From Alloacidobacterium dinghuense (lineage in GTDB: Bacteria; Acidobacteriota; Terriglobia; Terriglobales; Acidobacteriaceae): a stretch of DNA of 64,000 bases. Under the pieces are notes generated by a model, which saw only the letters and a program-made list of their open reading frames with translations, ran no database searches and was not told the DNA's origin. Positions 1 to 64,000 of this stretch are shown here, piece by piece. The stretch covers positions 3,720,001-3,784,000 of the forward strand of contig NZ_CP060394.1 of assembly GCF_014274465.1 (NCBI RefSeq), written 5' to 3'. Both the position numbers and the translations under genes were made by a program. Position 1 is the stretch's first letter. The number at the start of each line of letters is the position of its first letter.

Positions 1-78
1 GCAAAAGGGGCACGTTTCCGTAGCTCTTTTGCACCCCAATTGATTTCCGCCATTCCGAGTTAACTCTTTTGGAATGTA

Positions 79-155
79 TGGCGGGGACGACGGGGCTCGA
101 ACCCGCGACCTCTGCCGTGACAGGGCAGCATTCTAACCAACTGAACTACGTCCCC
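79..155 (-). tRNA. tRNA-Asp (anticodon GTC)
   Basis: Read on the minus strand, the sequence begins GGGGACG and ends CGTCCCC-G-CCA, so the 7-bp acceptor stem pairs perfectly and the CCA tail is encoded. The anticodon arm is CTGCC-CTGTCAC-GGCAG, giving anticodon GTC (Asp). The T-loop GTTCGAA is canonical. Confidence 0.96.
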
Positions 156-291
156 CAAACTAACTTTGGACTTGCTACCGAGCAATTAAAGCGACTGAAG
201 AATCGCAACAACAATTCCGTAACTGAATTGTAGCAGACAATTCTCCAACGCAGCTATTGGGAGTACGGACATTAGACAGACGTTGACGATT

Positions 292-1413
292 TCAAGTGAA
301 CAAAATGAAGTGGGATAATCTCACGATGAAGTCGCCAGGGCATAGCCGCGAGATCCTCTCTAGCAGGGAGGCACAGTCGCCCCACCTACGAAGTAGCTTT
401 AGAGAGTTAACTCGTTGACAACCGTCACTCTCGAAAAACCCATGCCCCAGCACACCATCGTTCAGCGTCAAGTTTTCTGGAGTATAGGTGAGGCAATATT
501 GTACTCGTACAGCAACGCTGTTCGCGATCATCGCATCGGGGGATGTGGTGGACCACAGGCCGGGACCATGTTTTGCGAATCGCATCAAGAGCGAACTTTT
601 GCAGGCAGAGTTCCGCACTGTGCCGCGGCGGCTGGATCAAACGTCAGGCCCAGCGCCTGCGATTTTGCCACCATCCGCCCCATTGTGATATCGCATAGAC
701 AGGTTCCTGCATCTACACCTCCTGCCAACGCTGTCCCTCCACCCATGTCACCGTGACACCCCGAAAACCACACGTGTTCGATTGTCTGACCACCTACCGG
801 TTTCGACGTCCAGAGCGTCGCCGGGAACTGTGCTTGTTTCATCGATTGGTAGGCATTCTTTATGTCCGGATGAAGACTGGTATCGAGAAAGCCGTACTTG
901 TTCTCTTCCACTCCACTAAAGATTGTTGGAATGCTGAGCGACCCAACTGTGTCCCATACGCCCAGCATTTTGATCGTTACATCGCGTAATCCGCATGCTC
1001 CCAAACCGGCAAGGATGGAGGTACGCTTCATTGGATCAAGGTATGCGGCGAATGCCTGCGTTACGCAATCGTCGGTGAACGCTCCGGTTGGCAGGCCGCA
1101 TGTCGCGATCATTCCAGCGAGGCTTCTGACGGTGTAAGCGCCTCGACTGAATCCAAACAGAAAATTTTGTCGCCTGACTCATACACATGGGACAATCTTT
1201 GTGTAGCAATCCATGATCTTCTGCAGCAGTCCCTGATCAAAGGCTCCTTCGAGGATGCGATTCAAGCCTGAGGCATCGGCACCCACTCCATCGTCGTAGT
1301 ATGTGACTTGGTCTGAAGTGACGGTCAAAGCCTTATAGAACCGGTACACGTTGGCGTTGTTCCCCGGAGACTGCCAAAGTTCCATTCGCACATAACACAA
1401 TCCGTTTTGACAT
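292..1413 (-). pseudogene. Broken DUF2235 / Tle1-like phospholipase (alpha/beta hydrolase)
   Basis: The pieces of a DUF2235 protein, the alpha/beta-hydrolase family that includes type VI secretion phospholipase effectors of the Tle1 group, lie in order but in different frames. A start with a good SD (GGAGG, 6 nt spacing) gives MSKRIVLCANGT at 1413. A second frame carries SPGNNANVYRFYKAL and YYDDGVGAD. A third gives HVYESGDKIF. A fourth, from about 1150, gives LFGFSRGAYTVRSLAGM with the GxSxG nucleophile elbow, then GVWDTVGSL and SGCHGDMGGG. The expected C-terminal motif YTPENL is in yet another frame near 470. At least four indels are needed to join them, so this looks decayed rather than a single sequencing error. 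It is divergent from the lipoprotein gene at 1519. The exact 3' end is uncertain. Membership of the family is clear; a role as a secreted toxin is inference. Confidence 0.8.
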
Positions 1414-1518
1414 TGAGGGACCTCCGGCAAATTGCAACTCTTTCACCATGCCTGGACCCTCCGAGATTGGCCAATTTTTGCCTTGACATACACCCAATCC
1501 CAATTTCCCATTGCCGAA

Positions 1519-2568
1519 ATGCAAGGCAAGCTGGAAAGTCTTTCTCTCAGAGCTTTTGGATGGTCTGCTCGTTGTCGCGCGTTCGCGCTGATGCTTTCGT
1601 TATGCCTGGCAACGATTGGATGCACGTCCTCTCTCTCGAAGCACAGTGCTGCACTCTCAACTGCGACGGCACCGGTCGTCGACCAAGCAGCGACTGCTTA
1701 TCGTACAGCCCAGGCACTGCATGATCTCCGAGTCGACTATGACGCAATCCCTGAGTTCGAGGCTGCGCAACCGGTCTACAACCCGCGCAACATTCAACCA
1801 CTTATGTCAGACAAAGATATTCAGGTCCGGCTCGCCGTACTTGAGGCCTTCAAATGCTATGTACAGTCCATTGTTGCCATCACCAATGGTACCGACTCAA
1901 AGGAACTCGATGCGGCCTCAAAGTCTGTTGGGGATTCGCTGAGCGATCTCGGAAATTCTTTGGCGCCAGCCATTGAAAGCACGCTCGGAGTCGCTACTGC
2001 TGCAGCCTCTACGACTGAAACGACAATCACAACAACTACCGGCAACACCACATCAACAACATCTTCTACCTCGTCTTCACCCGCTCCACCGATTACGCCG
2101 GAAATTCGAAATAGTGTCAGTGTTGCCGTCAATGCTCTTGGACAGTTTCTGGTTAGCAGGAAAATCAAAAAGGAGCTGCCTGGAAAGGTGAAAGATATGG
2201 ATCCTCACGTTGAGACCTTATGTAAGCTTCTCGAGCAGGATATCAACACTCTTCAGAGTCAGGAACAGCGGGACTACAACAGGATTATCAACCAACAGAC
2301 CCTCTTCATTCGCGAAACCACCACACTCGATCCACAACAACGCCGCGCACAGATCATGAAACTACCCAGGACCGTCCGGCAGCAACGGGCATCTGACGAG
2401 CAACTGACTGACCTTCGTGCTTCGCTTGTCCGTTTGGCTCTTACGCATCATGCTTTGGCAGCGGATGCCCAAGGCAACAATTCAGAATCGCTCAAAGGCA
2501 AATTAGCGGATCTCGAAGCTGCCGGCGATAATCTCGGTAAGTTCTATTCATCCTTGCCAAGCCAGTAA
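1519..2568 (+). CDS. Putative lipoprotein, unknown function
   Basis: I do not recognise the family. Starting at 1519 the protein has a basic N-terminus, a hydrophobic stretch and a lipobox ATIG-C, then a Ser/Thr-rich start to the mature protein, which suggests an envelope lipoprotein of about 349 aa. The open frame extends upstream to 1432, but that segment lacks signal-peptide character; 1591 is another possible start. The middle, around 2020-2090, is an almost pure Thr/Ser linker. It separates a helical N-terminal half from a charged, helix-rich C-terminal half (KLLEQDINTLQSQEQRDYN). The stop is 21 nt before the next gene, so the two are probably co-transcribed. The divergent DUF2235 remnant suggests a lost effector/accessory locus, for example a lipoprotein holding or neutralising the phospholipase; this is inference only. 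Confidence 0.7.
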   Translation: MQGKLESLSLRAFGWSARCRAFALMLSLCLATIGCTSSLSKHSAALSTATAPVVDQAATAYRTAQALHDLRVDYDAIPEFEAAQPVYNPRNIQPLMSDKDIQVRLAVLEAFKCYVQSIVAITNGTDSKELDAASKSVGDSLSDLGNSLAPAIESTLGVATAAASTTETTITTTTGNTTSTTSSTSSSPAPPITPEIRNSVSVAVNALGQFLVSRKIKKELPGKVKDMDPHVETLCKLLEQDINTLQSQEQRDYNRIINQQTLFIRETTTLDPQQRRAQIMKLPRTVRQQRASDEQLTDLRASLVRLALTHHALAADAQGNNSESLKGKLADLEAAGDNLGKFYSSLPSQ

Positions 2569-2589
2569 GAAGGACCGGAGACCTGACCC

Positions 2590-2952
2590 TTGAGCATACC
2601 TGTAAACCCGCCAAGTCAACCGACCATTCCACTCACACCCGAGGCGCGCGCAGCTTATCAGGATCTTTACGACAAGTACGAAACTGCAATTGAGAACACG
2701 ACAGACCCCGGTATTCTGCAAGCGCTAAATGACTCTCAAAGCAGTGTTGATAACATTTTGACGAAGGACTCAATGTATCGCCTTCACGCAAACACAGCTC
2801 TTTTTGAGGCACTTCTCAGCCAGATCAACGACACGAATAATGACCTTAAGAAGTTGAAGAATGAGATTGCCGCTATAGCATCTCACATCGCGACCGCAGG
2901 CGAGATACTGGCTGCCATCAATAAGGTTCTCACCCTCGTGCCCGGGGTTTGA
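2590..2952 (+). CDS. Small helical/coiled-coil protein, unknown function
   Basis: A 120-aa protein starting at TTG, 21 nt after the lipoprotein stop and probably translated from the same mRNA. After a proline-rich N-terminus (IPVNPPSQPTIPLTP) it is nearly all helical. The segment NDTNNDLKKLKNEIAAIASHIATAG has heptad-like spacing, and the C-terminus is a hydrophobic helix (EILAAINKVLTLVPGV). There is no signal peptide and no cysteine. It resembles a small oligomerising partner of the upstream lipoprotein. I cannot name a family. Confidence 0.6.
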   Translation: MSIPVNPPSQPTIPLTPEARAAYQDLYDKYETAIENTTDPGILQALNDSQSSVDNILTKDSMYRLHANTALFEALLSQINDTNNDLKKLKNEIAAIASHIATAGEILAAINKVLTLVPGV

Positions 2953-2996
2953 AGCCTTACTTTTTAGGCGAACAAACTAACGATCCCCCAAGCATT

Positions 2997-4289
2997 TCAC
3001 TCGAAGATAGCTTGATCCGCCGCGTTCACATTGCGCGATGTATTCTCACTCTTGAATGTCTTCATCCACCAGACGTAACATGCAATCCCCCCAACGCACG
3101 CTACCGCGCCGATTGAGAACGCGGGGACAAAAGAACCAGAGCGCCTCACGATCCAGCCCGTAATTACCGGACCAATGATTCCAGGTAGATTCCCGATAAA
3201 GTTCTGAAAACTCACGTAAGATCCCACCTCATTTGGCGGGGCACACTGCTGCGGAACGACCAGTATTGCGGAGATCAAAACTCCAGAAAGTGCAGAGATA
3301 TAAAGGAACAGCAGCGCCAGATTTCGGCCTGTTGCCAGACAGGCCGGCATTACGAATAGCCCAAGTGAAAAGCCAACGACGATGATTGTCTTGATTGAAC
3401 GGGTGACAGACCACCCGCGTCTCATAAGGACCCCAGTAAGCCAACCACCCGTGATCTCACTGCACGCGATGACGAGGTAGATCCCCCCGGCAACCCACCC
3501 AAGATGGCTCAGCGAAATACGTCGCACGGTATAGAGATATGAAGGTCCCCAGCTTATGAGCAAATACCAGAAGTAATTCCAGCAGAAGAATCCTGCGGCC
3601 ATTCCCCACGTGTTGCGACTGCGAACGATTCCAATCAACGCACTCAACGGTGGAGCAGCACGTCGTGAGGCTGCAGCAATCGAAGGAGCAGGATAGAGCA
3701 GAAGCCACGGCAATAACCAGAGCAAGCCGATCAGACCCGTAGAGAGAAACATCCAGCTCCAACCAAAATTGCGAAGGATCCAGGCTTCTACTACAAGGCC
3801 GATCGCCAGTCCGGCCTTGCAACCAACATCGAAAATCGCCGAAGGAACGGCGCGCTCATGCGAATCAAACTGTTCGCTGATGAACCTGAGGCCGCCGGGG
3901 AGATTAATGGACTCTCCAATGCCCAGCAGCAATCGAAAGAAAATCAACATTGCCAGATCGCCGGCTAATCCTGTGGCTGCCGACGCCAGGCACCACAGAG
4001 CAAACGCCCCTGCATAAAGCCACTTCAGCCGCCAACGATCAGCCATCCATCCCGCTGGAAGTTGGAAAAGCGTATATGTGATCGAAAATGCAGCAAGAGC
4101 CCATCCCTGCTGCAACGGATCAAGCTGCATATCGCGAGCAACGAACGGAAGCGCGACGCTGAGGCTACCACGATCGAGATAGTTGATGAGCGCCGCCAGT
4201 GACAGCAAACTAATTGGAATCCAGCGACGTCGACGCGCAAACGATGGGCCTGTTGAACCTGCGACCGCGCTTGATTTGCTCACAATCAA
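2997..4289 (-). CDS. MFS transporter, anion:cation symporter (sugar-acid) type
   Basis: A 430-aa, 12-helix permease of the major facilitator superfamily. It best resembles the ACS family that carries hexuronates, glucarate and related acids with protons. Visible hallmarks are the N-terminal NYLDRGSLSVALPF helix and loop motif A, GWMADRWRLKWLY, between TM2 and TM3. GIGESINLPGG follows in TM4, and a second motif-A-like GGWLTGVLMRRG sits in the second half. The start shown is a TTG; a GTG two codons downstream is equally possible. It lies 9-10 nt after the gluconolactonase-like gene on the same strand, so an operon for sugar-lactone/sugar-acid uptake and hydrolysis is likely. The substrate cannot be read from the sequence. 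Confidence 0.88.
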   Translation of the reverse strand: MIVSKSSAVAGSTGPSFARRRRWIPISLLSLAALINYLDRGSLSVALPFVARDMQLDPLQQGWALAAFSITYTLFQLPAGWMADRWRLKWLYAGAFALWCLASAATGLAGDLAMLIFFRLLLGIGESINLPGGLRFISEQFDSHERAVPSAIFDVGCKAGLAIGLVVEAWILRNFGWSWMFLSTGLIGLLWLLPWLLLYPAPSIAAASRRAAPPLSALIGIVRSRNTWGMAAGFFCWNYFWYLLISWGPSYLYTVRRISLSHLGWVAGGIYLVIACSEITGGWLTGVLMRRGWSVTRSIKTIIVVGFSLGLFVMPACLATGRNLALLFLYISALSGVLISAILVVPQQCAPPNEVGSYVSFQNFIGNLPGIIGPVITGWIVRRSGSFVPAFSIGAVACVGGIACYVWWMKTFKSENTSRNVNAADQAIFE

Positions 4290-4298
4290 TTATGTGCT

Positions 4299-5420
4299 TC
4301 AGTGGATCGACGGATAGATTCCGGGAACTTGTAAGGAACTGCGGTAGACGCTCGAACTCGCCGTGATATACAGCGTCTTGTGTTCAGCGTCTCCCCACGC
4401 CAGATTTCCAACCTTCTCGGGAATATCAATCGTGCCCAGATGTTTTCCATCAGGAGAAAAGATCCAGACGCCGCCCGGCCCTGCGCTATACAGATTTCCT
4501 TGCTGATCGACCTTCATACCATCAGGGGACCCCGGACGAGTATCCGAACTCGCATCGAAGAACAGCTTCGCATCCGCGAGCGTTCCGTCAGGCTTGACCG
4601 TATAGCGCATCCAGATCTTCTTTGGTTCCGAATTGTTCACGTAGAGATACTTCTCATCTGGAGAAAAAGCAATCCCATTTGGTCGAGGCAAATCTTTGAT
4701 AAGAAGCTGCAACTGCCCGTTGGCTGGAGGAGCACCTGGTTTCTGAGCGGTCGCGCCGGGAAGGCGATAAACGCCATTGAAGGGCAACTGCTTGTCTGGA
4801 TCATTGTCCTTCTGCGTGCGTAGTCCGTACGGTGGATCGGTAAAGTAAAGCGATCCGTCGGACTTATACACAAGGTCATTCGGGCTGTTGAGGGACTTGC
4901 CTTCATAACTATCGACAAGCACGGTAACCTGCGCCTTGGGGTCAACTTTCTCCAATCTCCAAACATTCCGCTGCGCATGGCCGGCAACAGTAAGTCGGCC
5001 GTGGCCATCAAGGGTCATGCCATTCGAGCCAGACTCTGGACCACCATAGGGAGCCGTTCCTTTATATCCACTCGGCTGCAAAAAGATACTCGCCCCGGCC
5101 CCAGGGGCCCATTTGCGAATACTGTTGCTGGGAATATCTGCAAAGAGAAGATACCCTGCCGCAATCCACACCGGCCCTTCAGTCCAGGTAAAACCTGTGG
5201 CTACCTTTTCCAAGGTGGGTTTAGCCGGAATGATTCGGTCCAAAGCTGGATCAAAGCGCTCAATGGTCGGCGTTATCGTTTGCGACATTTCAGCAGAACC
5301 CATCCGAAACTCCGCCCTTAAGAAATTGGACCGAGTCTGGGCGAGCAGAGCCAACAGGCAGCCCGCTATAGCTGCGACGACCACAGGAACAGCGATTCGA
5401 ATTGACCTTTTGAGGATCAC
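4299..5420 (-). CDS. SMP-30/gluconolactonase-like family protein, exported
   Basis: A six-bladed beta-propeller of the SMP-30/gluconolactonase/LRE family, which hydrolyses sugar lactones with a single bound divalent metal. Family motifs appear in order: TEGPVW (metal-binding Glu), SLNSPNDLVYKSDG, FTDPPYGL, LPRPNGIAFSPDEKYLYV, GSPDGMKVDQQGNLY and GNLAWGD. The N-terminus has one hydrophobic segment (AVPVVVAAIAGCLLALLA) that can act as an export signal or anchor, so the enzyme is probably periplasmic. I prefer the GTG start at 5420 because AGGAGAAG precedes it by 5 nt; the longer ATG start at 5450 has no SD. The MFS gene follows within 10 nt. Likely role: opening an aldonolactone whose acid is then imported. 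Confidence 0.88.
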   Translation of the reverse strand: MILKRSIRIAVPVVVAAIAGCLLALLAQTRSNFLRAEFRMGSAEMSQTITPTIERFDPALDRIIPAKPTLEKVATGFTWTEGPVWIAAGYLLFADIPSNSIRKWAPGAGASIFLQPSGYKGTAPYGGPESGSNGMTLDGHGRLTVAGHAQRNVWRLEKVDPKAQVTVLVDSYEGKSLNSPNDLVYKSDGSLYFTDPPYGLRTQKDNDPDKQLPFNGVYRLPGATAQKPGAPPANGQLQLLIKDLPRPNGIAFSPDEKYLYVNNSEPKKIWMRYTVKPDGTLADAKLFFDASSDTRPGSPDGMKVDQQGNLYSAGPGGVWIFSPDGKHLGTIDIPEKVGNLAWGDAEHKTLYITASSSVYRSSLQVPGIYPSIH

Positions 5421-5636
5421 TCCATCTTCTCCTGATAATGCAGATGACATTACGCTGCTTTAGAATGACGGCCTCCCAGGACCCTACTCTACCGTCTCGA
5501 AATACAAAGTCAGATTGGAGCAATGATTTCGCAATGGGATCTGAGCACGGTGATTTTACATCAGCGCATTAGTCCTTCGGAGCCGAGCCCACACTTGTTC
5601 CCCAACACCCACATGTTCGTATACGCTTAATTGCGA

Positions 5637-6884
5637 ATGAAAATGCTGCTGAAGGCTCGTCTCGCCTCGATGATGTTCCTGGAGTACTTCGTCTGGGGCG
5701 CGTGGTATGTAACGCTGGGGACATGGTTAGGCGAGTCCCTGCGATTTTCCGGTGCTCAGATTGGACTGGTAGCTGGAACGACCGCCGTAGGCGCCATCGT
5801 ATCTCCTTTTCTCGTCGGCATTATTGCCGATCGACTCTTCGCGACAGAAAAGGTGCTCGCAGCAGTCCATTTCCTTGGCGGCATACTTCTAGTAGTTGCC
5901 TCTTTCAGATCCTCATTCGGACCTCTCTATATCCTCGTTCTCCTATACGCGCTTTGCTACATGCCAACATTGGCTCTCACCAACTCCCTTGCCTTTCGCC
6001 AGATGACCGACCCGAAGACCGAGTTTGGCCCGATTCGAGTTCTGGGCACCGGAGGCTGGATCGTTGCCGGCTTGCTGATCGGCACGTTGCGACTGGAGGC
6101 TACATCGGTACCCTTGCGCGTCGCGGCAGGCGCGTCGTTTTTCCTGGCTCTCTATTCCCTCTCACTCCCGCACACGCCGCCACTGATGCAGTCCGTCAAG
6201 TTTCGTGTCAGCGATCTTTTCCCCGTTGAAGTGCGGCGCCTGTTCCGCGAGCCCAGCTTCGCAATCTTCGCATTGGCATCTTTTCTTATCTGCATTCCTT
6301 TGCAGTTTTACTACGCGTTCACCAATCTTTATCTGAACGAGGCAGGCGTAAAAAATGCAGCCGGAAAGATGACCGGCGGGCAGATGTCAGAGTTGTTCTG
6401 CATGCTGCTGATCCCCTGGTTTTTTCGGCGACTGGGCGTGAAATACATGCTCATCGCAGGCATGTCAGCCTGGGCGCTGCGATATGTTCTCTTCGCCTAC
6501 GGCAATAGTGGAAGCGCAATGTGGATGCTGTGGCTCGGCATTCTCCTGCATGGCATCTGCTACGATTTCTTCTTTGTGACTGGGCAAATTTACGTCGACA
6601 GAAAGGCACCCATCGCCCTGCGCGCCGCCGCCCAGGGAATGATCACGCTCATTACCTATGGCGCTGGAATGCTCGTCGGATCATGGCTTTCCGGATACGT
6701 GGTCGACCAATATACGATTACAGGGGCGAACGGTTCAATTTCGCATGCATGGCGATCGATCTGGATTGTTTCTGCCACCTGTTCCGCAGTCGTTCTGGTG
6801 CTATTCTTCTTCACCTTCAAGGACTCAGACCGAATGTCGACCACTACAAGGCAACCAGAATCCGAACCCGTAGGTACGGTCTAG
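5637..6884 (+). CDS. MFS nucleoside permease family (NupG/XapB-like) transporter
   Basis: About 415 aa with 12 predicted membrane helices. The N-terminus (RLASMMFLEYFVWGAWYVTLGTWL), the segment MPTLALTNSLAFRQMTDP and the loop FGPIRVLGTGGWIVAGLLIG are characteristic of the nucleoside:H+ symporter branch (NupG, XapB) of the major facilitator superfamily. The second half includes CYDFFFVTGQIYVDRKAP, also typical. ATG codons at 5637 and 5643 and a TTG at 5631 are all possible starts; none has a strong SD. It is divergent from the gluconolactonase gene and convergent with the MATE gene, sharing a CTAG tetranucleotide as both stop codons. In Acidobacteriota this family is often found with sugar genes, so the cargo may not be a nucleoside. 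Confidence 0.85.
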   Translation: MKMLLKARLASMMFLEYFVWGAWYVTLGTWLGESLRFSGAQIGLVAGTTAVGAIVSPFLVGIIADRLFATEKVLAAVHFLGGILLVVASFRSSFGPLYILVLLYALCYMPTLALTNSLAFRQMTDPKTEFGPIRVLGTGGWIVAGLLIGTLRLEATSVPLRVAAGASFFLALYSLSLPHTPPLMQSVKFRVSDLFPVEVRRLFREPSFAIFALASFLICIPLQFYYAFTNLYLNEAGVKNAAGKMTGGQMSELFCMLLIPWFFRRLGVKYMLIAGMSAWALRYVLFAYGNSGSAMWMLWLGILLHGICYDFFFVTGQIYVDRKAPIALRAAAQGMITLITYGAGMLVGSWLSGYVVDQYTITGANGSISHAWRSIWIVSATCSAVVLVLFFFTFKDSDRMSTTTRQPESEPVGTV

Positions 6885-8242
6885 CAGGCTTTAAGGGTAT
6901 GCCGGGACGAATCACGCCACCACTGAAGCAGCAGCACTAACGCGATCAAAATTAGGGCCAGAGTGAGGCCAGTCCACAAACCGATAATTCCCTTTCCGCG
7001 CCAGAAGCAGAGTACATAACCAAGGGGCAGCCCGAAGATCCAGTAACCCGCAAAGTTGGCTAGCATTGGCACACGTGTTTCACCCAGCCCTCGCAGTGCA
7101 CCAGTCGATATTGTTTGAATCCCATCGAAGATCTGAAATGCCGCTGCCAGCGCGAGCAGTGGCACGCCCATACTTACCACCGCCTCCTGATTTGTGTAGA
7201 TGACGAGAACTGCATGCGGCACGAGGAGGAAAACCACAGCGGCCAATGCCATAAAGCTGACACCGACCATCATCGCCAGCCAGCCTGCACGGCGTGCGCG
7301 TGGGCCGTCTCCGGCGCCTATGGCATGCCCCACCGCAACTGCCGCGGCAGCCGAGGTTCCCAATGGAACCATATAAGAAAATGCTGCGCAGTTAAGCGCA
7401 ATCTGATGTGCAGCCAGAGCGACTGGCGTTAGTCGACCCGCCATCACTGTTGCAGCGCCGAAGGCTCCAACCTCCATCACGATCTGTCCAGCCGCTGGAA
7501 CTCCAAGCTTCAACAGGCTCAAAATGCGGGCAAAGACAACTCCCGGCCAATCTGCAAACAGCGGATGACCCCTGCCTGCTTCATTTCTCCACGCAGCAAA
7601 TATCAGAACTGCGGCCATGTAGACTCTGGCCAGGCAAGTAGACAGTGCCGATCCGCGCACACCCATCGCCGGAAATCCGAGGTGACCGTAAATCAGTGCC
7701 CAGTTCCCTGCCCAATTGATAAGGTTCGCAGAGATCAGTGCGAACGTGACTGGACCAACGCGCTTTACTCCCTGCAGATAACGGCGAAACGATGCATAGA
7801 GCAGAAGTGGTAGTGTGCCCCAGTTGAGCATCCGCAAATAATCTGAAGTCTGCTGGCTTACTGCAGCATTGACTCCCAGATACGGAAATGACAAAGGTGC
7901 AGCCCAGAGAACGATCATCAGCAAGGGTGTGAAGGCAACTGCGATGTACACACCTTGAGAGAGCCAGCGGTGACACTCGTCGAAATCGCCGCGTCCATAT
8001 GCCTGCGACACTAGCGTATCGAGCCCGAGAAGTATCCCGATTCCAAACAATGCAGGCGCATAATAGATGGCATTTCCCATGCCGACGGCGCCAATCGCCT
8101 CAGCGCTCAGTCTGCCCACCATGATCGTGTCCACAATCGACATGGACATCCATCCAAGTTCCGACAGAATGACAGGAATGGCGAGCGCCAACAGGGAGCG
8201 CAATTCCCTTTTCACATCAATCTGCGTCGATTGCACCTGCAT
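6881..8242 (-). CDS. MATE family multidrug/toxin efflux transporter
   Basis: A 453-aa inner-membrane protein with twelve hydrophobic segments arranged as two homologous MatE halves. Signature stretches include LALAIPVILSELGWMSMSIVDTIMVGRL in TM1-2, the loop SQAYGRGDFDECHRWL, GVRGSALSTCLARV, and in the second half VALAAHQIALNCAAFSYMVPLG plus GAGDGPRARRAGW. MATE proteins expel cationic drugs or metabolites using Na+ or H+ gradients. The stop overlaps the convergent MFS gene by four bases. A clear SD was not found; ATG at 8242 is used because the hydrophobic core begins about 15 residues later. Confidence 0.92.
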   Translation of the reverse strand: MQVQSTQIDVKRELRSLLALAIPVILSELGWMSMSIVDTIMVGRLSAEAIGAVGMGNAIYYAPALFGIGILLGLDTLVSQAYGRGDFDECHRWLSQGVYIAVAFTPLLMIVLWAAPLSFPYLGVNAAVSQQTSDYLRMLNWGTLPLLLYASFRRYLQGVKRVGPVTFALISANLINWAGNWALIYGHLGFPAMGVRGSALSTCLARVYMAAVLIFAAWRNEAGRGHPLFADWPGVVFARILSLLKLGVPAAGQIVMEVGAFGAATVMAGRLTPVALAAHQIALNCAAFSYMVPLGTSAAAAVAVGHAIGAGDGPRARRAGWLAMMVGVSFMALAAVVFLLVPHAVLVIYTNQEAVVSMGVPLLALAAAFQIFDGIQTISTGALRGLGETRVPMLANFAGYWIFGLPLGYVLCFWRGKGIIGLWTGLTLALILIALVLLLQWWRDSSRHTLKAC

Positions 8243-8365
8243 GCTACAACTCTACATAAAACTCTCCCCAAATAGTCCGCACACAAACTTCAGCGAACTT
8301 CAATTCTCGAAATTGTGAAGACGCGCACCAATAACCTACCCTCCTCTTGCGATATAACAAGAAGG

Positions 8366-9439
8366 ATGAATCTGCCGGTCAACCCACCGATCCTGCCGAT
8401 GCTCGCCAAACGAGTCACTGGCCTGCCGGAAGGTGATGGATGGATCTACGAACCAAAGTGGGATGGCTTCCGCGCAATTGTCTTTCAAGATGCAGCTGAT
8501 CTCCTCATTCAAAGTCGCGACCAGAAATCTCTGAACCGCTATTTCCCCGAATTGATCGAGACCTTGCAAAAGCAACTGCCTAGTCGTTGCGTACTCGACG
8601 GGGAAATCGTCATCGCTCAAAACGGCGCGCTCGATTTCGAGGCTCTTCAACTCCGCATTCATCCCGCGGCATCGCGGGTCAAGAGCCTCTCCGAACAGAT
8701 TCCGGCTTCAATGGTTTTCTTCGATCTTCTATCCGAAGGAGACGAAGATCTGCAAAGCCAGCCGTTCGAGACACGTCGCAACAAATTGGAAGCCCTGCTT
8801 TCTTCAGCCGTACCCCCGCTGCATATCACGCCTGCAACGCGCGAAACCAGCGTGGCTTCAGACTGGTTTCGTCGCTTCGAAGGAGCCGGCCTGGATGGTG
8901 TAGTTGCAAAACCAATAGACGGTATCTACGAACCCGACAAGCGAGTCATGTTCAAAGTGAAGCACGAACGCGATTGCGATTGCGTCGTCGCTGGCTTTCG
9001 CTGGTACAAGGAAAGCGAGGGCGTGGCCATAGGCTCATTGTTGCTTGGACTCTTTGATGATTCCGGGGCTCTGCAGCATGTCGGCGTCTGCGCCAGCTTC
9101 GCAAAAGAGAAACGCCGCGAACTCCTGGACTTCCTCACACCCTATCGCGCGAATGCGCTCGACAATCATCCATGGCGGGCTTGGGCTGAATATGAACCCG
9201 ACCAACGGATGCCGGGCGGTCAAAGCCGTTGGAGTCAGGGTAAGGATCTGTCCTGGCAACCGCTACGTCCCGAATTAGTTGTCGAAGTTTCTTACGAGCA
9301 CATGCAGGGCAGGCGATTCCGCCACATGTCGCATTTCAAGAGATGGCGGACGGACAAGAGACCCGAAGACTGCACGTACGCGCAACTGGAAGTCGTCCCC
9401 GCCCAGGAACTCACCGAGATCTTTTCCCTCGGCCGCTGA
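8366..9439 (+). CDS. ligC: ATP-dependent DNA ligase (LigC / LigD ligase-domain type)
   Basis: A 357-aa two-domain ligase: an adenylation domain followed by an OB-fold. Motif I is EPKWDGFR, with the AMP-accepting Lys at residue 31. Later motifs include LDGEIV, VFFDLL, GLDGVVAKP and FKVKHERDCDCVV. The OB-fold ends with LVVEVSYEHMQGRRFRH. The ATG at 8366 follows AAGAAGG by 1-4 nt and matches the usual N-terminus of the family; an upstream open segment from 8315 is not expected to be coding. This is the short bacterial ligase associated with non-homologous end joining or repair, not the NAD-dependent replicative LigA. Its stop lies 13 nt from the convergent primase/polymerase gene, so ligase and polymerase functions, fused in classical LigD, are separate here. 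Confidence 0.92.
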   Translation: MNLPVNPPILPMLAKRVTGLPEGDGWIYEPKWDGFRAIVFQDAADLLIQSRDQKSLNRYFPELIETLQKQLPSRCVLDGEIVIAQNGALDFEALQLRIHPAASRVKSLSEQIPASMVFFDLLSEGDEDLQSQPFETRRNKLEALLSSAVPPLHITPATRETSVASDWFRRFEGAGLDGVVAKPIDGIYEPDKRVMFKVKHERDCDCVVAGFRWYKESEGVAIGSLLLGLFDDSGALQHVGVCASFAKEKRRELLDFLTPYRANALDNHPWRAWAEYEPDQRMPGGQSRWSQGKDLSWQPLRPELVVEVSYEHMQGRRFRHMSHFKRWRTDKRPEDCTYAQLEVVPAQELTEIFSLGR

Positions 9440-9452
9440 CACGAGAGTCTCG

Positions 9453-10778
9453 CTAAGTTAATCTTCGCCTTCGCCATTCGCGGGTCGGATCGTCGTCCGG
9501 ATCAGGAGTCTCTTGAGCAGGTCGCATTTCCTCCGGAACATGCCGCAGGTTGATTCGGATTCGTGTCCAAAGAGAATACCGGCCCCGCATCCGATCAATA
9601 AGAACATCGTCAACAGCTAATAAAGCTGCTGCCTCTTTATGTTTTTCCTTCCATCGCTCCAGACCCGCCATGGCAGCTTCTTCGCTCTGCGAATTTGCAA
9701 TGGTGAGAAGAGGCGCCTTCGCCCGCGACGTTCGTGATGAAGACTTCCTGGCACTCACACCGCTCGACTCAGCCTTCGCCCGCGAAGGAGCAACGCGCTT
9801 CGCTTCGCCCTCCATCTTGCGAAAATGCGGCGGCCAAGGCGCATCCCCCAGGCCCGACGCCTCATCTTTCGCTGCAAGCTGCAGCAAACCTTCCAGCGAT
9901 CCTCTCGCAGCCTCCATCTCTGCGAAAGGATCGCCAATCTCGGCGAAGCGCTTCGGCATCGTCAAGACAGTAAACTCTTGAGGGTCGCAATCAGGAAGCT
10001 CATTCCAGCTCAGCGGCGCAGAAACGCGAGCGTCCGGCAAAGGCCGCACCGAATAAGCAGAAGCTGTCGTTCTGTCCTTTGCGTTCTGGTTGTAGTCAAG
10101 AAAGACTCCATGCCGCTCTTCCTTCCACCATTTCGAACTCGCCAGATCCGGCGCACGACGCTCCACCTCACGCGACAATGCCAACGCCGCGCGCCGAACT
10201 TCAGTAAATGTCCAGCGAGGTTCGATCCGGACATTAATATGCATGCCGCGCGAACCGCTCGTCTTAGGCCAGCCATGCAGATCCATTTCCTCAAGAACGC
10301 TCTTCACCGTCATGGCTACGCGGCGCACATCCGTCCAACCCACTCCCGGCCCCGGATCCAGATCAATCCGCAACTCATCGGGATGATCCAGATCACTGGA
10401 GCGGACAGGGTGAGGATGAAGCTCAATGCAACCCAAGTTCACGATCCATGCCAACCCTGCCGCATCGTCCACCACAATCTCTTCAGCAGTCCGGCCCGAG
10501 GGAAAGGAAAGAGTCGCCGTCCTCAGCCAGGAGGGGCGATCGCTCGGCGCCCGCTTCTGATAAAAAGCCTCGCTCTCGGCGCCAGTCACAAACCGTTTAA
10601 GAACCACCGGCCGATCGCGAATCCCGGCAAGCGCACCCGCAGCCACCGCAAGGTAGTACTGCACGATGTCCAGCTTCGTAAGTCTGACCTGCTTTGAAAA
10701 ATAGAGCTTATCCGGATGCGTAACCCGAACTTCCCTGCCTTCAATCGAGAGTATTTCGACGGCTTCGTCTTTACTCAT
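9453..10778 (-). CDS. LigD-type primase-polymerase (PolDom) with C-terminal extension
   Basis: Residues 1-300 match the archaeo-eukaryotic primase-like polymerase domain of LigD, which fills gaps with NTPs/dNTPs during end joining. Visible features are VTHPDKLYFSK at the N-terminus, KRFVTGAESEAFYQKRAP, AGLAWIVNLGCIELHP, the metal-binding RIDLDPGPG (Asp 139 and 141), KTSGSRGMHINVRI and the late HGVFLDYNQNAKDRTTASAYSVRP. The remaining ~140 residues are a basic Ser/Ala-rich linker (ARKSSSRTSRAK) and a charged tail ending REWRRRRLT, possibly for DNA binding. ATG at 10778 is preferred to the adjacent TTG. No Ku or nuclease domain is visible in this window. Confidence 0.93.
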   Translation of the reverse strand: MSKDEAVEILSIEGREVRVTHPDKLYFSKQVRLTKLDIVQYYLAVAAGALAGIRDRPVVLKRFVTGAESEAFYQKRAPSDRPSWLRTATLSFPSGRTAEEIVVDDAAGLAWIVNLGCIELHPHPVRSSDLDHPDELRIDLDPGPGVGWTDVRRVAMTVKSVLEEMDLHGWPKTSGSRGMHINVRIEPRWTFTEVRRAALALSREVERRAPDLASSKWWKEERHGVFLDYNQNAKDRTTASAYSVRPLPDARVSAPLSWNELPDCDPQEFTVLTMPKRFAEIGDPFAEMEAARGSLEGLLQLAAKDEASGLGDAPWPPHFRKMEGEAKRVAPSRAKAESSGVSARKSSSRTSRAKAPLLTIANSQSEEAAMAGLERWKEKHKEAAALLAVDDVLIDRMRGRYSLWTRIRINLRHVPEEMRPAQETPDPDDDPTREWRRRRLT

Positions 10779-10909
10779 CAAAACAGCTTACCGCTTCCGG
10801 TCACATTCGAGGCGTTCATCGCCTCTCCAGAAAATCAGTACCGGAAAAATCGCTCCCGAATGGTAAAACTCTAACCACTGCTCTTTTCGAAACAAACCGG
10901 AGCCAAACG

Positions 10910-13081
10910 ATGCGTATCGCGAAATCGTTACTGAGTGCTGTCTGCATTTTGTTTTTTGCCGCTAACACACCACTTCAGGCGCAGACAAAACGAAGCATCA
11001 CCGAAACAGATCTCTATCAGTTCCACTGGATCGGCGATACGCAGATTGCTCCCGATGGCTCACGCGTCGTCTTCGTCCGCGTGGACGTGACGCCCGACCA
11101 CAAAGGTTACGCGACATCCTTATGGCTGCTTGACCTGAACAATGCAGTGGAAGCACCGCGAAGACTAACCGCCGGCACGCATGACGGCCACCCTCGCTGG
11201 TCTCCGGATAGCAAAACCATCGCATTTGCGCGCGCCACAGAAAAAGACGGCAAGACGGGCAAGCCGCAAATTTATCTGCTGAATCTCGCCGGCGGCGAAG
11301 CCGAAAGCGTCTCCGATCTCCCCGAGGGCGCTTCCGCCCCGCTCTGGTCTCCGGATGGAAAGCATCTTCTCCTCACAAGCGGCACAACGCCGGAAGAATG
11401 GAAGAAGCACGAGTCCAAACCCGACGCAGCAAAGACAAAAGAGGAGACGCCCGAGAGCGACGTGCGCGTCATTACGCGCGCCGTCTATCGCATGAATGGC
11501 GAAGGGTATCTCGACTTCGATCATCCGGATCATTTCTGGATGATCGATATCGCCTCTGACGGGAAATCTGGAAAACCAAAGGAGATCACTCACGGCAGGC
11601 TTGGCGACTCTGATCCAGTCTGGTCGCCGGATGGAAGCCGCATCTACTTCTTCCGCGAAACCTCCGACGAACCCTACTACGAGCCGCCAAAGAGTGCCAT
11701 CTATTCCGTCCCTGCTTCCGGCGGAGACGCAAGCCTCGTTGCCGCAATACCCTTCGGCGCGCAAGACATGGTCATCAGTCCAGACGGCACCGAGGTCGCG
11801 TTTCGCGGAGCAACGACCGTGCCCGTGCGCTCTTACTCCGAGCCGCATCTCTGGACGATTGCCTTAAAGCCCGGCGCTGAAGCCAGAAACGTCGCACCCG
11901 ACTACGACTACGACATCGGCGACTCAATCGGCGGAGACAATCGCGCGCCTCGCGCCGCAGGAAACGCGCATCCCGTTTGGCTCGATGATCACACTCTGCT
12001 CGACGTGGCCACAAAAGAAGGCCGCGCCAATCTCGTAAAGATTGACCTGACAAACGGCAAGGTTTCCGACTTCACTTCCGGCAATCAGACAATCCAGTTG
12101 TTTTCTCTTTCAGCCGATCACGCAAAAGCGGTCGGCCTCGTCTCAACGCCACTCATGATCGGCGATCTCTTCTCCATCACCGCCGATGGCAAAGAGAATC
12201 AGCTGACACATATCAACGACGAGCTATTCGCCCAGCTCAATCTCGCCCCGCCCGAGGAGATCACCTACAAGAGCTTCGACGGCAAGCGCATTCAAGCCTG
12301 GGTACAGAAGCCATGCGATTTCGACCCGCACAAAAAATATCCGCTCATCCTCAACATTCACGGAGGCCCGCACACCGCGTACGGCTACGTCTTCGATCAC
12401 GAATTTCTCTACATGGCGGCCAAAGGATACGTCGTGCTCTATCCCAACCCGCGCGGCAGCACTTCCTACGGTCAGGAATTCGGCAACATCATTCAGTATC
12501 ACTATCCCGGCGACGACTACAAAGACCTCATGGCCGGCGTCGATGAGCTGATCCGCCGCGGATACATCGACGACAAGAAACTCGGCGTCACCGGAGGCAG
12601 CGGCGGCGGCCTGCTCACCGACTGGACCGTAACGCAGACCACCCGCTTCGTCGCGGCCGTTTCGCAACGCGATATTTCCGACTGGACTTCATGGTGGTAC
12701 ACCGCCGATTTCACACTCTTCCAGCCAACCTGGTTCAAAGGCCCGCCATTTGAGACCCCCGAAGATTTTCGCGCCCGCTCGCCGATCACCAACGCCAAGA
12801 AAATCCAAACTCCGATGATGTTCATCCTTGGCGAAGCCGATTACCGAACCCCTCCCACCAGCGGCGGCGAACAGCTCTTTCGCATGCTGAAATATCGCCA
12901 CGTCAATACCGTCATGGTCCGCTTCCCCGGCGAGTCGCATGAACTCTCACGCTCCGGAGTGCCCGCGCACCGCATCGAACGGCTCGATCACATCACCGGA
13001 TGGTTCGGCAAATACCTGATGGACAAGAGCGAACCCGAATATGATGTCGTGACGCCAAAAGAGCACGAATTGGACCGCTAA
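10910..13081 (+). CDS. S9 family serine peptidase (prolyl oligopeptidase / acylaminoacyl-peptidase type), exported
   Basis: 723 aa: a signal peptide (MRIAKSLLSAVCILFFAANTPLQAQ), a beta-propeller with repeated WSPDGxxI/L strands (for example PRWSPDSKTIAFAR, PVWSPDGSRIYFFR) and a C-terminal alpha/beta-hydrolase domain. The catalytic triad is readable: Ser564 in GVTGGSGGGLLT, Asp644 in LGEADYRTP and His677 in PGESHELSRSG. The family cleaves short peptides that fit through the propeller. The GGAG upstream of ATG (8 nt) supports the start. It stands alone between the divergent polymerase gene and tRNA-Ser. The export signal suggests digestion of peptides in the periplasm. Confidence 0.93.
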   Translation: MRIAKSLLSAVCILFFAANTPLQAQTKRSITETDLYQFHWIGDTQIAPDGSRVVFVRVDVTPDHKGYATSLWLLDLNNAVEAPRRLTAGTHDGHPRWSPDSKTIAFARATEKDGKTGKPQIYLLNLAGGEAESVSDLPEGASAPLWSPDGKHLLLTSGTTPEEWKKHESKPDAAKTKEETPESDVRVITRAVYRMNGEGYLDFDHPDHFWMIDIASDGKSGKPKEITHGRLGDSDPVWSPDGSRIYFFRETSDEPYYEPPKSAIYSVPASGGDASLVAAIPFGAQDMVISPDGTEVAFRGATTVPVRSYSEPHLWTIALKPGAEARNVAPDYDYDIGDSIGGDNRAPRAAGNAHPVWLDDHTLLDVATKEGRANLVKIDLTNGKVSDFTSGNQTIQLFSLSADHAKAVGLVSTPLMIGDLFSITADGKENQLTHINDELFAQLNLAPPEEITYKSFDGKRIQAWVQKPCDFDPHKKYPLILNIHGGPHTAYGYVFDHEFLYMAAKGYVVLYPNPRGSTSYGQEFGNIIQYHYPGDDYKDLMAGVDELIRRGYIDDKKLGVTGGSGGGLLTDWTVTQTTRFVAAVSQRDISDWTSWWYTADFTLFQPTWFKGPPFETPEDFRARSPITNAKKIQTPMMFILGEADYRTPPTSGGEQLFRMLKYRHVNTVMVRFPGESHELSRSGVPAHRIERLDHITGWFGKYLMDKSEPEYDVVTPKEHELDR

Positions 13082-13201
13082 ATGCCAATTTTTGGCGCTT
13101 AAATGGCTCTTTCAAGCACAAATTTCGCCTCTCAGATCTCCTTTAGACAGACAGATGCCAAGGGGTCAAATGTGTTAACTTGAAAAGAGCTTCCCGTCGC
13201 T

Positions 13202-13291
13202 GGAGAGATGGCCGAGTGGCTGAAGGCGCACGCTTGGAAAGCGTGTTTAGGGGAAACTCTAACGTGGGTTCGAATCCCACTCTCTCCGCCA
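13202..13291 (+). tRNA. tRNA-Ser (anticodon GGA)
   Basis: 90 nt with a perfect acceptor stem GGAGAGA/TCTCTCC, discriminator G and encoded CCA. The anticodon arm CACGC-TTGGAAA-GCGTG gives GGA (serine), and there is the long variable arm expected of tRNA-Ser. The T-loop is GTTCGAATC. The last 20 nt (13272-13291) recur exactly at 15250-15269, marking it as an integration site. Confidence 0.97.
13272..13291 (+). repeat. att-like direct repeat, copy within tRNA-Ser
   Basis: 20-nt segment from the T-loop to the CCA end of tRNA-Ser, identical to 15250-15269. Probable attL-side core of the micro-island. Confidence 0.72.
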
Positions 13292-13316
13292 TAATATTTA
13301 TAATCAATAGCTTACA

Positions 13317-13796
13317 CTATACGGCATCGATATCTATCAGCAACGCTTCGTGAGCCACCAGCCTGTTGCACAGTGCTTCCGGGAGTAAACGGCGCCGTTC
13401 CCTCCGTGCACTCCAAAATGTACTGACAGTTTTATATGCTTCAGCCAAAGCCTGCTCTCGCAATTGGACGAGCTTTCCCGCGTGTTCTTTCTCTAACTCC
13501 TCGAAAATCTGATCGAATCGACTCTTGGTTTCTGGAAGCGGGGCGGGACTTGATTCGATGTCTTCCTTGAACCATCGCTTCTCATATGAATCAAGATGCG
13601 CTTCGCAGTGTGCGAACATCAGCTTGCCCACCACCGGCTTTCCGCAACCGGCTTCCAGACACATATGCGTGTCTTGCCGCTCATGCATCGTGATTCGCCG
13701 TTCAGCTTCCTGAAGCCTTTTGACTTCGATGATGTAATTCGCTGACGCCTGATCCGCAAGGTAAAGAAGATTTCTCAAACTCTCGCTCTTCAACAT
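13317..13796 (-). CDS. Hypothetical protein with Cys/His cluster (island gene 1)
   Basis: 159 aa, not recognised. A helical N-terminus (ASANYIIEVKRLQEAERRITMHERQ) is followed by a possible zinc site, MCLEAGCGKP then FAHCEAHLD, with three Cys and two His in a short span. A long charged helix (FEELEKEHAGKLVQLREQALAEAYK) and an Arg-rich tail (SARRERRRLLPEALC) follow. It could be a nucleic-acid-binding adaptor. It sits just inside the tRNA end of the island and is transcribed toward the tRNA, opposite to the other two island genes. No clear signal or membrane segment. Confidence 0.55.
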   Translation of the reverse strand: MLKSESLRNLLYLADQASANYIIEVKRLQEAERRITMHERQDTHMCLEAGCGKPVVGKLMFAHCEAHLDSYEKRWFKEDIESSPAPLPETKSRFDQIFEELEKEHAGKLVQLREQALAEAYKTVSTFWSARRERRRLLPEALCNRLVAHEALLIDIDAV

Positions 13797-13949
13797 GCCT
13801 GCATTCGCCTCCCGCCCAGCTAAGCACTGTACCTCATCGCGCTTTCAAGTCTTGCGTTACCAGAGTCACGGGCGTCTCTGATACGCTCAATTCTTGTCTC
13901 ATGCGGTTTTGGCTATGCGATATATCATTCATCGAAAGGGGGAACCTTA

Positions 13950-14285
13950 GTGCAGAAGAAGATTCCAATGTCGCCTGAAGTAGCACAGGCAATGAAGAAG
14001 CAACTGAAGGCATTTCGCAAGAAGTTTCACCGCGATCCCGGCCCCGGCGATCCGATCTTTTTCGACCCGGACGCCGATACCCCACAGCCGTTCTCTGAAG
14101 CCAAAGCGTCAGAGATATTCGATGAAATGATGAATGTCGCCAAGGAAGCGAATATCCGACCGGCGCTTATCTACGCGATGAAGAAGACGGGGCGCATCGT
14201 CACGGAACAAAACCGGAAGTTGCTGTCTCCGGAAGAACTCGCCGAGTGGGATGCTGCAATAGACGAGTACAAATCGATGCAATGA
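13950..14285 (+). CDS. Hypothetical 111-aa protein (island gene 2)
   Basis: Start is GTG at 13950, with the purine-rich stretch AAAGGGGGAA upstream as SD. The product is small, charged and helical: a basic N-terminus (VAQAMKKQLKAFRKKFHRDPGPGDPIFF), an acidic linker, and a C-terminal half with ASEIFDEMMNVAKEANIRPALIYAMKKTGR and LLSPEELAEWDAAIDEY. The latter is a segment type I have seen in small hypothetical proteins of Acidobacteria, but no function is known to me. The following gene starts 52 nt downstream on the same strand, so they may form an operon. Confidence 0.62.
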   Translation: MQKKIPMSPEVAQAMKKQLKAFRKKFHRDPGPGDPIFFDPDADTPQPFSEAKASEIFDEMMNVAKEANIRPALIYAMKKTGRIVTEQNRKLLSPEELAEWDAAIDEYKSMQ

Positions 14286-14337
14286 CCGGGGTCGTAGTAA
14301 GCGCCGACCATAAACGAAACACAAAAGGAATAGGGTT

Positions 14338-15057
14338 TTGTCCGATATTTCTGAGCTACCAACCGCTCCTTCCGACCACACGCCATCCAGTGAGCCGATA
14401 CCGCTGCACATCACGAACTTGAACGCAGCTAAGGAGTTGTTCAAGGAATTTGACGATCATCGACGATTTCATTTGCAGACTAGCTTGCAGCTATACGACA
14501 AGTTATCCAGCCAAATAGGAATCGGAACGAACCTTTACGAAAAGCTGATCTTATTGGACGGTGCAACGATCGCTCTGTCGGTTACTTTCTTGGGTTCACT
14601 GTCGTCACGGCTGGGCGCCGCTCATCTGAGCGGACATCCGCATTTATGGATGGTGGCTTTTTCGTGGCTTCTCTTGATTCTGTCCATCTATTTCAGCTAC
14701 CGGGTGATCCTCGACAGGCACTCTTCGGTATATTCCGTTTTGGCCCGGGTTTCCGCTGATTGTTCAGCTCATAACCACCAACGTGCTCACGTCAGCATCT
14801 CCGGACTCAGCGGTCTTCTCAAAGGGGAGATTCTAATCGGGGAAGACAAGATTGATGTGTCAAAACTGTTTGCTGGTCTTGCTGAGCTTGTAAAACAAGA
14901 GGGCGAGGATTCCGCGAAACGTGCGACCGAGTATGCAGCAGAAATAAGGAAAGCATCCAGAGAAGGTGTCTGGGCTAAATTAGCTCTGAACTGCACCATG
15001 TTGGCCGTTATTATGCTCTGCCTTTTTACCGTGCTCTCGCTTCGACTGCTGTTTTGA
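14338..15057 (+). CDS. Membrane protein with three predicted helices (island gene 3)
   Basis: 239 aa from a TTG start, with AAGGA about 8 nt upstream. A soluble helical N-terminal region of ~75 residues is followed by a hairpin of two membrane segments (LILLDGATIALSVTFLGSLSS and LWMVAFSWLLLILSIYFSY). Then comes a ~90-residue soluble region with a charged helix (LVKQEGEDSAKRATEYAAEIRK), and finally a C-terminal membrane helix (LALNCTMLAVIMLCLFTVLSL). No enzyme motif is visible. The layout, a small membrane protein with a cytosolic helical domain next to small charged proteins in a mobile island, recalls membrane effectors of defence or toxin modules, but this is only an analogy. Confidence 0.62.
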   Translation: MSDISELPTAPSDHTPSSEPIPLHITNLNAAKELFKEFDDHRRFHLQTSLQLYDKLSSQIGIGTNLYEKLILLDGATIALSVTFLGSLSSRLGAAHLSGHPHLWMVAFSWLLLILSIYFSYRVILDRHSSVYSVLARVSADCSAHNHQRAHVSISGLSGLLKGEILIGEDKIDVSKLFAGLAELVKQEGEDSAKRATEYAAEIRKASREGVWAKLALNCTMLAVIMLCLFTVLSLRLLF

Positions 15058-15249
15058 ATGAAGGTGTAGAGCATTGCTTTCTTGACCAAGAATGAACTGA
15101 TACCACTGATACCGTTTTTCGAGAAAATCCGCGATATTGCATATAAGAAACAGCACCATATGCAAGAGCGTGCTACTCAAAGATCTTTGTCAGAAAAGCG
15201 GTTACGGTAAATACTTCAAACCATTGATTTTGAGGAATTTACCCTAATT

Positions 15250-15269
15250 GAATCCCACTCTCTCCGCCA
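15250..15269 (+). repeat. att-like direct repeat, distal copy
   Basis: Exact 20-nt copy of the tRNA-Ser 3' end outside any tRNA structure. Probable distal attachment site of the island. Confidence 0.72.
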
Positions 15270-15345
15270 CAACTAAAGCGTTTAGAATCATTATTTATCT
15301 AAAACTTGCCATTCTTGGTCATGATTATCTGGGCCTTTTCTTTCG

Positions 15346-15660
15346 TTATGGCCTAGCCCTTTCAAATGATAACGCTCGCTTTTCGTGGTTGGTTCTTTTC
15401 GCTCTTGGGCGTGAGGTAGTTTTGGTGGCCTCATCCTCAATCTCGATCAACTGTCGGGCCGATTCGACGAGACGCATTTCCTCAATTGCCATTTGTCCAC
15501 GACATCTGAGTTGACTCGAATCAAGATGCGTTGAGTTGCTCGCGTGCATCACTAGCGCAAAATCGATCTCCTGATCTAGGTCGCTACTTATCGTCCACCA
15601 AAGTACGGGATAATCCGGTTTGTGGCGTGGTGGATGAGAAAAAAATATTTCTTCTCGCAA
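15346..15660 (-). CDS. Possible small hypothetical protein, weak
   Basis: A 104-aa open frame from TTG. It ends in a plausible helical, charged region (MAIEEMRLVESARQLIEIEDEATK) with a basic tail (PRAKRTNHEKRA). It begins 13 nt after the stop of another small open frame on the same strand, which would suit a two-gene operon lying just beyond the island boundary. There is no recognised domain and no strong SD. It may equally be non-coding; the segment 15270-15960 contains nothing else I can identify. Confidence 0.3.
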   Translation of the reverse strand: MREEIFFSHPPRHKPDYPVLWWTISSDLDQEIDFALVMHASNSTHLDSSQLRCRGQMAIEEMRLVESARQLIEIEDEATKTTSRPRAKRTNHEKRALSFERARP

Positions 15661-15673
15661 AATGGCCGCTTTC

Positions 15674-15847
15674 TCAGTCAGACGAATGTCTAAAAAAGTA
15701 ATTCATAGCCGTTGCTGATCGCGACAGGGTTTCTAGAACCGCAATCTTGACAGCCGTCACAGCCCTATGGTTACATTCCCCCGCAAGCATTCTGAGACTA
15801 GTACCTTGCATGGAAAGAGCTGAGGTCTCATGTATGTTGTCCTGCAT
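15674..15847 (-). CDS. Possible small hypothetical protein, weak
   Basis: A short frame whose most likely start is the ATG at 15847, preceded by AGGAAGGA. It gives a 57-aa product, MQDNIHETSALSMQGTSLRM to a Phe-rich end. A longer frame begins at 15946. Upstream of the neighbouring weak frame at 15660. No family recognised. Confidence 0.25.
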   Translation of the reverse strand: MQDNIHETSALSMQGTSLRMLAGECNHRAVTAVKIAVLETLSRSATAMNYFFRHSSD

Positions 15848-16015
15848 TTCCTTCCTGGATTTCATCCCGGTAGACTCCGCAACCGCAGAGTTTGCCAGGG
15901 TTGATGACTCTGTATACAAAACAGGCGAAAGATACGCCAAGGTCACTGTCTAAGTCGCACCGACTAGATGCGGTCTGATAGGGCCCGCTGGTTTGCAGAA
16001 CTTTTAGGAGGCGCA

Positions 16016-19000
16016 GTGATTTCACACAAATTATGGATTCCTGTCTTCGCAACGGTGCTTTTCCTCGGCTGTTGCTTTACTGCCCGCGGGCAGTCCACCT
16101 TCGGTTCAATTTCAGGAACAGTCAAGGACGCCACGGGCGCCGCTGTCTCAGGCGCGCAGGTCACGCTGACCAGCATCGCCACGGGCGCCAAGGAAACATT
16201 TAACACAGATCAAAACGGACTCTATTCCTTCGTCAATGTGAATCCAGGTGAGTACACAATTGATGTGGATAAGACCGGGTTCAAGCGCTTTAAGCGTGCC
16301 ACCTTTGACTTGCAGGTGCAACAGAGTGTCCGCATTGACGCCACCATGGAGGTCGGCGCCGACACCCAGACGGTGGAAGTGACCGCGGAGGCTCCGCTGC
16401 TGCAGACCGATAACGCGTCCCTGGGCCAAGTCATTGACGAACGCAAGACCAACGAAACTCCTTTGAATGGCCGCAACGTTTTCAACCTCATCACTCTTTC
16501 TCCAGCTGCGATCGCGCAAGGTGGCGCGGGCGGTTCGCAGGTGGGCCAGAATCCGTTCAGCTGGGGCAACTACCAGGTGGGTGGCTCGTTCGGCAACGAG
16601 AGCGCCGAGTACATCGACGGGCAACCGGTGAACATTGGTTACATCAATCTGCCCATTCTGATTCCTGATCAGGACGCCATATCCGAGTTCAAGGTGCAGT
16701 ACAACAACCTCGGACCGGAGTGGGGCAGATTCTCCGGCGGCATTGTCAATTTGAGCACGAAGGGAGGGACGAACACCTTCCACGGGGTAGCGTATGAATA
16801 TCTGCGCAATAAGGTCTTGAATTCCCGGCCGTATTTTGCGACGACGAATCCCCCCTACGTGCAGAATCAGTTCGGCGGCACGTTTGGCGGCCCGGTTATC
16901 AAAGACAGGACGTTCTTCTTCTTTGCCTATGACGGTTACCGTCAGCGGGCATCCTCGATTTTTACGACCACTGTGCCCACGGTTGGTGAGAGGAGCGGCG
17001 TATTTCCCGCTGACACTCCGATTTATGATCCGTTGAGCATCAGCGCGGCGTGTGTCGGAAACTCCACGGCAGCGAATTGCGGCCGTACGCAATTCGCCAA
17101 TAACACAATCCCTGGCGGATCAATTAGCCCGGCGGCATTGGTTGAACTTAAATATCTTCCGATGCCCACAAACGGCGCCGAAAACCTGAACTTCACCGCG
17201 GCCGCGCCTTCGGGTGGAAACACCAATCAATACGTAGCTCGTGTTGATCAAAAGTTGACTTCGACGCAGAATATTTTTGTCCGTTACAACTTCTTTAACC
17301 TTCTGGATTTGCCCACCGATCCCTTCGGCACAGGACTCTGCGCGGATCGTTGCGCGGAAACGTATCAGACCAACGCCGCCGTCATAGACTACTCCAACTC
17401 CATCCGGCCCAATCTGTTGCTAAGTGTGAACCTCAGCGGCAGCCGGTTCCACTACTTGCGTTCACCGAAGAACTCGAGTTTTGACTTGACTCAGTATGGC
17501 TGGCCGTCGTCTTACAATACGGCAATTCCGGCTGCTGGCCGGTCGCCGTTCACGCCCTGCTTCACGCCACAAGACCCCGGCGTTACCTGCTCGCAGGGCC
17601 AGAGCTTCATCACGGATCACGACACGCAATGGGCTCTCTCTCCCAACCTTACCTGGATCAAGGGACGTCACACCATGTTGTTTGGCGGTCAACTGATTGA
17701 GACCTTTGACAACTACGCCCAGACGAACATCGCCAGCGGCGCCTTTGCTTTCAACGGCAGCTGGACGCAGAGCAATCCTGTTGCCGGCGGAACAGGCGGT
17801 ATCTCCTTCGCCGATTTTCTGCTGGGATATGGCCTGAACCAATCGAGCGTGTTCAACCACAATTTCGGTGAGACGCAGATTCCCGCCCTGGTGGCGCAAA
17901 AGGAAGCCTATCGAGCCTTCTTTTTCGGTGATACTTGGAGAGTCCAATCGAAAGTAACGCTCAGCTTAGGTCTGCGCTACGATTTGCAGGGACCCTGGAC
18001 CGAGCGCCATGACTTTATAAGCTATTGGGATCCGGCGGCGACCAATGCCTCCGTTACGGGCTGTAACGGAGGGCCATGCCGAGGCGACGTCTTCCTCGTT
18101 CGTAACGGAGTAAATGACACCCGAGGCAACATACCGCTGAAGAAGTATGAGTTCATGCCCCGTCTTGGACTTGCTTATACCGTGGATCAGAAGACAGCCA
18201 TTCGCGCGGGCTATGGAATATTCTTCATCCCCAACTGGATATTTTTCAACCTGAACCCCAGCAATGATGCCATCAACCTGGCTTCGACGCTGTGGGTTGC
18301 AACCACGAACGGCGGCATCACCCCCGCCAGCACACTGACAGCGAGCAACTGCGCATTCAGCGCGGGAGCTCCTTCGGGAACGCTGAATTGCGCGACAAAC
18401 GGACCCTTCGGTCCAAATGTCGTGACTCCCCTTGGCAGAGGCAACGTTTCGGCCTTTGATGCCGGGCAAAACATCACAGTAGCTCCCTACACCACATATA
18501 AGCCGGCGTACGTCCAGCAGTTCAACCTGGACATTCAAAGAGAGCTGCCGGGAGGAATCTTCGTCGATGCCGCGTACGCAGGCTCGCGGGGCGTGCATTT
18601 GCCAAATCCGACTGCGACTCAAATTGACCAGCTTCCCGACGCGGACCTGGCTATGGGAAGCGCCTTGCTAGTGAACGTTCCCAACCCGTTCCAGGGGATT
18701 AACACGGTAAGCTCGTTGAACCCGACGACAAACCCTACGGTGATCGCCGGTCAGCTGCTCCGTCCTTACCCGCAGTATGGTGGCGTCAGCCTTGCCGGAG
18801 ATGGTTGCTGCGACAGTGAATATAGCTCGTTTCAACTTTCAGTCACCAAGCGCTTCACCGGAGGCGGATCGTTCCTGGCTGCCTACACAAACGCAAAACT
18901 CATGACCAATTCAGACACCCTGACCACCTGGCTGGAGACCGGTGTTGGAGAGGTGCAGGACTGGAACAACCTCAGGGCAGAGTGGTCGCTCTCTTCCCAG

Positions 19001-19588
19001 GACGTGTCTCAGCGCGTAGTGCTCAGTTACGTTTATGACCTGCCCTTTGGTCACGGTCAAAAGTACATGGCCGATGCGTCCGGCGTCACCGGGAAAGTGG
19101 TTTCCGGCTGGGGCCTCGATGGCATCACGACGTTTCAGAAGGGCTTCCCCTTGCCGATAAGCTATGGGGGCTCGACAGCGCTGTCAAAGGCGAGTCTGGG
19201 AATCGGGGTTTTGCGCCCGAATATTGCGGCGGGATGCAGCAAGGGTACCTCGCACGTCCATTCGGTGGGGGGAGTCGCCTGGTTTAACCCAGAATGCTTC
19301 ACAGCTCCCAGCGACTTTGGTTTCGGGAACGAGTCGCGCGTGGATCCAACGCTTCGGGGCGCAGGGATCAATAACTGGGATCTCGCGATATTCAAGACGA
19401 CGAGCTTCGGGCCAGCGGAAAAGTTCGGTGTGCAGTTCCGAACGGAGTTCTTCAATGCATTTAATCGCGTCCAGTTTGGCCCACCGAATACCGCTTGCTG
19501 TACATCGAATAACACGAGTTTCGGAATTACTAGCAGCCAATTGGGTAATCCGAGGCTCATTCAGTTCGCTCTGAAGTTTCAGTTCTAA
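16016..19588 (+). CDS. TonB-dependent receptor, Oar-like, with carboxypeptidase-regulatory-like domain
   Basis: About 1190 aa starting at GTG 16016, which AGGAGG precedes by 4 nt; the open frame runs further upstream without an SD. Order of parts: signal peptide ([17 protein letters not shown]), a carboxypeptidase-regulatory-like beta-sandwich ([25 protein letters not shown]), a plug region ([47 protein letters not shown]), then a long 22-strand-type barrel with [23 protein letters not shown] and [13 protein letters not shown]. It ends with Phe in [10 protein letters not shown]. Such receptors import large or scarce ligands across the outer membrane with TonB energy. The barrel is unusually Cys-rich for this family ([22 protein letters not shown]). 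It heads an operon with CRTAC1 and TPR genes. Confidence 0.92.
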   Translation: [1190 protein letters not shown]

Positions 19589-19733
19589 CAGGTGAGCGGA
19601 GCGAAGGTGGATGCTGCATCGCGGCTAACGATGACCGTCAACGCTGTATTCCACGGGCCTTGCAACTGCGATGCGCGCGCGTGTGACTTCTGCTAACCTT
19701 GCGATTGCCTGACGGGAGCACGCGCAAAATCGG

Positions 19734-21380
19734 ATGAACCGGCGGATCACACGACGCGATTTCCTCGAAGCGTTTGCCGCCATGGGCCTGGCTTTGCCCG
19801 GGCCCATGTCCTTGTTTGACACGAAGCATCCGCGTGGCCTGGATTTCAACCACGTGAATTCGCCCACGCCGCAGAAGTACCTGATCGAAACGATGGGCGG
19901 CGGTGTGGCGCTCTTCGATTACAACAACGACGGGTTGCTCGACATTTTTCTGGTCAATAGCGGCCGGCTCGCGAATCCGATGCACCCACCCGAGACCTTC
20001 GACCGGCAAAATCCTCGGAATTGGAATCGCCTCTACCGGCAGAATCCGGATGGAAGCTTCACGGACGTAACAAAGGAAGCGGGTCTGGCGAACGCGGGTG
20101 ACGGCAATTACGGCATGGGTGTGGCGGTCGGCGATTACGACAATGATGGCTTTCCCGACCTGTACGTCACGAATTACGGGAAAAACACCCTCTACCACAA
20201 CAATAAGGATGGAACGTTTACAGACGTCACCACCAAGGCAGGCGTGGAGGCTGGCGGTTGGAGCTGCTCCGCAGGCTTTTTTGATTACGACAATGACGGT
20301 CACCTGGATTTGCTCGTTACGCGCTACATGATATGGGATACGCAACACAGTAAGATCTGCGGAGGCGAGTGGCAGACATATTGCCCGCCAGCTGAGTTCC
20401 CAGCAACCACAAATATCCTCTATCGCAATCGCGGGGATGGCACATTTGAAGATGTCAGCCAACGCTCCGGGATTGCGTCGGTCAAGGGGCGCTCGCTTGG
20501 CGTGTCGTTCGCGGACTACGATGACGATGGATTCACCGACATCTTTGTTTCTAACGACGGCATGCGCCAGTTTCTTTTCCACAATAACGGCGACGGGACA
20601 TTCACAGAATGCGCTCTGGAAGCGGGCACGGCGCTAACCGCCGATGGCAAGCCTTTATCGGGCATGGGCACTGTCTTCCAGGATTACGACAACGACGGGA
20701 GGCCCGACATCCTGGTGACGGTGCTGCCCCGCGAGGTTTACGCACTCTTTCATAATGATGGCAATGGGTTATTCAGCTACCGCAGTCTGCAGGCAGGCCT
20801 GGGCTTGCTCTCCGCGGCAAGCTCGGGGTGGGGTATAGGCTTGGAGGACTTCGACAACGATGGCTGGAAGGACTTGTTCGTCGCCCAGAGCCATGTGCTG
20901 GACAACGTAGAAGCGATCGACCCTATGCTTCATTACAAGCAGGCGCCGTTAATGGCGCTCAATCACAACGGGCGCTTTGAGCGAGCTGATGCAGGAACCA
21001 CCGAGGCGATTGCCGGCCGCGGCGCGGCGTTCGGCGATCTGAATAACGATGGCTGGATGGACGTTGTCGTCACTTCGCTGGGCGGAGAGCCGCTGATGCT
21101 TTTGAATCACGGCGGATCTGGAAATTGGCTCTCGATCTCCTTGCGCGGAACGCGCAGTAACCGCGATGGGCTAGGTGCGTCCGTGCAGGTCAACGGTCAG
21201 AAGCGATTCGCAACCACGGCTGGCAGCTACATTTCGGCGAGCGACAAGCGTCTCCACTTTGGCCTCGGCGCGGCTCAGTTGGCCAAAGTGGAAATTCACT
21301 GGCCCTCTGGCTGCCATCAAATCCTTGAGGGTGTCAGAGCCAATCAGTTTCTTGAAGTCCGCGAGCCGGAGAAATCATGA
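19734..21380 (+). CDS. CRTAC1-family FG-GAP/VCBS repeat protein with ASPIC/UnbV domain, Tat signal
   Basis: 548 aa. The N-terminus NRRITRRDFLEAFAAMGLALPGP carries a twin-arginine motif followed by a hydrophobic stretch, indicating folded export by Tat. The body is made of FG-GAP/VCBS blades with calcium-binding DxDxDG-type loops: LFDYNNDGLLDIFLVN, VGDYDNDGFPDLYVTN, FFDYDNDGHLDLLVT, FADYDDDGFTDIFVSN, FQDYDNDGRPDILVT, LEDFDNDGWKDLFVA and FGDLNNDGWMDVVVT. This makes a seven-bladed propeller. The C-terminus (GLGASVQVNGQKR to SDKRLHFGLGAA, VEIHWPSG) is the ASPIC/UnbV domain. Function in this family is unknown; binding of extracellular matrix or glycans is suggested by relatives. It overlaps the next gene by ATGA. 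Confidence 0.93.
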   Translation: MNRRITRRDFLEAFAAMGLALPGPMSLFDTKHPRGLDFNHVNSPTPQKYLIETMGGGVALFDYNNDGLLDIFLVNSGRLANPMHPPETFDRQNPRNWNRLYRQNPDGSFTDVTKEAGLANAGDGNYGMGVAVGDYDNDGFPDLYVTNYGKNTLYHNNKDGTFTDVTTKAGVEAGGWSCSAGFFDYDNDGHLDLLVTRYMIWDTQHSKICGGEWQTYCPPAEFPATTNILYRNRGDGTFEDVSQRSGIASVKGRSLGVSFADYDDDGFTDIFVSNDGMRQFLFHNNGDGTFTECALEAGTALTADGKPLSGMGTVFQDYDNDGRPDILVTVLPREVYALFHNDGNGLFSYRSLQAGLGLLSAASSGWGIGLEDFDNDGWKDLFVAQSHVLDNVEAIDPMLHYKQAPLMALNHNGRFERADAGTTEAIAGRGAAFGDLNNDGWMDVVVTSLGGEPLMLLNHGGSGNWLSISLRGTRSNRDGLGASVQVNGQKRFATTAGSYISASDKRLHFGLGAAQLAKVEIHWPSGCHQILEGVRANQFLEVREPEKS

Positions 21381-22447
21381 TTGGTGCTTTCCTGTCGGTC
21401 TTACTCATGATACAGGCTTCCGCGTCGCCGGCCATCGAGCATGTGCATGTAGGAGTGGACGCAGAAAAGCGCGGACAACTGGACGCAGCGTTGGCCGAGT
21501 TTCAAAAGGCAACTGAGCTCGATCCCAAACTGGGAGTCGCGTTCGCCGATCTCGGTGGGGTATACATCGAGAAACGCGATTATGCGGCCGCTATTCCGCC
21601 TTTGAAGCGGGCCATTGAGCTCAGCCCCGACCTCGAAGCGGCCCACCGATTGTTGGGTTACGCACTTTTGGCTCAAGGGTATGCCACCGAAGCGATTCCA
21701 CATCTTGAGAAGGCGCAGGCCGAGGACGCGCTCGGTATCGCTCTGCTCGACGCAGGCAAATTGCCGGAGGCCGTGGCAGTTCTTCAAAAAGCTCTGGCTC
21801 AAAGTCCGAATGACCCGGAGCTGCTCTATTACTATGGCCGAGCCTCCGGCCTGCTCTCCAAGCAGGTTTTTGACGAACTCGAAGCTCGCTTTCCGGATTC
21901 CGCTCGTGCCCATGAGATGATGGCGCAGGACTACGCAGTGCTGCGAGATGTCCCTAACGCCGAACGGGAATTTTTCGAAGCATTGCGTCTGCGCCCACAA
22001 ACAGCGGGTTTGCACCTGCAGCTGGGCGAACTCTACGCCCGCGCACAGCAATGGGACAAAGCCGAAGAACAATTCCGGTTAGAAACTGAAGCTCAACCAG
22101 GGAGCGCCGAAGCATTTTATCGTCTCGGTGAAGCTCGGCTGCAGTTGGGCAAATTCCACGAAGCGCGCGAGGCACTCGTCCAGTCCGACCAGCTGAGAGA
22201 GGACATGCCGGAAACCCTCTACCAGCTAGGAAAGGCGGCGGCTATGGATGGAGACGATACGATGGCGGAGAAGTACTGGCAGCATCTTCTAACCTTGGAG
22301 AAAAATACTCCGCTTGCCGCCCAAGCGCACTTTGGTCTTTCTGGCATTTATCGCAAACTGGGAAAGCCCGCGGATGCCGATCGCGAAATGCAAGAATTCC
22401 GTAAATTGCAGAGCAAGCCGGGTCACACGGACGTTTCGCCGAATTAG
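21377..22447 (+). CDS. Tetratricopeptide repeat protein, exported
   Basis: 356 aa beginning in the ATGA overlap with the CRTAC1 gene, so translationally coupled. A short signal-like start (MIGAFLSVLLMIQASASP) precedes TPR units: KRGQLDAALAEFQKATELDP, GVAFADLGGVYIEKRDYAAA, AHRLLGYALLAQGYATEAI, and later HLQLGELYARAQQWDKAEEQ and AFYRLGEARLQLGKFHEAR. About eight to nine repeats form a helical scaffold for protein contacts. In Acidobacteriota the order TBDR - CRTAC1 - TPR recurs, suggesting a complex at the outer membrane. The TPR protein is the likely periplasmic adaptor; this is inference. Confidence 0.9.
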   Translation: MIGAFLSVLLMIQASASPAIEHVHVGVDAEKRGQLDAALAEFQKATELDPKLGVAFADLGGVYIEKRDYAAAIPPLKRAIELSPDLEAAHRLLGYALLAQGYATEAIPHLEKAQAEDALGIALLDAGKLPEAVAVLQKALAQSPNDPELLYYYGRASGLLSKQVFDELEARFPDSARAHEMMAQDYAVLRDVPNAEREFFEALRLRPQTAGLHLQLGELYARAQQWDKAEEQFRLETEAQPGSAEAFYRLGEARLQLGKFHEAREALVQSDQLREDMPETLYQLGKAAAMDGDDTMAEKYWQHLLTLEKNTPLAAQAHFGLSGIYRKLGKPADADREMQEFRKLQSKPGHTDVSPN

Positions 22448-22740
22448 CCAATATTAGACAACAAGCAGGCAAGGGAATCACCCGTGAATGAGAGATCTCC
22501 TAGAGGGATTGCCAGGATTCCGTTTAGGGTTTCGCAGTGCAACCGAATAGATGATTGTGAGAGAACCTCGATCGTTTACGTTATAACTTTCTTTACCATC
22601 TAGGGATTGCAGCGATGAGTTTGTCCGATGTCTTCTGATATGCGGTAAGTGTGATCTGCATTGTTGACGGTCAACCGACTATAGTCGCCTATCAAGAGCA
22701 GTACAGCAGACACAATGCTCAATGACTCATTTAATCTTAT
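22448..22740. other. Intergenic region with a short palindrome
   Basis: No gene seen. A perfect inverted repeat GTTGAC-G-GTCAAC lies at 22663-22675, the size of a dimeric repressor operator. It lies upstream of decayed gene fragments, so its target may be gone. Confidence 0.35.
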
Positions 22741-22821
22741 AATCCGCCACAGAGGAGGCGTGCGAAGGATGCTGTGCGACGGCTTGCTTACGAGGCGGCT
22801 GCCGAAGCTTACGCCCGCTAA

Positions 22822-23112
22822 ACTAACCTCACCGGCGGTTTCGGCGCTGGGCTGCAAGGCGCAGTCTCTCAATACGACAAGACCTTTCCGACACGCTTTT
22901 ATACCTTCACCGAACCATCCTATAACCTATTTCAAGAGCCGAATTACGCCCAGCTGCAAGCGGACGCTATTGTTGGCGCACATCAAGCAGGTGCTCGTGG
23001 CCTGAAGATTTTGAAGACACTTGGCCTATATTTGCGCGAGCAAACCACCACGGGCAGCCTGGTCAAGGTGGATGACCCTCGCTTTGATCCAATGTGGGAG
23101 ACTTGTGGCGGC
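22822..23112 (+). pseudogene. Fragment of a TIM-barrel amidohydrolase (amidohydrolase-2 type)
   Basis: About 97 codons in one frame (NLTGGFGAGLQG, YDKTFPTRFYTFTEPS, GAHQAGARGLKILKTLGLYL, LVKVDDPRFDPMWETCG) match the middle of a metal-dependent hydrolase family common in Acidobacteriota. An in-frame TAA stands just upstream at 22819. The conserved metal-binding ends are missing, and downstream the frame runs straight into unrelated sequence. This is a non-functional internal fragment. Confidence 0.7.
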
Positions 23113-23134
23113 CTTTGGCCAGTCCATCTCCTCC

Positions 23135-23299
23135 TTCTACGTGTCGAAGATAGGGGATGATTCGAATCCCAGCACGCAAAGGGCACCTTGGCGCACCATT
23201 CAACATGCCGCAGATACTGTGCATGCGGGTAGTACCGTCAATGTGCGGGGTGGAATCTACTAAGAGCGCGTAAGCATCAAGACATCAGGTAACGCGACT
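23135..23299 (+). pseudogene. Fragment of a right-handed beta-helix (pectate-lyase-like) protein
   Basis: The frame reads FYVSKIGDDSNPSTQRAPWR, TIQHAADTVHAGSTVNVRGG, IY, an in-frame stop, then ERVSIKTSGNATD. This is the N-terminal signature of DUF1565/parallel beta-helix carbohydrate-active proteins. Only the first coil is present. It is joined to the amidohydrolase fragment through about 22 nt of unclear origin. Confidence 0.65.
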
Positions 23300-23300
23300 G

Positions 23301-23396
23301 ATCGGTAGAATCTGGGCAAACGGCGCCAGCAGGCGTGGCGCGACGTTCCACTTCACCTTGCCAGCGGCTCCCGCAGAAACAAACCCTCCACTTTGA
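23301..23396 (+). pseudogene. C-terminal tail of a sensor histidine kinase
   Basis: 32 codons reading IGRIWANGASRRGATFHFTL then PAAPAETNPPL and a stop. This corresponds to the G2 box and last strand of a histidine kinase ATPase domain (usual form GGATFxFTLP). The rest of the kinase is absent. It abuts the beta-helix fragment directly. Confidence 0.6.
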
Positions 23397-23432
23397 TCCC
23401 ACAGTAAGGAACAGCCCTCTGGGGCGAAGGGC

Positions 23433-26400
23433 TCAGAAAGTGAGCTTGAGTGCGAATTGCACCAGGCGCGGATTGTTCACGGTTGAGTTTACGGAGCCGA
23501 AGCCGACTGCACTTATGTCGTTGACCGGCAGACCAAACTGCGCGTGATTGAAGAGATTGAAAAACTCAGCTCGGAAGGTTACGCCCATTTTTTCCTTCGG
23601 CAGCACAAACTGTTTGATGACAGAGAAGTCCGTGTTGACGAAGTCGGGACCTAAGACCGGGACGCGAGATGCGTTGCCGAGTTGTCCGATGGGAGGGGCA
23701 ACGAAACATGCCTGATTAATGTACTGGCTCTGGCTGTGATGCGCCGCGTATGCGTTGCATCCTGGAACCTGATCGGGGCGATTCCAGTTGTTGCTGTTGC
23801 CACCGTTCTGGAAAGAGGCGCCAGAATGGTTGGTACTGTCGATCAAGGGATCCGGAAAACCGGAAGAAATCCTTTCGATGACGGTTAGCTGGTAGTTGCC
23901 AAGAAGCGTATTGGTCAGGCCGCTCCAATTGCTGCCGAACTGCTTGCCCCTGCCGAAGGGAAGATCGTAGATCACGCTGCCAGTAAAGCTGTTATAAAGA
24001 TTGATCTGCGACAGGGCGTAATCCAGCTTCTGCCAGTTGGGGAGCGGGAAATATGGCGCACTCAGCAGGGACCCCAGACCATCGGACAGGCCATTGTCCA
24101 TCGTATGGGAATAGGAGTAGGCGATCAGAGCATAAAGCCCCTTCGATGTCTTGGTTTCTGCTTTGACTTGCAGCGAGTCGTAGTTTGTTTTGCCCACATC
24201 GCCGAAGAGGAAGATCGTAGTGAATGGCCCATAGGGTGGTGAAAAAGGTTGTCCTCCGGGCGCACAGCCAATTGTGTAGGAAGGTGATCCGACACAGGCA
24301 GACGGGCTTCCGACATTGATGTCATTCCCCGCGACCAGGATGTGGTTGCTGCGCGAACCTGCATACCCCATCGTGAGCACGATATTGCCCGGCAGTGCCT
24401 GTTCGACGTTCAGGTTGTATTGCCGCACCCTGCCCAACTTGAAGTCTGTGGGTTGCGTATAAAACGAGCCGGTAAATGTTCCAACGGTGGGCGGTGCTGG
24501 AATGGCTTGAAATCCGTCGGAGAGACTGATGGCGTTCGGTGTCTGTCCAAGTACAGTGGAGCAGTATGAGGTTGCGAAGGCGCAGCCGATAGATGGGGGG
24601 AAGGCGTCGGATTCACCAAGGAAAGGCGGGTTTTGCCAAAGACCCTGCGCCCCCTGACTCCACGCTGAGTCGTGAAAGATGGCGAAGCCAGCTCGAAATA
24701 CGGTCTTATCGCTGCCGAAGAACTTCCACGCCGCACCGATGCGCGGTTCTAGAGCAGTCCAATCCATGGTCACTCCGGCAGACGAACTGACACCGTTTTG
24801 GTTGGCAACAAGAAGCTGTCCGGTGCTGGGAATATAGTTTGCGAGGCGTCCGTGAGCTTCAGAGATTGGTGTAGTCATGTCCCAGGCAAGGCCAAGATTG
24901 AGCGTGAGAGAATTCGTGATTCTCCAATCATCCTCACCAAAAGGACGATAGATCTTCCATCGACGGCCGGTAACAGGACCGTTGAACGTCTGGTCGTGAA
25001 TTGCCCCTCCGGTAATGCCGAGAAGGAAATCGGCCTCTGGATTGCCCCCAACATTCGCGCTGCTGAGACCGGTGAAGTTGCCGCCATTGCCAATGAGCCA
25101 GAAGCCATCCTGAAAGGCCTCTGTACCGACGTTCATCTGATTGGCCCGGAAGTCGAGCCCGACGTGAATGTCATGCTTGCGGACGATAAGATCGAGCGAG
25201 TCGCGGAAGGAGAAGATATTCGTTCCACCCTGGAAGGGGGAATACCCGCGATCTCCGAGAGCCCAATAGCCGCCTTGGACGAGTGTTGAGACCAGCCCGC
25301 AGCTATAGGCGCCCGGTGCGCATGGGGTGGCGCCAGGGGGACATCCGAGGTTAGCGTTGGGAATTCCGCCGGGCACGATGGTGGCAGAGGCGCAGGTTCC
25401 CGTACCTTGCGAAGAGATGTAATCGAAGATGCGGTTGTAGCCGAAGGTGGCCTGATTGACCATCCTGGCGGAGAAGACGTGCGTTTCTCCGATGGCGGCA
25501 TTGCGAGCGTGATTGATGATGCGCTGATTGGTGCCGAAGGCGTTAGCTGAAGCAAAGGATGGCGGATTCGAGCCGCCCGGCACGTAGGAGAACGCCTGAT
25601 CGTAGCTGAAACGGCCGAAGAGCGAATCGGCCGTGGAGAGTGTATGGTCCAGACGGCCATCAAACTTCGTCTCGTCGAGCTCGCGTACGGGAATGTTGAC
25701 GTAGTTATATCCCGCTGCGGCATTGCTGGCGTTTGGCGTGGGATATAGGTTTATCATCGCCTGCCCAATGTTGTTGATCAGGTTGGATGGGATCTTGCTG
25801 CATGGGGTTCCCTGTGGCTGGCGTCCGTCAGGGTTGGCAGCTATAGGTTGTCCTGCTCCATTGCACTGGAAATAGACATTCGGATAAACGTTGGGATTGG
25901 TTGAGGCCCCAATCATATTCGGGTTTACGATGGCGAGACCGCTGATGGCATTGCCGAAAGGATCGGCGGAGAAGTCGCCTGTGCGCATTGCCAGTGATGG
26001 AACCAGGCCCGTGAAGGTGATGCCGTGGCGCTGATATTTCTGTTCGCCATCGACAAAGAAGAACGTCTTATTTTTTCGAATGGGACCGCCGATTGCGCCT
26101 CCGAACTGGTTCAGGTTGAATTTCTCGGCAGAGGTCGCAAAATAGCTCTTGGCATCAAGCGCCGTGTTACGGAAAAACTCGTACAGCGTTCCATGGAAGT
26201 CGTTCGTTCCTGACTTCGTCGTCAGAAGTACGGTGGGACCGGCGCGCGTTCCGTATTCGGCGGAGTAGGTGTAGGTGAGAACCTTGAACTCCTGAATGTC
26301 GTCGATGGAGGTCAAGATGGCGATGCCGCCTGCGGTCAATTCATTATTGTCAACTCCATCGAGCAACCAATCGGTGCTGTTTGGGCGGGAGCCGCCGACC

Positions 26401-27029
26401 GACAATGAGAAGGGGCCGCGTGCTGCTACCTCACTGCTTGCTGCAGAGGTAAAGAAGCTGCCGGGATTCGTCTCCGCTGTGGCGCCTGCCGTGAGTGTGG
26501 CGAGTTGCACAAAATCGCGGCCGTTTAAGGGCAGTTGCGCGACTTGCTGCGACGTGATGACCTGACCGAGAGAGGGATTGGCTGTCTCGACAGCGACTGC
26601 CTCGCCGGCAACGGTGACGGTAGTGGATACGCTCGCAGGAGCAAGGTTGAAGTCAAGTTCGCGAGCTTGATCGACCTGGAGATTGAGATCTTTGGATTCG
26701 CTGCTTTGGAAGCCGGTCGAATCCACGCGTACCGTGTATATACCCACGGGGAGTAACGGGATCGAATAGTGGCCTGCCTCGTCAGTCTTACCCGTGCGTT
26801 CAAGACCGGTTGCCTGAGAGGTAGCCGTAACGGTCGCTTCAGGAACGCTCGACCCGGTTTTATCGGTAACTGTGCCGGAGAAGCTTCCCGTGGCCTGACC
26901 GTACAGAAGCGGACAGACTGCTGCCACACTCATGCTGAAGATGATTAAGAAGAATACTTTGCGTGCCAGCCTCGAAGTCAAACACCGGAAATATTCCGGA
27001 GATACCGCCCCAATCGTCGGGCAATTCAT
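23433..27029 (-). CDS. TonB-dependent receptor, Oar-like, with carboxypeptidase-regulatory-like domain
   Basis: About 1198 aa from ATG 27029, which AGAGG precedes at 7 nt; the ATG 18 nt upstream lacks an SD. The N-terminus carries a hydrophobic signal (VFFLIIFSMSVAAVCPLLYGQ). Next come a regulatory-like domain (GSFSGTVTDKTGSSVPEATV), the plug (LPLNGRDFVQLATLTAGA, EFKVLTYTYSAEYGTRAG, LLTTKSGTNDFHGTLYEF) and the barrel with NLNQFGGAIGGPIRKNKTFF and VIYDLPFGRGKQFG. It ends in RLVQFALKLTF. The ligand is not known; the family includes peptide, polysaccharide and siderophore carriers. A good sigma-70 promoter is visible upstream. Confidence 0.92.
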   Translation of the reverse strand: MNCPTIGAVSPEYFRCLTSRLARKVFFLIIFSMSVAAVCPLLYGQATGSFSGTVTDKTGSSVPEATVTATSQATGLERTGKTDEAGHYSIPLLPVGIYTVRVDSTGFQSSESKDLNLQVDQARELDFNLAPASVSTTVTVAGEAVAVETANPSLGQVITSQQVAQLPLNGRDFVQLATLTAGATAETNPGSFFTSAASSEVAARGPFSLSVGGSRPNSTDWLLDGVDNNELTAGGIAILTSIDDIQEFKVLTYTYSAEYGTRAGPTVLLTTKSGTNDFHGTLYEFFRNTALDAKSYFATSAEKFNLNQFGGAIGGPIRKNKTFFFVDGEQKYQRHGITFTGLVPSLAMRTGDFSADPFGNAISGLAIVNPNMIGASTNPNVYPNVYFQCNGAGQPIAANPDGRQPQGTPCSKIPSNLINNIGQAMINLYPTPNASNAAAGYNYVNIPVRELDETKFDGRLDHTLSTADSLFGRFSYDQAFSYVPGGSNPPSFASANAFGTNQRIINHARNAAIGETHVFSARMVNQATFGYNRIFDYISSQGTGTCASATIVPGGIPNANLGCPPGATPCAPGAYSCGLVSTLVQGGYWALGDRGYSPFQGGTNIFSFRDSLDLIVRKHDIHVGLDFRANQMNVGTEAFQDGFWLIGNGGNFTGLSSANVGGNPEADFLLGITGGAIHDQTFNGPVTGRRWKIYRPFGEDDWRITNSLTLNLGLAWDMTTPISEAHGRLANYIPSTGQLLVANQNGVSSSAGVTMDWTALEPRIGAAWKFFGSDKTVFRAGFAIFHDSAWSQGAQGLWQNPPFLGESDAFPPSIGCAFATSYCSTVLGQTPNAISLSDGFQAIPAPPTVGTFTGSFYTQPTDFKLGRVRQYNLNVEQALPGNIVLTMGYAGSRSNHILVAGNDINVGSPSACVGSPSYTIGCAPGGQPFSPPYGPFTTIFLFGDVGKTNYDSLQVKAETKTSKGLYALIAYSYSHTMDNGLSDGLGSLLSAPYFPLPNWQKLDYALSQINLYNSFTGSVIYDLPFGRGKQFGSNWSGLTNTLLGNYQLTVIERISSGFPDPLIDSTNHSGASFQNGGNSNNWNRPDQVPGCNAYAAHHSQSQYINQACFVAPPIGQLGNASRVPVLGPDFVNTDFSVIKQFVLPKEKMGVTFRAEFFNLFNHAQFGLPVNDISAVGFGSVNSTVNNPRLVQFALKLTF

Positions 27030-27083
27030 AAACAGACCTCTTTCCATGAACAGTTAAGGAGGTTCTATTCGCAGATTTGAGTA

Positions 27084-27112
27084 ACTGTAAGAAATTACAG
27101 ACCGAACGTCAA
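27084..27112 (-). promoter_or_regulatory. Sigma-70 promoter for the TBDR at 27029
   Basis: On the minus strand TTGACG (27112-27107) and TACAGT (27089-27084) are separated by exactly 17 nt, about 55 nt upstream of the start codon. Both hexamers are one to two bases off consensus. Confidence 0.6.
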
Positions 27113-27192
27113 CGCAAAGTTTTGTCTGCGATGGCGCACAACATTCCAAAAGTGGACATCATGAATCTGAATTTTGGATAGTGAGCCCAGCC

Positions 27193-30100
27193 CTACCAAA
27201 GAAGCTTCAGAGCGAATTGAACCTGTCGCGAGGTCGTCGATGTGCTTGTGATTGCTCCCGCCGTGCCTGAAACACCCGAGGGTGTGAAGACAATAAGGTT
27301 GGGGGTATTGAAATTAGCCCGGTTCAGCAGATTAAAGATCTCACCTCGAAACTGCAGCGTAAGCCCTTCACGAATGGTAGTGTCCTTTCGCCCGGAGAAG
27401 TCCCAGGTTCCCAGTCCGGGTCCGGTTAATGTATCTCTGCCAAGATTGCCGTAAAAGCCGCTGTTCGCTGGAGGCGGAAGAAACGCGCTCGGATTGAACC
27501 ACTGCTGAGGAGTGCCGATGATCGCTGGCGACGCGTGAAAATTCGGGTTCACAAACGGTCTCACGGGATTCCGGGTATCTCCATTGTTGGAGGGGTTGTA
27601 ACTGAGCTGGGGCGTGATGGGGAACCCGGACTGGATGGTGACGATGCTGTCCACGGACCACCCACTGACCGCAGCATTAGCGAAGCCATGCAGATCTTTA
27701 CCGATGGCCTTACCGGATCCAAATGGCAACATGTAAACCGCACTCACGACACCGATGTTTCTCACATCGTAGGTTCCCGGACCATAGTCAGCATGGATGT
27801 CATAAGGGTTGGAGACAAGGCCAGGCGCGTTTCCCGCAGTGGTTGCATTGAGCGAATCTCCGTTGTCGAGCACCTTGGACCAGGTATAGACGCCGCGTAA
27901 TGCGAGATCGTGACTGAAGCGATGATTTACGTCGACCTGCAGCGAGTCGTAGTTGGCCGTGCCCCATGAGAACCACGTCCAGGTGTTGGCTAGTGTGGGG
28001 TTGGCTTTTGGAGTTCCGGCAGGAATATAAAAGCTACCCGCGGGAACGGCCGAGTTGGCGAGCGGCGCCGGGAAATTGGCCGGATAGGCAGCGGGACAGG
28101 GAGATGCAGGACATACCGTCGGAACTGGCTGGTTGCCATCCACGCCGATGAGTTGATGGTAGCCGTGAGAACCGACATACCCCACGGTGAACGAAGTGTT
28201 CGGTGTCAGCTCCTGCTCTACTCGCAATGAGTAGGAAATCAGGGTGGGCATCTTCACGTCTGGTTGAACACCACCGGGTACGAGGAGCGCCTTTGCTGGC
28301 TTGTGAGCCGTTGGGTCGAGCGGCAGACTTGAAACGGGCAATGAAGCGATGCTGTACGTGGGATTGAACGGCGCATTTTGGTCCATGCGATAGCCGAGGT
28401 CGTCCAGCAGCTCGTTGTATATACCGAAGCCTGCACGCACGACAGTCTTGCCGGGCCGCACGTTCCAGGCAAGACCGATGCGTGGCTGAGGCAGGAATTT
28501 TGCATTGTTTTCGGTAAAGGCGTGGTCGCCAATGCGTGGCTGGCTCGAAATTGTATAGCCGGTGAATGTGTAATTGGCGGCGCGTCCATGGGCTTCGTTC
28601 CAGCCGGTTGAAAACTCTCCGCGGAATCCCAGGCTGACGGTCAATTTCGGATTCAACCGAATCACGTCCTGGGCGTGAACCGCACCGAAAAACGAGCGCC
28701 AGTTCATCTTGGTTGGTGCGGGGCTGTAGAGGAAGCTGCTTGTTGTTCCGGCAAGAAAGGTCTGAAGGCTTGCGAACGTGGCCTGTCCATACTGGCTAAG
28801 GTTCAGGATTTCGTTTGACTGGAAGTTTTGAAACCATGCACCGAAGCTCCACTGATTGCGCCCGTGCGACCACGTCACTCGATCTTCATAGGTGTATAGA
28901 TTCCTCGCAAGAGGCAGGCTACTCCCGTTGTTGCTTCCTGCTAGACCAACCTGGGCCTGCGGATTGGATGCCGCACTTCCGCCCACCACCACCGCGCCAA
29001 CTGGACGTCCACTAATAAATCCGGGGACGTTGACAGCCGGCGTGCCGGGAGTAGGCTCGCCGGTGAAGAAGTATCCGGCGCGCGAATATCCGAAGCGGGC
29101 TACATTCAGCAGCGCTGGTGAGAAAACATGGGTCTCGTCAAGGCTCAGGACCTGCTCGCGCAGAGTGAGAATGTCTGCACTGTAGGGGTTCGCAATCGTC
29201 TCCGTGTAATCGGCCCCATCGTCAATGGTGTAGACAGTCGAAAATGTGTCTTTCGGCGAGATGTTCAGGTCGAAGCGCACTGTGCCGAAATCCTCCCGGA
29301 TGGTTTGCAGGGGGCTGCTAAAGACCTGGGCGATTCCGTTGAAGTCAGGCGCATCGCCTGGTGGCGTCGGCCACAGGTTCAGCAAAGGCTGCACGCTGGG
29401 TACTGCGGCAGCGCGCGAAGCCAGGTCGGGAACGAATGCGGCTGATGTTTGATGCAGATGTTGCCGGTAGCCTTCGTAGTTGCCGAAGAGAAACGCCTTA
29501 TCCTTTTTAAGAGGCCCGCCCAGCGAGGCTCCAAACTGATTGCGCTGAAACGGCGGAGCCGATCCCTGATCAAAATAGTTAGGCGCATCCAGCACGTTGT
29601 TGCGGAGAAATTCATAAGCCGAGCCGTGAATTTTGTTGGTTCCTGACTGGGTAACGATGATCACCTGTGCACCCGGACGCTTGCCGTATTCGGCGCCGTA
29701 GGAATCCCGCAGCACATTGAACTCCCTGATTGAGTCGACGCCAAGCAATTGCTGGCTGGGGCCTCCAGGCTGCATATTGTTCTCTGCAGCACCGGTAAAT
29801 TCAACGCCATTCAGCAGGAACAGATTCTGCTGAGGGCGATTCCCTGAAACCGCGAAATTGTTACCTGTGGTTGAGTTCGAGACTCCGATGCCTCCCGTTT
29901 TCTGCGACGTGAAATTGACGATGCCGGGATTGAGCGTGAGCAGAAGATCGTAACTGCGGCCGTTCAGTGGAAGGTCTCTCACTTGCTGCTCGCCAACGAG
30001 TCCCGAAATGTCCTGTGTCGATCCATTCACGATCGGGACGTTTTCCGTCACCGTGACCTGCTGCTTTACCTCACCAACCTGCAGAGTTACGTCCGCTATT

Positions 30101-30411
30101 GCCGCCTGGCCTACAACGAGAAGAATGCCGGTGCGCACCTTCTCAGCAAAACCGTCTTTTCTGGCGTGAAGCTCATAGCGTCCGACTGGAAGTTCGAACA
30201 GCTGATATTGCCCCGCCTGATCGGTGAGAGAAACGCGCGAATTTCCCGTGTCGAGATCGATTGCTGTCACCGACGCGCCGGGAACGGCTGCACCCGCGGG
30301 ATCAGTAACTCTTCCTGACAAGCTCGCTGACACTTGTGCCCCGGCCGAAGCAAAAAAGATACTCAATGTGCACAGCATCAACACCGACAAGCGGGAACCG
30401 AGTCGTGACAT
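27193..30411 (-). CDS. TonB-dependent receptor, Oar-like, with carboxypeptidase-regulatory-like domain
   Basis: 1072 aa; ATG 30411 follows GAGGG by 4 nt. Signal peptide (LMLCTLSIFFASAGAQ), regulatory-like domain (ASLSGRVTDPAGAAVPGASV), plug (DLPLNGRSYDLLLTLNPG, SIREFNVLRDSYGAEYGKR, IVTQSGTNKIHGSAYEFLR) and barrel (FQRNQFGASLGGPLKKDKAF, YMLPFGSGKAIG). It ends RQVQFALKLLW, with Trp in place of the usual final Phe, still an aromatic barrel terminus. It is shorter than its neighbour and the two are clearly paralogous rather than duplicates. It lies 146-164 nt upstream of the other TBDR on the same strand; that gene has its own promoter. Confidence 0.92.
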   Translation of the reverse strand: MSRLGSRLSVLMLCTLSIFFASAGAQVSASLSGRVTDPAGAAVPGASVTAIDLDTGNSRVSLTDQAGQYQLFELPVGRYELHARKDGFAEKVRTGILLVVGQAAIADVTLQVGEVKQQVTVTENVPIVNGSTQDISGLVGEQQVRDLPLNGRSYDLLLTLNPGIVNFTSQKTGGIGVSNSTTGNNFAVSGNRPQQNLFLLNGVEFTGAAENNMQPGGPSQQLLGVDSIREFNVLRDSYGAEYGKRPGAQVIIVTQSGTNKIHGSAYEFLRNNVLDAPNYFDQGSAPPFQRNQFGASLGGPLKKDKAFLFGNYEGYRQHLHQTSAAFVPDLASRAAAVPSVQPLLNLWPTPPGDAPDFNGIAQVFSSPLQTIREDFGTVRFDLNISPKDTFSTVYTIDDGADYTETIANPYSADILTLREQVLSLDETHVFSPALLNVARFGYSRAGYFFTGEPTPGTPAVNVPGFISGRPVGAVVVGGSAASNPQAQVGLAGSNNGSSLPLARNLYTYEDRVTWSHGRNQWSFGAWFQNFQSNEILNLSQYGQATFASLQTFLAGTTSSFLYSPAPTKMNWRSFFGAVHAQDVIRLNPKLTVSLGFRGEFSTGWNEAHGRAANYTFTGYTISSQPRIGDHAFTENNAKFLPQPRIGLAWNVRPGKTVVRAGFGIYNELLDDLGYRMDQNAPFNPTYSIASLPVSSLPLDPTAHKPAKALLVPGGVQPDVKMPTLISYSLRVEQELTPNTSFTVGYVGSHGYHQLIGVDGNQPVPTVCPASPCPAAYPANFPAPLANSAVPAGSFYIPAGTPKANPTLANTWTWFSWGTANYDSLQVDVNHRFSHDLALRGVYTWSKVLDNGDSLNATTAGNAPGLVSNPYDIHADYGPGTYDVRNIGVVSAVYMLPFGSGKAIGKDLHGFANAAVSGWSVDSIVTIQSGFPITPQLSYNPSNNGDTRNPVRPFVNPNFHASPAIIGTPQQWFNPSAFLPPPANSGFYGNLGRDTLTGPGLGTWDFSGRKDTTIREGLTLQFRGEIFNLLNRANFNTPNLIVFTPSGVSGTAGAITSTSTTSRQVQFALKLLW

Positions 30412-30856
30412 TTCGCCCTCATAAATAATTCGGAGAATTCATAGATCCACGCACCTAAGCTCGTGGTCGCAGCGCAATCGGAACGAACATTCGGCCCTGT
30501 TTTGTTCAGTCATCCGGTCGCAGTTCGCGATGGATAACGTTGATCAAGCCGAAGAGATCGCAGGCCCATAAATCCTGAGCCTAACCGAATTTCATTTATT
30601 CAAATCGCTATTATAAATCGCATTTAGTCGATACGGAGGATTCGAAAGGGGTACGTAGGGGATCCACGAGCGTCCATGGCCGGCATACTGTTGTGCCATT
30701 TGTTTACGGTGTCAAGCTAAAAACTATATGTGCCTGCGACCGACGATGCGGTTTTATGTTACGAAAGTGCGGCAGATATGTCTGGTCGTCATTCAAAATG
30801 GCTGGCCAAGCGAGTAACTGGGCTTGTAGGTTGTAAACCAACAAATCAAAAAACCT
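30412..30856. other. Intergenic region, no gene recognised
   Basis: 445 bp upstream of a TBDR on one side and a tiny membrane-protein frame on the other. I see no tRNA, repeat or convincing coding frame. Confidence 0.4.
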
Positions 30857-31054
30857 ATGGCTCACACGATTGAAAGCTCTTCCCCTGCCTTGGTACTCGG
30901 TGTGTCGTATCCCCTCAGCATTGTTTCTCGGTCAACAATTCAGAAAGAAGAACCGGACGGAAGCGCGGCTCTTGCCTTCATTGTGGTGCTTGCTGTCTAT
31001 CTCGTAGTCGGGATTGGCATCATTGCTGCATGGGCACTGTGGCATTTGTCTTGA
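30857..31054 (+). CDS. Possible 65-aa single-pass membrane protein
   Basis: A short frame starting with ATG. Its second half is one clean membrane helix, AALAFIVVLAVYLVVGIGII, ending in AAWALWHLS; the first half is polar. No SD of note and no family recognised, so coding status is uncertain. The compact hydrophobic segment is the main argument. Confidence 0.4.
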   Translation: MAHTIESSSPALVLGVSYPLSIVSRSTIQKEEPDGSAALAFIVVLAVYLVVGIGIIAAWALWHLS

Positions 31055-31132
31055 ACTACCCACGTGCCGACTGCTGACATGACACCTCGCCTACAAGGTG
31101 GCGAGCGCGATACGACCCCTCTGACGGGTGCG

Positions 31133-31627
31133 TTACTTCACTGAGTCGGACTGGGTAGCCACCGCGCCGGGCGTACCGACGGCTGGCGTCAGCATGTCTT
31201 CCTTGCGCATCACCAGGTTAGTCGCGTTCAGCGTGGCAAGTTCGAAGCCGTGTCCGTGGGTGATGGCGTCGGTGGGGCAGGCTTCGACGCAGTATCCGCA
31301 GAAGATGCAGCGGTTGTAATCGATGTTGTAGACCTTAGCGTAGCGCTCGGAGCTGGAGATCCGCTGCTCGGCGGTGTTCTCGGCGGCTTCGATATAGATG
31401 CAGTTCGATGGGCAGGCTGCCGCGCACAAGAAACAGGCGACGCATTTCTCGAGTCCGTTCTCATCGCGCTGTAGAACGTGCGCGCCGCGGAAGCGCTCCT
31501 GGAGCACAGCGCCGCGCGTCGGGCCGGGGCCGTCAGGGTAGTTCTCGACCTCGGTCGGCTGAAAGATCTCCCGGAAGGTGATGCTCATGCCCTTGCTGAT
31601 GGCCGCGATGTTGCGCACGATCGACAT
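31133..31627 (-). CDS. nuoI: NADH-quinone oxidoreductase subunit I
   Basis: 164 aa, the ferredoxin-like subunit of complex I that carries clusters N6a and N6b to the quinone site. Both eight-iron motifs are intact: CVACFLCAAACPSNC and CIFCGYCVEACPTDA. The N-terminal amphipathic helix (MSITFREIFQPTEVENYPDG) is followed by the family's RGAVLQERFRGAHVLQRDENG. AAAGG precedes the ATG. The gene stands alone, with no other nuo genes in the window, whereas nuoI usually sits between nuoH and nuoJ. Either the nuo genes are scattered here or this is an extra copy. A quinone-related UbiD gene lies just upstream. Confidence 0.95.
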   Translation of the reverse strand: MSIVRNIAAISKGMSITFREIFQPTEVENYPDGPGPTRGAVLQERFRGAHVLQRDENGLEKCVACFLCAAACPSNCIYIEAAENTAEQRISSSERYAKVYNIDYNRCIFCGYCVEACPTDAITHGHGFELATLNATNLVMRKEDMLTPAVGTPGAVATQSDSVK

Positions 31628-31748
31628 GCCTTTAGTATACGAGGACTTCGCGTCCAGCGAAACGCGCCTTTCGGCGCCTTTGTATTGCAGATCCTTCGCT
31701 CCGCTCAGGATGACAGCCTTTTCTTCGGTGATTCCACTTCTTGACGAT

Positions 31749-33311
31749 TCACTCGATGGCTAGTTTTTTCCAGACTGCGTCGATACGGGATTTCGTCGTG
31801 GCGCCCATTTCAATCATGGGGGGCCAGAGGCGGGTGAAGCCTTCGGCGGCCCATTTGCGCGTAGCGTCGATGCCCATCTTGCTGCCGTAGTTCGGCATCC
31901 GCGAGGCGTGGTCGAGTGAGTCGATGGGGCCTAGCGTGAACTGGATGTCGCGCTCGGGGTCGATGTTGTTCGCTACTCTGAGGGTCACTTCGGTGAGATT
32001 CTGCACGTCGCAGTCTTCGTCGACTACGATGATGCACTTGGTGAACATGGCCTGGCCCATCGCCCAGATGCCGTTCATGACTTTGCGCGCTTGTCCGGCG
32101 TAGCTTTTGCGGATCGAGAGGATCATCAGGTTGTGGAAGACGGCTTCTACGGGCAGGTTGACGTCGACGATTTCGGGCAGCGTGAGGCGCATGAGCGGGA
32201 GGAAGATGCGCTCGACTGCCTTGCCCATCCAGGCATCTTCCATGGGTGGCTTGCCGACGATGGTCGATGCATAGATTGGGTTCTTGCGGTGGGTGATGCA
32301 TGTGATGTGGAAGACGGGGTATTCCTCTTCCATGGTGTAGAAGCCGGTGTGATCGCCGAAGGGGCCTTCGCGGCGCAGCTCGTCGAGTTTGACGTAGCCT
32401 TCGAGGACGATCTCGGCGTGGGCCGGAACTTCGAGGTCGACGGTTTCGCATTTGACCAGTTCGACTGGCTTCTGGCGCAGGAAGCCGGCGATCATGAACT
32501 CTTCGACTTCGGGCGGCGCGGGGACGATGGCGGCAAAGGTCGTTGCCGGGTCGGTCCCGATGGCTACGGCTACTTCGAGGCGGTCGTTCCCTTCCCGGGT
32601 GAGCGTGATGTTCTGCGTTCCTCCTGCGGTTTCGGCCATCGCGCTGACGTGGGATGAAGGTGTTTCTCCCACTGCGGCGCGCAGGCGTTCACGCAGATGT
32701 TCGGCTGCGTTCTTCTGGCGCTGCCAGTGCATGCCGGTGGTCTGGCCGTCGTAGACCTGCATGCGGTACATGCCGACGTTGCGCTTCCCTGTTTTCGGGT
32801 CGCGGGTGACGACGCATGGGAGGGTGATGAAGCGGCCTCCGTCTTGCGGCCAGCATTGGAGGATGGGAAAGTCGAGGACGTTGAAGTTCTCTCTGAGGAT
32901 GACTTCCTTGCAGGCTGCGTCTTTTGCGGCGATGGTTTTGGGGAAGAATTTGCCGATGTCGGCGAGCATGGGCAGCATCTTCAGCTTTTCGAGGAAGCCT
33001 TCGGGAGACTTCACGTCGAGCAGGGCGCGGATGCGTCCGGCGACTTCGTCGAGCGAGTCGACTTCGAGCGCCAGCTTCATACGGCGGTCGCTGCCGAACT
33101 GGTTGATCAAGACCTTTGCGCCGGGATGACCTTTTACGTTCTCAAAGAGGAGCGCGGGGCCGCCTTTTACGCCGCTTTTGGTGACTGATTTCGAGGCGCG
33201 GTCGGTAATCGCGGCGATTTCGAGGATCGGGTCGATCTCCTCGCGGATGCGCTTCAGTTCTCCGGCTTTGTCGAGCGCTTTGATCCAGTCACGCAGGTCG
33301 TCGTAGGCCAC
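31749..33311 (-). CDS. UbiD family decarboxylase (quinone-biosynthesis type)
   Basis: 520 aa from GTG 33311, chosen because AAGGGAGA precedes it and the product then starts MAYDDLRDWIKALDKAGELK, the normal N-terminus of the family. UbiD enzymes use prenylated FMN to remove carboxyl groups from aromatic or enoic acids. The cofactor-site motif is NVGMYRMQVYDGQTTGMHWQ and the catalytic loop is EGPFGDHTGFY. Also visible are LPMLADIGKFFPKT and the late DEDCDVQNLTEVTLRVANN, which is typical of the UbiD group acting in ubiquinone or menaquinone (including futalosine-pathway) synthesis. No UbiX flavin prenyltransferase is seen here. The exact substrate cannot be decided from sequence alone. Confidence 0.9.
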   Translation of the reverse strand: MAYDDLRDWIKALDKAGELKRIREEIDPILEIAAITDRASKSVTKSGVKGGPALLFENVKGHPGAKVLINQFGSDRRMKLALEVDSLDEVAGRIRALLDVKSPEGFLEKLKMLPMLADIGKFFPKTIAAKDAACKEVILRENFNVLDFPILQCWPQDGGRFITLPCVVTRDPKTGKRNVGMYRMQVYDGQTTGMHWQRQKNAAEHLRERLRAAVGETPSSHVSAMAETAGGTQNITLTREGNDRLEVAVAIGTDPATTFAAIVPAPPEVEEFMIAGFLRQKPVELVKCETVDLEVPAHAEIVLEGYVKLDELRREGPFGDHTGFYTMEEEYPVFHITCITHRKNPIYASTIVGKPPMEDAWMGKAVERIFLPLMRLTLPEIVDVNLPVEAVFHNLMILSIRKSYAGQARKVMNGIWAMGQAMFTKCIIVVDEDCDVQNLTEVTLRVANNIDPERDIQFTLGPIDSLDHASRMPNYGSKMGIDATRKWAAEGFTRLWPPMIEMGATTKSRIDAVWKKLAIE

Positions 33312-33440
33312 GTTGTCTCCCTTCGGCAACCTCCTATGTTACTCGAATGCTGTGGATGCAAATGCGAGTCGGGATTCGGGCGCGTCTGACATGCTTGCCT
33401 GCGGCAGCAAGGTACGCCGTCTCTCGACGGCTGCCTATTC

Positions 33441-33485
33441 AGAGGGCTAAAGCCCTCTGCTTCTACCTTGAGGTGCTTTGCACCT
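33441..33485. repeat. Two-hairpin intergenic palindrome (GGGCTAAAGCCC type), copy 1
   Basis: A perfect 18-bp palindrome AGAGGGCT-AA-AGCCCTCT (33441-33458), a linker GCTTCTACCTT and a second hairpin AGGTGC-TTT-GCACCT (33471-33485). A third small hairpin GCCGTC-TCTC-GACGGC lies just upstream at 33416-33431. The same architecture, with different but still paired stems, recurs at 34706-34746. Confidence 0.65.
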
Positions 33486-33605
33486 CTTTCTGTTTTCTTC
33501 TGCTCTGGTTTTTTGAGCTGTGGCTCTCTGTCTATATCGCTGGTATTGCCTCACGAAACATCGTTGAGATTCTTCCTCCCGTTGGTCGTCAGAATGACGG
33601 CTCAA

Positions 33606-34406
33606 CTAGAGCTGTGGGCTTGGCAGCCATGGGCCTGCGTCAGTAAGGCGCGTCATCGCGTGGCAGCGGTTTTTATTCAGGCTAAACCTCTCTGCTTTCA
33701 CAGTGAGGTGGCTGAATGCATGACAGTCTCTTCGGCAACGTGAGGTCGGTCTTGCCGAAGGCATTTCGGCGACGGCGTGGATTGTGATTCCTCTTTGCGA
33801 AGACAGCGCGTCGGAGTTCCCGGCTTGCGGTAGGTTGTTGTTGGCTGATTCAGCTCCTGCTTCTTGTTGTCCGGCTCGTTCTCGTTCCGCTTTGAGCCTG
33901 GCCTCTTCTGCTTTGCGGGCGCTCAGTTCTTCGGCTTGACGGAGAAGGATTTCGCCGAGGCTGGGTGGGCGTTTTCTGGCGGCGGCTTCTTCCGGTTCGG
34001 GGCTCTGCTTTTCCGGGCCGATCAGGGTGCCGTCTGCGTGCTCATGGGCTTCGCGGACCGTTTGCTCGATAGTTGCTTCCTTCACGGCCATGGCGGCGCG
34101 GTGGCGGTTGTTCTGCGAGGCTACCTGCAGTCCGTAGATGAGGATGCGGGCGCGGCGTGAGTCGATGCGGTTGGCGGCTAAGGCCAGGACCACGTCAGAT
34201 ATGGCGAGTTGGATGGCGTCGGCGTCTTCGAGTGGCGAGAGGTTGAGGGCGGTTTCTTTGGGTTCGGTGTAGGGCTCATAGGGTTGGTTCTGGGGTGATG
34301 GGCGGCGGCGGGACTTGTGGTGGAAGTAGCAGAAGTCCTCGGCCTTGAGGGCGGGTGACTGGCACTTTTTCCCGCTGGTGAAGATGTGTCGGCACTCGTT
34401 GTACAT
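33606..34406 (-). CDS. Hypothetical protein with N-terminal Cys/His motif, acidobacterial type
   Basis: 266 aa. The first 35 residues hold a probable zinc site, CRHIFTSGKKCQSPALKAED, followed by FCYFHHKSRRR. A helical region follows (DADAIQLAISDVVLALAANR, DSRRARILIYGLQVASQN), then a Glu/Lys/Arg-rich coiled coil (LRQAEELSARKAEEARLKAERERA). This layout recurs in uncharacterised proteins of Acidobacteriota. GGGGGA precedes the ATG by 9 nt. The last ~55 residues look foreign: they run through sequence resembling the intergenic palindromes (a degenerate copy near 33670-33710). The natural C-terminus may therefore have been lost or extended by repeat insertion. Function unknown. Confidence 0.65.
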   Translation of the reverse strand: MYNECRHIFTSGKKCQSPALKAEDFCYFHHKSRRRPSPQNQPYEPYTEPKETALNLSPLEDADAIQLAISDVVLALAANRIDSRRARILIYGLQVASQNNRHRAAMAVKEATIEQTVREAHEHADGTLIGPEKQSPEPEEAAARKRPPSLGEILLRQAEELSARKAEEARLKAERERAGQQEAGAESANNNLPQAGNSDALSSQRGITIHAVAEMPSARPTSRCRRDCHAFSHLTVKAERFSLNKNRCHAMTRLTDAGPWLPSPQL

Positions 34407-34705
34407 TGGGTTTGGTCCCCCTATATTTTTTGTAAATTCTTCTTTTTGCTGGTGGTTAGAGGCTTATATATACGGTGCGCGCTATGCGCGGTCTTTTTAG
34501 ACCCACCCCTTCGGCTCCGCTCAGGGCAGGCTCTGTCTCCTCGAACATCGCGAGGAGACAGGATGGGGCACCCGGTTCTTGCCTGGTTGTGGCTTGTGGC
34601 TTCCCCCGTATGTTTTCGCTAAATTCTTCAGATGGTTTGGGTTAGGGCTCGCGTGAGGCGGTGGAAAACCCGGGGCTAAAGCCCCTTTGACTGCAAGTTT
34701 TGTTT

Positions 34706-34746
34706 CACCGGGCTAAAGCCCGGTGCTTCTACCCTGCGCTTCGCGC
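34706..34746. repeat. Two-hairpin intergenic palindrome, copy 2
   Basis: CACCGGGCT-AA-AGCCCGGTG (34706-34725, perfect 20-bp palindrome), the same linker GCTTCTACC, then GCGC-TTC-GCGC (34736-34746). Stem flanks differ from copy 1 but pairing is kept. Confidence 0.65.
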
Positions 34747-34776
34747 CTTTGAAAAAAGCCATTTCCCCTAAACACG

Positions 34777-34806
34777 AAAAGCCCGCCATCTTTGGCGGGC
34801 TTTTTT
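34777..34806 (+). terminator. Rho-independent terminator
   Basis: Stem GCCCGCC-ATCTTT-GGCGGGC (34781-34800) followed by TTTTTTC; an AAAA tract on the other side would let it work on the minus strand too. No gene on the plus strand ends close upstream. Confidence 0.8.
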
Positions 34807-34986
34807 CTCTCTATATCCAGTTTAGCAATTTTGAGGGTAATAGTACGCCAATTTGGCGCGCGTTTTTGCGCTTTGGAATGTGTCGGTTAGAAGATTTCTT
34901 TCGCGCGGGGGGCTTGACAGGTTTCTTGGCGATCCCATCTCTCTGCGAGACCCTTCATCGGCTCATGGCAGTCAATGAGACGCACA

Positions 34987-35031
34987 GGGTTTGGACCAGG
35001 TTGACCGAAATGTCCATATTGCTGACTCACC
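34987..35031 (+). repeat. Dispersed repeat, copy 1
   Basis: The core (gaccgaaatgtcc, then tattgctgactcacc after one variable base) is shared with 36882-36925 with one mismatch. The flanking 15 nt are also similar. Confidence 0.6.
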
Positions 35032-35151
35032 GACCATGGACTTTGGGCCGTGAGTGTACTAGCGATGTTACGCAACTCTGACGTGAGGATAGAATTGTTT
35101 CGCGATTGCCTTGTGGCGTGGACAGTAAGATCCTGCAATTGATTGGACGCA

Positions 35152-35656
35152 ATGAAGACTATCGCCGCGATCGTTCTACTGTCGTGCTGTGCGCTCGCCC
35201 AAGATAAGAGGGCGATATCTAAAGCGGAAGCAGGCTGCGGACCGCAGGATGCGAAATACGAAGTGAAGTCCGATGAATCGCAACATCCGACGCCCGCGCC
35301 GGAAGATAGCAAGGCGCTGATCTATGTCGTCGCGGACGGCCACCTCACGACAATTTTTGGATTTGACGAAAAAGTGGGTGGGCGCCGTCAATGGTGGAAG
35401 GTACTTCTTCGTGCCAATCGACCCCGGTGAACACCACGTATGCGCGATGCTGCAATCCTTTACTCACGAGATGATTGGAGGCCCTAGAGTTTCGGTGCAC
35501 TCATTGAAGGCAGAGCCGGGCGGGACTTATTATTTCAGGACTCGCATGGTCGGGATCAGTACCGGATTCGTTCTTCAACTCGACCAGTTGGATCCGGACG
35601 AGGGAAGGTGGTTTATTGCTTGGTCAAGGTTCAGTACTTCGCATCCCAAGGACTGA
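35152..35656 (+). pseudogene. Exported protein gene with one frameshift (DUF2846-like fold possible)
   Basis: The first frame gives a signal peptide and start MKTIAAIVLLSCCALAQDKR and reaches ALIYVVADGHLTTIFGF. The continuation, WVGAVNGGRYFFVPIDPGEH then HVCAML and AEPGGTYYFRTRMVG, is in the next frame to the stop at 35656. The joint lies around 35355-35375, next to an A5 and a T5 run, so a single-base indel explains it. The pattern (alxYV, vG.v.gGrYf, PGEH, a.pGgtYYf) resembles small lipoprotein-like proteins of the DUF2846 type; I hold this loosely. Real mutation and sequencing error cannot be told apart here. Confidence 0.6.
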
Positions 35657-35753
35657 GCTGTTAGCCATCGCTATCGTAATCGGTGTTCATTTTCGATGAA
35701 CAGTGTCCACTAGCAGCATTCAATTACGCGAGCGTTTTCTAAAATGATGAGCT

Positions 35754-36359
35754 ATGGTCCCTTGGAGTCCTGTCCTCATTGATGTTCCAATGCCGATTCG
35801 CACGCCGCGCTTGCTCATCCGTCCAAAGGAAGTCGGTGATGGTGCAGTCGCATCTGTTGCGGTCAGCGAAACATGGGAGGACTTGCACAAATGGATGCGC
35901 TGGGCCGAGCACCCTGCTGCATTGACCGCCGAGTTGTTGGAGGTCAGGAACAGACAATCGATGGCGAGCTTTATCCTGCGTGAGAGTATCGAACTGATCG
36001 GCGTCGAAAAGGGAACAAACACGGCTGTCGTCTGGTGCGGACTCCATGACATCGATTGGCAGGGGCGTCAATGCGACACCGGATTCTGGGTTCGCAAGAG
36101 TGCACAGGGGCGTGGAATCGCAACCGAGGCAGCCAACGCGATGGTACGTTATGCCTTCGGCTGTCTTGGAATGAGGCGTGTCGGTCTCACGCACTCCGAT
36201 GGCAATGAAATCAGCCGACGTATTGCGGAGAAGCTTGGTTTCAAGTTCGAGGGCATACAACGGGAAGCAAATATTCTACCCGGCGGAAAGCGTGCAGACA
36301 GGTATTGTTATGCGCTATTAGACGCCGGTAGTCTTCCAGATCTTCACGTGCAGTGGTAG
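35754..36359 (+). CDS. GNAT family N-acetyltransferase (RimJ/RimL type)
   Basis: 201 aa. The start LIDVPMPIRTPRLLIRP and the acetyl-CoA loop FWVRKSAQGRGIATEAANAM (pattern QxxGxG/A) are those of GNAT enzymes of the RimL/ribosomal-protein serine acetyltransferase group. The closing EISRRIAEKLGFKFEG is also typical. Such enzymes transfer acetyl groups to protein N-termini or small amines; the acceptor cannot be predicted. It stands alone, with no operon partner. The ATG at 35754 is preferred because the preceding VPWSPVLID segment is usual in the family; 35790 is an alternative. Confidence 0.88.
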   Translation: MVPWSPVLIDVPMPIRTPRLLIRPKEVGDGAVASVAVSETWEDLHKWMRWAEHPAALTAELLEVRNRQSMASFILRESIELIGVEKGTNTAVVWCGLHDIDWQGRQCDTGFWVRKSAQGRGIATEAANAMVRYAFGCLGMRRVGLTHSDGNEISRRIAEKLGFKFEGIQREANILPGGKRADRYCYALLDAGSLPDLHVQW

Positions 36360-36434
36360 GGAAGTCGGGAGATCATGCAATATCGGTCAGGCTTGGCTTC
36401 CTTCGGCAAAGGGGGGGCGCACCGATCGCGGAAA

Positions 36435-36782
36435 TCAATGAATATTGATGCCGTGCTCCTCCAACTGGCCGAAAACCGAAAGAAGGTTGGTCATCTTCAG
36501 CACATTGCGAAGCTGCTTACCGAGGTGAAGCAACTTGAACTCGCATCCCAGTCGCCGGGCAGATACATGCAGTCGCACCAACGCGCCAAGCCCCATGCTG
36601 TCCACATAGCTGAGTTCTGCTAAGTCAACAATGACCACTTTTGTCTGAGGCAGCAAATCTTTCACTGCCTCGTAGAGTTCTTCGGTGGTGCCTGCTACCA
36701 ATCGGCCGTGACATTTCACAACGGCGGTGTCCCCGTCACGTTCGATTTCAAAGGCCAGAACCTTTTGGGATTCTTCAGGCAT
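36435..36782 (-). CDS. STAS-domain anti-anti-sigma factor (SpoIIAA/RsbV-like)
   Basis: 115 aa, a single STAS domain: EIERDGDTAVVKCHGRLVAG, then KVVIVDLAELSYVDSMGLGA and a C-terminal LRNVLKMTNLLSVFG. The serine in YVDSMGLG is the site normally phosphorylated by an RsbW-type kinase to control release of a sigma factor. AGGAG lies 7 nt before the ATG. No kinase or phosphatase partner is adjacent, so its switch partners must be elsewhere. It is divergent from the repeat copy and lipoprotein gene at 36.9 kb. Confidence 0.92.
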   Translation of the reverse strand: MPEESQKVLAFEIERDGDTAVVKCHGRLVAGTTEELYEAVKDLLPQTKVVIVDLAELSYVDSMGLGALVRLHVSARRLGCEFKLLHLGKQLRNVLKMTNLLSVFGQLEEHGINIH

Positions 36783-36881
36783 ATGGTTGCTCCTGGGAAG
36801 ATGGCGAACCGTTCGGCTTAGTGTCGACCTGGGAATTTTCGCATATGGAACCTAAGTGCAGGAACCAATTTGTGCATTGGC

Positions 36882-36925
36882 GGGTTTGGGCTGGTCGACC
36901 GAAATGTCCGTATTGCTGACTCACC
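36882..36925 (+). repeat. Dispersed repeat, copy 2
   Basis: Near-identical to 34987-35031 in its 28-29 nt core. It lies about 30 nt upstream of the exported-protein gene at 36955, as copy 1 lies about 120 nt upstream of the one at 35152. Confidence 0.6.
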
Positions 36926-36954
36926 ATCAGCATCAACTATGCTTGAAGAGCAAC

Positions 36955-37452
36955 GTGAAGCTCCGAGTCCCAGTAGCGCTCGGTTTCATCGTCATGACAG
37001 GCTGTTCAGCTTGGTCTCAGCCGGGTAGTCTTTCGCTTTGTATTGTTCATACGAAGTCACACAGCTCGGATCAATACGAACCCGCTGCCGGACCCGACGC
37101 GATTGCGATGTACCAAGAACTTGCTGGGCGAAGACTGCAAAACGGCGCCACACTCCAGATCACGGTTTTACCCGCCCTGATGCAACAGGAGATCGAGCCG
37201 GAGGTCCACCGCCTTAATTGCGCCTGGGTGCTTCAGTTGTGGTACCTGCGAAATGCCGACGAGGATGTATCCGGGCAAGCCCTACCCCGGGGTGCTCGTT
37301 TCGACAGTCTGCGCTTCACATTGTGGAGCAGCTCAACACGGGAAGTCATCGAGCAAGGTACAGGATTTGTGTCACTGGCCACCAAGCCGCCGCTGCTGCC
37401 ATTTGCACCGTTCCGCAAACAGATTCTCAAGAAGCTCAATCGGCTGCCCTAA
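36955..37452 (+). CDS. Putative exported/lipoprotein, unknown function
   Basis: About 165 aa from a GTG start at 36955, with GAAGAG upstream. The N-terminus MKLRVPVALGFIVMTGCSAW ends in a lipobox-like VMTG-C, so it is probably a small lipoprotein; cleavage after SAWSQ by signal peptidase I is the alternative. The mature part has alternating strands (GATLQITVLPALMQQE, FDSLRFTLWSSSTREVIEQG) and ends with a basic helix, FRKQILKKLNRLP. No family recognised. The open frame continues upstream to 36856, but that part is the dispersed repeat. Confidence 0.6.
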   Translation: MKLRVPVALGFIVMTGCSAWSQPGSLSLCIVHTKSHSSDQYEPAAGPDAIAMYQELAGRRLQNGATLQITVLPALMQQEIEPEVHRLNCAWVLQLWYLRNADEDVSGQALPRGARFDSLRFTLWSSSTREVIEQGTGFVSLATKPPLLPFAPFRKQILKKLNRLP

Positions 37453-37729
37453 TGGATCGGGGGCGAATTCGTTTCTGAGGAGTCCCCGGGAATACGGAAT
37501 GTTACCTGATTACCTCCGTGTTGCCGACAACCAGAAATCAGCAGAGTGAAGGGCGTTTATAGGGGCTTATCCGACGCAATGGTGAGCGAGTTGACGCGAG
37601 CTCACTCCGACCCAATGCGAGCATGCGGTTTGGCCCGCCGACTAGCCCTAAGAAATAGGATGGGCAGGTCTTCCGGAAGTGAGACCTCGTTTCCGCCACA
37701 AACTAGAAGGCGCCGGCACCTTCCCTCAT

Positions 37730-38020
37730 CTACTGGCCCTGGATCAATAGGCCCAACGGAGCGAGAGGGCCGACTGGCCAGAATTGATATTTCGCCAGGC
37801 CGCCGGCTACGAGCGGCATGTCATCGACTGTCGCTTTGGCTTCTTCGACCGAATCAGCACTCATAAGGAAGATCGGCCCGGTGCCCTGGCGGAACCAGAA
37901 CTGCTCGATCTTGCCATCGAGATATAGCTTGAGCGTGTGAGATACTTCCTTCGGCAAAATCTGCTGCCGCTGTTCCGGGGTCAGTGGAGCATCGAGTGTT
38001 CCGATAGCCATAACTTTCAT
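37730..38020 (-). CDS. Small dimeric alpha/beta-barrel protein (muconolactone-isomerase-like/YCII-like)
   Basis: 96 aa with GGAGA 6 nt before ATG. The pattern MKVMAIGTLDAPLTPEQRQQ, ILPKEVSHTLKLYLDGKIEQ, FWFRQGTGPIFLM, SVEEAKATVDDMPLVAGGL and a closing PVGPLAPLGLLI matches the small ferredoxin-fold proteins related to muconolactone isomerase. Most such members have no assigned reaction. It forms a probable two-gene arrangement with the small Cys-rich protein upstream at 38356. Confidence 0.75.
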   Translation of the reverse strand: MKVMAIGTLDAPLTPEQRQQILPKEVSHTLKLYLDGKIEQFWFRQGTGPIFLMSADSVEEAKATVDDMPLVAGGLAKYQFWPVGPLAPLGLLIQGQ

Positions 38021-38089
38021 GAGTAGTCTCCTTCATTGACGCTTGCGACGCGGTAGAACCGGCGGCCCGCAGTACAACTGTGAACCAAA

Positions 38090-38356
38090 TCAGACGCCGG
38101 AGCCATCCGAATTCCCGCTGGGCATGGTCGAGTAATCGGGGCGGGGCGGCGAGCAAAGTGACTGGAACCAGCGGCTGATGTAAACCTGGGCGTCTGCTTC
38201 TCCGCAGAGATGGCGCGTACCAGGAATACTGGCCGAGTCTGGTTCCCACCGCACGACCGTTAACCGGGACGCGCCGCACTCGATCAAAAACCAACGCTGC
38301 GGGTTGGTGGTCACACGACCACAAATTTCACAGCGGAACTCCCTAAGCGATGACAT
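38090..38356 (-). CDS. Small zinc-ribbon-like protein (paralogue of 40742-40987)
   Basis: 88 aa; GGAGG lies just before the ATG. It has FRCEICGRV, a Trp-containing middle (RWFLIECGASRLTVVRW), then RHLCGEADAQVYISRWF. The same layout occurs at 40742-40987 ([32 protein letters not shown]). In this copy the second Cys of the distal pair is replaced by Asp (CGEAD versus CGARC), so metal binding may be lost or altered. Function unknown. Confidence 0.65.
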   Translation of the reverse strand: MSSLREFRCEICGRVTTNPQRWFLIECGASRLTVVRWEPDSASIPGTRHLCGEADAQVYISRWFQSLCSPPRPDYSTMPSGNSDGSGV

Positions 38357-38576
38357 AAGCCTCCTTCAGGTGGACTGTCGCCCTGCCGTCCAGTGGCGGA
38401 CCGTGAGGACGCCACCTTTTAATTTTTATCATTGCGGGGCCTTTGACAGGCTAACCTTCATTTGTCGGATCGTTCGAACACGGAGACTGACTGCTCAGTC
38501 TCGGCTCTCCGCCGACTTCGATCTTTGACAGGTTCCTTTCAGGGTGACGATAATCTTACCGAGCAGGAGGCCCTAC

Positions 38577-38678
38577 ATGTACATGCAGGACAAACTCTTG
38601 AGGGCTCGAGGAATCATTTTGATGATTGGCCTCGGCATTGTTGTCGCGATCGTAGCATTCGAGCGATTCGCTCGCTGA
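38577..38678 (+). CDS. 33-aa single-pass membrane peptide
   Basis: A perfect AGGAGG (38565-38570) sits 6 nt before ATG. The peptide starts MYMQDKLLRARG, continues with a single hydrophobic helix IILMIGLGIVVAIVAF and ends ERFAR-stop. The positive N-terminus before the helix predicts an N-in orientation. The strong ribosome-binding site argues that it is really translated. No family recognised; it could be a small regulatory membrane protein. Confidence 0.6.
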   Translation: MYMQDKLLRARGIILMIGLGIVVAIVAFERFAR

Positions 38679-38742
38679 CTGCCAAACTCGTATGGCCGGG
38701 CGCACATTGAGGAGTCAAGTGGGGAGGCTTGACGACTCGGCT

Positions 38743-39141
38743 CTATTTCCACTCCCACGTCTGTGCAACAGTGTTGCCGTTGCCATCTACTTCATATTCG
38801 AAGGCTGCGCAGGCGTTGTTCAGGCGGCCCAGCTTCTGTGAGGTCGTCCGCATAAACAGCATGCCTCGATAGCTTATTGAGCCGCCAGCTCCGAAATGGC
38901 CTAAGCCCGTCCCGGTCCAGGTCACGGCTTCGCCCTCTTCCGTCGTACTTATTCCCTGGCCTGTGCCATAAATGGAGCCGTCGCCGCGCACTTCCGACCG
39001 ATAGGTGCCGATGCCGGTGACGGGAACACCCAACATCGTGCCGCTGTCTTCAAAGGACACCTCCGCCGTTGGAGGTTCGACGGAGAGAACACGCCTTACG
39101 AGTCTCTTACCTTTGGTTTCACCAATCTTGTCTCCTAACAT
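38743..39141 (-). CDS. Conserved hypothetical protein, allene-oxide-cyclase-like barrel (tentative)
   Basis: 132 aa, with AAAGGCG before ATG. Sequence MLGDKIGETKGKRLVRRVLS, VTGIGTYRSEVRGDGSIYGT, GQGISTTEEGEAVTWTGTGL and a final VAQTWEWK fits a widespread small family found in Acidobacteriota and Rhizobiales, predicted to be a compact beta-barrel. No reaction has been established that I know of. It stands alone, convergent with the 33-aa peptide gene and divergent from zwf. Confidence 0.75.
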   Translation of the reverse strand: MLGDKIGETKGKRLVRRVLSVEPPTAEVSFEDSGTMLGVPVTGIGTYRSEVRGDGSIYGTGQGISTTEEGEAVTWTGTGLGHFGAGGSISYRGMLFMRTTSQKLGRLNNACAAFEYEVDGNGNTVAQTWEWK

Positions 39142-39377
39142 TTCGTTCGCCTTTCGCCGGGGCTCAAGCTGCGGTTCCCCGGGCGGGCAATTCTACCTTC
39201 CAAACCAAAGCGCACACTATTGCCAAATGGCTTAGTCTGTCATTTCTCTCCGGAATCGCGGAGGTTTGCACGGCGAGATGAAACGGCCCTTTCATTCGTC
39301 TCTATTCATTCCGCGATAGACTGACTTGTTCTGTTACCTGGGACCTGTTTGGAACATCCAGTATGTAAAGAGGTGAT

Positions 39378-40745
39378 ATGGATCAGACACAATCGGATGC
39401 ATTAGTGTTTTTTGGGGCTACCGGCGATCTTGCCTACAAACAGATTTTTCCCTCGCTGCAGCGGCTGGCGAAGCGCGACAAGCTGCCCGGGCCAGTGATT
39501 GGAGTGGCGAAGGCGGGCTGGAATCTCGACCAATTCAAGGCGCGCGCGAAAGACAGCGTAGAGAAGCATGGCGGGGCCGATCCGGAAGGACTGCCGAAGC
39601 TGCTCAATAGCCTGCGCTATGTGGATGGCGACTACAACGATCCGGAGACTTTCAAGCAAGTCCGCCAACTGCTTGGGGCGGCGCAGCATCCGCTGCACTA
39701 CCTGGCGATTCCTCCGTCTTTGTTCGGGAAGGTCATTGATCAGTTGAAGGCATCGGGCTCGGCGGATGGCGCCAGTGTGGTGATCGAGAAGCCCTTTGGA
39801 CACGATGAGGTGTCGGCGCGGGCGCTGACGGCGGAGATTGACCGCGTATTTGACGAAAATCATATCTTCCGCATCGATCACTACCTGGGGAAAAATTCCG
39901 TTCAGAACGTGATCTTCTTTCGCTTTGCGAATTCGTTTCTGGAGCCGATCTGGAACCGCCAGTATGTGGAAACCGTGCAGATTACGATGGCGGAGAAGTT
40001 CGGCATTCAGGGGCGCGGCGCTTTCTATGATCCAGTGGGCGCGATTCGGGATGTGGTGCAGAACCACCTGCTGCAGGTGGTGAGCAATATCGCTATGGAG
40101 CCGCCGCCAAATCCAGCCCGCGAGTGCCTGCGTGATGAACGCCTCAAAGTCCTCAAGAGCGTCCAGGTCATCCAGAAAAAAGATGTAGTGCTGGGGCAGT
40201 TCAAGGGATATCACGAGGAAGCGGGAGTGAAGCCGGACTCACCCACGGAGACCTATGCGGCGCTGAAGCTGCATATTAACTCGTGGCGCTGGCGAGATGT
40301 TCCCTTCTTTATCCGCACGGGCAAGTCGCTGCCGGTCACGGCAACGGAGGTGATCGCCAAATTGCGGCAGACGCCGCCGGTATTTTCAGAACATCTGCCG
40401 CCGCAGAACTATGTGCGCTTCCGGCTGAGCCCGACGCCGGCGATCGCTTTTGGCGGATCTGTGAAGGAAGCGGGAGAACGCCTGCGGGGCTGCATGGTGG
40501 AACTGGAAGCCGAGCAGAAATGCGGTACGGACGAGCTGCTTCCTTATGAGGAGCTGCTGGAGGACGCCATGCGCGGCAACCAGACGTGGTTTGCGCGCAA
40601 AGACTATGTCGAGATGGCGTGGCACCTTCTTGATCCACTGCTGGCCGACAAGCCTTCGGTGAATGTGTATGAGCCGGGATCGTGGGGACCTGCGGCAGCG
40701 GACGAGCTGACGAAGGACGTTGGCGGCTGGTCGAATCCGGCCTAG
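39378..40745 (+). CDS. zwf: Glucose-6-phosphate 1-dehydrogenase
   Basis: 455 aa catalysing glucose-6-phosphate + NADP(+) to 6-phosphogluconolactone, the entry of the oxidative pentose-phosphate pathway. The nucleotide site is [20 protein letters not shown] and the active-site signature is [20 protein letters not shown]. In the signature the usual Glu after LGK is Asn. Later blocks [34 protein letters not shown] and [20 protein letters not shown] confirm the assignment. It is somewhat shorter than the ~490-aa enterobacterial enzyme. AGAGGTG precedes ATG. Its stop shares CTAG with the convergent small gene. No pgl or gnd is adjacent. Confidence 0.95.
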
Positions 40746-40987
40746 ACGCCGTTGCTGCTGGTCATCCAGCGGTCCATAACCGTTTGAGCGCAGCGCGCGC
40801 CGCAGAGATGGCGAACGTCAGGTTGATGGGATAGCAAGACGTCCCAGGGCGTGAACCGGAGCTGCGGCAGCGGCTGCGCATCGGGCGTGGGGGAGAACTG
40901 CTCGGCCCAGGCCAGCCACCAGTCTTCCGATTCTCCACTCTTGGCTTTGCCGCAGACTTCGCAGCGGAACGTTTCAGTAAACGCCAT
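40742..40987 (-). CDS. Small zinc-ribbon-like protein (paralogue of 38090-38356)
   Basis: 81 aa with AAGGAAAGA before ATG. Two Cys pairs, FRCEVCGKA and HLCGARC, surround a Trp/Pro-rich middle ([17 protein letters not shown]), and the product ends [12 protein letters not shown]. The intact four-Cys set suggests a bound zinc. It overlaps the convergent zwf stop by 4 nt. Unknown function. Confidence 0.7.
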
Positions 40988-41073
40988 TCTTTCCTTGCTC
41001 CGATTGAGATTTGTTCAGAGCAAGGTAGCACAGGCGTGGGCCGGCGACAACGCACGGCCGTGTGATCGGGATT

Positions 41074-42036
41074 TCAGGAAGCTCCCTGCACTGCTGTAAT
41101 GGCTTCGGGGATGTCTTCGAGGGGATAGCCGAGGCGCTTCCATTCATCGAAGCCGCCGCGCAACGGACGCACGCGATAGACGCCGTTCTTGCGCAGAGTA
41201 AGGGCCATCTTGGCCGCCGTGGCTTCGCTGGGACAGGTACAGAAGAGAATGACGTCGCGATCACGCGGGATCTCGTCGGTGTGCGCGACGAGCTTGTCGG
41301 GTGTAAGCAGCACGGCTCCGGGAAGCGTGCGCGGGTCGGGCAGGTAGTCGAGGGGGTGGCGCAGGTCGACGATGTAGATGTCCTGATGGCGATCGATCAT
41401 CCCTTTGAGCTCGTCGGGTTCGAGACGAGCGGTGCGCATCTCTTTGATAAAAGCTCGCTGGCGGGTGAAGCGATAAATGAGGAAGCCTATGAGGAGCAAT
41501 ATAAAGAGAACGCCGGCTGTGTGGCTGACGCTGGAAACGAGGTTCGAGTGCTTGAGGAAATCGCCAAAGAAGCGGCCGCCCAGCGTGAAGGCAAGCGCGT
41601 AGAGCAGCGAGCCGACCGCGTCGTAGGCAATGAAGAGGTGCAGCCGCATGTTGGTCTGCCCGGCGATGGGAGCGGCTACGGTGTTGAGTCCGGGGATGAA
41701 TTTTGACAGCAGCAGGGCGCGCTCACCGTTGCGCGTGAAGTAGCCTTCGGTCTTTTTGACGCAGGTGTTGCTCTCCATCGACAGCCGGCAGAGCAGGCGG
41801 ACGACTGCGCCCCCGTATCGCTTGCCCATGAAGTACCAGGTGACGTCGCTGGTGAGGCAGCCGAGAACGATTGCGAGCAGAACCAAGGGCAGGCTGAGTC
41901 GATGGGTTGCGGTAAGTGTACCGGCGGTGATCAGGAGCGGAGCGCTGGGAATGGGAACGCCTAGCTGCTCGGTCATCACCCAGAAGAAGAGGATGAAGTA
42001 ACCGTAATGCATGAAGAAATCGAGCGCGACTGGCAT
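41074..42036 (-). CDS. DedA-family membrane protein fused to a rhodanese domain
   Basis: About 320 aa from ATG 42036 (an upstream extension to 42102 is open but unlikely). Residues 1-200 are a DedA/SNARE-associated membrane domain: GVPIPSAPLLITAGTL, SDVTWYFMGKRYG and the motif FTRNGERALLLSKFIPGLNT. Family members move lipids or act in envelope homeostasis. After a final helix (AGVLFILLLIGFLIYRF), residues ~220-315 form a rhodanese domain: YIVDLRHPLDYLPDPRTLPG and the catalytic-loop Cys in ILFCTCPSEATA. This fusion would place a sulfur- or redox-handling domain on the cytosolic face. It is the last sizeable gene of a long minus-strand run. Confidence 0.88.
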   Translation of the reverse strand: MPVALDFFMHYGYFILFFWVMTEQLGVPIPSAPLLITAGTLTATHRLSLPLVLLAIVLGCLTSDVTWYFMGKRYGGAVVRLLCRLSMESNTCVKKTEGYFTRNGERALLLSKFIPGLNTVAAPIAGQTNMRLHLFIAYDAVGSLLYALAFTLGGRFFGDFLKHSNLVSSVSHTAGVLFILLLIGFLIYRFTRQRAFIKEMRTARLEPDELKGMIDRHQDIYIVDLRHPLDYLPDPRTLPGAVLLTPDKLVAHTDEIPRDRDVILFCTCPSEATAAKMALTLRKNGVYRVRPLRGGFDEWKRLGYPLEDIPEAITAVQGAS

Positions 42037-42186
42037 GGTTTTCCCGGCGGTACTAAGGATGACATTTAGATGCACGAATGGCAATGGAGGGCGCAAAACC
42101 ATCCAGCGTCCATCGCCTGAAGGGGGTAATGGTCACGATTTGAAAGGGTTGGCACTTACTTATTTTGAAGGTATGAAAATCCCTCC

Positions 42187-44241
42187 TTATTGCTTGTTCA
42201 GGCGGGATTCGTACCAGTTGAGGATGCGCGAGAGCGAGTCGATCTGATGCTCGCGCTCGGTGAAAATGTGCGGTTCGCGGGGATAGCGCACCATGACGGT
42301 GTCGCGGCCGAGGAAACGGAGTCCGTTGAAGAACTCTTCGCCTTGCGAGATGGGCACGCGCGGGTCGGCTTCTCCGTGCAGAACCAAGACGGGCGTGTGG
42401 CATTGGTCCAGGTAGCGGACAGGCGAGTGCTCGTCGTATACCTTGCGGTAGGTTTGAAAATCGCCGAAGTATCCGGTTTCAAAGCTGGGAGAGATGTCAG
42501 TGGTCGTGGCCATGCTGAAGAGGTCGGTCACGCCGGCGCCTACCATTGCGGCTTTAAAGCGATTGGTATGGGTCACGGTCCATGCGGTCATGAATCCGCC
42601 GAAGCTCCAGCCGCCGACGGCTAACTGATCGGGGTCGGCGATGCCTTTGGCGACGAGGAAGTCTACGCCATCCATCACATCCTGAAAATCTGCGCCGCCC
42701 CAGTCCTGAAAATTTGCTTCCGTGTATGCGGGGCCTGCGCCATCGGAGCCGCGCGGATCGGGCAGGAGCACGACGAAGCCGTGCGAGGCGAGCATGGCCG
42801 CGTAGTTATACCAGTTGCCGTGCCAGCCTATGGTCCAAGCCTCTTCGGGGCCTCCATGAATGTGGACGATGGTTTTGTAATGCTTGCCTTCTTCGTATCC
42901 GGGAGGCAGATCGACAACGCCGTGAATGGCGCGGCCATCTTTCGAGCTTTTCCAGCTGATTTCGCGCTCGGCGCCAAGCTTCCAATCTTTTACCTGCGGA
43001 TTTGTTTCGGTGAGCAGAGATGCATGGCCGTCGGTATAGACCCAGACCTCGTCAGGTTGCACAGGTGTCTGTCCGAGGAAGGCGAACTTTTTGCCGTCGT
43101 TGCTCAGATGGATCTCGCCTGCTGACGTGGTCACTCCTTCGACTGGGCTGGATTTGCCGGTGACGGCGTCAATTTTGAGAACGATGGTGTGCGCGCGTTC
43201 TGTTGCCTGTGCGAGGAGACCTTTGCTGTCGGGCAGCCATTCCATTTGCTCGACGGTGCCGGGGAAAGAATTCTCGACGAGAATTTGCTTGCCGTCGCTC
43301 AGGTTGTAAATCACGTGCTGATCTGTGATCTGTTTCGCCGTCATCTGTGAGAAGGCGATGGCGTGACCGTCGGAAGACCAACGTGGTTCGATGTAGCCTG
43401 CGTGCTCTTCGATGGTCTTCTCGGCGAGTCCGGTCGATGCGTTCAGGATTTGGATTTTTGAGACGCGCCAGTAGTCGTCGATCCTGGGCGTGGGTGAGAT
43501 GCGGGCGACGATTTGCGAGCCGTTGGGCGACCAGTCGAAGGCGTCGATGTTGACATCGGCTTTGGTGAGAGGCCGCGCTTGATGCTGCGCGACATCGTAA
43601 AGCCACAAGCGATCGAATTTGTAGTCGTGATCGACAACGGTCTCATCGTTTTTCTGCTTCTTGCGCTCGCGCTGCTGAGCAGTGTCCTGATCGGTGCGGA
43701 TGAAGGCTATGGATTTTCCGTCCTTCGACCATTTAAATGTCTTGATTCCTCCGACGATGTTTGTGAGTGGTGCTGCTTCGCCGCCATGGAGCGAGATGAG
43801 CCAAAGTTGCATGCCGGGATCGGAACCGTCTTTTTTGTTATCGGGCCATTCGAGATCGCCTCTGCCTTCGACGCCTGTGAGCGAAAACTGAAAGGGCGCG
43901 TGACTGGGGTCAGCAAGCGGGTTCTTTCGATCGGAAAGAAAGGCGATGGATTCGCCATCGGGCGACCATGCAGGGTCGGTATCGGTGCCAGCGCTCATGA
44001 TGAAAGGCTGCGCGTGACCTGCTTCATCGGATGACGTGATCCAGATGTGCGCGTCTTTGTGCGCGCCAGCGGCGACGGGCGTGTTGACGACATAGGCTAC
44101 CAGCTTTCCGTCGGGTGAAATTTGGGGATCGCTTACGCGCTTCAAGTTGGCGATGTCGGATGGGTCGACGATTTTTGTCTGAGCGTGCGAGAACGATGTA
44201 CACGCAACGGAAAGAATAACGAGCAGCGAGGCAGATTTCAT
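42187..44241 (-). CDS. S9 family serine peptidase, exported (acylaminoacyl-peptidase type)
   Basis: 684 aa from ATG 44241 (GAGGAATGCTGGA upstream), giving a clean signal peptide MKSASLLVILSVACTSFSHA. The propeller has WSPDGESIAFLSDR, WSKDGKSIAFIR and DWSPNGSQIVARIS; the hydrolase domain has VHIHGGPEEAWTIGWHGNW. The triad is Ser546 in AVGGWSFGGFMT, Asp in LHGEADPRVP and His in PREPHIFTERE. It is followed by DedA and preceded, within 50 nt, by the PepSY gene. It is probably one of two peptidases serving the same imported peptide pool. Confidence 0.93.
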   Translation of the reverse strand: MKSASLLVILSVACTSFSHAQTKIVDPSDIANLKRVSDPQISPDGKLVAYVVNTPVAAGAHKDAHIWITSSDEAGHAQPFIMSAGTDTDPAWSPDGESIAFLSDRKNPLADPSHAPFQFSLTGVEGRGDLEWPDNKKDGSDPGMQLWLISLHGGEAAPLTNIVGGIKTFKWSKDGKSIAFIRTDQDTAQQRERKKQKNDETVVDHDYKFDRLWLYDVAQHQARPLTKADVNIDAFDWSPNGSQIVARISPTPRIDDYWRVSKIQILNASTGLAEKTIEEHAGYIEPRWSSDGHAIAFSQMTAKQITDQHVIYNLSDGKQILVENSFPGTVEQMEWLPDSKGLLAQATERAHTIVLKIDAVTGKSSPVEGVTTSAGEIHLSNDGKKFAFLGQTPVQPDEVWVYTDGHASLLTETNPQVKDWKLGAEREISWKSSKDGRAIHGVVDLPPGYEEGKHYKTIVHIHGGPEEAWTIGWHGNWYNYAAMLASHGFVVLLPDPRGSDGAGPAYTEANFQDWGGADFQDVMDGVDFLVAKGIADPDQLAVGGWSFGGFMTAWTVTHTNRFKAAMVGAGVTDLFSMATTTDISPSFETGYFGDFQTYRKVYDEHSPVRYLDQCHTPVLVLHGEADPRVPISQGEEFFNGLRFLGRDTVMVRYPREPHIFTEREHQIDSLSRILNWYESRLNKQ

Positions 44242-44283
44242 TCCAGCATTCCTCTCAAAAAAGATAACAATTTGTTCTCGCAT

Positions 44284-45498
44284 TCACGACCGGAGCAAGC
44301 GCGCGGGAACGCGGCGCCACCACATGACGAATCCGGTGAAGAACAAGACGCCGGGCATGAGGCCGACGAGTATCCATGCGATGCGCGACCAGTGGCCGGC
44401 GAAGGTGCCGAAATGCAGCGGCCGGATGAAGAGCACAAGGCGAATGGCCAGGGATTGGTTGCGGGAATCGACATCGCTGAGCACTTTGCCGCTGTAGCGA
44501 TCGAAGACGACTTGCGCGTACTGTCCGCGATCTTCCGCGTGCGGCGGATCCAGTTGCACGGAAAGTGGATCGGATGGCGAAAGAGGAAGAGCGAGTCCGC
44601 GCAGGATGCAGTCAGGATGGCGCTGCAATGCCTCCTGCACGAGCGGCTCAAGCGGCACCGATGCCTGTCCAGCTATGACGGTGGATCGGGGTGGGATGGA
44701 CATTTCATGCCACTGATGCACGTCCCCGCCGAGGATGAAGACCATGGCGGCCGCCATGGGAACAAAGAAGCAATAATAGACGCCGGTGAAGGCTTCGATT
44801 GCGAGCGGAATGCTGCACCAGAAGCCGAAGACACTGTGGATGTCCCAATTGAGACGAAGCCAGCGCGCCTTCCATTGAATTTTGAATCCACTGTGCAGGC
44901 GATGACGGCCCGGCCACCAGAGGACGATGCCGGTCATACAGAGCAACAATAGAAGCGCAGCGCCGATGCCGTTGACGATTGTTCCGGTGGGGCCACCGAG
45001 GAGATGGAAGTGCAATTCGGCGAGCCAGTTCATGATGCCGGAGGCTTCCCCAATTGTGCCGAGTTCTTTTCCGGTTGCGGGATCGAAGTAGGCGAGCGTG
45101 AGACGAGTGGTTCTGCGTTCGGGAGGAACGAGATAGAAGACCCATGGCTCTGGTGGCTGCGCGTTATATTTTTGCTGGATGGATGCGTAGCTGATTGACC
45201 ATCCGGGATGGGCTGCGTGAGCCGCGGCAAGAAGCTGATCGGTGGACAGGCGCTGTTCTGCGGAAGCTGTCTGAAACAACTTCGGCGTCAGAATTTTGTC
45301 GAGCGCGTTCTTATAGACAATGGCGCTTCCGCTGATGCCGACGAGCGTAGCGATGATGCCGACGCTGATTCCGCTCCATAGGTGAACCTGAAAGAGCGCG
45401 CGGCGAATCCAGCTTTTACGAGGATGATGCCAGAAGGTCGAAAGCCAGGGAAAAGCACCTTCGGTTTTCTGTGCTCTTTCATCCACTGCCAGGCTCAC
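44284..45498 (-). CDS. PepSY-associated transmembrane protein (PiuB/iron-uptake type)
   Basis: About 404 aa from GTG 45498, chosen because GGAGG lies 4 nt upstream; the longer frame to 45585 would overlap the preceding gene. It has four hydrophobic helices, beginning HLWSGISVGIIATLVGISGS, with a second block NGIGAALLLLLCMTGIVLWW and a last RIAWILVGLMPGVLFFTGFV. A periplasmic PepSY-like domain is inserted among them. His residues near helix ends (ALFQVHLWSG, LHFHLLGG, HFGTFAGHW) suit haem or metal binding. Relatives sit beside TonB receptors and reduce or strip ferric siderophores in the periplasm. Here it lies between two peptidase genes in an apparent TBDR operon, so iron-chelate handling is a real option. 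Confidence 0.87.
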   Translation of the reverse strand: MSLAVDERAQKTEGAFPWLSTFWHHPRKSWIRRALFQVHLWSGISVGIIATLVGISGSAIVYKNALDKILTPKLFQTASAEQRLSTDQLLAAAHAAHPGWSISYASIQQKYNAQPPEPWVFYLVPPERRTTRLTLAYFDPATGKELGTIGEASGIMNWLAELHFHLLGGPTGTIVNGIGAALLLLLCMTGIVLWWPGRHRLHSGFKIQWKARWLRLNWDIHSVFGFWCSIPLAIEAFTGVYYCFFVPMAAAMVFILGGDVHQWHEMSIPPRSTVIAGQASVPLEPLVQEALQRHPDCILRGLALPLSPSDPLSVQLDPPHAEDRGQYAQVVFDRYSGKVLSDVDSRNQSLAIRLVLFIRPLHFGTFAGHWSRIAWILVGLMPGVLFFTGFVMWWRRVPARLLRS

Positions 45499-45547
45499 GC
45501 TTCCTCCGTTGGTGTTATGGCTCGCGATCGATTCGGACTTGATGTTT

Positions 45548-47680
45548 TTACTCGGGTGATCCGAGTTGCCAGAGCAGAAACGCAACCTCGTTCGCGGTCT
45601 GATCGACTTCTGCCGCTGTCGAAAGCGAACTGGAATGTCCTGATTTCGAATCGTACAGGAGCAGGACGGGGCGATCGGACGTTGTTGCGTTCTGAAGCGC
45701 GGCTGTCATTTTTCTTGCGTGCGATGGATCCACTCGCGTGTCGCCTTCACCGCTGATCAGCAGCGCGGCAGGGTATTTCGTTCCCTTCTGCACGTGATGA
45801 TAGGGCGAATAGGCGTAGAGATTGCGGAACTGCGCGGGATCGCTGGCGGAGCCGTATTCTGTTGCCCACCAGCGGGCGATGGAGAAGCGCTCGTAGCGCA
45901 CCATGTCGATGAGCGGATAGCGTCCGATTGCCGCTGCGAAGAGATCGGGCCTTTGGGTGATGCAGGCGGTCACCAGCAGGCCGCCGTTGCTCAGTCCCTG
46001 GATCGCGAGGCGGCTGGGCTTTGTGTAGTTGTTGTCGGCGAGCCATTGCCCTGCGGCGATGAAGTCGTCGAAGGAATTCTGCTTCTTGTCGAGTTCACCG
46101 GCGCGGTGCCATGCTTCGCCAAACTCGTTGCCGCCACGGATGTTCGCTACTGCGTAGACGCCACCGCGTTCGAGCCACACACCGGTTTCTGGCGAGAAGG
46201 TGGGCAACTGCGCCCAGTTGAAGCCGCCGTAGCCGTAGAGAAGGATGGCGGCGTTGCCGTCTTTCACGAGATTCTTTTTGTGGGCCAGGAACATGGAAAC
46301 GCGCGTGCCGTCTTTCGACTTGTACCAGACTTGATCGACTACGACATCGGCGAGCGCTGCCGGAGTTTGTGGCGCGGAGATGGCTATCGTCTTTCCGGAG
46401 GCAACGGAGTAAGAGAAGAAGGTTGTTGGCGTTTGGAAAGAAGTGTAGGAGAAGCAGACGATGGGCGACTTCCAATCGCTGTCGATGGTAGCGACCGATC
46501 CCATGCCTGGGAGCGCGATGTTTCCCGATGCTTTGCCATTTTCGTCAAAGAGACGCAGTTCAGAGTGCGCGGTGTTCATGTAGTTCACCAGCAGCTTTCC
46601 GCCCGCGAGCCTGAACATTTGAATGGTTGAACTGTCTTCGGGGATCAGCGTGCGCCAGTGCTCGGGTTCCGGATGCGCTGCGTCGGCAACCATGATGGTT
46701 CCATTTGAGGCTTTCCAGTTTGTCTGTATGAAGATCTTGTCATCGGCGGCCTCGGCCGTGAAGGTGGCGGGGATGTCTTTTACCAGAGTCTTGATTTCAT
46801 CCTGCTTGCGCAGGTCTTTGAAGTAGATATCCGTGGAACCGGATGCGCCGTGGAGGACGTGCATCAGCAAGAGGCTGCCGTCGTGCGAGATGCCGGCCAC
46901 GAGGATCATCTGCGGCCCGATTCCCTGCCCGAAAATGAGCGCGTCCTGCTGCGGGTTTGTGCCGAGCTTGTGTTCGTAGAGACGCGGGCCCTGATCTTCG
47001 AACTTGACGTAGTAGAGGCGGGAGCGGTCGGGCGTCATCGGCAGCGACCAATAGATGTAGCGCGCTTCGGGCAAAACATCCGGCAGGTCTTTGCCTGTGG
47101 GGACGTCGTAGAAGTGGATGCTCAGCTGGTCTCGTCCGCCACGTCGAACACCGTAGGCGATGAGCTTTCCGTCTTCTGAAACATTCAGCAGATCAAGCGT
47201 CTCGGTGTGGTCGCTGCTCCAGATGGAGGGATCGAGCAATAGTTTTTCCGGACCCGATTCGGCATCGCGCACGTAGAGAGCGGCGATTTCATGGCTGGGA
47301 AGTTTCTTCAGGATGAAGTAGCGTCCCTGACGGTAGATAACACGCTGCGCCTCTTCGATGTCGGTGAGGGCGTAGATGTCTTTGCGCAACGCATCCATTT
47401 CCGGACGCTGGCTCAGGAGAGACGATGCGTACTCCTGTTGCGATTTGATCCAGGCTTGCGTTTGCGGACTGGATGAGTCTTCGAGCCACTGATATGGATC
47501 GCTCACGGAAATGCCGTGGATTGTTTCGACGGTGTTGATGGACGCGGTTGTCGGCGGCGGAGGAATGTGAGCCGACTGCGCCGAGGCCACGGTGGCGGCA
47601 TGCGTCGCCAGTACCGTGACGCATGCGGTTATATGCGTCAATGTTCTAAAGGCTTTGGATTTTGCAGTCATTCCTTGCAT
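45548..47680 (-). CDS. Prolyl oligopeptidase family serine peptidase (S9A), exported
   Basis: About 710 aa using ATG 47680 (another ATG lies at 47671), followed by a signal peptide ending THAATVASAQ. The POP N-terminal landmark DPYQWLEDSSSPQTQAWIKS is present, then the propeller. The hydrolase domain includes GGFNWAQLPTFSPETGVWLE and RGGNEFGEAWHRAGELDKKQ. The nucleophile is Ser564 in IQGLSNGGLL (most POPs have GGSNGG). Asp is in SGEGDTRVDP and His in KSGHSSSL. It cleaves short proline-containing peptides. Downstream of a TBDR gene by about 77 nt and upstream of the PepSY gene by 49 nt. Confidence 0.93.
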   Translation of the reverse strand: MQGMTAKSKAFRTLTHITACVTVLATHAATVASAQSAHIPPPPTTASINTVETIHGISVSDPYQWLEDSSSPQTQAWIKSQQEYASSLLSQRPEMDALRKDIYALTDIEEAQRVIYRQGRYFILKKLPSHEIAALYVRDAESGPEKLLLDPSIWSSDHTETLDLLNVSEDGKLIAYGVRRGGRDQLSIHFYDVPTGKDLPDVLPEARYIYWSLPMTPDRSRLYYVKFEDQGPRLYEHKLGTNPQQDALIFGQGIGPQMILVAGISHDGSLLLMHVLHGASGSTDIYFKDLRKQDEIKTLVKDIPATFTAEAADDKIFIQTNWKASNGTIMVADAAHPEPEHWRTLIPEDSSTIQMFRLAGGKLLVNYMNTAHSELRLFDENGKASGNIALPGMGSVATIDSDWKSPIVCFSYTSFQTPTTFFSYSVASGKTIAISAPQTPAALADVVVDQVWYKSKDGTRVSMFLAHKKNLVKDGNAAILLYGYGGFNWAQLPTFSPETGVWLERGGVYAVANIRGGNEFGEAWHRAGELDKKQNSFDDFIAAGQWLADNNYTKPSRLAIQGLSNGGLLVTACITQRPDLFAAAIGRYPLIDMVRYERFSIARWWATEYGSASDPAQFRNLYAYSPYHHVQKGTKYPAALLISGEGDTRVDPSHARKMTAALQNATTSDRPVLLLYDSKSGHSSSLSTAAEVDQTANEVAFLLWQLGSPE

Positions 47681-47757
47681 GAGCACCCATCCATTGGCAG
47701 CTGCGAAATAAAACAGGAGCGCAGATTCCATCGGCTGCGCTCCCTCCTGGAAAGGAT

Positions 47758-50700
47758 CTAGAACTTCACCTTGAGGGCAAACTGCAAGGAGCGCGGTGAA
47801 CCGATTTGATACAGGCTGCTGAAGCCGCCGTCGGCGCCTCCGGAACCGAGGCTATCTGCAAGAGTGTGCGCGGAGATGCCAAACAACGAGTTGTTCAGCA
47901 GGTTGCGACCGTCGGACTGGGTGCCGATGTCTCCAAACATGGGGTGGTTGAAGATATTGAAGGCCTCGGCGCGGAATTCGAGCGAGACGGTCTCGTGGAT
48001 CGGGAATGACCTTCTGATGGCGAGGTCTTCCTGCACGGCGTCATACCCGCGCAATTGATTGCGACCGAGGTTGCCTTGCGTGAAGAGGCCGGTTGGCGCG
48101 GAGAAGTGCGCGGGATTGAGACGCCTGCCGCCGGGGCAGTTGGCTCCGCCATTTGCCGCAGCGCATTCTGCGCCGGAGACGAACAGCGGTACACCGGTAT
48201 TCACATTCGGGCGCTGGTTGATGGCATCAGGGTTCCACACCAGCCCGAAGGAGTATTGGCCGGTGGTGATGTTAATGGGCTGGGCGGAGTTCGTTCGCAA
48301 CAGGCTGTCTGCTGCCCATCCGTTGGTTATGTACTTGACGACGGCATTGCCGCCGCGCGTTCCGGGCAGTTCGTAGCTAATTGCCGCTGAGAAGGAATTG
48401 CGCACGTCGTAGTCAGAATTGCCGCGATCAAGGTCAGGATTGTAGACGGTGTAATAGGGGTTGGGTAATGCGACACTCGAACCATTGTCGAGCGCATGCG
48501 CCCAGGTGTAAGAGGCGAGGATCTGGAGGTGTTGCCACATGCGTTGCCGGAACTGCGCCTGCAATGAGTTGTAGTTGGACCAGGCCTGGTTCGTGACGAC
48601 ATCAAGATACTGAAAGTTAGGATTGCCACCCATGTCGGGTTGCAGCATGTCGCGCCGGAGCAAATCGGAGCCAACATTGCCGACGTAGGCGATTTGAAAA
48701 GCGCGCGATTCTCCGAGGGCCTGCTCGAGCGAAGCATTCCACTGGTAGACTTTTGGGTCTCTGAGGTTCGGCTCGAATGCGAAGACGAAGCCGTATGGCG
48801 GATCAAGCGTGAACGGGACGGGAGCGGCATTAGCCTGGCTCACAGGGTATGTGCCGTCCGTTCCATACAGAAACTTGCTGCGGGAATATGGGAAGCCAAG
48901 CGTTCCCTGCGCTCCCTGCTGATTACCGAGACCATAAAAGATGCCGCCTGCGCCGCGGAAGACAAGCTCTCTTCCGGGCGTGGTTTTGATCACGTAGGCT
49001 ACGCCGAGGCGCGGCGCAAAGTTGTGCTTGCTGGCGTTCCACAAGGGTGTTCCCAATGGGGCCAGTGCTACGTTCGGCGGATCGTTGAGATTGAGCGCGG
49101 TGTAGAAAGGATGGCCGGAGTCTTCACCGGGTGGCGGGTCATAGTCCCAGCGGACACCGTAGGTGAGGGTGAGCCGCGGAGAAACCTGCCAGGAATCCTG
49201 GGCGTAGAGAGACAGGTCGTAAAAGACTGGGCGCAGCTCTGATGTGTCTGTCGTATCTATGCTTGCGGAGATAGGAACATGCGTCAGGACATCAGCAAAG
49301 GTGTTGAAATTGTAGCCTATGTCCCATGGGCGGTAGCCGTTCTTCGGAGTCAGACGGCGGTAGTCCACGCCGAACTTCATATTGTGGCGACCCTTTACCC
49401 AGCTCACAGTGTCGATGAAATTCAATTGACGCTGGTGATTGGTCGCATCGTTGCCGACGTAATAATCTGTGCTGCCATCGTTGAGAATGAGACTGAAGAC
49501 TGAGGTTGCTGTCGTGTAGATCGGATTCGACTGGAACAGATATGCATCGGTGGGAATGGTTGCACCACCAAAGTTTGTAGGTGTCACGACGGTGGCGCCT
49601 TTGGCATGACTGAGGTTGAAGCGAAAGTCATTGACCAGGCTACCTGTCGGCGTGAAGGTGAGACCGGCGGTCTCGGTATCGACGTTGGCGATGGTGTGGC
49701 TGAGCGTTGACCGCGTGTAGAAGTCAAAGGCTCCGTACTGTGCGCCGTTGGAAGGAGCGTAATCGCCACGCACAAATACATTCAGCTTGGGACTGATCGT
49801 GTAGTCGAGGCGTAGGCTGCTTGCGTTGAGGGTTGAAGGATTGGAGAATGTTGTGGCAAAGATGGCGGTGTCGGCATCGGGCGCGTCGTTGTTTGGATAA
49901 CCAGGAAGTGCGTGGCTGGGGAGGGGATAGGCGTCAAGCAACGGGCCAACGACTGCGTCGGCGCGTGCGCGCAGCGCGGTCGAGGGCACGATGTCCTGCC
50001 GGGATTCGGGCACGCGGAGACGCAATCCCTCATAGGAGAAGAAGAAGAAGACTTTGTCACGCCAGATGGGACCGCCGATGACGCCGCCGAAGTCATTTTG
50101 TTTTTCTGCGGCGCGTGGAAGGCCGGCGTTGTTATTAAACCAGTTGTTGGCGTCGAAGACTTCGTTGCGTAGATACTCGAATGCCGTGCCGTGGAAGCGG
50201 TTGGTCCCGGAGCGCGTGACGATGGAGAGTTGCGCGCCTGGAGTGCGCCCGTACTCGGGGTCGAAGGATGACGTCTGAATCTTGTATTCCTGCATCGCAT
50301 CGACGGAGACGAGGCTATTGTAACCACCGTTGTTACTTGTTGCCTGCGATGCGCCAGCGCCTGCGGAACCGAGATAGACGTTGCTTCCCTGCGTGATGCC
50401 CACATTGGCGCTCACACCGTCGATCGAGAAGTAATTTGCGTCGGTACGCTGACCGTTGACGCTGAACTGGCCTGAATTTGTGTAGTAGGTTTTGGCTGTC
50501 ACGTTGCCGGGAGTTAAGGCGATGAGCGCCTGGAAGCTGCGTCCATTCAACGGCATGTTCTCGATAAACTGCCGGTCGACTGTTGTCGTGACGGCGGCGG
50601 AGGTCTCAAGGTTTGCGCCGGAGGATGCGCTGACTGTCACGGTTTCGTTCGACGAACCGACGGTGAGGGTAAAGTTGATGGCCAGCTTGTCCTGTACGTG

Positions 50701-50997
50701 CAGATCGACGTCTGGGTTGACTTCGAGCTTGAATCCATCTTTCTGGACGGTGAGCTTGTAGTGGCTGGGATGAAGCGTTGAGAAAGCGAAGGTGCCCTCG
50801 CCGTTTGTTCTTTCCTGGATGGAAGCGCCAGTTCCAATGTTGGTTACGGTGACGTCGGCGCCTGCAACGGCTGATCCCTGCGAATCTGTGACTTGACCTG
50901 TGATGCTTCCGCTTTCGCTCTGCGCGCGAAGCCATGGCGATGCGAAGAAACACATCACCCATATTCCTATTGCGAGTTGCAGGTTACGTTTTCTCAT
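47758..50997 (-). CDS. TonB-dependent receptor, Oar-like, with carboxypeptidase-regulatory-like domain
   Basis: 1079 aa from ATG 50997, 6 nt after GAGGAGG; the frame's apparent earlier TTG start is part of that SD. Signal peptide (LAIGIWVMCFFASPWLRAQ), regulatory-like domain (GSITGQVTDSQGSAVAGADV), plug (NMPLNGRSFQALIALTPGNV, MQEYKIQTSSFDPEYGRTPG, SIVTRSGTNRFHGTAFEYLR) and barrel with NDFGGVIGGPIWRDKVFFFF. It ends RSLQFALKVKF. It is followed by prolyl oligopeptidase, PepSY and S9 peptidase genes, which points to a peptide-type ligand; no TonB/ExbBD genes are in the window. Confidence 0.92.
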   Translation of the reverse strand: MRKRNLQLAIGIWVMCFFASPWLRAQSESGSITGQVTDSQGSAVAGADVTVTNIGTGASIQERTNGEGTFAFSTLHPSHYKLTVQKDGFKLEVNPDVDLHVQDKLAINFTLTVGSSNETVTVSASSGANLETSAAVTTTVDRQFIENMPLNGRSFQALIALTPGNVTAKTYYTNSGQFSVNGQRTDANYFSIDGVSANVGITQGSNVYLGSAGAGASQATSNNGGYNSLVSVDAMQEYKIQTSSFDPEYGRTPGAQLSIVTRSGTNRFHGTAFEYLRNEVFDANNWFNNNAGLPRAAEKQNDFGGVIGGPIWRDKVFFFFSYEGLRLRVPESRQDIVPSTALRARADAVVGPLLDAYPLPSHALPGYPNNDAPDADTAIFATTFSNPSTLNASSLRLDYTISPKLNVFVRGDYAPSNGAQYGAFDFYTRSTLSHTIANVDTETAGLTFTPTGSLVNDFRFNLSHAKGATVVTPTNFGGATIPTDAYLFQSNPIYTTATSVFSLILNDGSTDYYVGNDATNHQRQLNFIDTVSWVKGRHNMKFGVDYRRLTPKNGYRPWDIGYNFNTFADVLTHVPISASIDTTDTSELRPVFYDLSLYAQDSWQVSPRLTLTYGVRWDYDPPPGEDSGHPFYTALNLNDPPNVALAPLGTPLWNASKHNFAPRLGVAYVIKTTPGRELVFRGAGGIFYGLGNQQGAQGTLGFPYSRSKFLYGTDGTYPVSQANAAPVPFTLDPPYGFVFAFEPNLRDPKVYQWNASLEQALGESRAFQIAYVGNVGSDLLRRDMLQPDMGGNPNFQYLDVVTNQAWSNYNSLQAQFRQRMWQHLQILASYTWAHALDNGSSVALPNPYYTVYNPDLDRGNSDYDVRNSFSAAISYELPGTRGGNAVVKYITNGWAADSLLRTNSAQPINITTGQYSFGLVWNPDAINQRPNVNTGVPLFVSGAECAAANGGANCPGGRRLNPAHFSAPTGLFTQGNLGRNQLRGYDAVQEDLAIRRSFPIHETVSLEFRAEAFNIFNHPMFGDIGTQSDGRNLLNNSLFGISAHTLADSLGSGGADGGFSSLYQIGSPRSLQFALKVKF

Positions 50998-51074
50998 GGC
51001 GAACCTCCTCAAGGAATAATTGCGTTATTTGTATGACCTGGTGTTTGCTTTCTAAAAACTCCTGTTCGATCTGT

Positions 51075-51710
51075 TCAGTCTTCGCGGCCGGCGTTTTGCT
51101 TGCGAATCATCGCGGCCAGTTCGAGATCGCTCTTGGTAGAGTGGCGCTCCAATTGGTCAGCGACCGCCAGAGCATCTTTCAGCGGCTCATCCTGTCCGAG
51201 CTTGAATTTTGCTTCGAGGCGCTCGATGTGCAGTTCAAAGCCAAGAATCGATTTGTAACGGCGCGTGATTGCTTCGCGCTCGATTTCGCTGGTCTTCCAG
51301 CCACCGGGGATCGGTGTTTCCATGACCTGCGTGAGCCGCTCGACTGACTCGTCGAGCTGAGGTTCATCCTGAAGCGCGACTCTGCCGTAGCAGTGAACGG
51401 CGGTGTAGTAATACGTCGACGGCATGTCGCGTTTTGGGTACCAGCTGGCGGTCACGTAGGTGTAGGGTCCTTCGAAAATGGCAAGCATGGGCTCGCTCGT
51501 CTGACTTAACAGGGCTGCATGGTCGTTCGCTCTTGCGATGTGGCCAATCAGCACGGTTTTGTCGGAGCGCTTGTGGTCGAACAATAAAGGGAGGTTTGTT
51601 GCCATGGGTCCGTCTGCTCCGTTACTTACAAGGAGTGCCCAGGGGTTTTTCTCTATCAGGTCGACCGCGTCCTGCTCTGACGATGGCCTCCAGCATGGCC
51701 GAACAAACAT
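51075..51710 (-). CDS. FMN-binding negative regulator, PaiB family
   Basis: 211 aa with GGAGAG 6 nt before ATG. The start MFVRPCWRPSSEQDAVDLIE, the block NLPLLFDHKR, then IGHIARANDHAALL, FEGPYTYVTASWYP and the tail LAAMIRKQN are diagnostic of PaiB proteins, which have a split-barrel flavin-binding fold. In Bacillus, PaiB is reported to lower production of extracellular proteases, which fits a place among peptidase genes. Whether it binds DNA or FMN here is not shown by the sequence. It begins 26 nt after the amidohydrolase stop, so the two are probably co-transcribed. Confidence 0.9.
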   Translation of the reverse strand: MFVRPCWRPSSEQDAVDLIEKNPWALLVSNGADGPMATNLPLLFDHKRSDKTVLIGHIARANDHAALLSQTSEPMLAIFEGPYTYVTASWYPKRDMPSTYYYTAVHCYGRVALQDEPQLDESVERLTQVMETPIPGGWKTSEIEREAITRRYKSILGFELHIERLEAKFKLGQDEPLKDALAVADQLERHSTKSDLELAAMIRKQNAGRED

Positions 51711-51736
51711 CCGAGTCTCTCCTCGTTTCTCAAAAA

Positions 51737-53461
51737 TTATTCAGCGGTTTTGGACGTGGCTGCTTTGCCTCGTTCGTAGACGATCTCGCCACCGGACATC
51801 GTTACGTCAACCTTCACGTCTTCGATCTTCACGGGGTCGAGATTGAAAATATCTCCTGAAAGGACAACGAAATCTGCCAGTTTTCCCCTTTCGATTGAGC
51901 CTTTTTCGCTCTCCTGGCTTTCGGCATAAGCTGAGCCGACGGTGTAGGCGTGGACCGCCTGGCGCACCGTGATTTTCTGTTCCGGAATCCAGCCATCGGG
52001 GTTCTTGCCATCGAGGGTGCGGCGCGTGGTTGCCGCATAAATGCCAGCCATGGGATCGATGGGCGCGACAAACCAGTCCGAACCGAAGGCGAGGGTGGTT
52101 CCTGCGTCAAGCAAAGACTTGAACGCATAGGTTGTGAGAGCGCGCTGATGTCCGATGCGCTTCTCGGCCCAGCGGCCGTCGTCTATGCAGTGATAGGGCT
52201 GGACGGAAGCAATGACGTGAAGCCGGGCAAAGCGCGGGATGTCTTCCGGCCGCAGGTGCTGCGCGTGCTCGATGCGCAAACGGCGATCGGCGTCGCCATC
52301 TTCTTTTTCGAGGCGCTCGTAAAGATCAAGGATGGTTTTATTGGCGCGGTCTCCGATGGCGTGGGTTGCGATGTGCAGCCCGGCGCGATCGGCTCCCACC
52401 ATGTTGGCGTACATCTGCTCGGGATTGCGAAGCTCATCGCTGGGGCCGCCGCTGGTTTCCGGCGCATCGGTGAAGGGCTCAAAAAACCATGCTGTTGTTG
52501 AGCCGAGAGAGCCGTCGGCAAAGGCTTTCACCGATCCGATGACCAGATGGTCATTGCCGAAGTTTGTCATCACGCCAAGATCGGCGAGGCGTTGATACTT
52601 GCTCAAAGGAAAACGGGCGGAAACGCGCACCTTTAATTTGTTCTGCGCAAACAGGCGCTGATAGCCCCGCACTACCAGCGCCTGCATGTCAGTCGCCTTG
52701 GAGCCGGTGAAGCCCATGTCCTGCACGCTGGTCACGCCGTTTTCGAGCGCGTACTGTTGCGCAGCAAGAATGGCCGAATCGACCTGCTGGTCGGAAGGCG
52801 GCGGGATGACGCGTTCCACCAGGTCTTTGGCGGCGTCCTTGAAAATGCCGGTGGGATTGCCGTCTTTATCGCGGACGATGACGCCGCCGGGAACATCTTT
52901 CGTATCCTTCGTGATGCCTGCCAGCTTCATGGCGAGCGCGTTGGCGAGCATCATGTGTCCGTCGGAGCGATTGACCCATACGGGATTGTCGGGAGTTACA
53001 TCATCGATGAGTTCGTGCGTGGGCAGACGCGCGGGTGTCCATTTTTCCTCATCCCAGTTGCCGACGACAATCCATTCGCCCCTCGGCTGGGTTCGCGCGA
53101 AGTCTGCGATGCGCTTGCGGAACTCGGTTTCGCTGGTGGCGTCGCGTAGCTGAACGCTGGCCAGCCCCTGACCTCCCCAGAAGAAATGGACATGCGCGTC
53201 ATTGAATCCGGGCACGACGCGGCGACTTTGCAAATCGATCACTCTGGTTCCTTCGTCGGCCAGCTTGCGGATCGCGGCTGAATCGCCGACGGCCACGATG
53301 CGGTGATCGCGGACGGCAATTGCCTCCGCTTCCGGCTGGCTGGGATTCTCCGTCCATATCTTCCCGTTGACTGCAATTATGTCCACGCGCGATTGTGCCC
53401 CCATGATGGGAGAGATAGAGATCAGAATGGCGCCGCATAGAAGCAGCAGCTGTTTTTGCAT
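51737..53461 (-). CDS. Exported metal-dependent amidohydrolase (YtcJ-like, amidohydrolase-3)
   Basis: 574 aa. A signal peptide ([20 protein letters not shown]) is followed by the composite domain ([20 protein letters not shown]) and the TIM barrel. Metal ligands are suggested by [31 protein letters not shown] and FGSDWFVAP; the end [14 protein letters not shown] is typical. Family members hydrolyse amide or imide bonds in small molecules, and the exact substrate is not predictable. Export indicates action outside the cytoplasm. It leads the minus-strand run and is divergent from the MocR regulator, which may control it. Confidence 0.92.
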
Positions 53462-53610
53462 GGCCTGTCCGCTCTATAGAGTTCACCCTGCAATGTCTTG
53501 CGAGCATTGCATGAGGCAACGTAGTACCTGAAGAGTAACCACCTAGAAACGCTGAAAAAACAACAGCGACGGCACGGCCCTTAAGAAATCGGGCCCTCGA
53601 TGAGTGTGAA

Positions 53611-53668
53611 AGTATAGTGAATCGTGGTTCCAGTAAAGGTCCAGAAAACGGCGATATACTGGGTCCAG
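53611..53668. promoter_or_regulatory. Divergent control region with GGTCCAG direct repeats (MocR operator candidate)
   Basis: GGTTCCAG at 53626, GGTCCAG at 53638 and GGTCCAG at 53662 are direct repeats 12 and 24 nt apart. A TATACT -10-like box lies between the last two on the plus strand (53655-53660) and another on the minus strand (53616-53611). MocR/GabR-type regulators usually bind direct repeats, so autoregulation plus control of the amidohydrolase operon is plausible. Confidence 0.45.
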
Positions 53669-53678
53669 ATTTTAGGCG

Positions 53679-55163
53679 ATGAAAACCTTAGGGACGATCG
53701 AGCTTCGGAAGGACCGAGGCATTTCACTGCAGTCCGAGTTGGCCATGCAACTGAAGAAGATGGTTCAGAGTGGCGAACTGCGCGCAGGGGAGCGGATTCC
53801 TTCGAGCCGTGAACTTGCTGCGACACTGCATATTTCGCGCAATACGGTGATTGGCGCTTACGACGTGCTGATGAGCGAGGGCTATCTTGAAAGCGAGCAG
53901 CGCAGCGGCGTGTACGTTGGGAGAGCGGCGCAGGCTTTCCAGCTTCGGCCAACGACTCGCGGCGGACGCAGCAACGCGGCCAATGCATATAATGCGCAGC
54001 CGAATACCCAATTTCGCGCGCCATTGCCCTTTCGGCCTGCGCAGCCGGATGTTCGGCTTTTTCCCATCAAGATATGGAACCGGCATCGGGCGCGCGTGCT
54101 GAAGCGCGGCGCAAATATACTCCATTACCAGTCAGTCTTCTCGTCTGGCCTGGATAGTCTTCGACATAATATTGCCGAGTATCTGCGGGACAGCCGGGGT
54201 GTTTGCTGCGACTGGCGCGAGATTGCGATCACGTCCGGATCGCAGCAGGCGCTTTTTCTTCTTGCCCATTTGCTGATCAAACCGGGGGATCGCGTGTGCA
54301 TGGAGGATCCGGGTTATCTGGGGGCGCGTCTTGCATGGAAGCAAGCGGGGGCTCAAATTCTGTCTGCGCCGATTGATGATGAGGGCATCTGCCTTCCTCT
54401 ATCGGATGCGCAGCCCGTGTCATTGATCTACGTGACGCCGTCGCGACAATTTCCTTTGGGAACCTGCATGTCGCTGGGGCGCAGGCTGATGCTGTTACAA
54501 ACTGCGATTCGCTTGCAGACATGGATTGTGGAGGATGATTACGATTCGGAGTTCCGCTACAAGAATCCGCCACTGCCGAGTTTGCAGAACCTCGACGAAA
54601 ACCGGCGCGTGATTTATGTGGGCACCTTCAGCAAGATTTTATTTCCGGCGTTGCGCATCGGTTATGCGGTTCTGCCGCCTGAGCTGGTGGATCGCTTTGC
54701 CAGCATGAAGCACATCGCCGAGGATCATGGTCCGCTGATCGACCAGGCTGCGCTTTCTGCGTTTATGGATAGCGGCGCTTTCCATACGCATCTGCGGCGA
54801 TGCCGACGGCATTATGCGGAGCGACAGCAGAGCTTTCTGGATGCGGTGGCTCGACACAGCCTGCCACTTCGTTTTCCGATCACGGATGGCGGCATGAATA
54901 TCGCTGGATTGCTGCCAGCGGAAGTGAACGACTTCACGTGTTCGGATGAGCTTCGCTTCGAAGGACTCGATATTCCTCCTTTGTCCAAGTACGCCATCTT
55001 TCATGTCCGGCCTGGATTGCTCTTCGGCTTTACCGCCTTTGATCCGCGAACGATACGGCGCGGGGTTGAGAAACTTGCGAGAGTGCTCGACAAGACACGA
55101 TGGCCTGTGTCTGGGAAGGCTGCAGGTGCAAAGACATCGACTAGAAACCGAGCCGAAGCATGA
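53679..55163 (+). CDS. MocR/GabR-type PLP-dependent transcriptional regulator
   Basis: 494 aa. Residues ~10-80 form a GntR winged helix-turn-helix (LAMQLKKMVQSGELRAGERI, PSSRELAATLHISRNTVIGA, EGYLESEQRSGVYV). After a linker, residues ~115-475 are a fold-type-I aminotransferase domain with ITSGSQQALFLLAHLLIKPG, DDYDSEFRY and the PLP-binding Lys319 in YVGTFSKILFP. Such proteins sense amino acids or vitamers by forming PLP adducts, and either activate or repress neighbours. It is divergent from the amidohydrolase run, sharing a 217-nt control region. The leader is short and the SD weak (AGGCG). Confidence 0.93.
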   Translation: MKTLGTIELRKDRGISLQSELAMQLKKMVQSGELRAGERIPSSRELAATLHISRNTVIGAYDVLMSEGYLESEQRSGVYVGRAAQAFQLRPTTRGGRSNAANAYNAQPNTQFRAPLPFRPAQPDVRLFPIKIWNRHRARVLKRGANILHYQSVFSSGLDSLRHNIAEYLRDSRGVCCDWREIAITSGSQQALFLLAHLLIKPGDRVCMEDPGYLGARLAWKQAGAQILSAPIDDEGICLPLSDAQPVSLIYVTPSRQFPLGTCMSLGRRLMLLQTAIRLQTWIVEDDYDSEFRYKNPPLPSLQNLDENRRVIYVGTFSKILFPALRIGYAVLPPELVDRFASMKHIAEDHGPLIDQAALSAFMDSGAFHTHLRRCRRHYAERQQSFLDAVARHSLPLRFPITDGGMNIAGLLPAEVNDFTCSDELRFEGLDIPPLSKYAIFHVRPGLLFGFTAFDPRTIRRGVEKLARVLDKTRWPVSGKAAGAKTSTRNRAEA

Positions 55164-55330
55164 ACCTGATCTGACGAAGTTGACGGTGCGGCCCGAAGAT
55201 CGGTTCTGTCACCAAAAGTCCGGCATTCGTCACTCTCAGGACATCCGTTGGAACCTAAGCGCATGGCCAGGCGTATCTTTTACTTATCTGCGTCATTTGT
55301 CTGGAGCGGGGGTTTGCAGGAGGCATTTGC

Positions 55331-57763
55331 ATGCTTGCATTGCGTCAGGACTTACTCTTTGCGCTCCGCCAGATTTTTAAGAATCCAACTTATGCGGTCG
55401 TCGCCGTGCTTTCACTGGCCTTTGGTATCGGAGCGACAACTTCTGTCTTCAGCGTGATTCATGCGGTGCTGATCAATCCCTATCCGTACCAGAACGCCGA
55501 TCGCATGGTGCATGTGGAGAGGACCAGCAAAGAGCGGACCGGCACTTCACTGATTCAGGTAAATCGAACGGAATGGCGCGAATTGCTGCAAGCCTCGTCG
55601 ATTGAGGATGCGTTTGGCGTGTTGTACTTTTCGCAGACGCTGACTACGAGCGATTTGCCGGTGAGCGTGAATGCTACTTATAACACTCCCAATCTTTTTA
55701 CTTTTATGGGCGTGCCTGCGTTGCTGGGCAGGGAGTTTACCGCGGCGGATGCTCCCAACGATGTGCCGCAACCTGTTGCTGTGCTTAGTTACCTCTTCTG
55801 GCAGCGCCAGTTCGGGGGACGAAAGGACATTCTGGGCAAGACGATTCAGTTAAACCAGAAGAGCTACACCGTGATTGGGGTTGTTCCGCGGCGCTTTACC
55901 TGGACTGACTCCGATATTTATCTGCCCGGCGTGCCGAGCGCTGATCCGGCGGAACACTGGCTTGCTTTCATCCGGCTGAAGCCGGGTGTTTCGTATGCTC
56001 AGGCAGGCGCTGAATTGCAAACCATGGTGGGGCGGTGGACATCAAGCGACAACTTCTATTACCCAAAAGATACCCGCGTACGGGTTGTGAGCCTGAACCA
56101 AGAGGTCCTCGGGCAGTTCCAGGGAACGCTGATTCTGCTGTTCAGCGCGGTCGCGCTGCTGTTGCTGATTGGCTGCGCGAATGTCTCGATTCTGCTGCTT
56201 GCACGCGGCACTGCGCGCCAGCATGAGTTCGCAGTGCGCGCATCGATTGGCGCGACGCGTGGGCGCATCGTTCGGCAACTGCTGACGGAGTCTATGCTGC
56301 TGTCGGTGATTGGCGCCGGGCTGGGCATTGCCCTTGCTTATGGAGGTGTAAGTCTCATCAGCGCGTGGCTGCCTCCGCGATCGTTTCCGCATGAAGCGGC
56401 GATTGGGGTGAACCTGCCGGTGCTTCTCTTCACTGCGATTACGTCGGTTCTGACTGGAGTGTTGTTCGGCATCGCACCGGCGTTGCAACTCTCTCGTCCA
56501 CAGATTGGACAGATGATGGCGCAGTCGGGCTCGAACCGGCTGGATGGGAGTTCGGGCAGCGGGCGTACGCGCTCTGCGCTCATTCTTAGCCAGGTGGTTC
56601 TCACGATGCTGCTGCTGACATGCGCGGGCGCGGCGATTCGTGCATTCCTTGCGCTTTACCATTCGCCGCTTGGTTACGATCCCGACCACGCGATGGCGGT
56701 GAATATCAATCTGCCCAAGGAAGAAAATCCGACGTGGCAAGGGCGCGCGAATGAGATGGAGTTTGTGCGGCAAGCGGTTGAGCGCACGCCCGGAGTGGTT
56801 TCGGCAAGCGTATCCACCACGTATCTGCCGCCGTTTCCTGCCTTCGACGCGCCCATTGAGGTTCTTGGCGATCCTGCAGAGCAACAGAGGATGGCATCGC
56901 TGGAGCTGGTCAGCCCGCAGGAACTTCAGGTGCTGCGCCTGCGCCTTATCTCGGGACGGATGTTTACAGATGCGGAGACGGCTCGCGCCGCGCACGTGGC
57001 GGTGGTGAACCAGGCAATGGTGCGGCAGTATTTCGGCGGGCAGAATCCCATCGGGAAGAGCGTTCGCAGCGCGGCGCTGAAGTTGAATATTCCGCGCCTC
57101 CTTCTGACGAATAATCCGGATGGCTATCTGGAGATTGTTGGAGTGGTTGGCGATGCGATTAATGAAGGCGTTGACCGCCCCACGATTCCAGCAGTCATTC
57201 TTCCCTATACTTTCGTGCTGCCTCCCAATCTGTTTCTGGTGGTTCGCACCTCGACCAACACGGACAATGCGTATGAGGCGATACGCCAGCAGATGCGCAC
57301 GGTGAATTCGCAACTTGTGGTTCACGACGTGCATGATCTGAGCTGGTTCCTTTGGACGCAGGCGTGGGGTAAGGAGCGGTTTATTGCGTCGCTCTTTGTG
57401 GGCTTTGCTCTGCTGGCACTGGCACTGGCTGCGACTGGGCTCTACAGCGTGGTCTCTTACACGGTGGCACAGAGGACGCGTGAATTCGGCATCCGCATGG
57501 CGATGGGAGCGCAGCGCGGAGACGTGATGCATCTTGCTTTCCGAACTACCGCGTTGATGGTATTCATCGGGGCTGCGGTCGGCATCAGCCTGAGCCTGGC
57601 GCTGAATCGCGTGATGGTTCTGTGGGCATCCGGCAGTTCCCGCGATCCGTGGATGCTGCTGGGGGCTTTTCTTGTGCTCCTTGTAGTCGCGATCATCGCC
57701 TGCACTCTGCCTACGCTGCGCGCTGCGTCGATCGATCCGGCGCGAGCGCTTCGTCAGGAATAG
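55331..57763 (+). CDS. ABC transporter permease, acidobacterial duplicated orphan permease (ADOP/MacB-FtsX type)
   Basis: 810 aa; GGAGG lies 7 nt before ATG. The protein has two repeated MacB_PCD + FtsX units. The N-terminus LFALRQIFKNPTYAVVAVLS, LAFGIGATTSVFSVI is followed by a periplasmic domain. Next come the first FtsX helices (GTLILLFSAVALLLLIGCAN, RQHEFAVRASIGATRGRIVR), a second periplasmic region, and the final block FALLALALAATGLYSVVSYT, TREFGIRMAMGAQRGDVMH and PTLRAASIDPARALRQE. Despite the ABC-permease fold there is no ATPase gene beside it. This is the defining feature of ADOP proteins, which are found in large numbers in Acidobacteriota. The cargo and energy source are not established. 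Confidence 0.93.
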   Translation: MLALRQDLLFALRQIFKNPTYAVVAVLSLAFGIGATTSVFSVIHAVLINPYPYQNADRMVHVERTSKERTGTSLIQVNRTEWRELLQASSIEDAFGVLYFSQTLTTSDLPVSVNATYNTPNLFTFMGVPALLGREFTAADAPNDVPQPVAVLSYLFWQRQFGGRKDILGKTIQLNQKSYTVIGVVPRRFTWTDSDIYLPGVPSADPAEHWLAFIRLKPGVSYAQAGAELQTMVGRWTSSDNFYYPKDTRVRVVSLNQEVLGQFQGTLILLFSAVALLLLIGCANVSILLLARGTARQHEFAVRASIGATRGRIVRQLLTESMLLSVIGAGLGIALAYGGVSLISAWLPPRSFPHEAAIGVNLPVLLFTAITSVLTGVLFGIAPALQLSRPQIGQMMAQSGSNRLDGSSGSGRTRSALILSQVVLTMLLLTCAGAAIRAFLALYHSPLGYDPDHAMAVNINLPKEENPTWQGRANEMEFVRQAVERTPGVVSASVSTTYLPPFPAFDAPIEVLGDPAEQQRMASLELVSPQELQVLRLRLISGRMFTDAETARAAHVAVVNQAMVRQYFGGQNPIGKSVRSAALKLNIPRLLLTNNPDGYLEIVGVVGDAINEGVDRPTIPAVILPYTFVLPPNLFLVVRTSTNTDNAYEAIRQQMRTVNSQLVVHDVHDLSWFLWTQAWGKERFIASLFVGFALLALALAATGLYSVVSYTVAQRTREFGIRMAMGAQRGDVMHLAFRTTALMVFIGAAVGISLSLALNRVMVLWASGSSRDPWMLLGAFLVLLVVAIIACTLPTLRAASIDPARALRQE

Positions 57764-57819
57764 CCGTTGTTTCGAGAGGCTTTTTTCGGGTGGATCGAGA
57801 TTCGCCTTGCGCTTGATCC

Positions 57820-59214
57820 TCATTGCTCATTGACGAAACGGCGCGGGCTTCCCATCAACTGATTGGCGACCAGTGTCACCAGCAGGTATGCGAGGTAGAT
57901 ATAGGGAAGCCACGAGTACGGCGCCTGCGGCATGGGATACAGATTGCCCACAAAGGCGAGCAGCATGGCAATGGCGCCTGCAATAGCAATCCAAAGTGTT
58001 CCCTGCGTGAGCGATTGCTGTCGCTTCAGGCGAATTGGCAATCCGATGCAGACGAGGCCGTACACGGTGATGAAGCCATAGGTTGCGAGCGAGCCCATCC
58101 ATCCATAGATGTCGGCGCTTGAAACTCCACGCGCGGCAAGGACAAGCGCTGGAATGAGAACGGCAATCGCAGAAATGATCACGGCAATGTGTGGCGTCTC
58201 GTTGCGCGCGTGAGTGCGCCGCAGGGAACCATGCACCAGCCCATGGTGCGACATCAGAAGCACTAGACGCGCCGCTGCAGTGATGCAGGCCAGCGTACAG
58301 GCAAACATGCTGATCATTGCGCCCACATCGATTACCAAGCCGAGCAATGATACGCCTGCCTGCTGGGAGAGGACGTGCATTGGAGCTGGGCTCTTATCGA
58401 TCGTCGTGCCGGTGGGGCGGAAGCCGAGGACTTCGGTATAGGCGGCAACCATGAAGAAAATTCCTGCGCCAACGGCGCATTGCATCACTGCGCGTGGAAT
58501 CGTGCGCAAAGGTTCTCTGGCTTCTGCACCAAGAGTTGTGGCGCTTTCGAAACCGACGAAGCTGAACATCGCTAGTACGAGGCCGAGACGAATGCCGGCT
58601 GGATGCGCGCCGCTGAGTGAGAGCTGTTCGCGGTCTACGTGTAGGCCGTGGCGGAAAAGAATCAGCACCATTACGAGCGCGATGCAGGCTACAGAGACGC
58701 CTTCCATCCAGAGCATGGCTTGTGCCGAGACTTTGATATCGCGATACGCCATCCACGCGGCGACGATGACGGCCGTGGCCACGAGCAGCGTCGCAGGAGA
58801 CTGGTCTCCGGAAAATGTTTGCAGGAGCACGTTCGCGTAGTTGATGAATCCGCCCGCTACAGAAGAGCCGGTGGCGACATAGGCCAGCAGCAAGGCCCAT
58901 GCAGCCAGGCTGGCGAGCGGAGTTGGAAGGGACGTAGTTGCGTAGCTGTAGAGCGATCCCGGTGATGCGGAGTGACGCGCAAAGGTGGCGATCAGCAAGG
59001 CGACGAGTCCGATGCCCGCTGTGGCCAGCAGGTAGACCAGCCATGTGCCGTTGCCTGCCAGGGCGAAGACAAGTGGAATGGTCATCGCCGGAGTTGTCGT
59101 GGGAGCGATGGTCGAGACGGATTGCGCCAGCACCTCCATGGGTGAAAGCACACCGTGCCGCAAGCCGTAGGTTTGTTTGCTGGCGGGTTGCGGTAAAACA
59201 GTATCCGAGGCCAA
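57820..59214 (-). CDS. APC superfamily amino-acid permease
   Basis: 464 aa starting at TTG 59214, which AGGAG precedes by 7 nt. There are twelve hydrophobic helices. The first, LAQSVSTIAPTTTPAMTIPL, and the block FSFVGFESATTLGAEAREPL, RTIPRAV, with its conserved FxGFE(S/A) turn, are APC-family hallmarks; such proteins take up amino acids or polyamines with protons. It is convergent with the ADOP gene and divergent from the cytosine deaminase. Substrate not predictable; aromatic, basic or ethanolamine-like compounds are all possible. Confidence 0.9.
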   Translation of the reverse strand: MASDTVLPQPASKQTYGLRHGVLSPMEVLAQSVSTIAPTTTPAMTIPLVFALAGNGTWLVYLLATAGIGLVALLIATFARHSASPGSLYSYATTSLPTPLASLAAWALLLAYVATGSSVAGGFINYANVLLQTFSGDQSPATLLVATAVIVAAWMAYRDIKVSAQAMLWMEGVSVACIALVMVLILFRHGLHVDREQLSLSGAHPAGIRLGLVLAMFSFVGFESATTLGAEAREPLRTIPRAVMQCAVGAGIFFMVAAYTEVLGFRPTGTTIDKSPAPMHVLSQQAGVSLLGLVIDVGAMISMFACTLACITAAARLVLLMSHHGLVHGSLRRTHARNETPHIAVIISAIAVLIPALVLAARGVSSADIYGWMGSLATYGFITVYGLVCIGLPIRLKRQQSLTQGTLWIAIAGAIAMLLAFVGNLYPMPQAPYSWLPYIYLAYLLVTLVANQLMGSPRRFVNEQ

Positions 59215-59316
59215 CTACAGGCTCCTGTTTCCACCAAATTTTCAAGCCGGAGCGTTTAGTCTGAGGGGCATCTGACGGCAAGTCAAGAGATTCTGTAACG
59301 GAGTGTGACGAGAATA

Positions 59317-59763
59317 ATGAGCGAATACGAAGCGATGCTTGCAGCGGCGATTAAAGAAGCACGGCAAGGACTGGCGGAAGGCGGCATCCCTATTGGCGCG
59401 GCGATTTTTGATCAGAGCGGCAAATTAATTGGAGCCGGGCACAACCGGCGCGTGCAGCATGGCGATCCGTCGGCACATGGGGAAACGGATGCTTTTCGCA
59501 ACGCTGGGCGTCAGCGGTCGTATCGCAATTTGATCATGGTGACGACGCTTGCGCCGTGCTGGTATTGCAGTGGGTTGATCCGGCAATTCGGTTTTCGAAC
59601 TGTCGTCGTGGGCGAAAGCCGAACCTTTCAGGGCGGTGTCGAATGGTTGCGGTCCAATGGAGTTGAAATCGTCGATCTCGACAATATGGATTGCGTTACG
59701 TTGCTTGGCGACTATATTCGCGCGCACCCGGAGATCTGGAACGAAGATATTGGGGAAGAGTAG
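59317..59763 (+). CDS. Cytosine deaminase-like nucleoside deaminase (Fcy1 type)
   Basis: About 148 aa of the cytidine-deaminase fold. The zinc site is HGETDAFRN (His and catalytic Glu) plus APCWYCSG (two Cys). Neighbouring segments GIPIGAAIFD, VVVGESRTFQGGVEWLRSNG and the ending HPEIWNEDIGE closely match the yeast-type cytosine deaminase group, which converts cytosine to uracil. ATG 59317 is used; a GTG at 59305 is an alternative, and the SD does not decide. The divergent APC permease and the nearby purine nucleoside permease suggest nucleobase salvage, but no direct link is shown. Confidence 0.88.
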   Translation: MSEYEAMLAAAIKEARQGLAEGGIPIGAAIFDQSGKLIGAGHNRRVQHGDPSAHGETDAFRNAGRQRSYRNLIMVTTLAPCWYCSGLIRQFGFRTVVVGESRTFQGGVEWLRSNGVEIVDLDNMDCVTLLGDYIRAHPEIWNEDIGEE

Positions 59764-59768
59764 CGACG

Positions 59769-61214
59769 TCAGGAAATCGCCTGTTTCCTCTCTTCTTCGA
59801 GAGCGGGCTTGCTTTGCGACGCGGCTGCGACGCGCTGGTGATCGAGAAAACCGGGTGATGTCGGATCTAAGGGCATGCTACTCACTCCGGGCTGCTCACT
59901 CCAGCCGGGCAACACCTGGCTTCCGGTAATGAGGCGCGCGCCGTGGGTGAAGGTGAAGTAGGTCCACGCCCATTCAAAGAACACGGCAACGCGATTGCGG
60001 AAGCCGATGAGGAAGTAGATGTGAACCGTGAGCCATGTGAGCCAGGCCATGAAGCCGCTCAAATGCGCTTTGAAGGGCCACTCGACTTTGGCTATGGCGG
60101 CCAGACGGCCAATGGTGGCCATATCTCCCTTATCGAAATAGTGGAAGGGCTTGCGCGGCTGATGCTTCAGGTCCTCGGCAATCATGCGTGCTGCTTGCGT
60201 ACCCATCTGCATGGCAGGCTGAGCGACGCCGGGGATCTGCTTGCCATCCTGCTCCACGTAGGCGAGGTCGCCGCAGACGAAGATCTCGGGGTGCCCCAGA
60301 GGATTGAGCGTTTTATTGACGAGCACACAGCCTCGCTTGTCGGTTTCGACTCCCAGAAGCTTGCCTAATGGCGATGCTTGTACGCCAGCCGCCCACAACG
60401 TCACCACGGCGTCGAGGCGTTGTCCGCCTGCGATCACGTATCCGGGCTTCACATCTGTGACCTGCGCATCGGTATGGACTTCCACGCCGAGGTCGTTGAG
60501 CTGCTCGACTGCCTTGCGCGAAAGATCCTCAGGATAGGCAGAGAGAATGCGCGGGCCGCCTTCGAGAATCAGAACACGCGCCTTGGAGGGATCGATGTGG
60601 CGGAAATCGTGGCGCATATAGAGCTTTGCGATGTCGCAAATGGCTCCTGCCAGTTCGACTCCGGTGGGGCCTCCTCCGATGACTACGAAGTTCAGCGGAG
60701 GATGTGAACCGGTTTCCAGCATCTGGCGTTCGGCGAGTTCAAATGACAGCAGGACTCGGCGGCGAATCTCGGTCGCGTCTTCGACGGTCTTGAGTCCGGG
60801 AGCGTATTGCGCCCAGGCATCATTACCGAAGTAGGAGTGCGTCGCACCTGTCGCCAGGATGAGGTAGTCGTAGTCCAATTCGACGCCGCTCTTCATGCAG
60901 ACGCGACGTCTGGTGATGTTGAAGCCGACCACTTCATCCATAATGACCTCAACATTCTTGTACTTACGCAGAATGCTGCGGATGGGTGTTGCGATATCGG
61001 CGGGCGACAGGACGGCCAGGGCTACCTGATAGAGCAATGGCTGGAAGGTGTGATGATTGCGACGGTCAACGATGGTGACGTCGACCGGTTGCTTTGCCAA
61101 CGCCAGCGCTGCGTTGAGCCCGGCGAAGCCTCCGCCAAGGATCAGAACCCGGGGTCTGCGTCCAGCCTCTATCGCTGGGATATTAACTTGTGTGTTCCTT
61201 ACGGGCGTACCCAT
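59769..61214 (-). CDS. ndh: Type II NADH dehydrogenase (NDH-2), FAD-dependent
   Basis: 481 aa. Two Rossmann folds are visible: the FAD site LILGGGFAGLNAALAL near residue 30 and the NADH site FVVIGGGPTGVELAGAI near 175. Other landmarks are HTFQPLLYQVALAVLSPADI, VTLWAAGVQASPLGK and IFVCGDLAY. The C-terminus has a membrane-associating segment (LTWLTVHIYFLIGFRNRVAV, FFEWAWTYFTF). The enzyme passes electrons from NADH to quinone without pumping protons. GAGGTGCC precedes ATG. The stand-alone complex I subunit NuoI lies 28 kb away. Confidence 0.93.
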   Translation of the reverse strand: MGTPVRNTQVNIPAIEAGRRPRVLILGGGFAGLNAALALAKQPVDVTIVDRRNHHTFQPLLYQVALAVLSPADIATPIRSILRKYKNVEVIMDEVVGFNITRRRVCMKSGVELDYDYLILATGATHSYFGNDAWAQYAPGLKTVEDATEIRRRVLLSFELAERQMLETGSHPPLNFVVIGGGPTGVELAGAICDIAKLYMRHDFRHIDPSKARVLILEGGPRILSAYPEDLSRKAVEQLNDLGVEVHTDAQVTDVKPGYVIAGGQRLDAVVTLWAAGVQASPLGKLLGVETDKRGCVLVNKTLNPLGHPEIFVCGDLAYVEQDGKQIPGVAQPAMQMGTQAARMIAEDLKHQPRKPFHYFDKGDMATIGRLAAIAKVEWPFKAHLSGFMAWLTWLTVHIYFLIGFRNRVAVFFEWAWTYFTFTHGARLITGSQVLPGWSEQPGVSSMPLDPTSPGFLDHQRVAAASQSKPALEEERKQAIS

Positions 61215-61308
61215 GGCACCTCCTCAGGAATGCAGCTTACAAAGAAAGATGCTCCATAAGCGTAAAGCGATACAAACGATAGCCTCGATGGCCATTTACG
61301 AGTTGGGC

Positions 61309-62382
61309 CTATTTGCTCTCTTTCCGGGGCACCTGATCTTTCACACGCGGCCAATCTTCGACGAGTTTGTCAACTACTACGTGACCTACAGCATAGGCAC
61401 TTTCAAGCGCAGGCAAAAATGCCGAATACTTGCCGGCTTTCTCGCCTGCGAGGCTTTCCCATGCAGTCATTCCAGGAGGCGGCTGATCGTAGTTGCTTAC
61501 GGTGCGCAGAATCAGGATGCGGTTCCAGTCGGCTTTGCCTGCGTGAGCCAGGAATTTGAGCGACTGCAAAGTGCCGGTGTCTTCCATGCCGGTAACCGCG
61601 AAATTTCCTTTTCCCTCGGTGAAGTAGCTGACCCAGGCGTTTGCCCATGCGTCCATTTTTGCGCCGTGCCAGAAGGTGGATGAAGAGAGGTCGTCTCCGA
61701 TGAAAACAAACGGAGGCTTTTTGGCTGTCGGCTGACTGAAGTGGGAACGTCTTTCGGCCATTGCTGCATTGTCTTGCAGCGGAACATCTTTGGTAAGTTG
61801 ATAGGCCCACGCAACCAGCGGTGCGTTCAATTCGTAGACCTCGCCGAGATCGGTGTTGACGGGCTGCTCGTATGGAGTCGCCTTGCGCAGGGGAACGTAG
61901 CCTGTGGGCCAATCGGCTGGAATTTCGCGCGCATCGATCTCGTGGGCGAGATCGCCATCGACGACCCAGTGCGCCCATACTGCAGAGCCGAGCGACGTAT
62001 TCGCGGGATTTCCTCCGGCGATGCCTGCGACGATCCAGTACGCGTGGGTGAGATCGAATCGCGGATCGATGCCAAGGGCCATGATGGTGGATGCGGCTTT
62101 GGCTGTACCGACTCCGGTGAGCACGCCGAGAACGCCGTTGCTGTTCATGCGCAGATCGTGATTGCCAGCTGGAAATGGAATCACTTTGTCGAGGTGCTCG
62201 CGCTCGACCCAGAACTGAAATTCGCCGGGAGCATCGCCGGTATCGGCTCCCTGCTCGTACATTGCGACGACCACAACCTTGACGAGGATGGGGGTTTCCG
62301 CAGATGCAGTGGCGCAGAATGAAAATAGCAAACACAACAAAAGACACGACAGGGACCAGCTTCGAAAGCTGCAAAATCGCAT
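61309..62382 (-). CDS. Purine nucleoside permease (NUP) family protein, exported
   Basis: About 357 aa from ATG 62382 (AGGA upstream), with a clear signal peptide (LSCLLLCLLFSFCATASA). The body matches the NUP family: VVVVAMYEQGADTGDAPGEF, VLTGVGTAKAASTIMALGID, YWIVAGIAGGNPANTSLGSA and TGMEDTGTLQSL. Fungal members are described as purine nucleoside carriers, but the fold resembles nucleoside phosphorylases. With one signal peptide and no membrane helices, this protein is more likely a periplasmic binding protein or enzyme. It is probably in the same transcript as the large gene upstream. Confidence 0.88.
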   Translation of the reverse strand: MRFCSFRSWSLSCLLLCLLFSFCATASAETPILVKVVVVAMYEQGADTGDAPGEFQFWVEREHLDKVIPFPAGNHDLRMNSNGVLGVLTGVGTAKAASTIMALGIDPRFDLTHAYWIVAGIAGGNPANTSLGSAVWAHWVVDGDLAHEIDAREIPADWPTGYVPLRKATPYEQPVNTDLGEVYELNAPLVAWAYQLTKDVPLQDNAAMAERRSHFSQPTAKKPPFVFIGDDLSSSTFWHGAKMDAWANAWVSYFTEGKGNFAVTGMEDTGTLQSLKFLAHAGKADWNRILILRTVSNYDQPPPGMTAWESLAGEKAGKYSAFLPALESAYAVGHVVVDKLVEDWPRVKDQVPRKESK

Positions 62383-62448
62383 ACGCAATCCTGAGAATGG
62401 AATAGTGAGGGCGCCACGTTCAGGGTAACGCAACTTCGCTGCGGAGAT

Positions 62449-64000
62449 TTACGGGTGCTGTTCGATCTCGAAGTTCAGCGAGGCCACACTTCCGGTCACT
62501 GCGGTGACATCGAGGCGTGTCGGGACTCCGTTGCCGGTGAGTGGTGTGAGTGTTACCGATCCATCTGCGCCGGATGTTGCCTGCACCGTCTGCATGGCGA
62601 GAATGGGAGCCGATGGGCATCTTCCCTGCGTGGGGCAATCCGGCGTCCACTGCCTGAGTGTTTCGTAGAAGGTGACGACACCGCCTGCCATGGGATGGCC
62701 GACGGCGTCGGTCACGCGCAATACAACCGGGTTGGGTGTTTCGCTTGCGCTGAGTGCCTGCCCGGCACCGCTCACGGCAACAAGCTGCGCTACCTGCGGG
62801 TGCACGCTATAGATCTGGAATGTTGCGCAGGTCGTGTTTCCAGGCAGGCAGGCGTAGAGGGTTGCGTCTGCGCCTTCCGGGAGTGGTCCGATGTTGAGTG
62901 ATGGCGATACGACTCCATTGGCGCTCGTGATTGTTGTTGCTGTGGATGGAGATGTACCTGTCGCCGCGGACCAGTTGATGCTTTGCCCGGCCACAGGAAC
63001 ACCGCCACTCAAGACTTCTGCCTGGGGCGACCATTTAGCGGTTGCGCCGATGGCGATGTAGAGGTTTGGGGTGAGGGCTGCGATTGCTGGCGGCGTGCTT
63101 CCGGTGAATTCCGTAATCACGCTGGCGCCGTCGCTCAGGGATGCAGTTACCTGCGCAAGGGTGGTGGAGCTTGCGGAGACATTCATGGTCGCGAGACCAT
63201 CGCCGCCGGAGAGAACGGAGCAGGTTGATTGACCGCAACCAAGCGCTGCGGTGCCTTCTGTCACCGTGAAAGTTACAGTAATTCCGGCGGCTGGAGTCTT
63301 GTCATCGGCAGAAAGAGCTTTGACGGTGAATGGCGTTGGAACTCCGGTAGCAACGGCTCCCAGCGGCGCGGTTACGATGCCGAGTGCATCGCCTCCCAGG
63401 GCGTCGTAGCTGAGACCATCCTGAATTGCGGTGACACCGAGTGTTGCAGGGTCGCTCACGGTCAGGAGCACGACTCCCTTAGCTCCATTCGCGGGTGGAG
63501 CGATGGCGGTGATCTCGGTGGGTGTGACGCTGGTAACGGCGGCTGAGATTCCATTCACCGTCACAACGGAATTGGGCCGGAAGCCGATGCCACGAATCGT
63601 AATCGGGCCGCCATTCAAGGAGATGCGTGTCGGCATGACGCTGTCGGCGTAGAGCAAGCGACCGTGATAGAGATAGTCGGGGCGCCCATCGCCACGGCTG
63701 TCGGCGACGCCGAGAGTGAGCGAACCTCGCGCCACGGTGGCGACAGATAGCGTTGTCAGTCCTGCCTGGTCACCGTTGAAGGGTTGCGCGGTGCTGCTGA
63801 CGGGCAGAGTGCCGTTGGCGTCAGTGCCGCTCCACGCGCCGAGCACGGGCCTGGCTTTGTTTAAGCTGGGATGGCCGCTCTCGTCGAGGGCTACGGTTTC
63901 GATGGTGAGTTCGCGATTCGGACGCACGGGCCAGGTGAACCATCCGGTGTGCCCGTAGCCGGTGATTCTTCCTGTCCACTCGCCGCTCGGCGGGGTGGGA
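62449..64000 (-). CDS. Large surface protein with IPT/TIG and bacterial Ig-like domains (3' part only)
   Basis: The frame is open to the window edge, so at least 516 C-terminal residues are seen and the N-terminus is missing. An IPT/TIG domain (GPITIRGIGFRPNSVVTVNG, VTPTEITAIAPPANGAKGVV) is followed by Ig-like domains of the invasin/Big_1 kind (AAGITVTFTVTEGTAALGCG, TNWSAATGTSPS-like strands, MAGGVVTFYETLRQWTPDCP, GNGVPTRLDVTAVTGS). There are paired Cys (CGQSTC, CLPGNTTC, CPTQGRC) that could form disulfides. The protein is probably secreted or surface-bound; the missing N-terminal part would normally hold a catalytic or NHL/Kelch propeller domain. Upstream of the NUP-family gene by 67 nt. Confidence 0.82.
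   Translation of the reverse strand, partial: PTPPSGEWTGRITGYGHTGWFTWPVRPNRELTIETVALDESGHPSLNKARPVLGAWSGTDANGTLPVSSTAQPFNGDQAGLTTLSVATVARGSLTLGVADSRGDGRPDYLYHGRLLYADSVMPTRISLNGGPITIRGIGFRPNSVVTVNGISAAVTSVTPTEITAIAPPANGAKGVVLLTVSDPATLGVTAIQDGLSYDALGGDALGIVTAPLGAVATGVPTPFTVKALSADDKTPAAGITVTFTVTEGTAALGCGQSTCSVLSGGDGLATMNVSASSTTLAQVTASLSDGASVITEFTGSTPPAIAALTPNLYIAIGATAKWSPQAEVLSGGVPVAGQSINWSAATGTSPSTATTITSANGVVSPSLNIGPLPEGADATLYACLPGNTTCATFQIYSVHPQVAQLVAVSGAGQALSASETPNPVVLRVTDAVGHPMAGGVVTFYETLRQWTPDCPTQGRCPSAPILAMQTVQATSGADGSVTLTPLTGNGVPTRLDVTAVTGSVASLNFEIEQHP

Follow-up and report, generated by a model that had tools for sequence, protein, structure and literature searches.

The window analyzed here, a stretch of 64,000 nucleotides (C1:3720001-3784000) in the 6.27 Mb single-contig genome (C1) of Alloacidobacterium dinghuense, contains two short intergenic repeats, which an earlier note had described as a palindrome, a linker and a hairpin each and had read as REP elements spread by RAYT-type transposases. 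This raises the question of what kind of element these repeats are and which enzyme could have spread them. The described layout was confirmed by direct reading of the sequence. Its palindromic 12-mer, GGGCTAAAGCCC, occurs three times in the window and 54 times exactly in the genome. When up to one mismatch was allowed, the same three sites were found in the window, all of them exact, with 0.22 expected and three or more in none of 100 shuffles; the reversed control of the 12-mer gave 0 and 1 genome-wide hits on the two strands.

The repeat unit is about 70 bases long and consists of a near-constant inner hairpin (hp1), a spacer, a variable outer hairpin (hp2) and a tag. The window holds one A-type and one D-type unit, both on the plus strand, both with the tag CTTCTACC and each followed by an extra hairpin. 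The A-type unit (34666-34735) scores 78.1 bits against the covariance model R1 (E 1e-23 in the window) and is among the training sequences of this model. Its inner hairpin GGGGC-TAAA-GCCCC (34672-34685) is the third palindrome of the earlier note; this palindrome exists, but it is not a separate element, so that the second copy becomes a 70-base two-hairpin unit. The outer hairpin CACCGGGC-TAAA-GCCCGGTG (in full CACCGGGCTAAAGCCCGGTG, 34706-34725, read directly from the sequence) is followed by the tag at 34726-34733, which reads GGTAGAAG on the opposite strand, and by the extra hairpin GCGC-TTC-GCGC (34736-34746).

The D-type unit (33395-33469) scores 45.0 bits and lies outside the training set of R1. 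The hairpins first described for this copy were found as claimed, but the unit begins further upstream, at 33395, with upstream hairpins in place of the usual hp1. One of these, GCCGTC-TCTC-GACGGC (33416-33431), covaries among the D copies. It is followed by the outer hairpin CAGAGGGC-TAAA-GCCCTCTG (in full CAGAGGGCTAAAGCCCTCTG, 33440-33459), the tag (33460-33467, read directly) and a downstream hairpin GAGGTGC-TTT-GCACCTC (33470-33486) of a form common to D copies. The GC-rich downstream hairpin is thus present in both window copies as stated earlier, but in the family it is an extra of many copies and not part of the core: a stem of at least 6 lies within 36 nt downstream of 41 of 104 genome matches, compared with 1.7% of positions drawn at random from these loci, a control which may be too low because random positions are mostly coding. 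Folded as DNA, both window stretches are more stable than their dinucleotide shuffles, whichever strand is taken (z -5.9 and -5.3; -3.2 and -2.7). A probable decayed copy (TTATTCAGGCTAAACCTCTCTGCTTTCAC, 33673-33701, plus strand) was recognised by eye and is absent from the R1 matches. A search of the window against Rfam at the gathering score returned two tRNAs only, and the repeats match no curated family.

The two units lie on either side of a multicopy gene (33606-34406, minus strand) without a Pfam match, a large part of which is matched at eight other places of the genome with 74-92% identity. The aligned copies of this gene carry different mosaics of short repeats upstream. About 26 bases at 34510-34535 (CCTTCGGCTCCGCTCAGGGCAGGCT) have no counterpart in five of the six paralogues aligned, and a further paralogue (L058) has a similar stretch; these bases could be a small insertion. 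Another repeat at 33558-33605 (CATCGTTGAGATTCTTCC...CAGAATGACGG) has at least 26 further matches in the genome and is unrelated to the hairpin units.

In the alignment of the 54 copies of the 12-mer most were found to sit in a larger unit comprising hp1 (GGGGCTRAAGCCCC), a pyrimidine-rich spacer, hp2 with a variable stem, and the tag. Five subtypes were distinguished. Subtype A has the stem CACCGG..CCGGTG and the tag CTTCTACC or CTTTCACC, and subtype B the stem GCGGGGC..GCCCCGC, the tag CTTTCACC and a third hairpin. Subtype C1 carries the stem GCGAGGGC.. with the tag CTACC, and subtype C2 the stem GGCACGGC.. with the tag CCTTCAAA. In subtype D, which reaches about 95 bases, hp1 is replaced by the upstream hairpins CTGCGGCAG and GCCGTC..GACGGC, followed by hp2, CTTCTACC and GAGGTGC..GCACCTC. 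The subfamilies comprise 50 (A), 19 (D), 17 (B), 10 (C2) and 8 (C1) units; these sizes come from rough regular expressions, with A collecting the units left over, and some units are in the wrong subfamily. A B-type unit with a third hairpin such as GTCCTGCTTCGCAGGAC recurs in tandem about every 170 bp at two loci (C1:3999574-3999985, L034; C1:83889-84126, L001). A left-end GTRG tag, to which the A copy of the window (GGTGGAAAACCC) had pointed, was tried as a further feature and failed in 40 A units.

Further copies, as the earlier note expected, are abundant, with stems that vary and mostly keep their pairing. At E 0.01 or better, model R1 matches the genome at least 104 times, with one place counted twice because both of its strands match; scoring covered 150 of 1483 first-look candidates, and more copies are possible. 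The matches are mostly extragenic, since only 12 of the 104 lie largely inside called genes, whereas 61% of positions drawn at random from the same loci do so (gene calls from an ad hoc, simple codon-bias caller). Units are found on both strands in the two halves of the contig (27+/25- and 20+/32-). Neighbouring units within 600 bp share their orientation in 19 of 22 pairs, an arrangement also attainable by tandem duplication. In 61 genomes searched with R1 at 1e-4, matches were found in 39, namely in 35 of 37 genomes of the same family (this genome included), in 1 of 14 of a second family of the order and in 3 of 10 from other parts of the class; with 82 candidates scored per genome, counts per genome are lower bounds.

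The paired differences between the outer stems, which had suggested selection on the folded form, proved real across the family. In 46 aligned units 95.5% of 598 stem cells pair, and both sides have changed in 10 of 13 pairs (85 cells), compared with 5.6 pairs and 23.2 cells in shuffles; the covariation is 0.409 compared with 0.095 in shuffled data. Sliding the partner by 1-3 columns lowers the pairing to 26-55%. Less striking is the number of further pair types (17 compared with 14.6, equalled in 40 of 500 shuffles). The 46 units were picked at 12-mer loci by near-match to four typical outer hairpins with at most 7 mismatches, and the pairing estimate is favoured by this selection for likeness. 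Covariation extends to three helices in nine D units, with 24 double-change cells compared with 9.0 in shuffles, although the further pair types are no better than shuffles; the downstream helix is the weakest of the three, with 85.7% of cells paired.

As to the transposase, the suggested search for a RAYT gene yielded two Y1 transposase genes in this genome, at C1:2956 kb and C1:4649 kb. Both pass the cut-off of the NCBIfam model REP_Tyr_transpos (NF047646) with 107 and 99 bits against 80. The first (C1:2956134-2956523) has an inverted C2 unit on each side, and its reading frame (L047, 1964-2548, minus strand) continues through the downstream two-hairpin unit, which adds the tail ...GLKPRAIDEAHGTAEAVPLQR. 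The second has a different terminal repeat, a single hairpin ending in GGGGCACCC. A single-hairpin repeat in the window at 34533-34573, ending in GATGGGGCACCC, resembles the terminal repeats of the clade of this second RAYT, many members of which are surrounded by such endings. The residues H52, H54, Y110, N114 and P115 are invariant in all 26 aligned RAYTs, which thus carry the HUH motif and Y---NP.

The association with the units is specific to one clade of RAYTs. When 91 RAYT loci were split by protein score into 45 nearest the C1:2956 kb gene and 46 nearest the C1:4649 kb gene, a correctly oriented unit was found within 250 nt of 39 of the 45 (34 on both sides) and of none of the 46 (Fisher p 1e-19, a statistic that ignores relatedness). 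At six of the 45 no unit was detected, and wrongly oriented units were found on four left and six right sides. On the tree, 37 of the 40 RAYTs in the C1:2956 kb clade are flanked, as are 2 of 9 in an adjacent divergent group, but none of the 42 in the C1:4649 kb clade, four low-scoring members of the 46 falling across the division; the label flanked changes 5 times, compared with about 29.5 times when shuffled. Within the flanked clade the distance from unit to RAYT is close and often constant. In a named set, the best 80 of 309 confirmed loci, 61 are flanked by units on each side, 17 on a single side and 2 on neither, which makes 78 of 80 flanked, with wrong orientation on three left and six right sides. 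This set samples the flanked clade, because its query alignment was built from 26 flanked RAYTs, and may have genomes in common with the 91-locus set. All of the best 80 of the 309 loci belong to Acidobacteriota, mostly to Acidobacteriaceae, Acidobacteriales, Acidobacteria or Terriglobia.

The two ends of each RAYT locus provide an internal comparison and with it a less circular test of the stems, in which a perfect stem was taken in one flanking unit and the same places were read in the opposite flank. Of 81 pairs 73 were usable (30 of 34 and 43 of 47 in the two sets). Pooled, they gave 36 compensated double changes (14 and 22), 7 one-sided breaks (1 and 6), 1 one-sided G-T (0 and 1), 2 unpaired doubles (0 and 2), 518 unchanged cells and 1 gap. 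Compensated changes therefore account for 36 of 46 changed cells between true flanks, compared with 52 of 123 when partners were shuffled between loci, where 46 one-sided breaks, 12 one-sided G-T and 13 unpaired doubles were counted. Between left and right flanks the tag is 0.93 and 0.90 identical and the spacer 0.43 and 0.45; with shuffled partners the tag falls to 0.64, and the spacer identity of 0.43 is at the level of the true flanks. Across loci (66 of 69) Mantel tests relate RAYT similarity to the tag (r 0.47, p 0.0005), weakly to the stem (r 0.11, p 0.013) and not clearly to the spacer (r 0.05, p 0.05).

Since the fold is kept and the units bracket a transposase gene in related bacteria, the repeats are most likely tiny hitch-hiking mobile elements. 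We consider it very probable that they are non-autonomous, RAYT-associated elements of the REP kind, in which terminal inverted repeats of RAYT loci occur as solitary copies. The RAYT, an HUH single-strand endonuclease, would bind the unit as folded single-stranded DNA, read the tag, cut and rejoin the unit; solitary units would be copied or moved by it in trans. For TnpAREP, binding of folded single-stranded REP through tag and hairpin has been described, with different weights in different models (PMC8266576). A clean empty site for the two-hairpin unit was not found, either upstream of UbiD in congeners or among within-genome paralogues: the stretch upstream of the UbiD gene and its orthologues is not syntenic in congeners, and the paralogous copies of the multicopy gene nearby form mosaics of several repeat families, among which no clean pair was seen.

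The same structures could act at the level of RNA, the hairpins being kept to end or stabilise transcripts. The extragenic placement of the units would agree with this, and hp1 with its T-rich spacer resembles an intrinsic terminator, at least five T being found among the 8 nt after hp1 in 40 of 55 A and B units. However, in the cases with called genes on both sides and in the same orientation, these run against the unit in 32 cases and with it in 14 (binomial p 0.011), so that for such genes the T-run is mostly on the wrong strand. G-U pairs are infrequent, with 7 of 571 standard-pair cells in the 46 units and 1 between flanks, which points to DNA more than to RNA as the folded form; in other REPs GT pairing is reported as frequent by the 2013 survey (PMC3733652). 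As the RAYT association is also left unexplained, a function in RNA is considered unlikely.

Even less probable is a passive, transposase-free spread through segmental duplication and gene conversion between intergenic repeats. It would account for the A copies at 34666 of the window, C1:902508 and C1:1809238, which lie within longer duplicated stretches, and for the B copies in tandem arrays, but most A copies are alike in the unit only, conservation fading within about 10 nt of hp1 in the A units that could be anchored (40 of 50), and the restriction of inverted flanks to one RAYT clade would have no explanation. About equally improbable is that the flanked RAYT is an ordinary autonomous transposon from which the units derive as MITE-like deletion products. 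RAYTs with inverted ends at similar spacing do occur in many genomes, relatives have up to 13 RAYT matches, and one genome (G030) carries a pair of close flanked copies (L134 and L143) separated by about 2.3 kb. Against this, the solitary copies are single ends (only 3 of 22 neighbouring pairs lie on opposite strands, one being the RAYT's own pair and two a single place matched on both strands), and RAYTs within one genome are mostly divergent from each other.

A RAYT with the window tag was not found in this genome, where the sole unit-flanked RAYT of the two detected bears the tag CCTTCAAA. In two congeners RAYTs were found (L064 in G003, L066 in G002) which are flanked by A units CATCGGCC/CACCGGCC ending in CTTCTACC. 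Because the matching tag accompanies a RAYT in these two congeners and none was found here, the window copies are probably left over from an earlier expansion. The A and D copies of this genome look orphaned, and it is possible that the RAYT with C2 units acts on them in trans.

The most unusual feature of the finding is a small insert nested in the loops of the outer hairpins. This gene-less, REP-like element of 41-43 nt (ATCACCCC-hairpin-GGGGACCCCGAT) has six strict-pattern copies in the genome, with none for the reversed control on both strands. All six sit in hp2 loops, four in A hosts and two in D hosts, with different stems. Five of the hosts are among the units matched by R1, and the sixth (C1:5846260) was assigned to the D units from visual inspection and from its 8-bp stem. 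For the insert at C1:3967179 an empty twin was found about 350 bp away (C1:3967526). The two places match without a difference for about 85 bases on the upstream side and 50 on the downstream side; the 43 additional bases lie within the TAAA loop, where their exact position is uncertain by one or two A. The loop placement is shared neither by two looser inserts in the genome (C1:1785033 and C1:6085471, with stems of 4 and 3) nor by most of the 13 copies in relatives: among these 13, three (L226, L229, L232) are flanked by stems of at least 6 and two by stems of 5, a stem of 6 being reached by 2.1% of random positions, and the insert L229 is nested in its own kind. The six strict inserts are 0.71-0.88 alike, their host flanks 0.36-0.66 and their outer flanks 0.38-0.45; a composite duplication rather than six insertions is possible. 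Tentatively, and with somewhat less than even confidence, the outer hairpins may be extruded in the living cell, so that their single-stranded loops would be a preferred landing site of the element, one REP-like family nesting in another. REPs inserted within palindromes are known for other bacteria (PMC3733652), and the insertion sequence ISRm22 enters REP palindromes at their axis (Tobes and Pareja 2006, PMC1525189). These cases share palindromes as insertion sites, whereas here a gene-less 41-43 nt element sits in the loop of another REP-like family. Since REPs within palindromes had already been reported in the 2013 survey, the loop nesting is an extension and no new category.

Among known systems the closest are RAYT-like transposases with long terminal inverted repeats (TIRYTs), which include a sharply defined Acidobacteria group (Di Nocera et al., 2013, PMC3733652); some of their TIRs are double palindromic, and some recur across the genome, as for K. 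versatilis ORF1552. In both cases a transposase lies between long inverted repeats that hold two palindromes, and the units are probably of the kind sketched in 2013 as double-palindromic TIRs, a likeness by description and not by letters. Of 26 TIRYTs, 20 were assigned to subclass 2.1, with a C-terminal helix-turn-helix (Quentin et al., PMC6006769); such a domain was not found in the flanked RAYT here, a Pfam scan of the two RAYTs of this genome at E 0.01 giving Y1_Tnp only. The class 3 TnpAY1 of the same study have Y----Q, a CnGA foot and atypical structures, with about 600 copies in Solibacter usitatus (PMC6006769). They share with the present family the occurrence in Acidobacteria and repeated secondary structures around a Y1 gene, and differ in the active-site motif, which is Y---NP here.

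The REP of a REPtron is a short extragenic hairpin with the tag 5′ of the stem that flanks a RAYT, and in the models of E. coli, Stenotrophomonas and Marinomonas both tag and hairpin matter for activity (PMC8266576). Flanking of a RAYT by repeats was also found here, both for the own RAYT and in the two locus sets, although the units are about 70-95 bases long with two or more hairpins. They are repeated extragenic palindromes, but exceed the REP length of 20-40 bp (PMC3733652). They also depart from the definition by a GT[AG]G tag 0-2 nt from the stem (PMC6006769): in the window copies the distance between GTAG and the stem is 3 nt, and the tags of the clade vary (TTGAAAG, GTATCAG, GTAGAAG and others), 46 of the 57 flank tags listed, out of 66, being without GT[AG]G. 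Alternative complementary stem residues between subfamilies are known for REPs generally (PMC3733652). With regard to the arrangement of the hairpins, a further comparison can be made. The REPIN of Bertels and Rainey, dating from 2011, reportedly consists of two hairpins forming one unit, as is the case here; it is an inverted pair of like REPs, however, whereas hp1 and hp2 differ in stem and tag, the inner-end GTRG is not conserved (40 A units) and neighbouring units are mostly co-oriented. REP candidate counts have been given for Granulicella aggregans and two other Acidobacteriota (PMC12306157). A fuller description of these repeats was not found in the literature on REPs, TIRYTs and Acidobacteria, most subscription journals being outside this coverage.

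Overall, the repeats are a real and well-supported member of the REP/RAYT systems in a two-hairpin form, and the earlier reading was right in essentials. Spread by a RAYT is supported by the clade-specific flanks, from which we infer mobilisation, but the unit differs from the classical short REP. The movement of REPs is poorly understood, and the recognition code has been mapped experimentally for three RAYT-REP pairs (PMC8266576). If the loop-nested inserts did arise by insertion, they would form a natural footprint left by the extrusion of hairpins from chromosomal DNA. The flanked RAYTs of Acidobacteriota offer natural RAYT-repeat pairs in large number, which separate the part read by the enzyme, seemingly the tag, from the part that mainly needs to fold, the stem.
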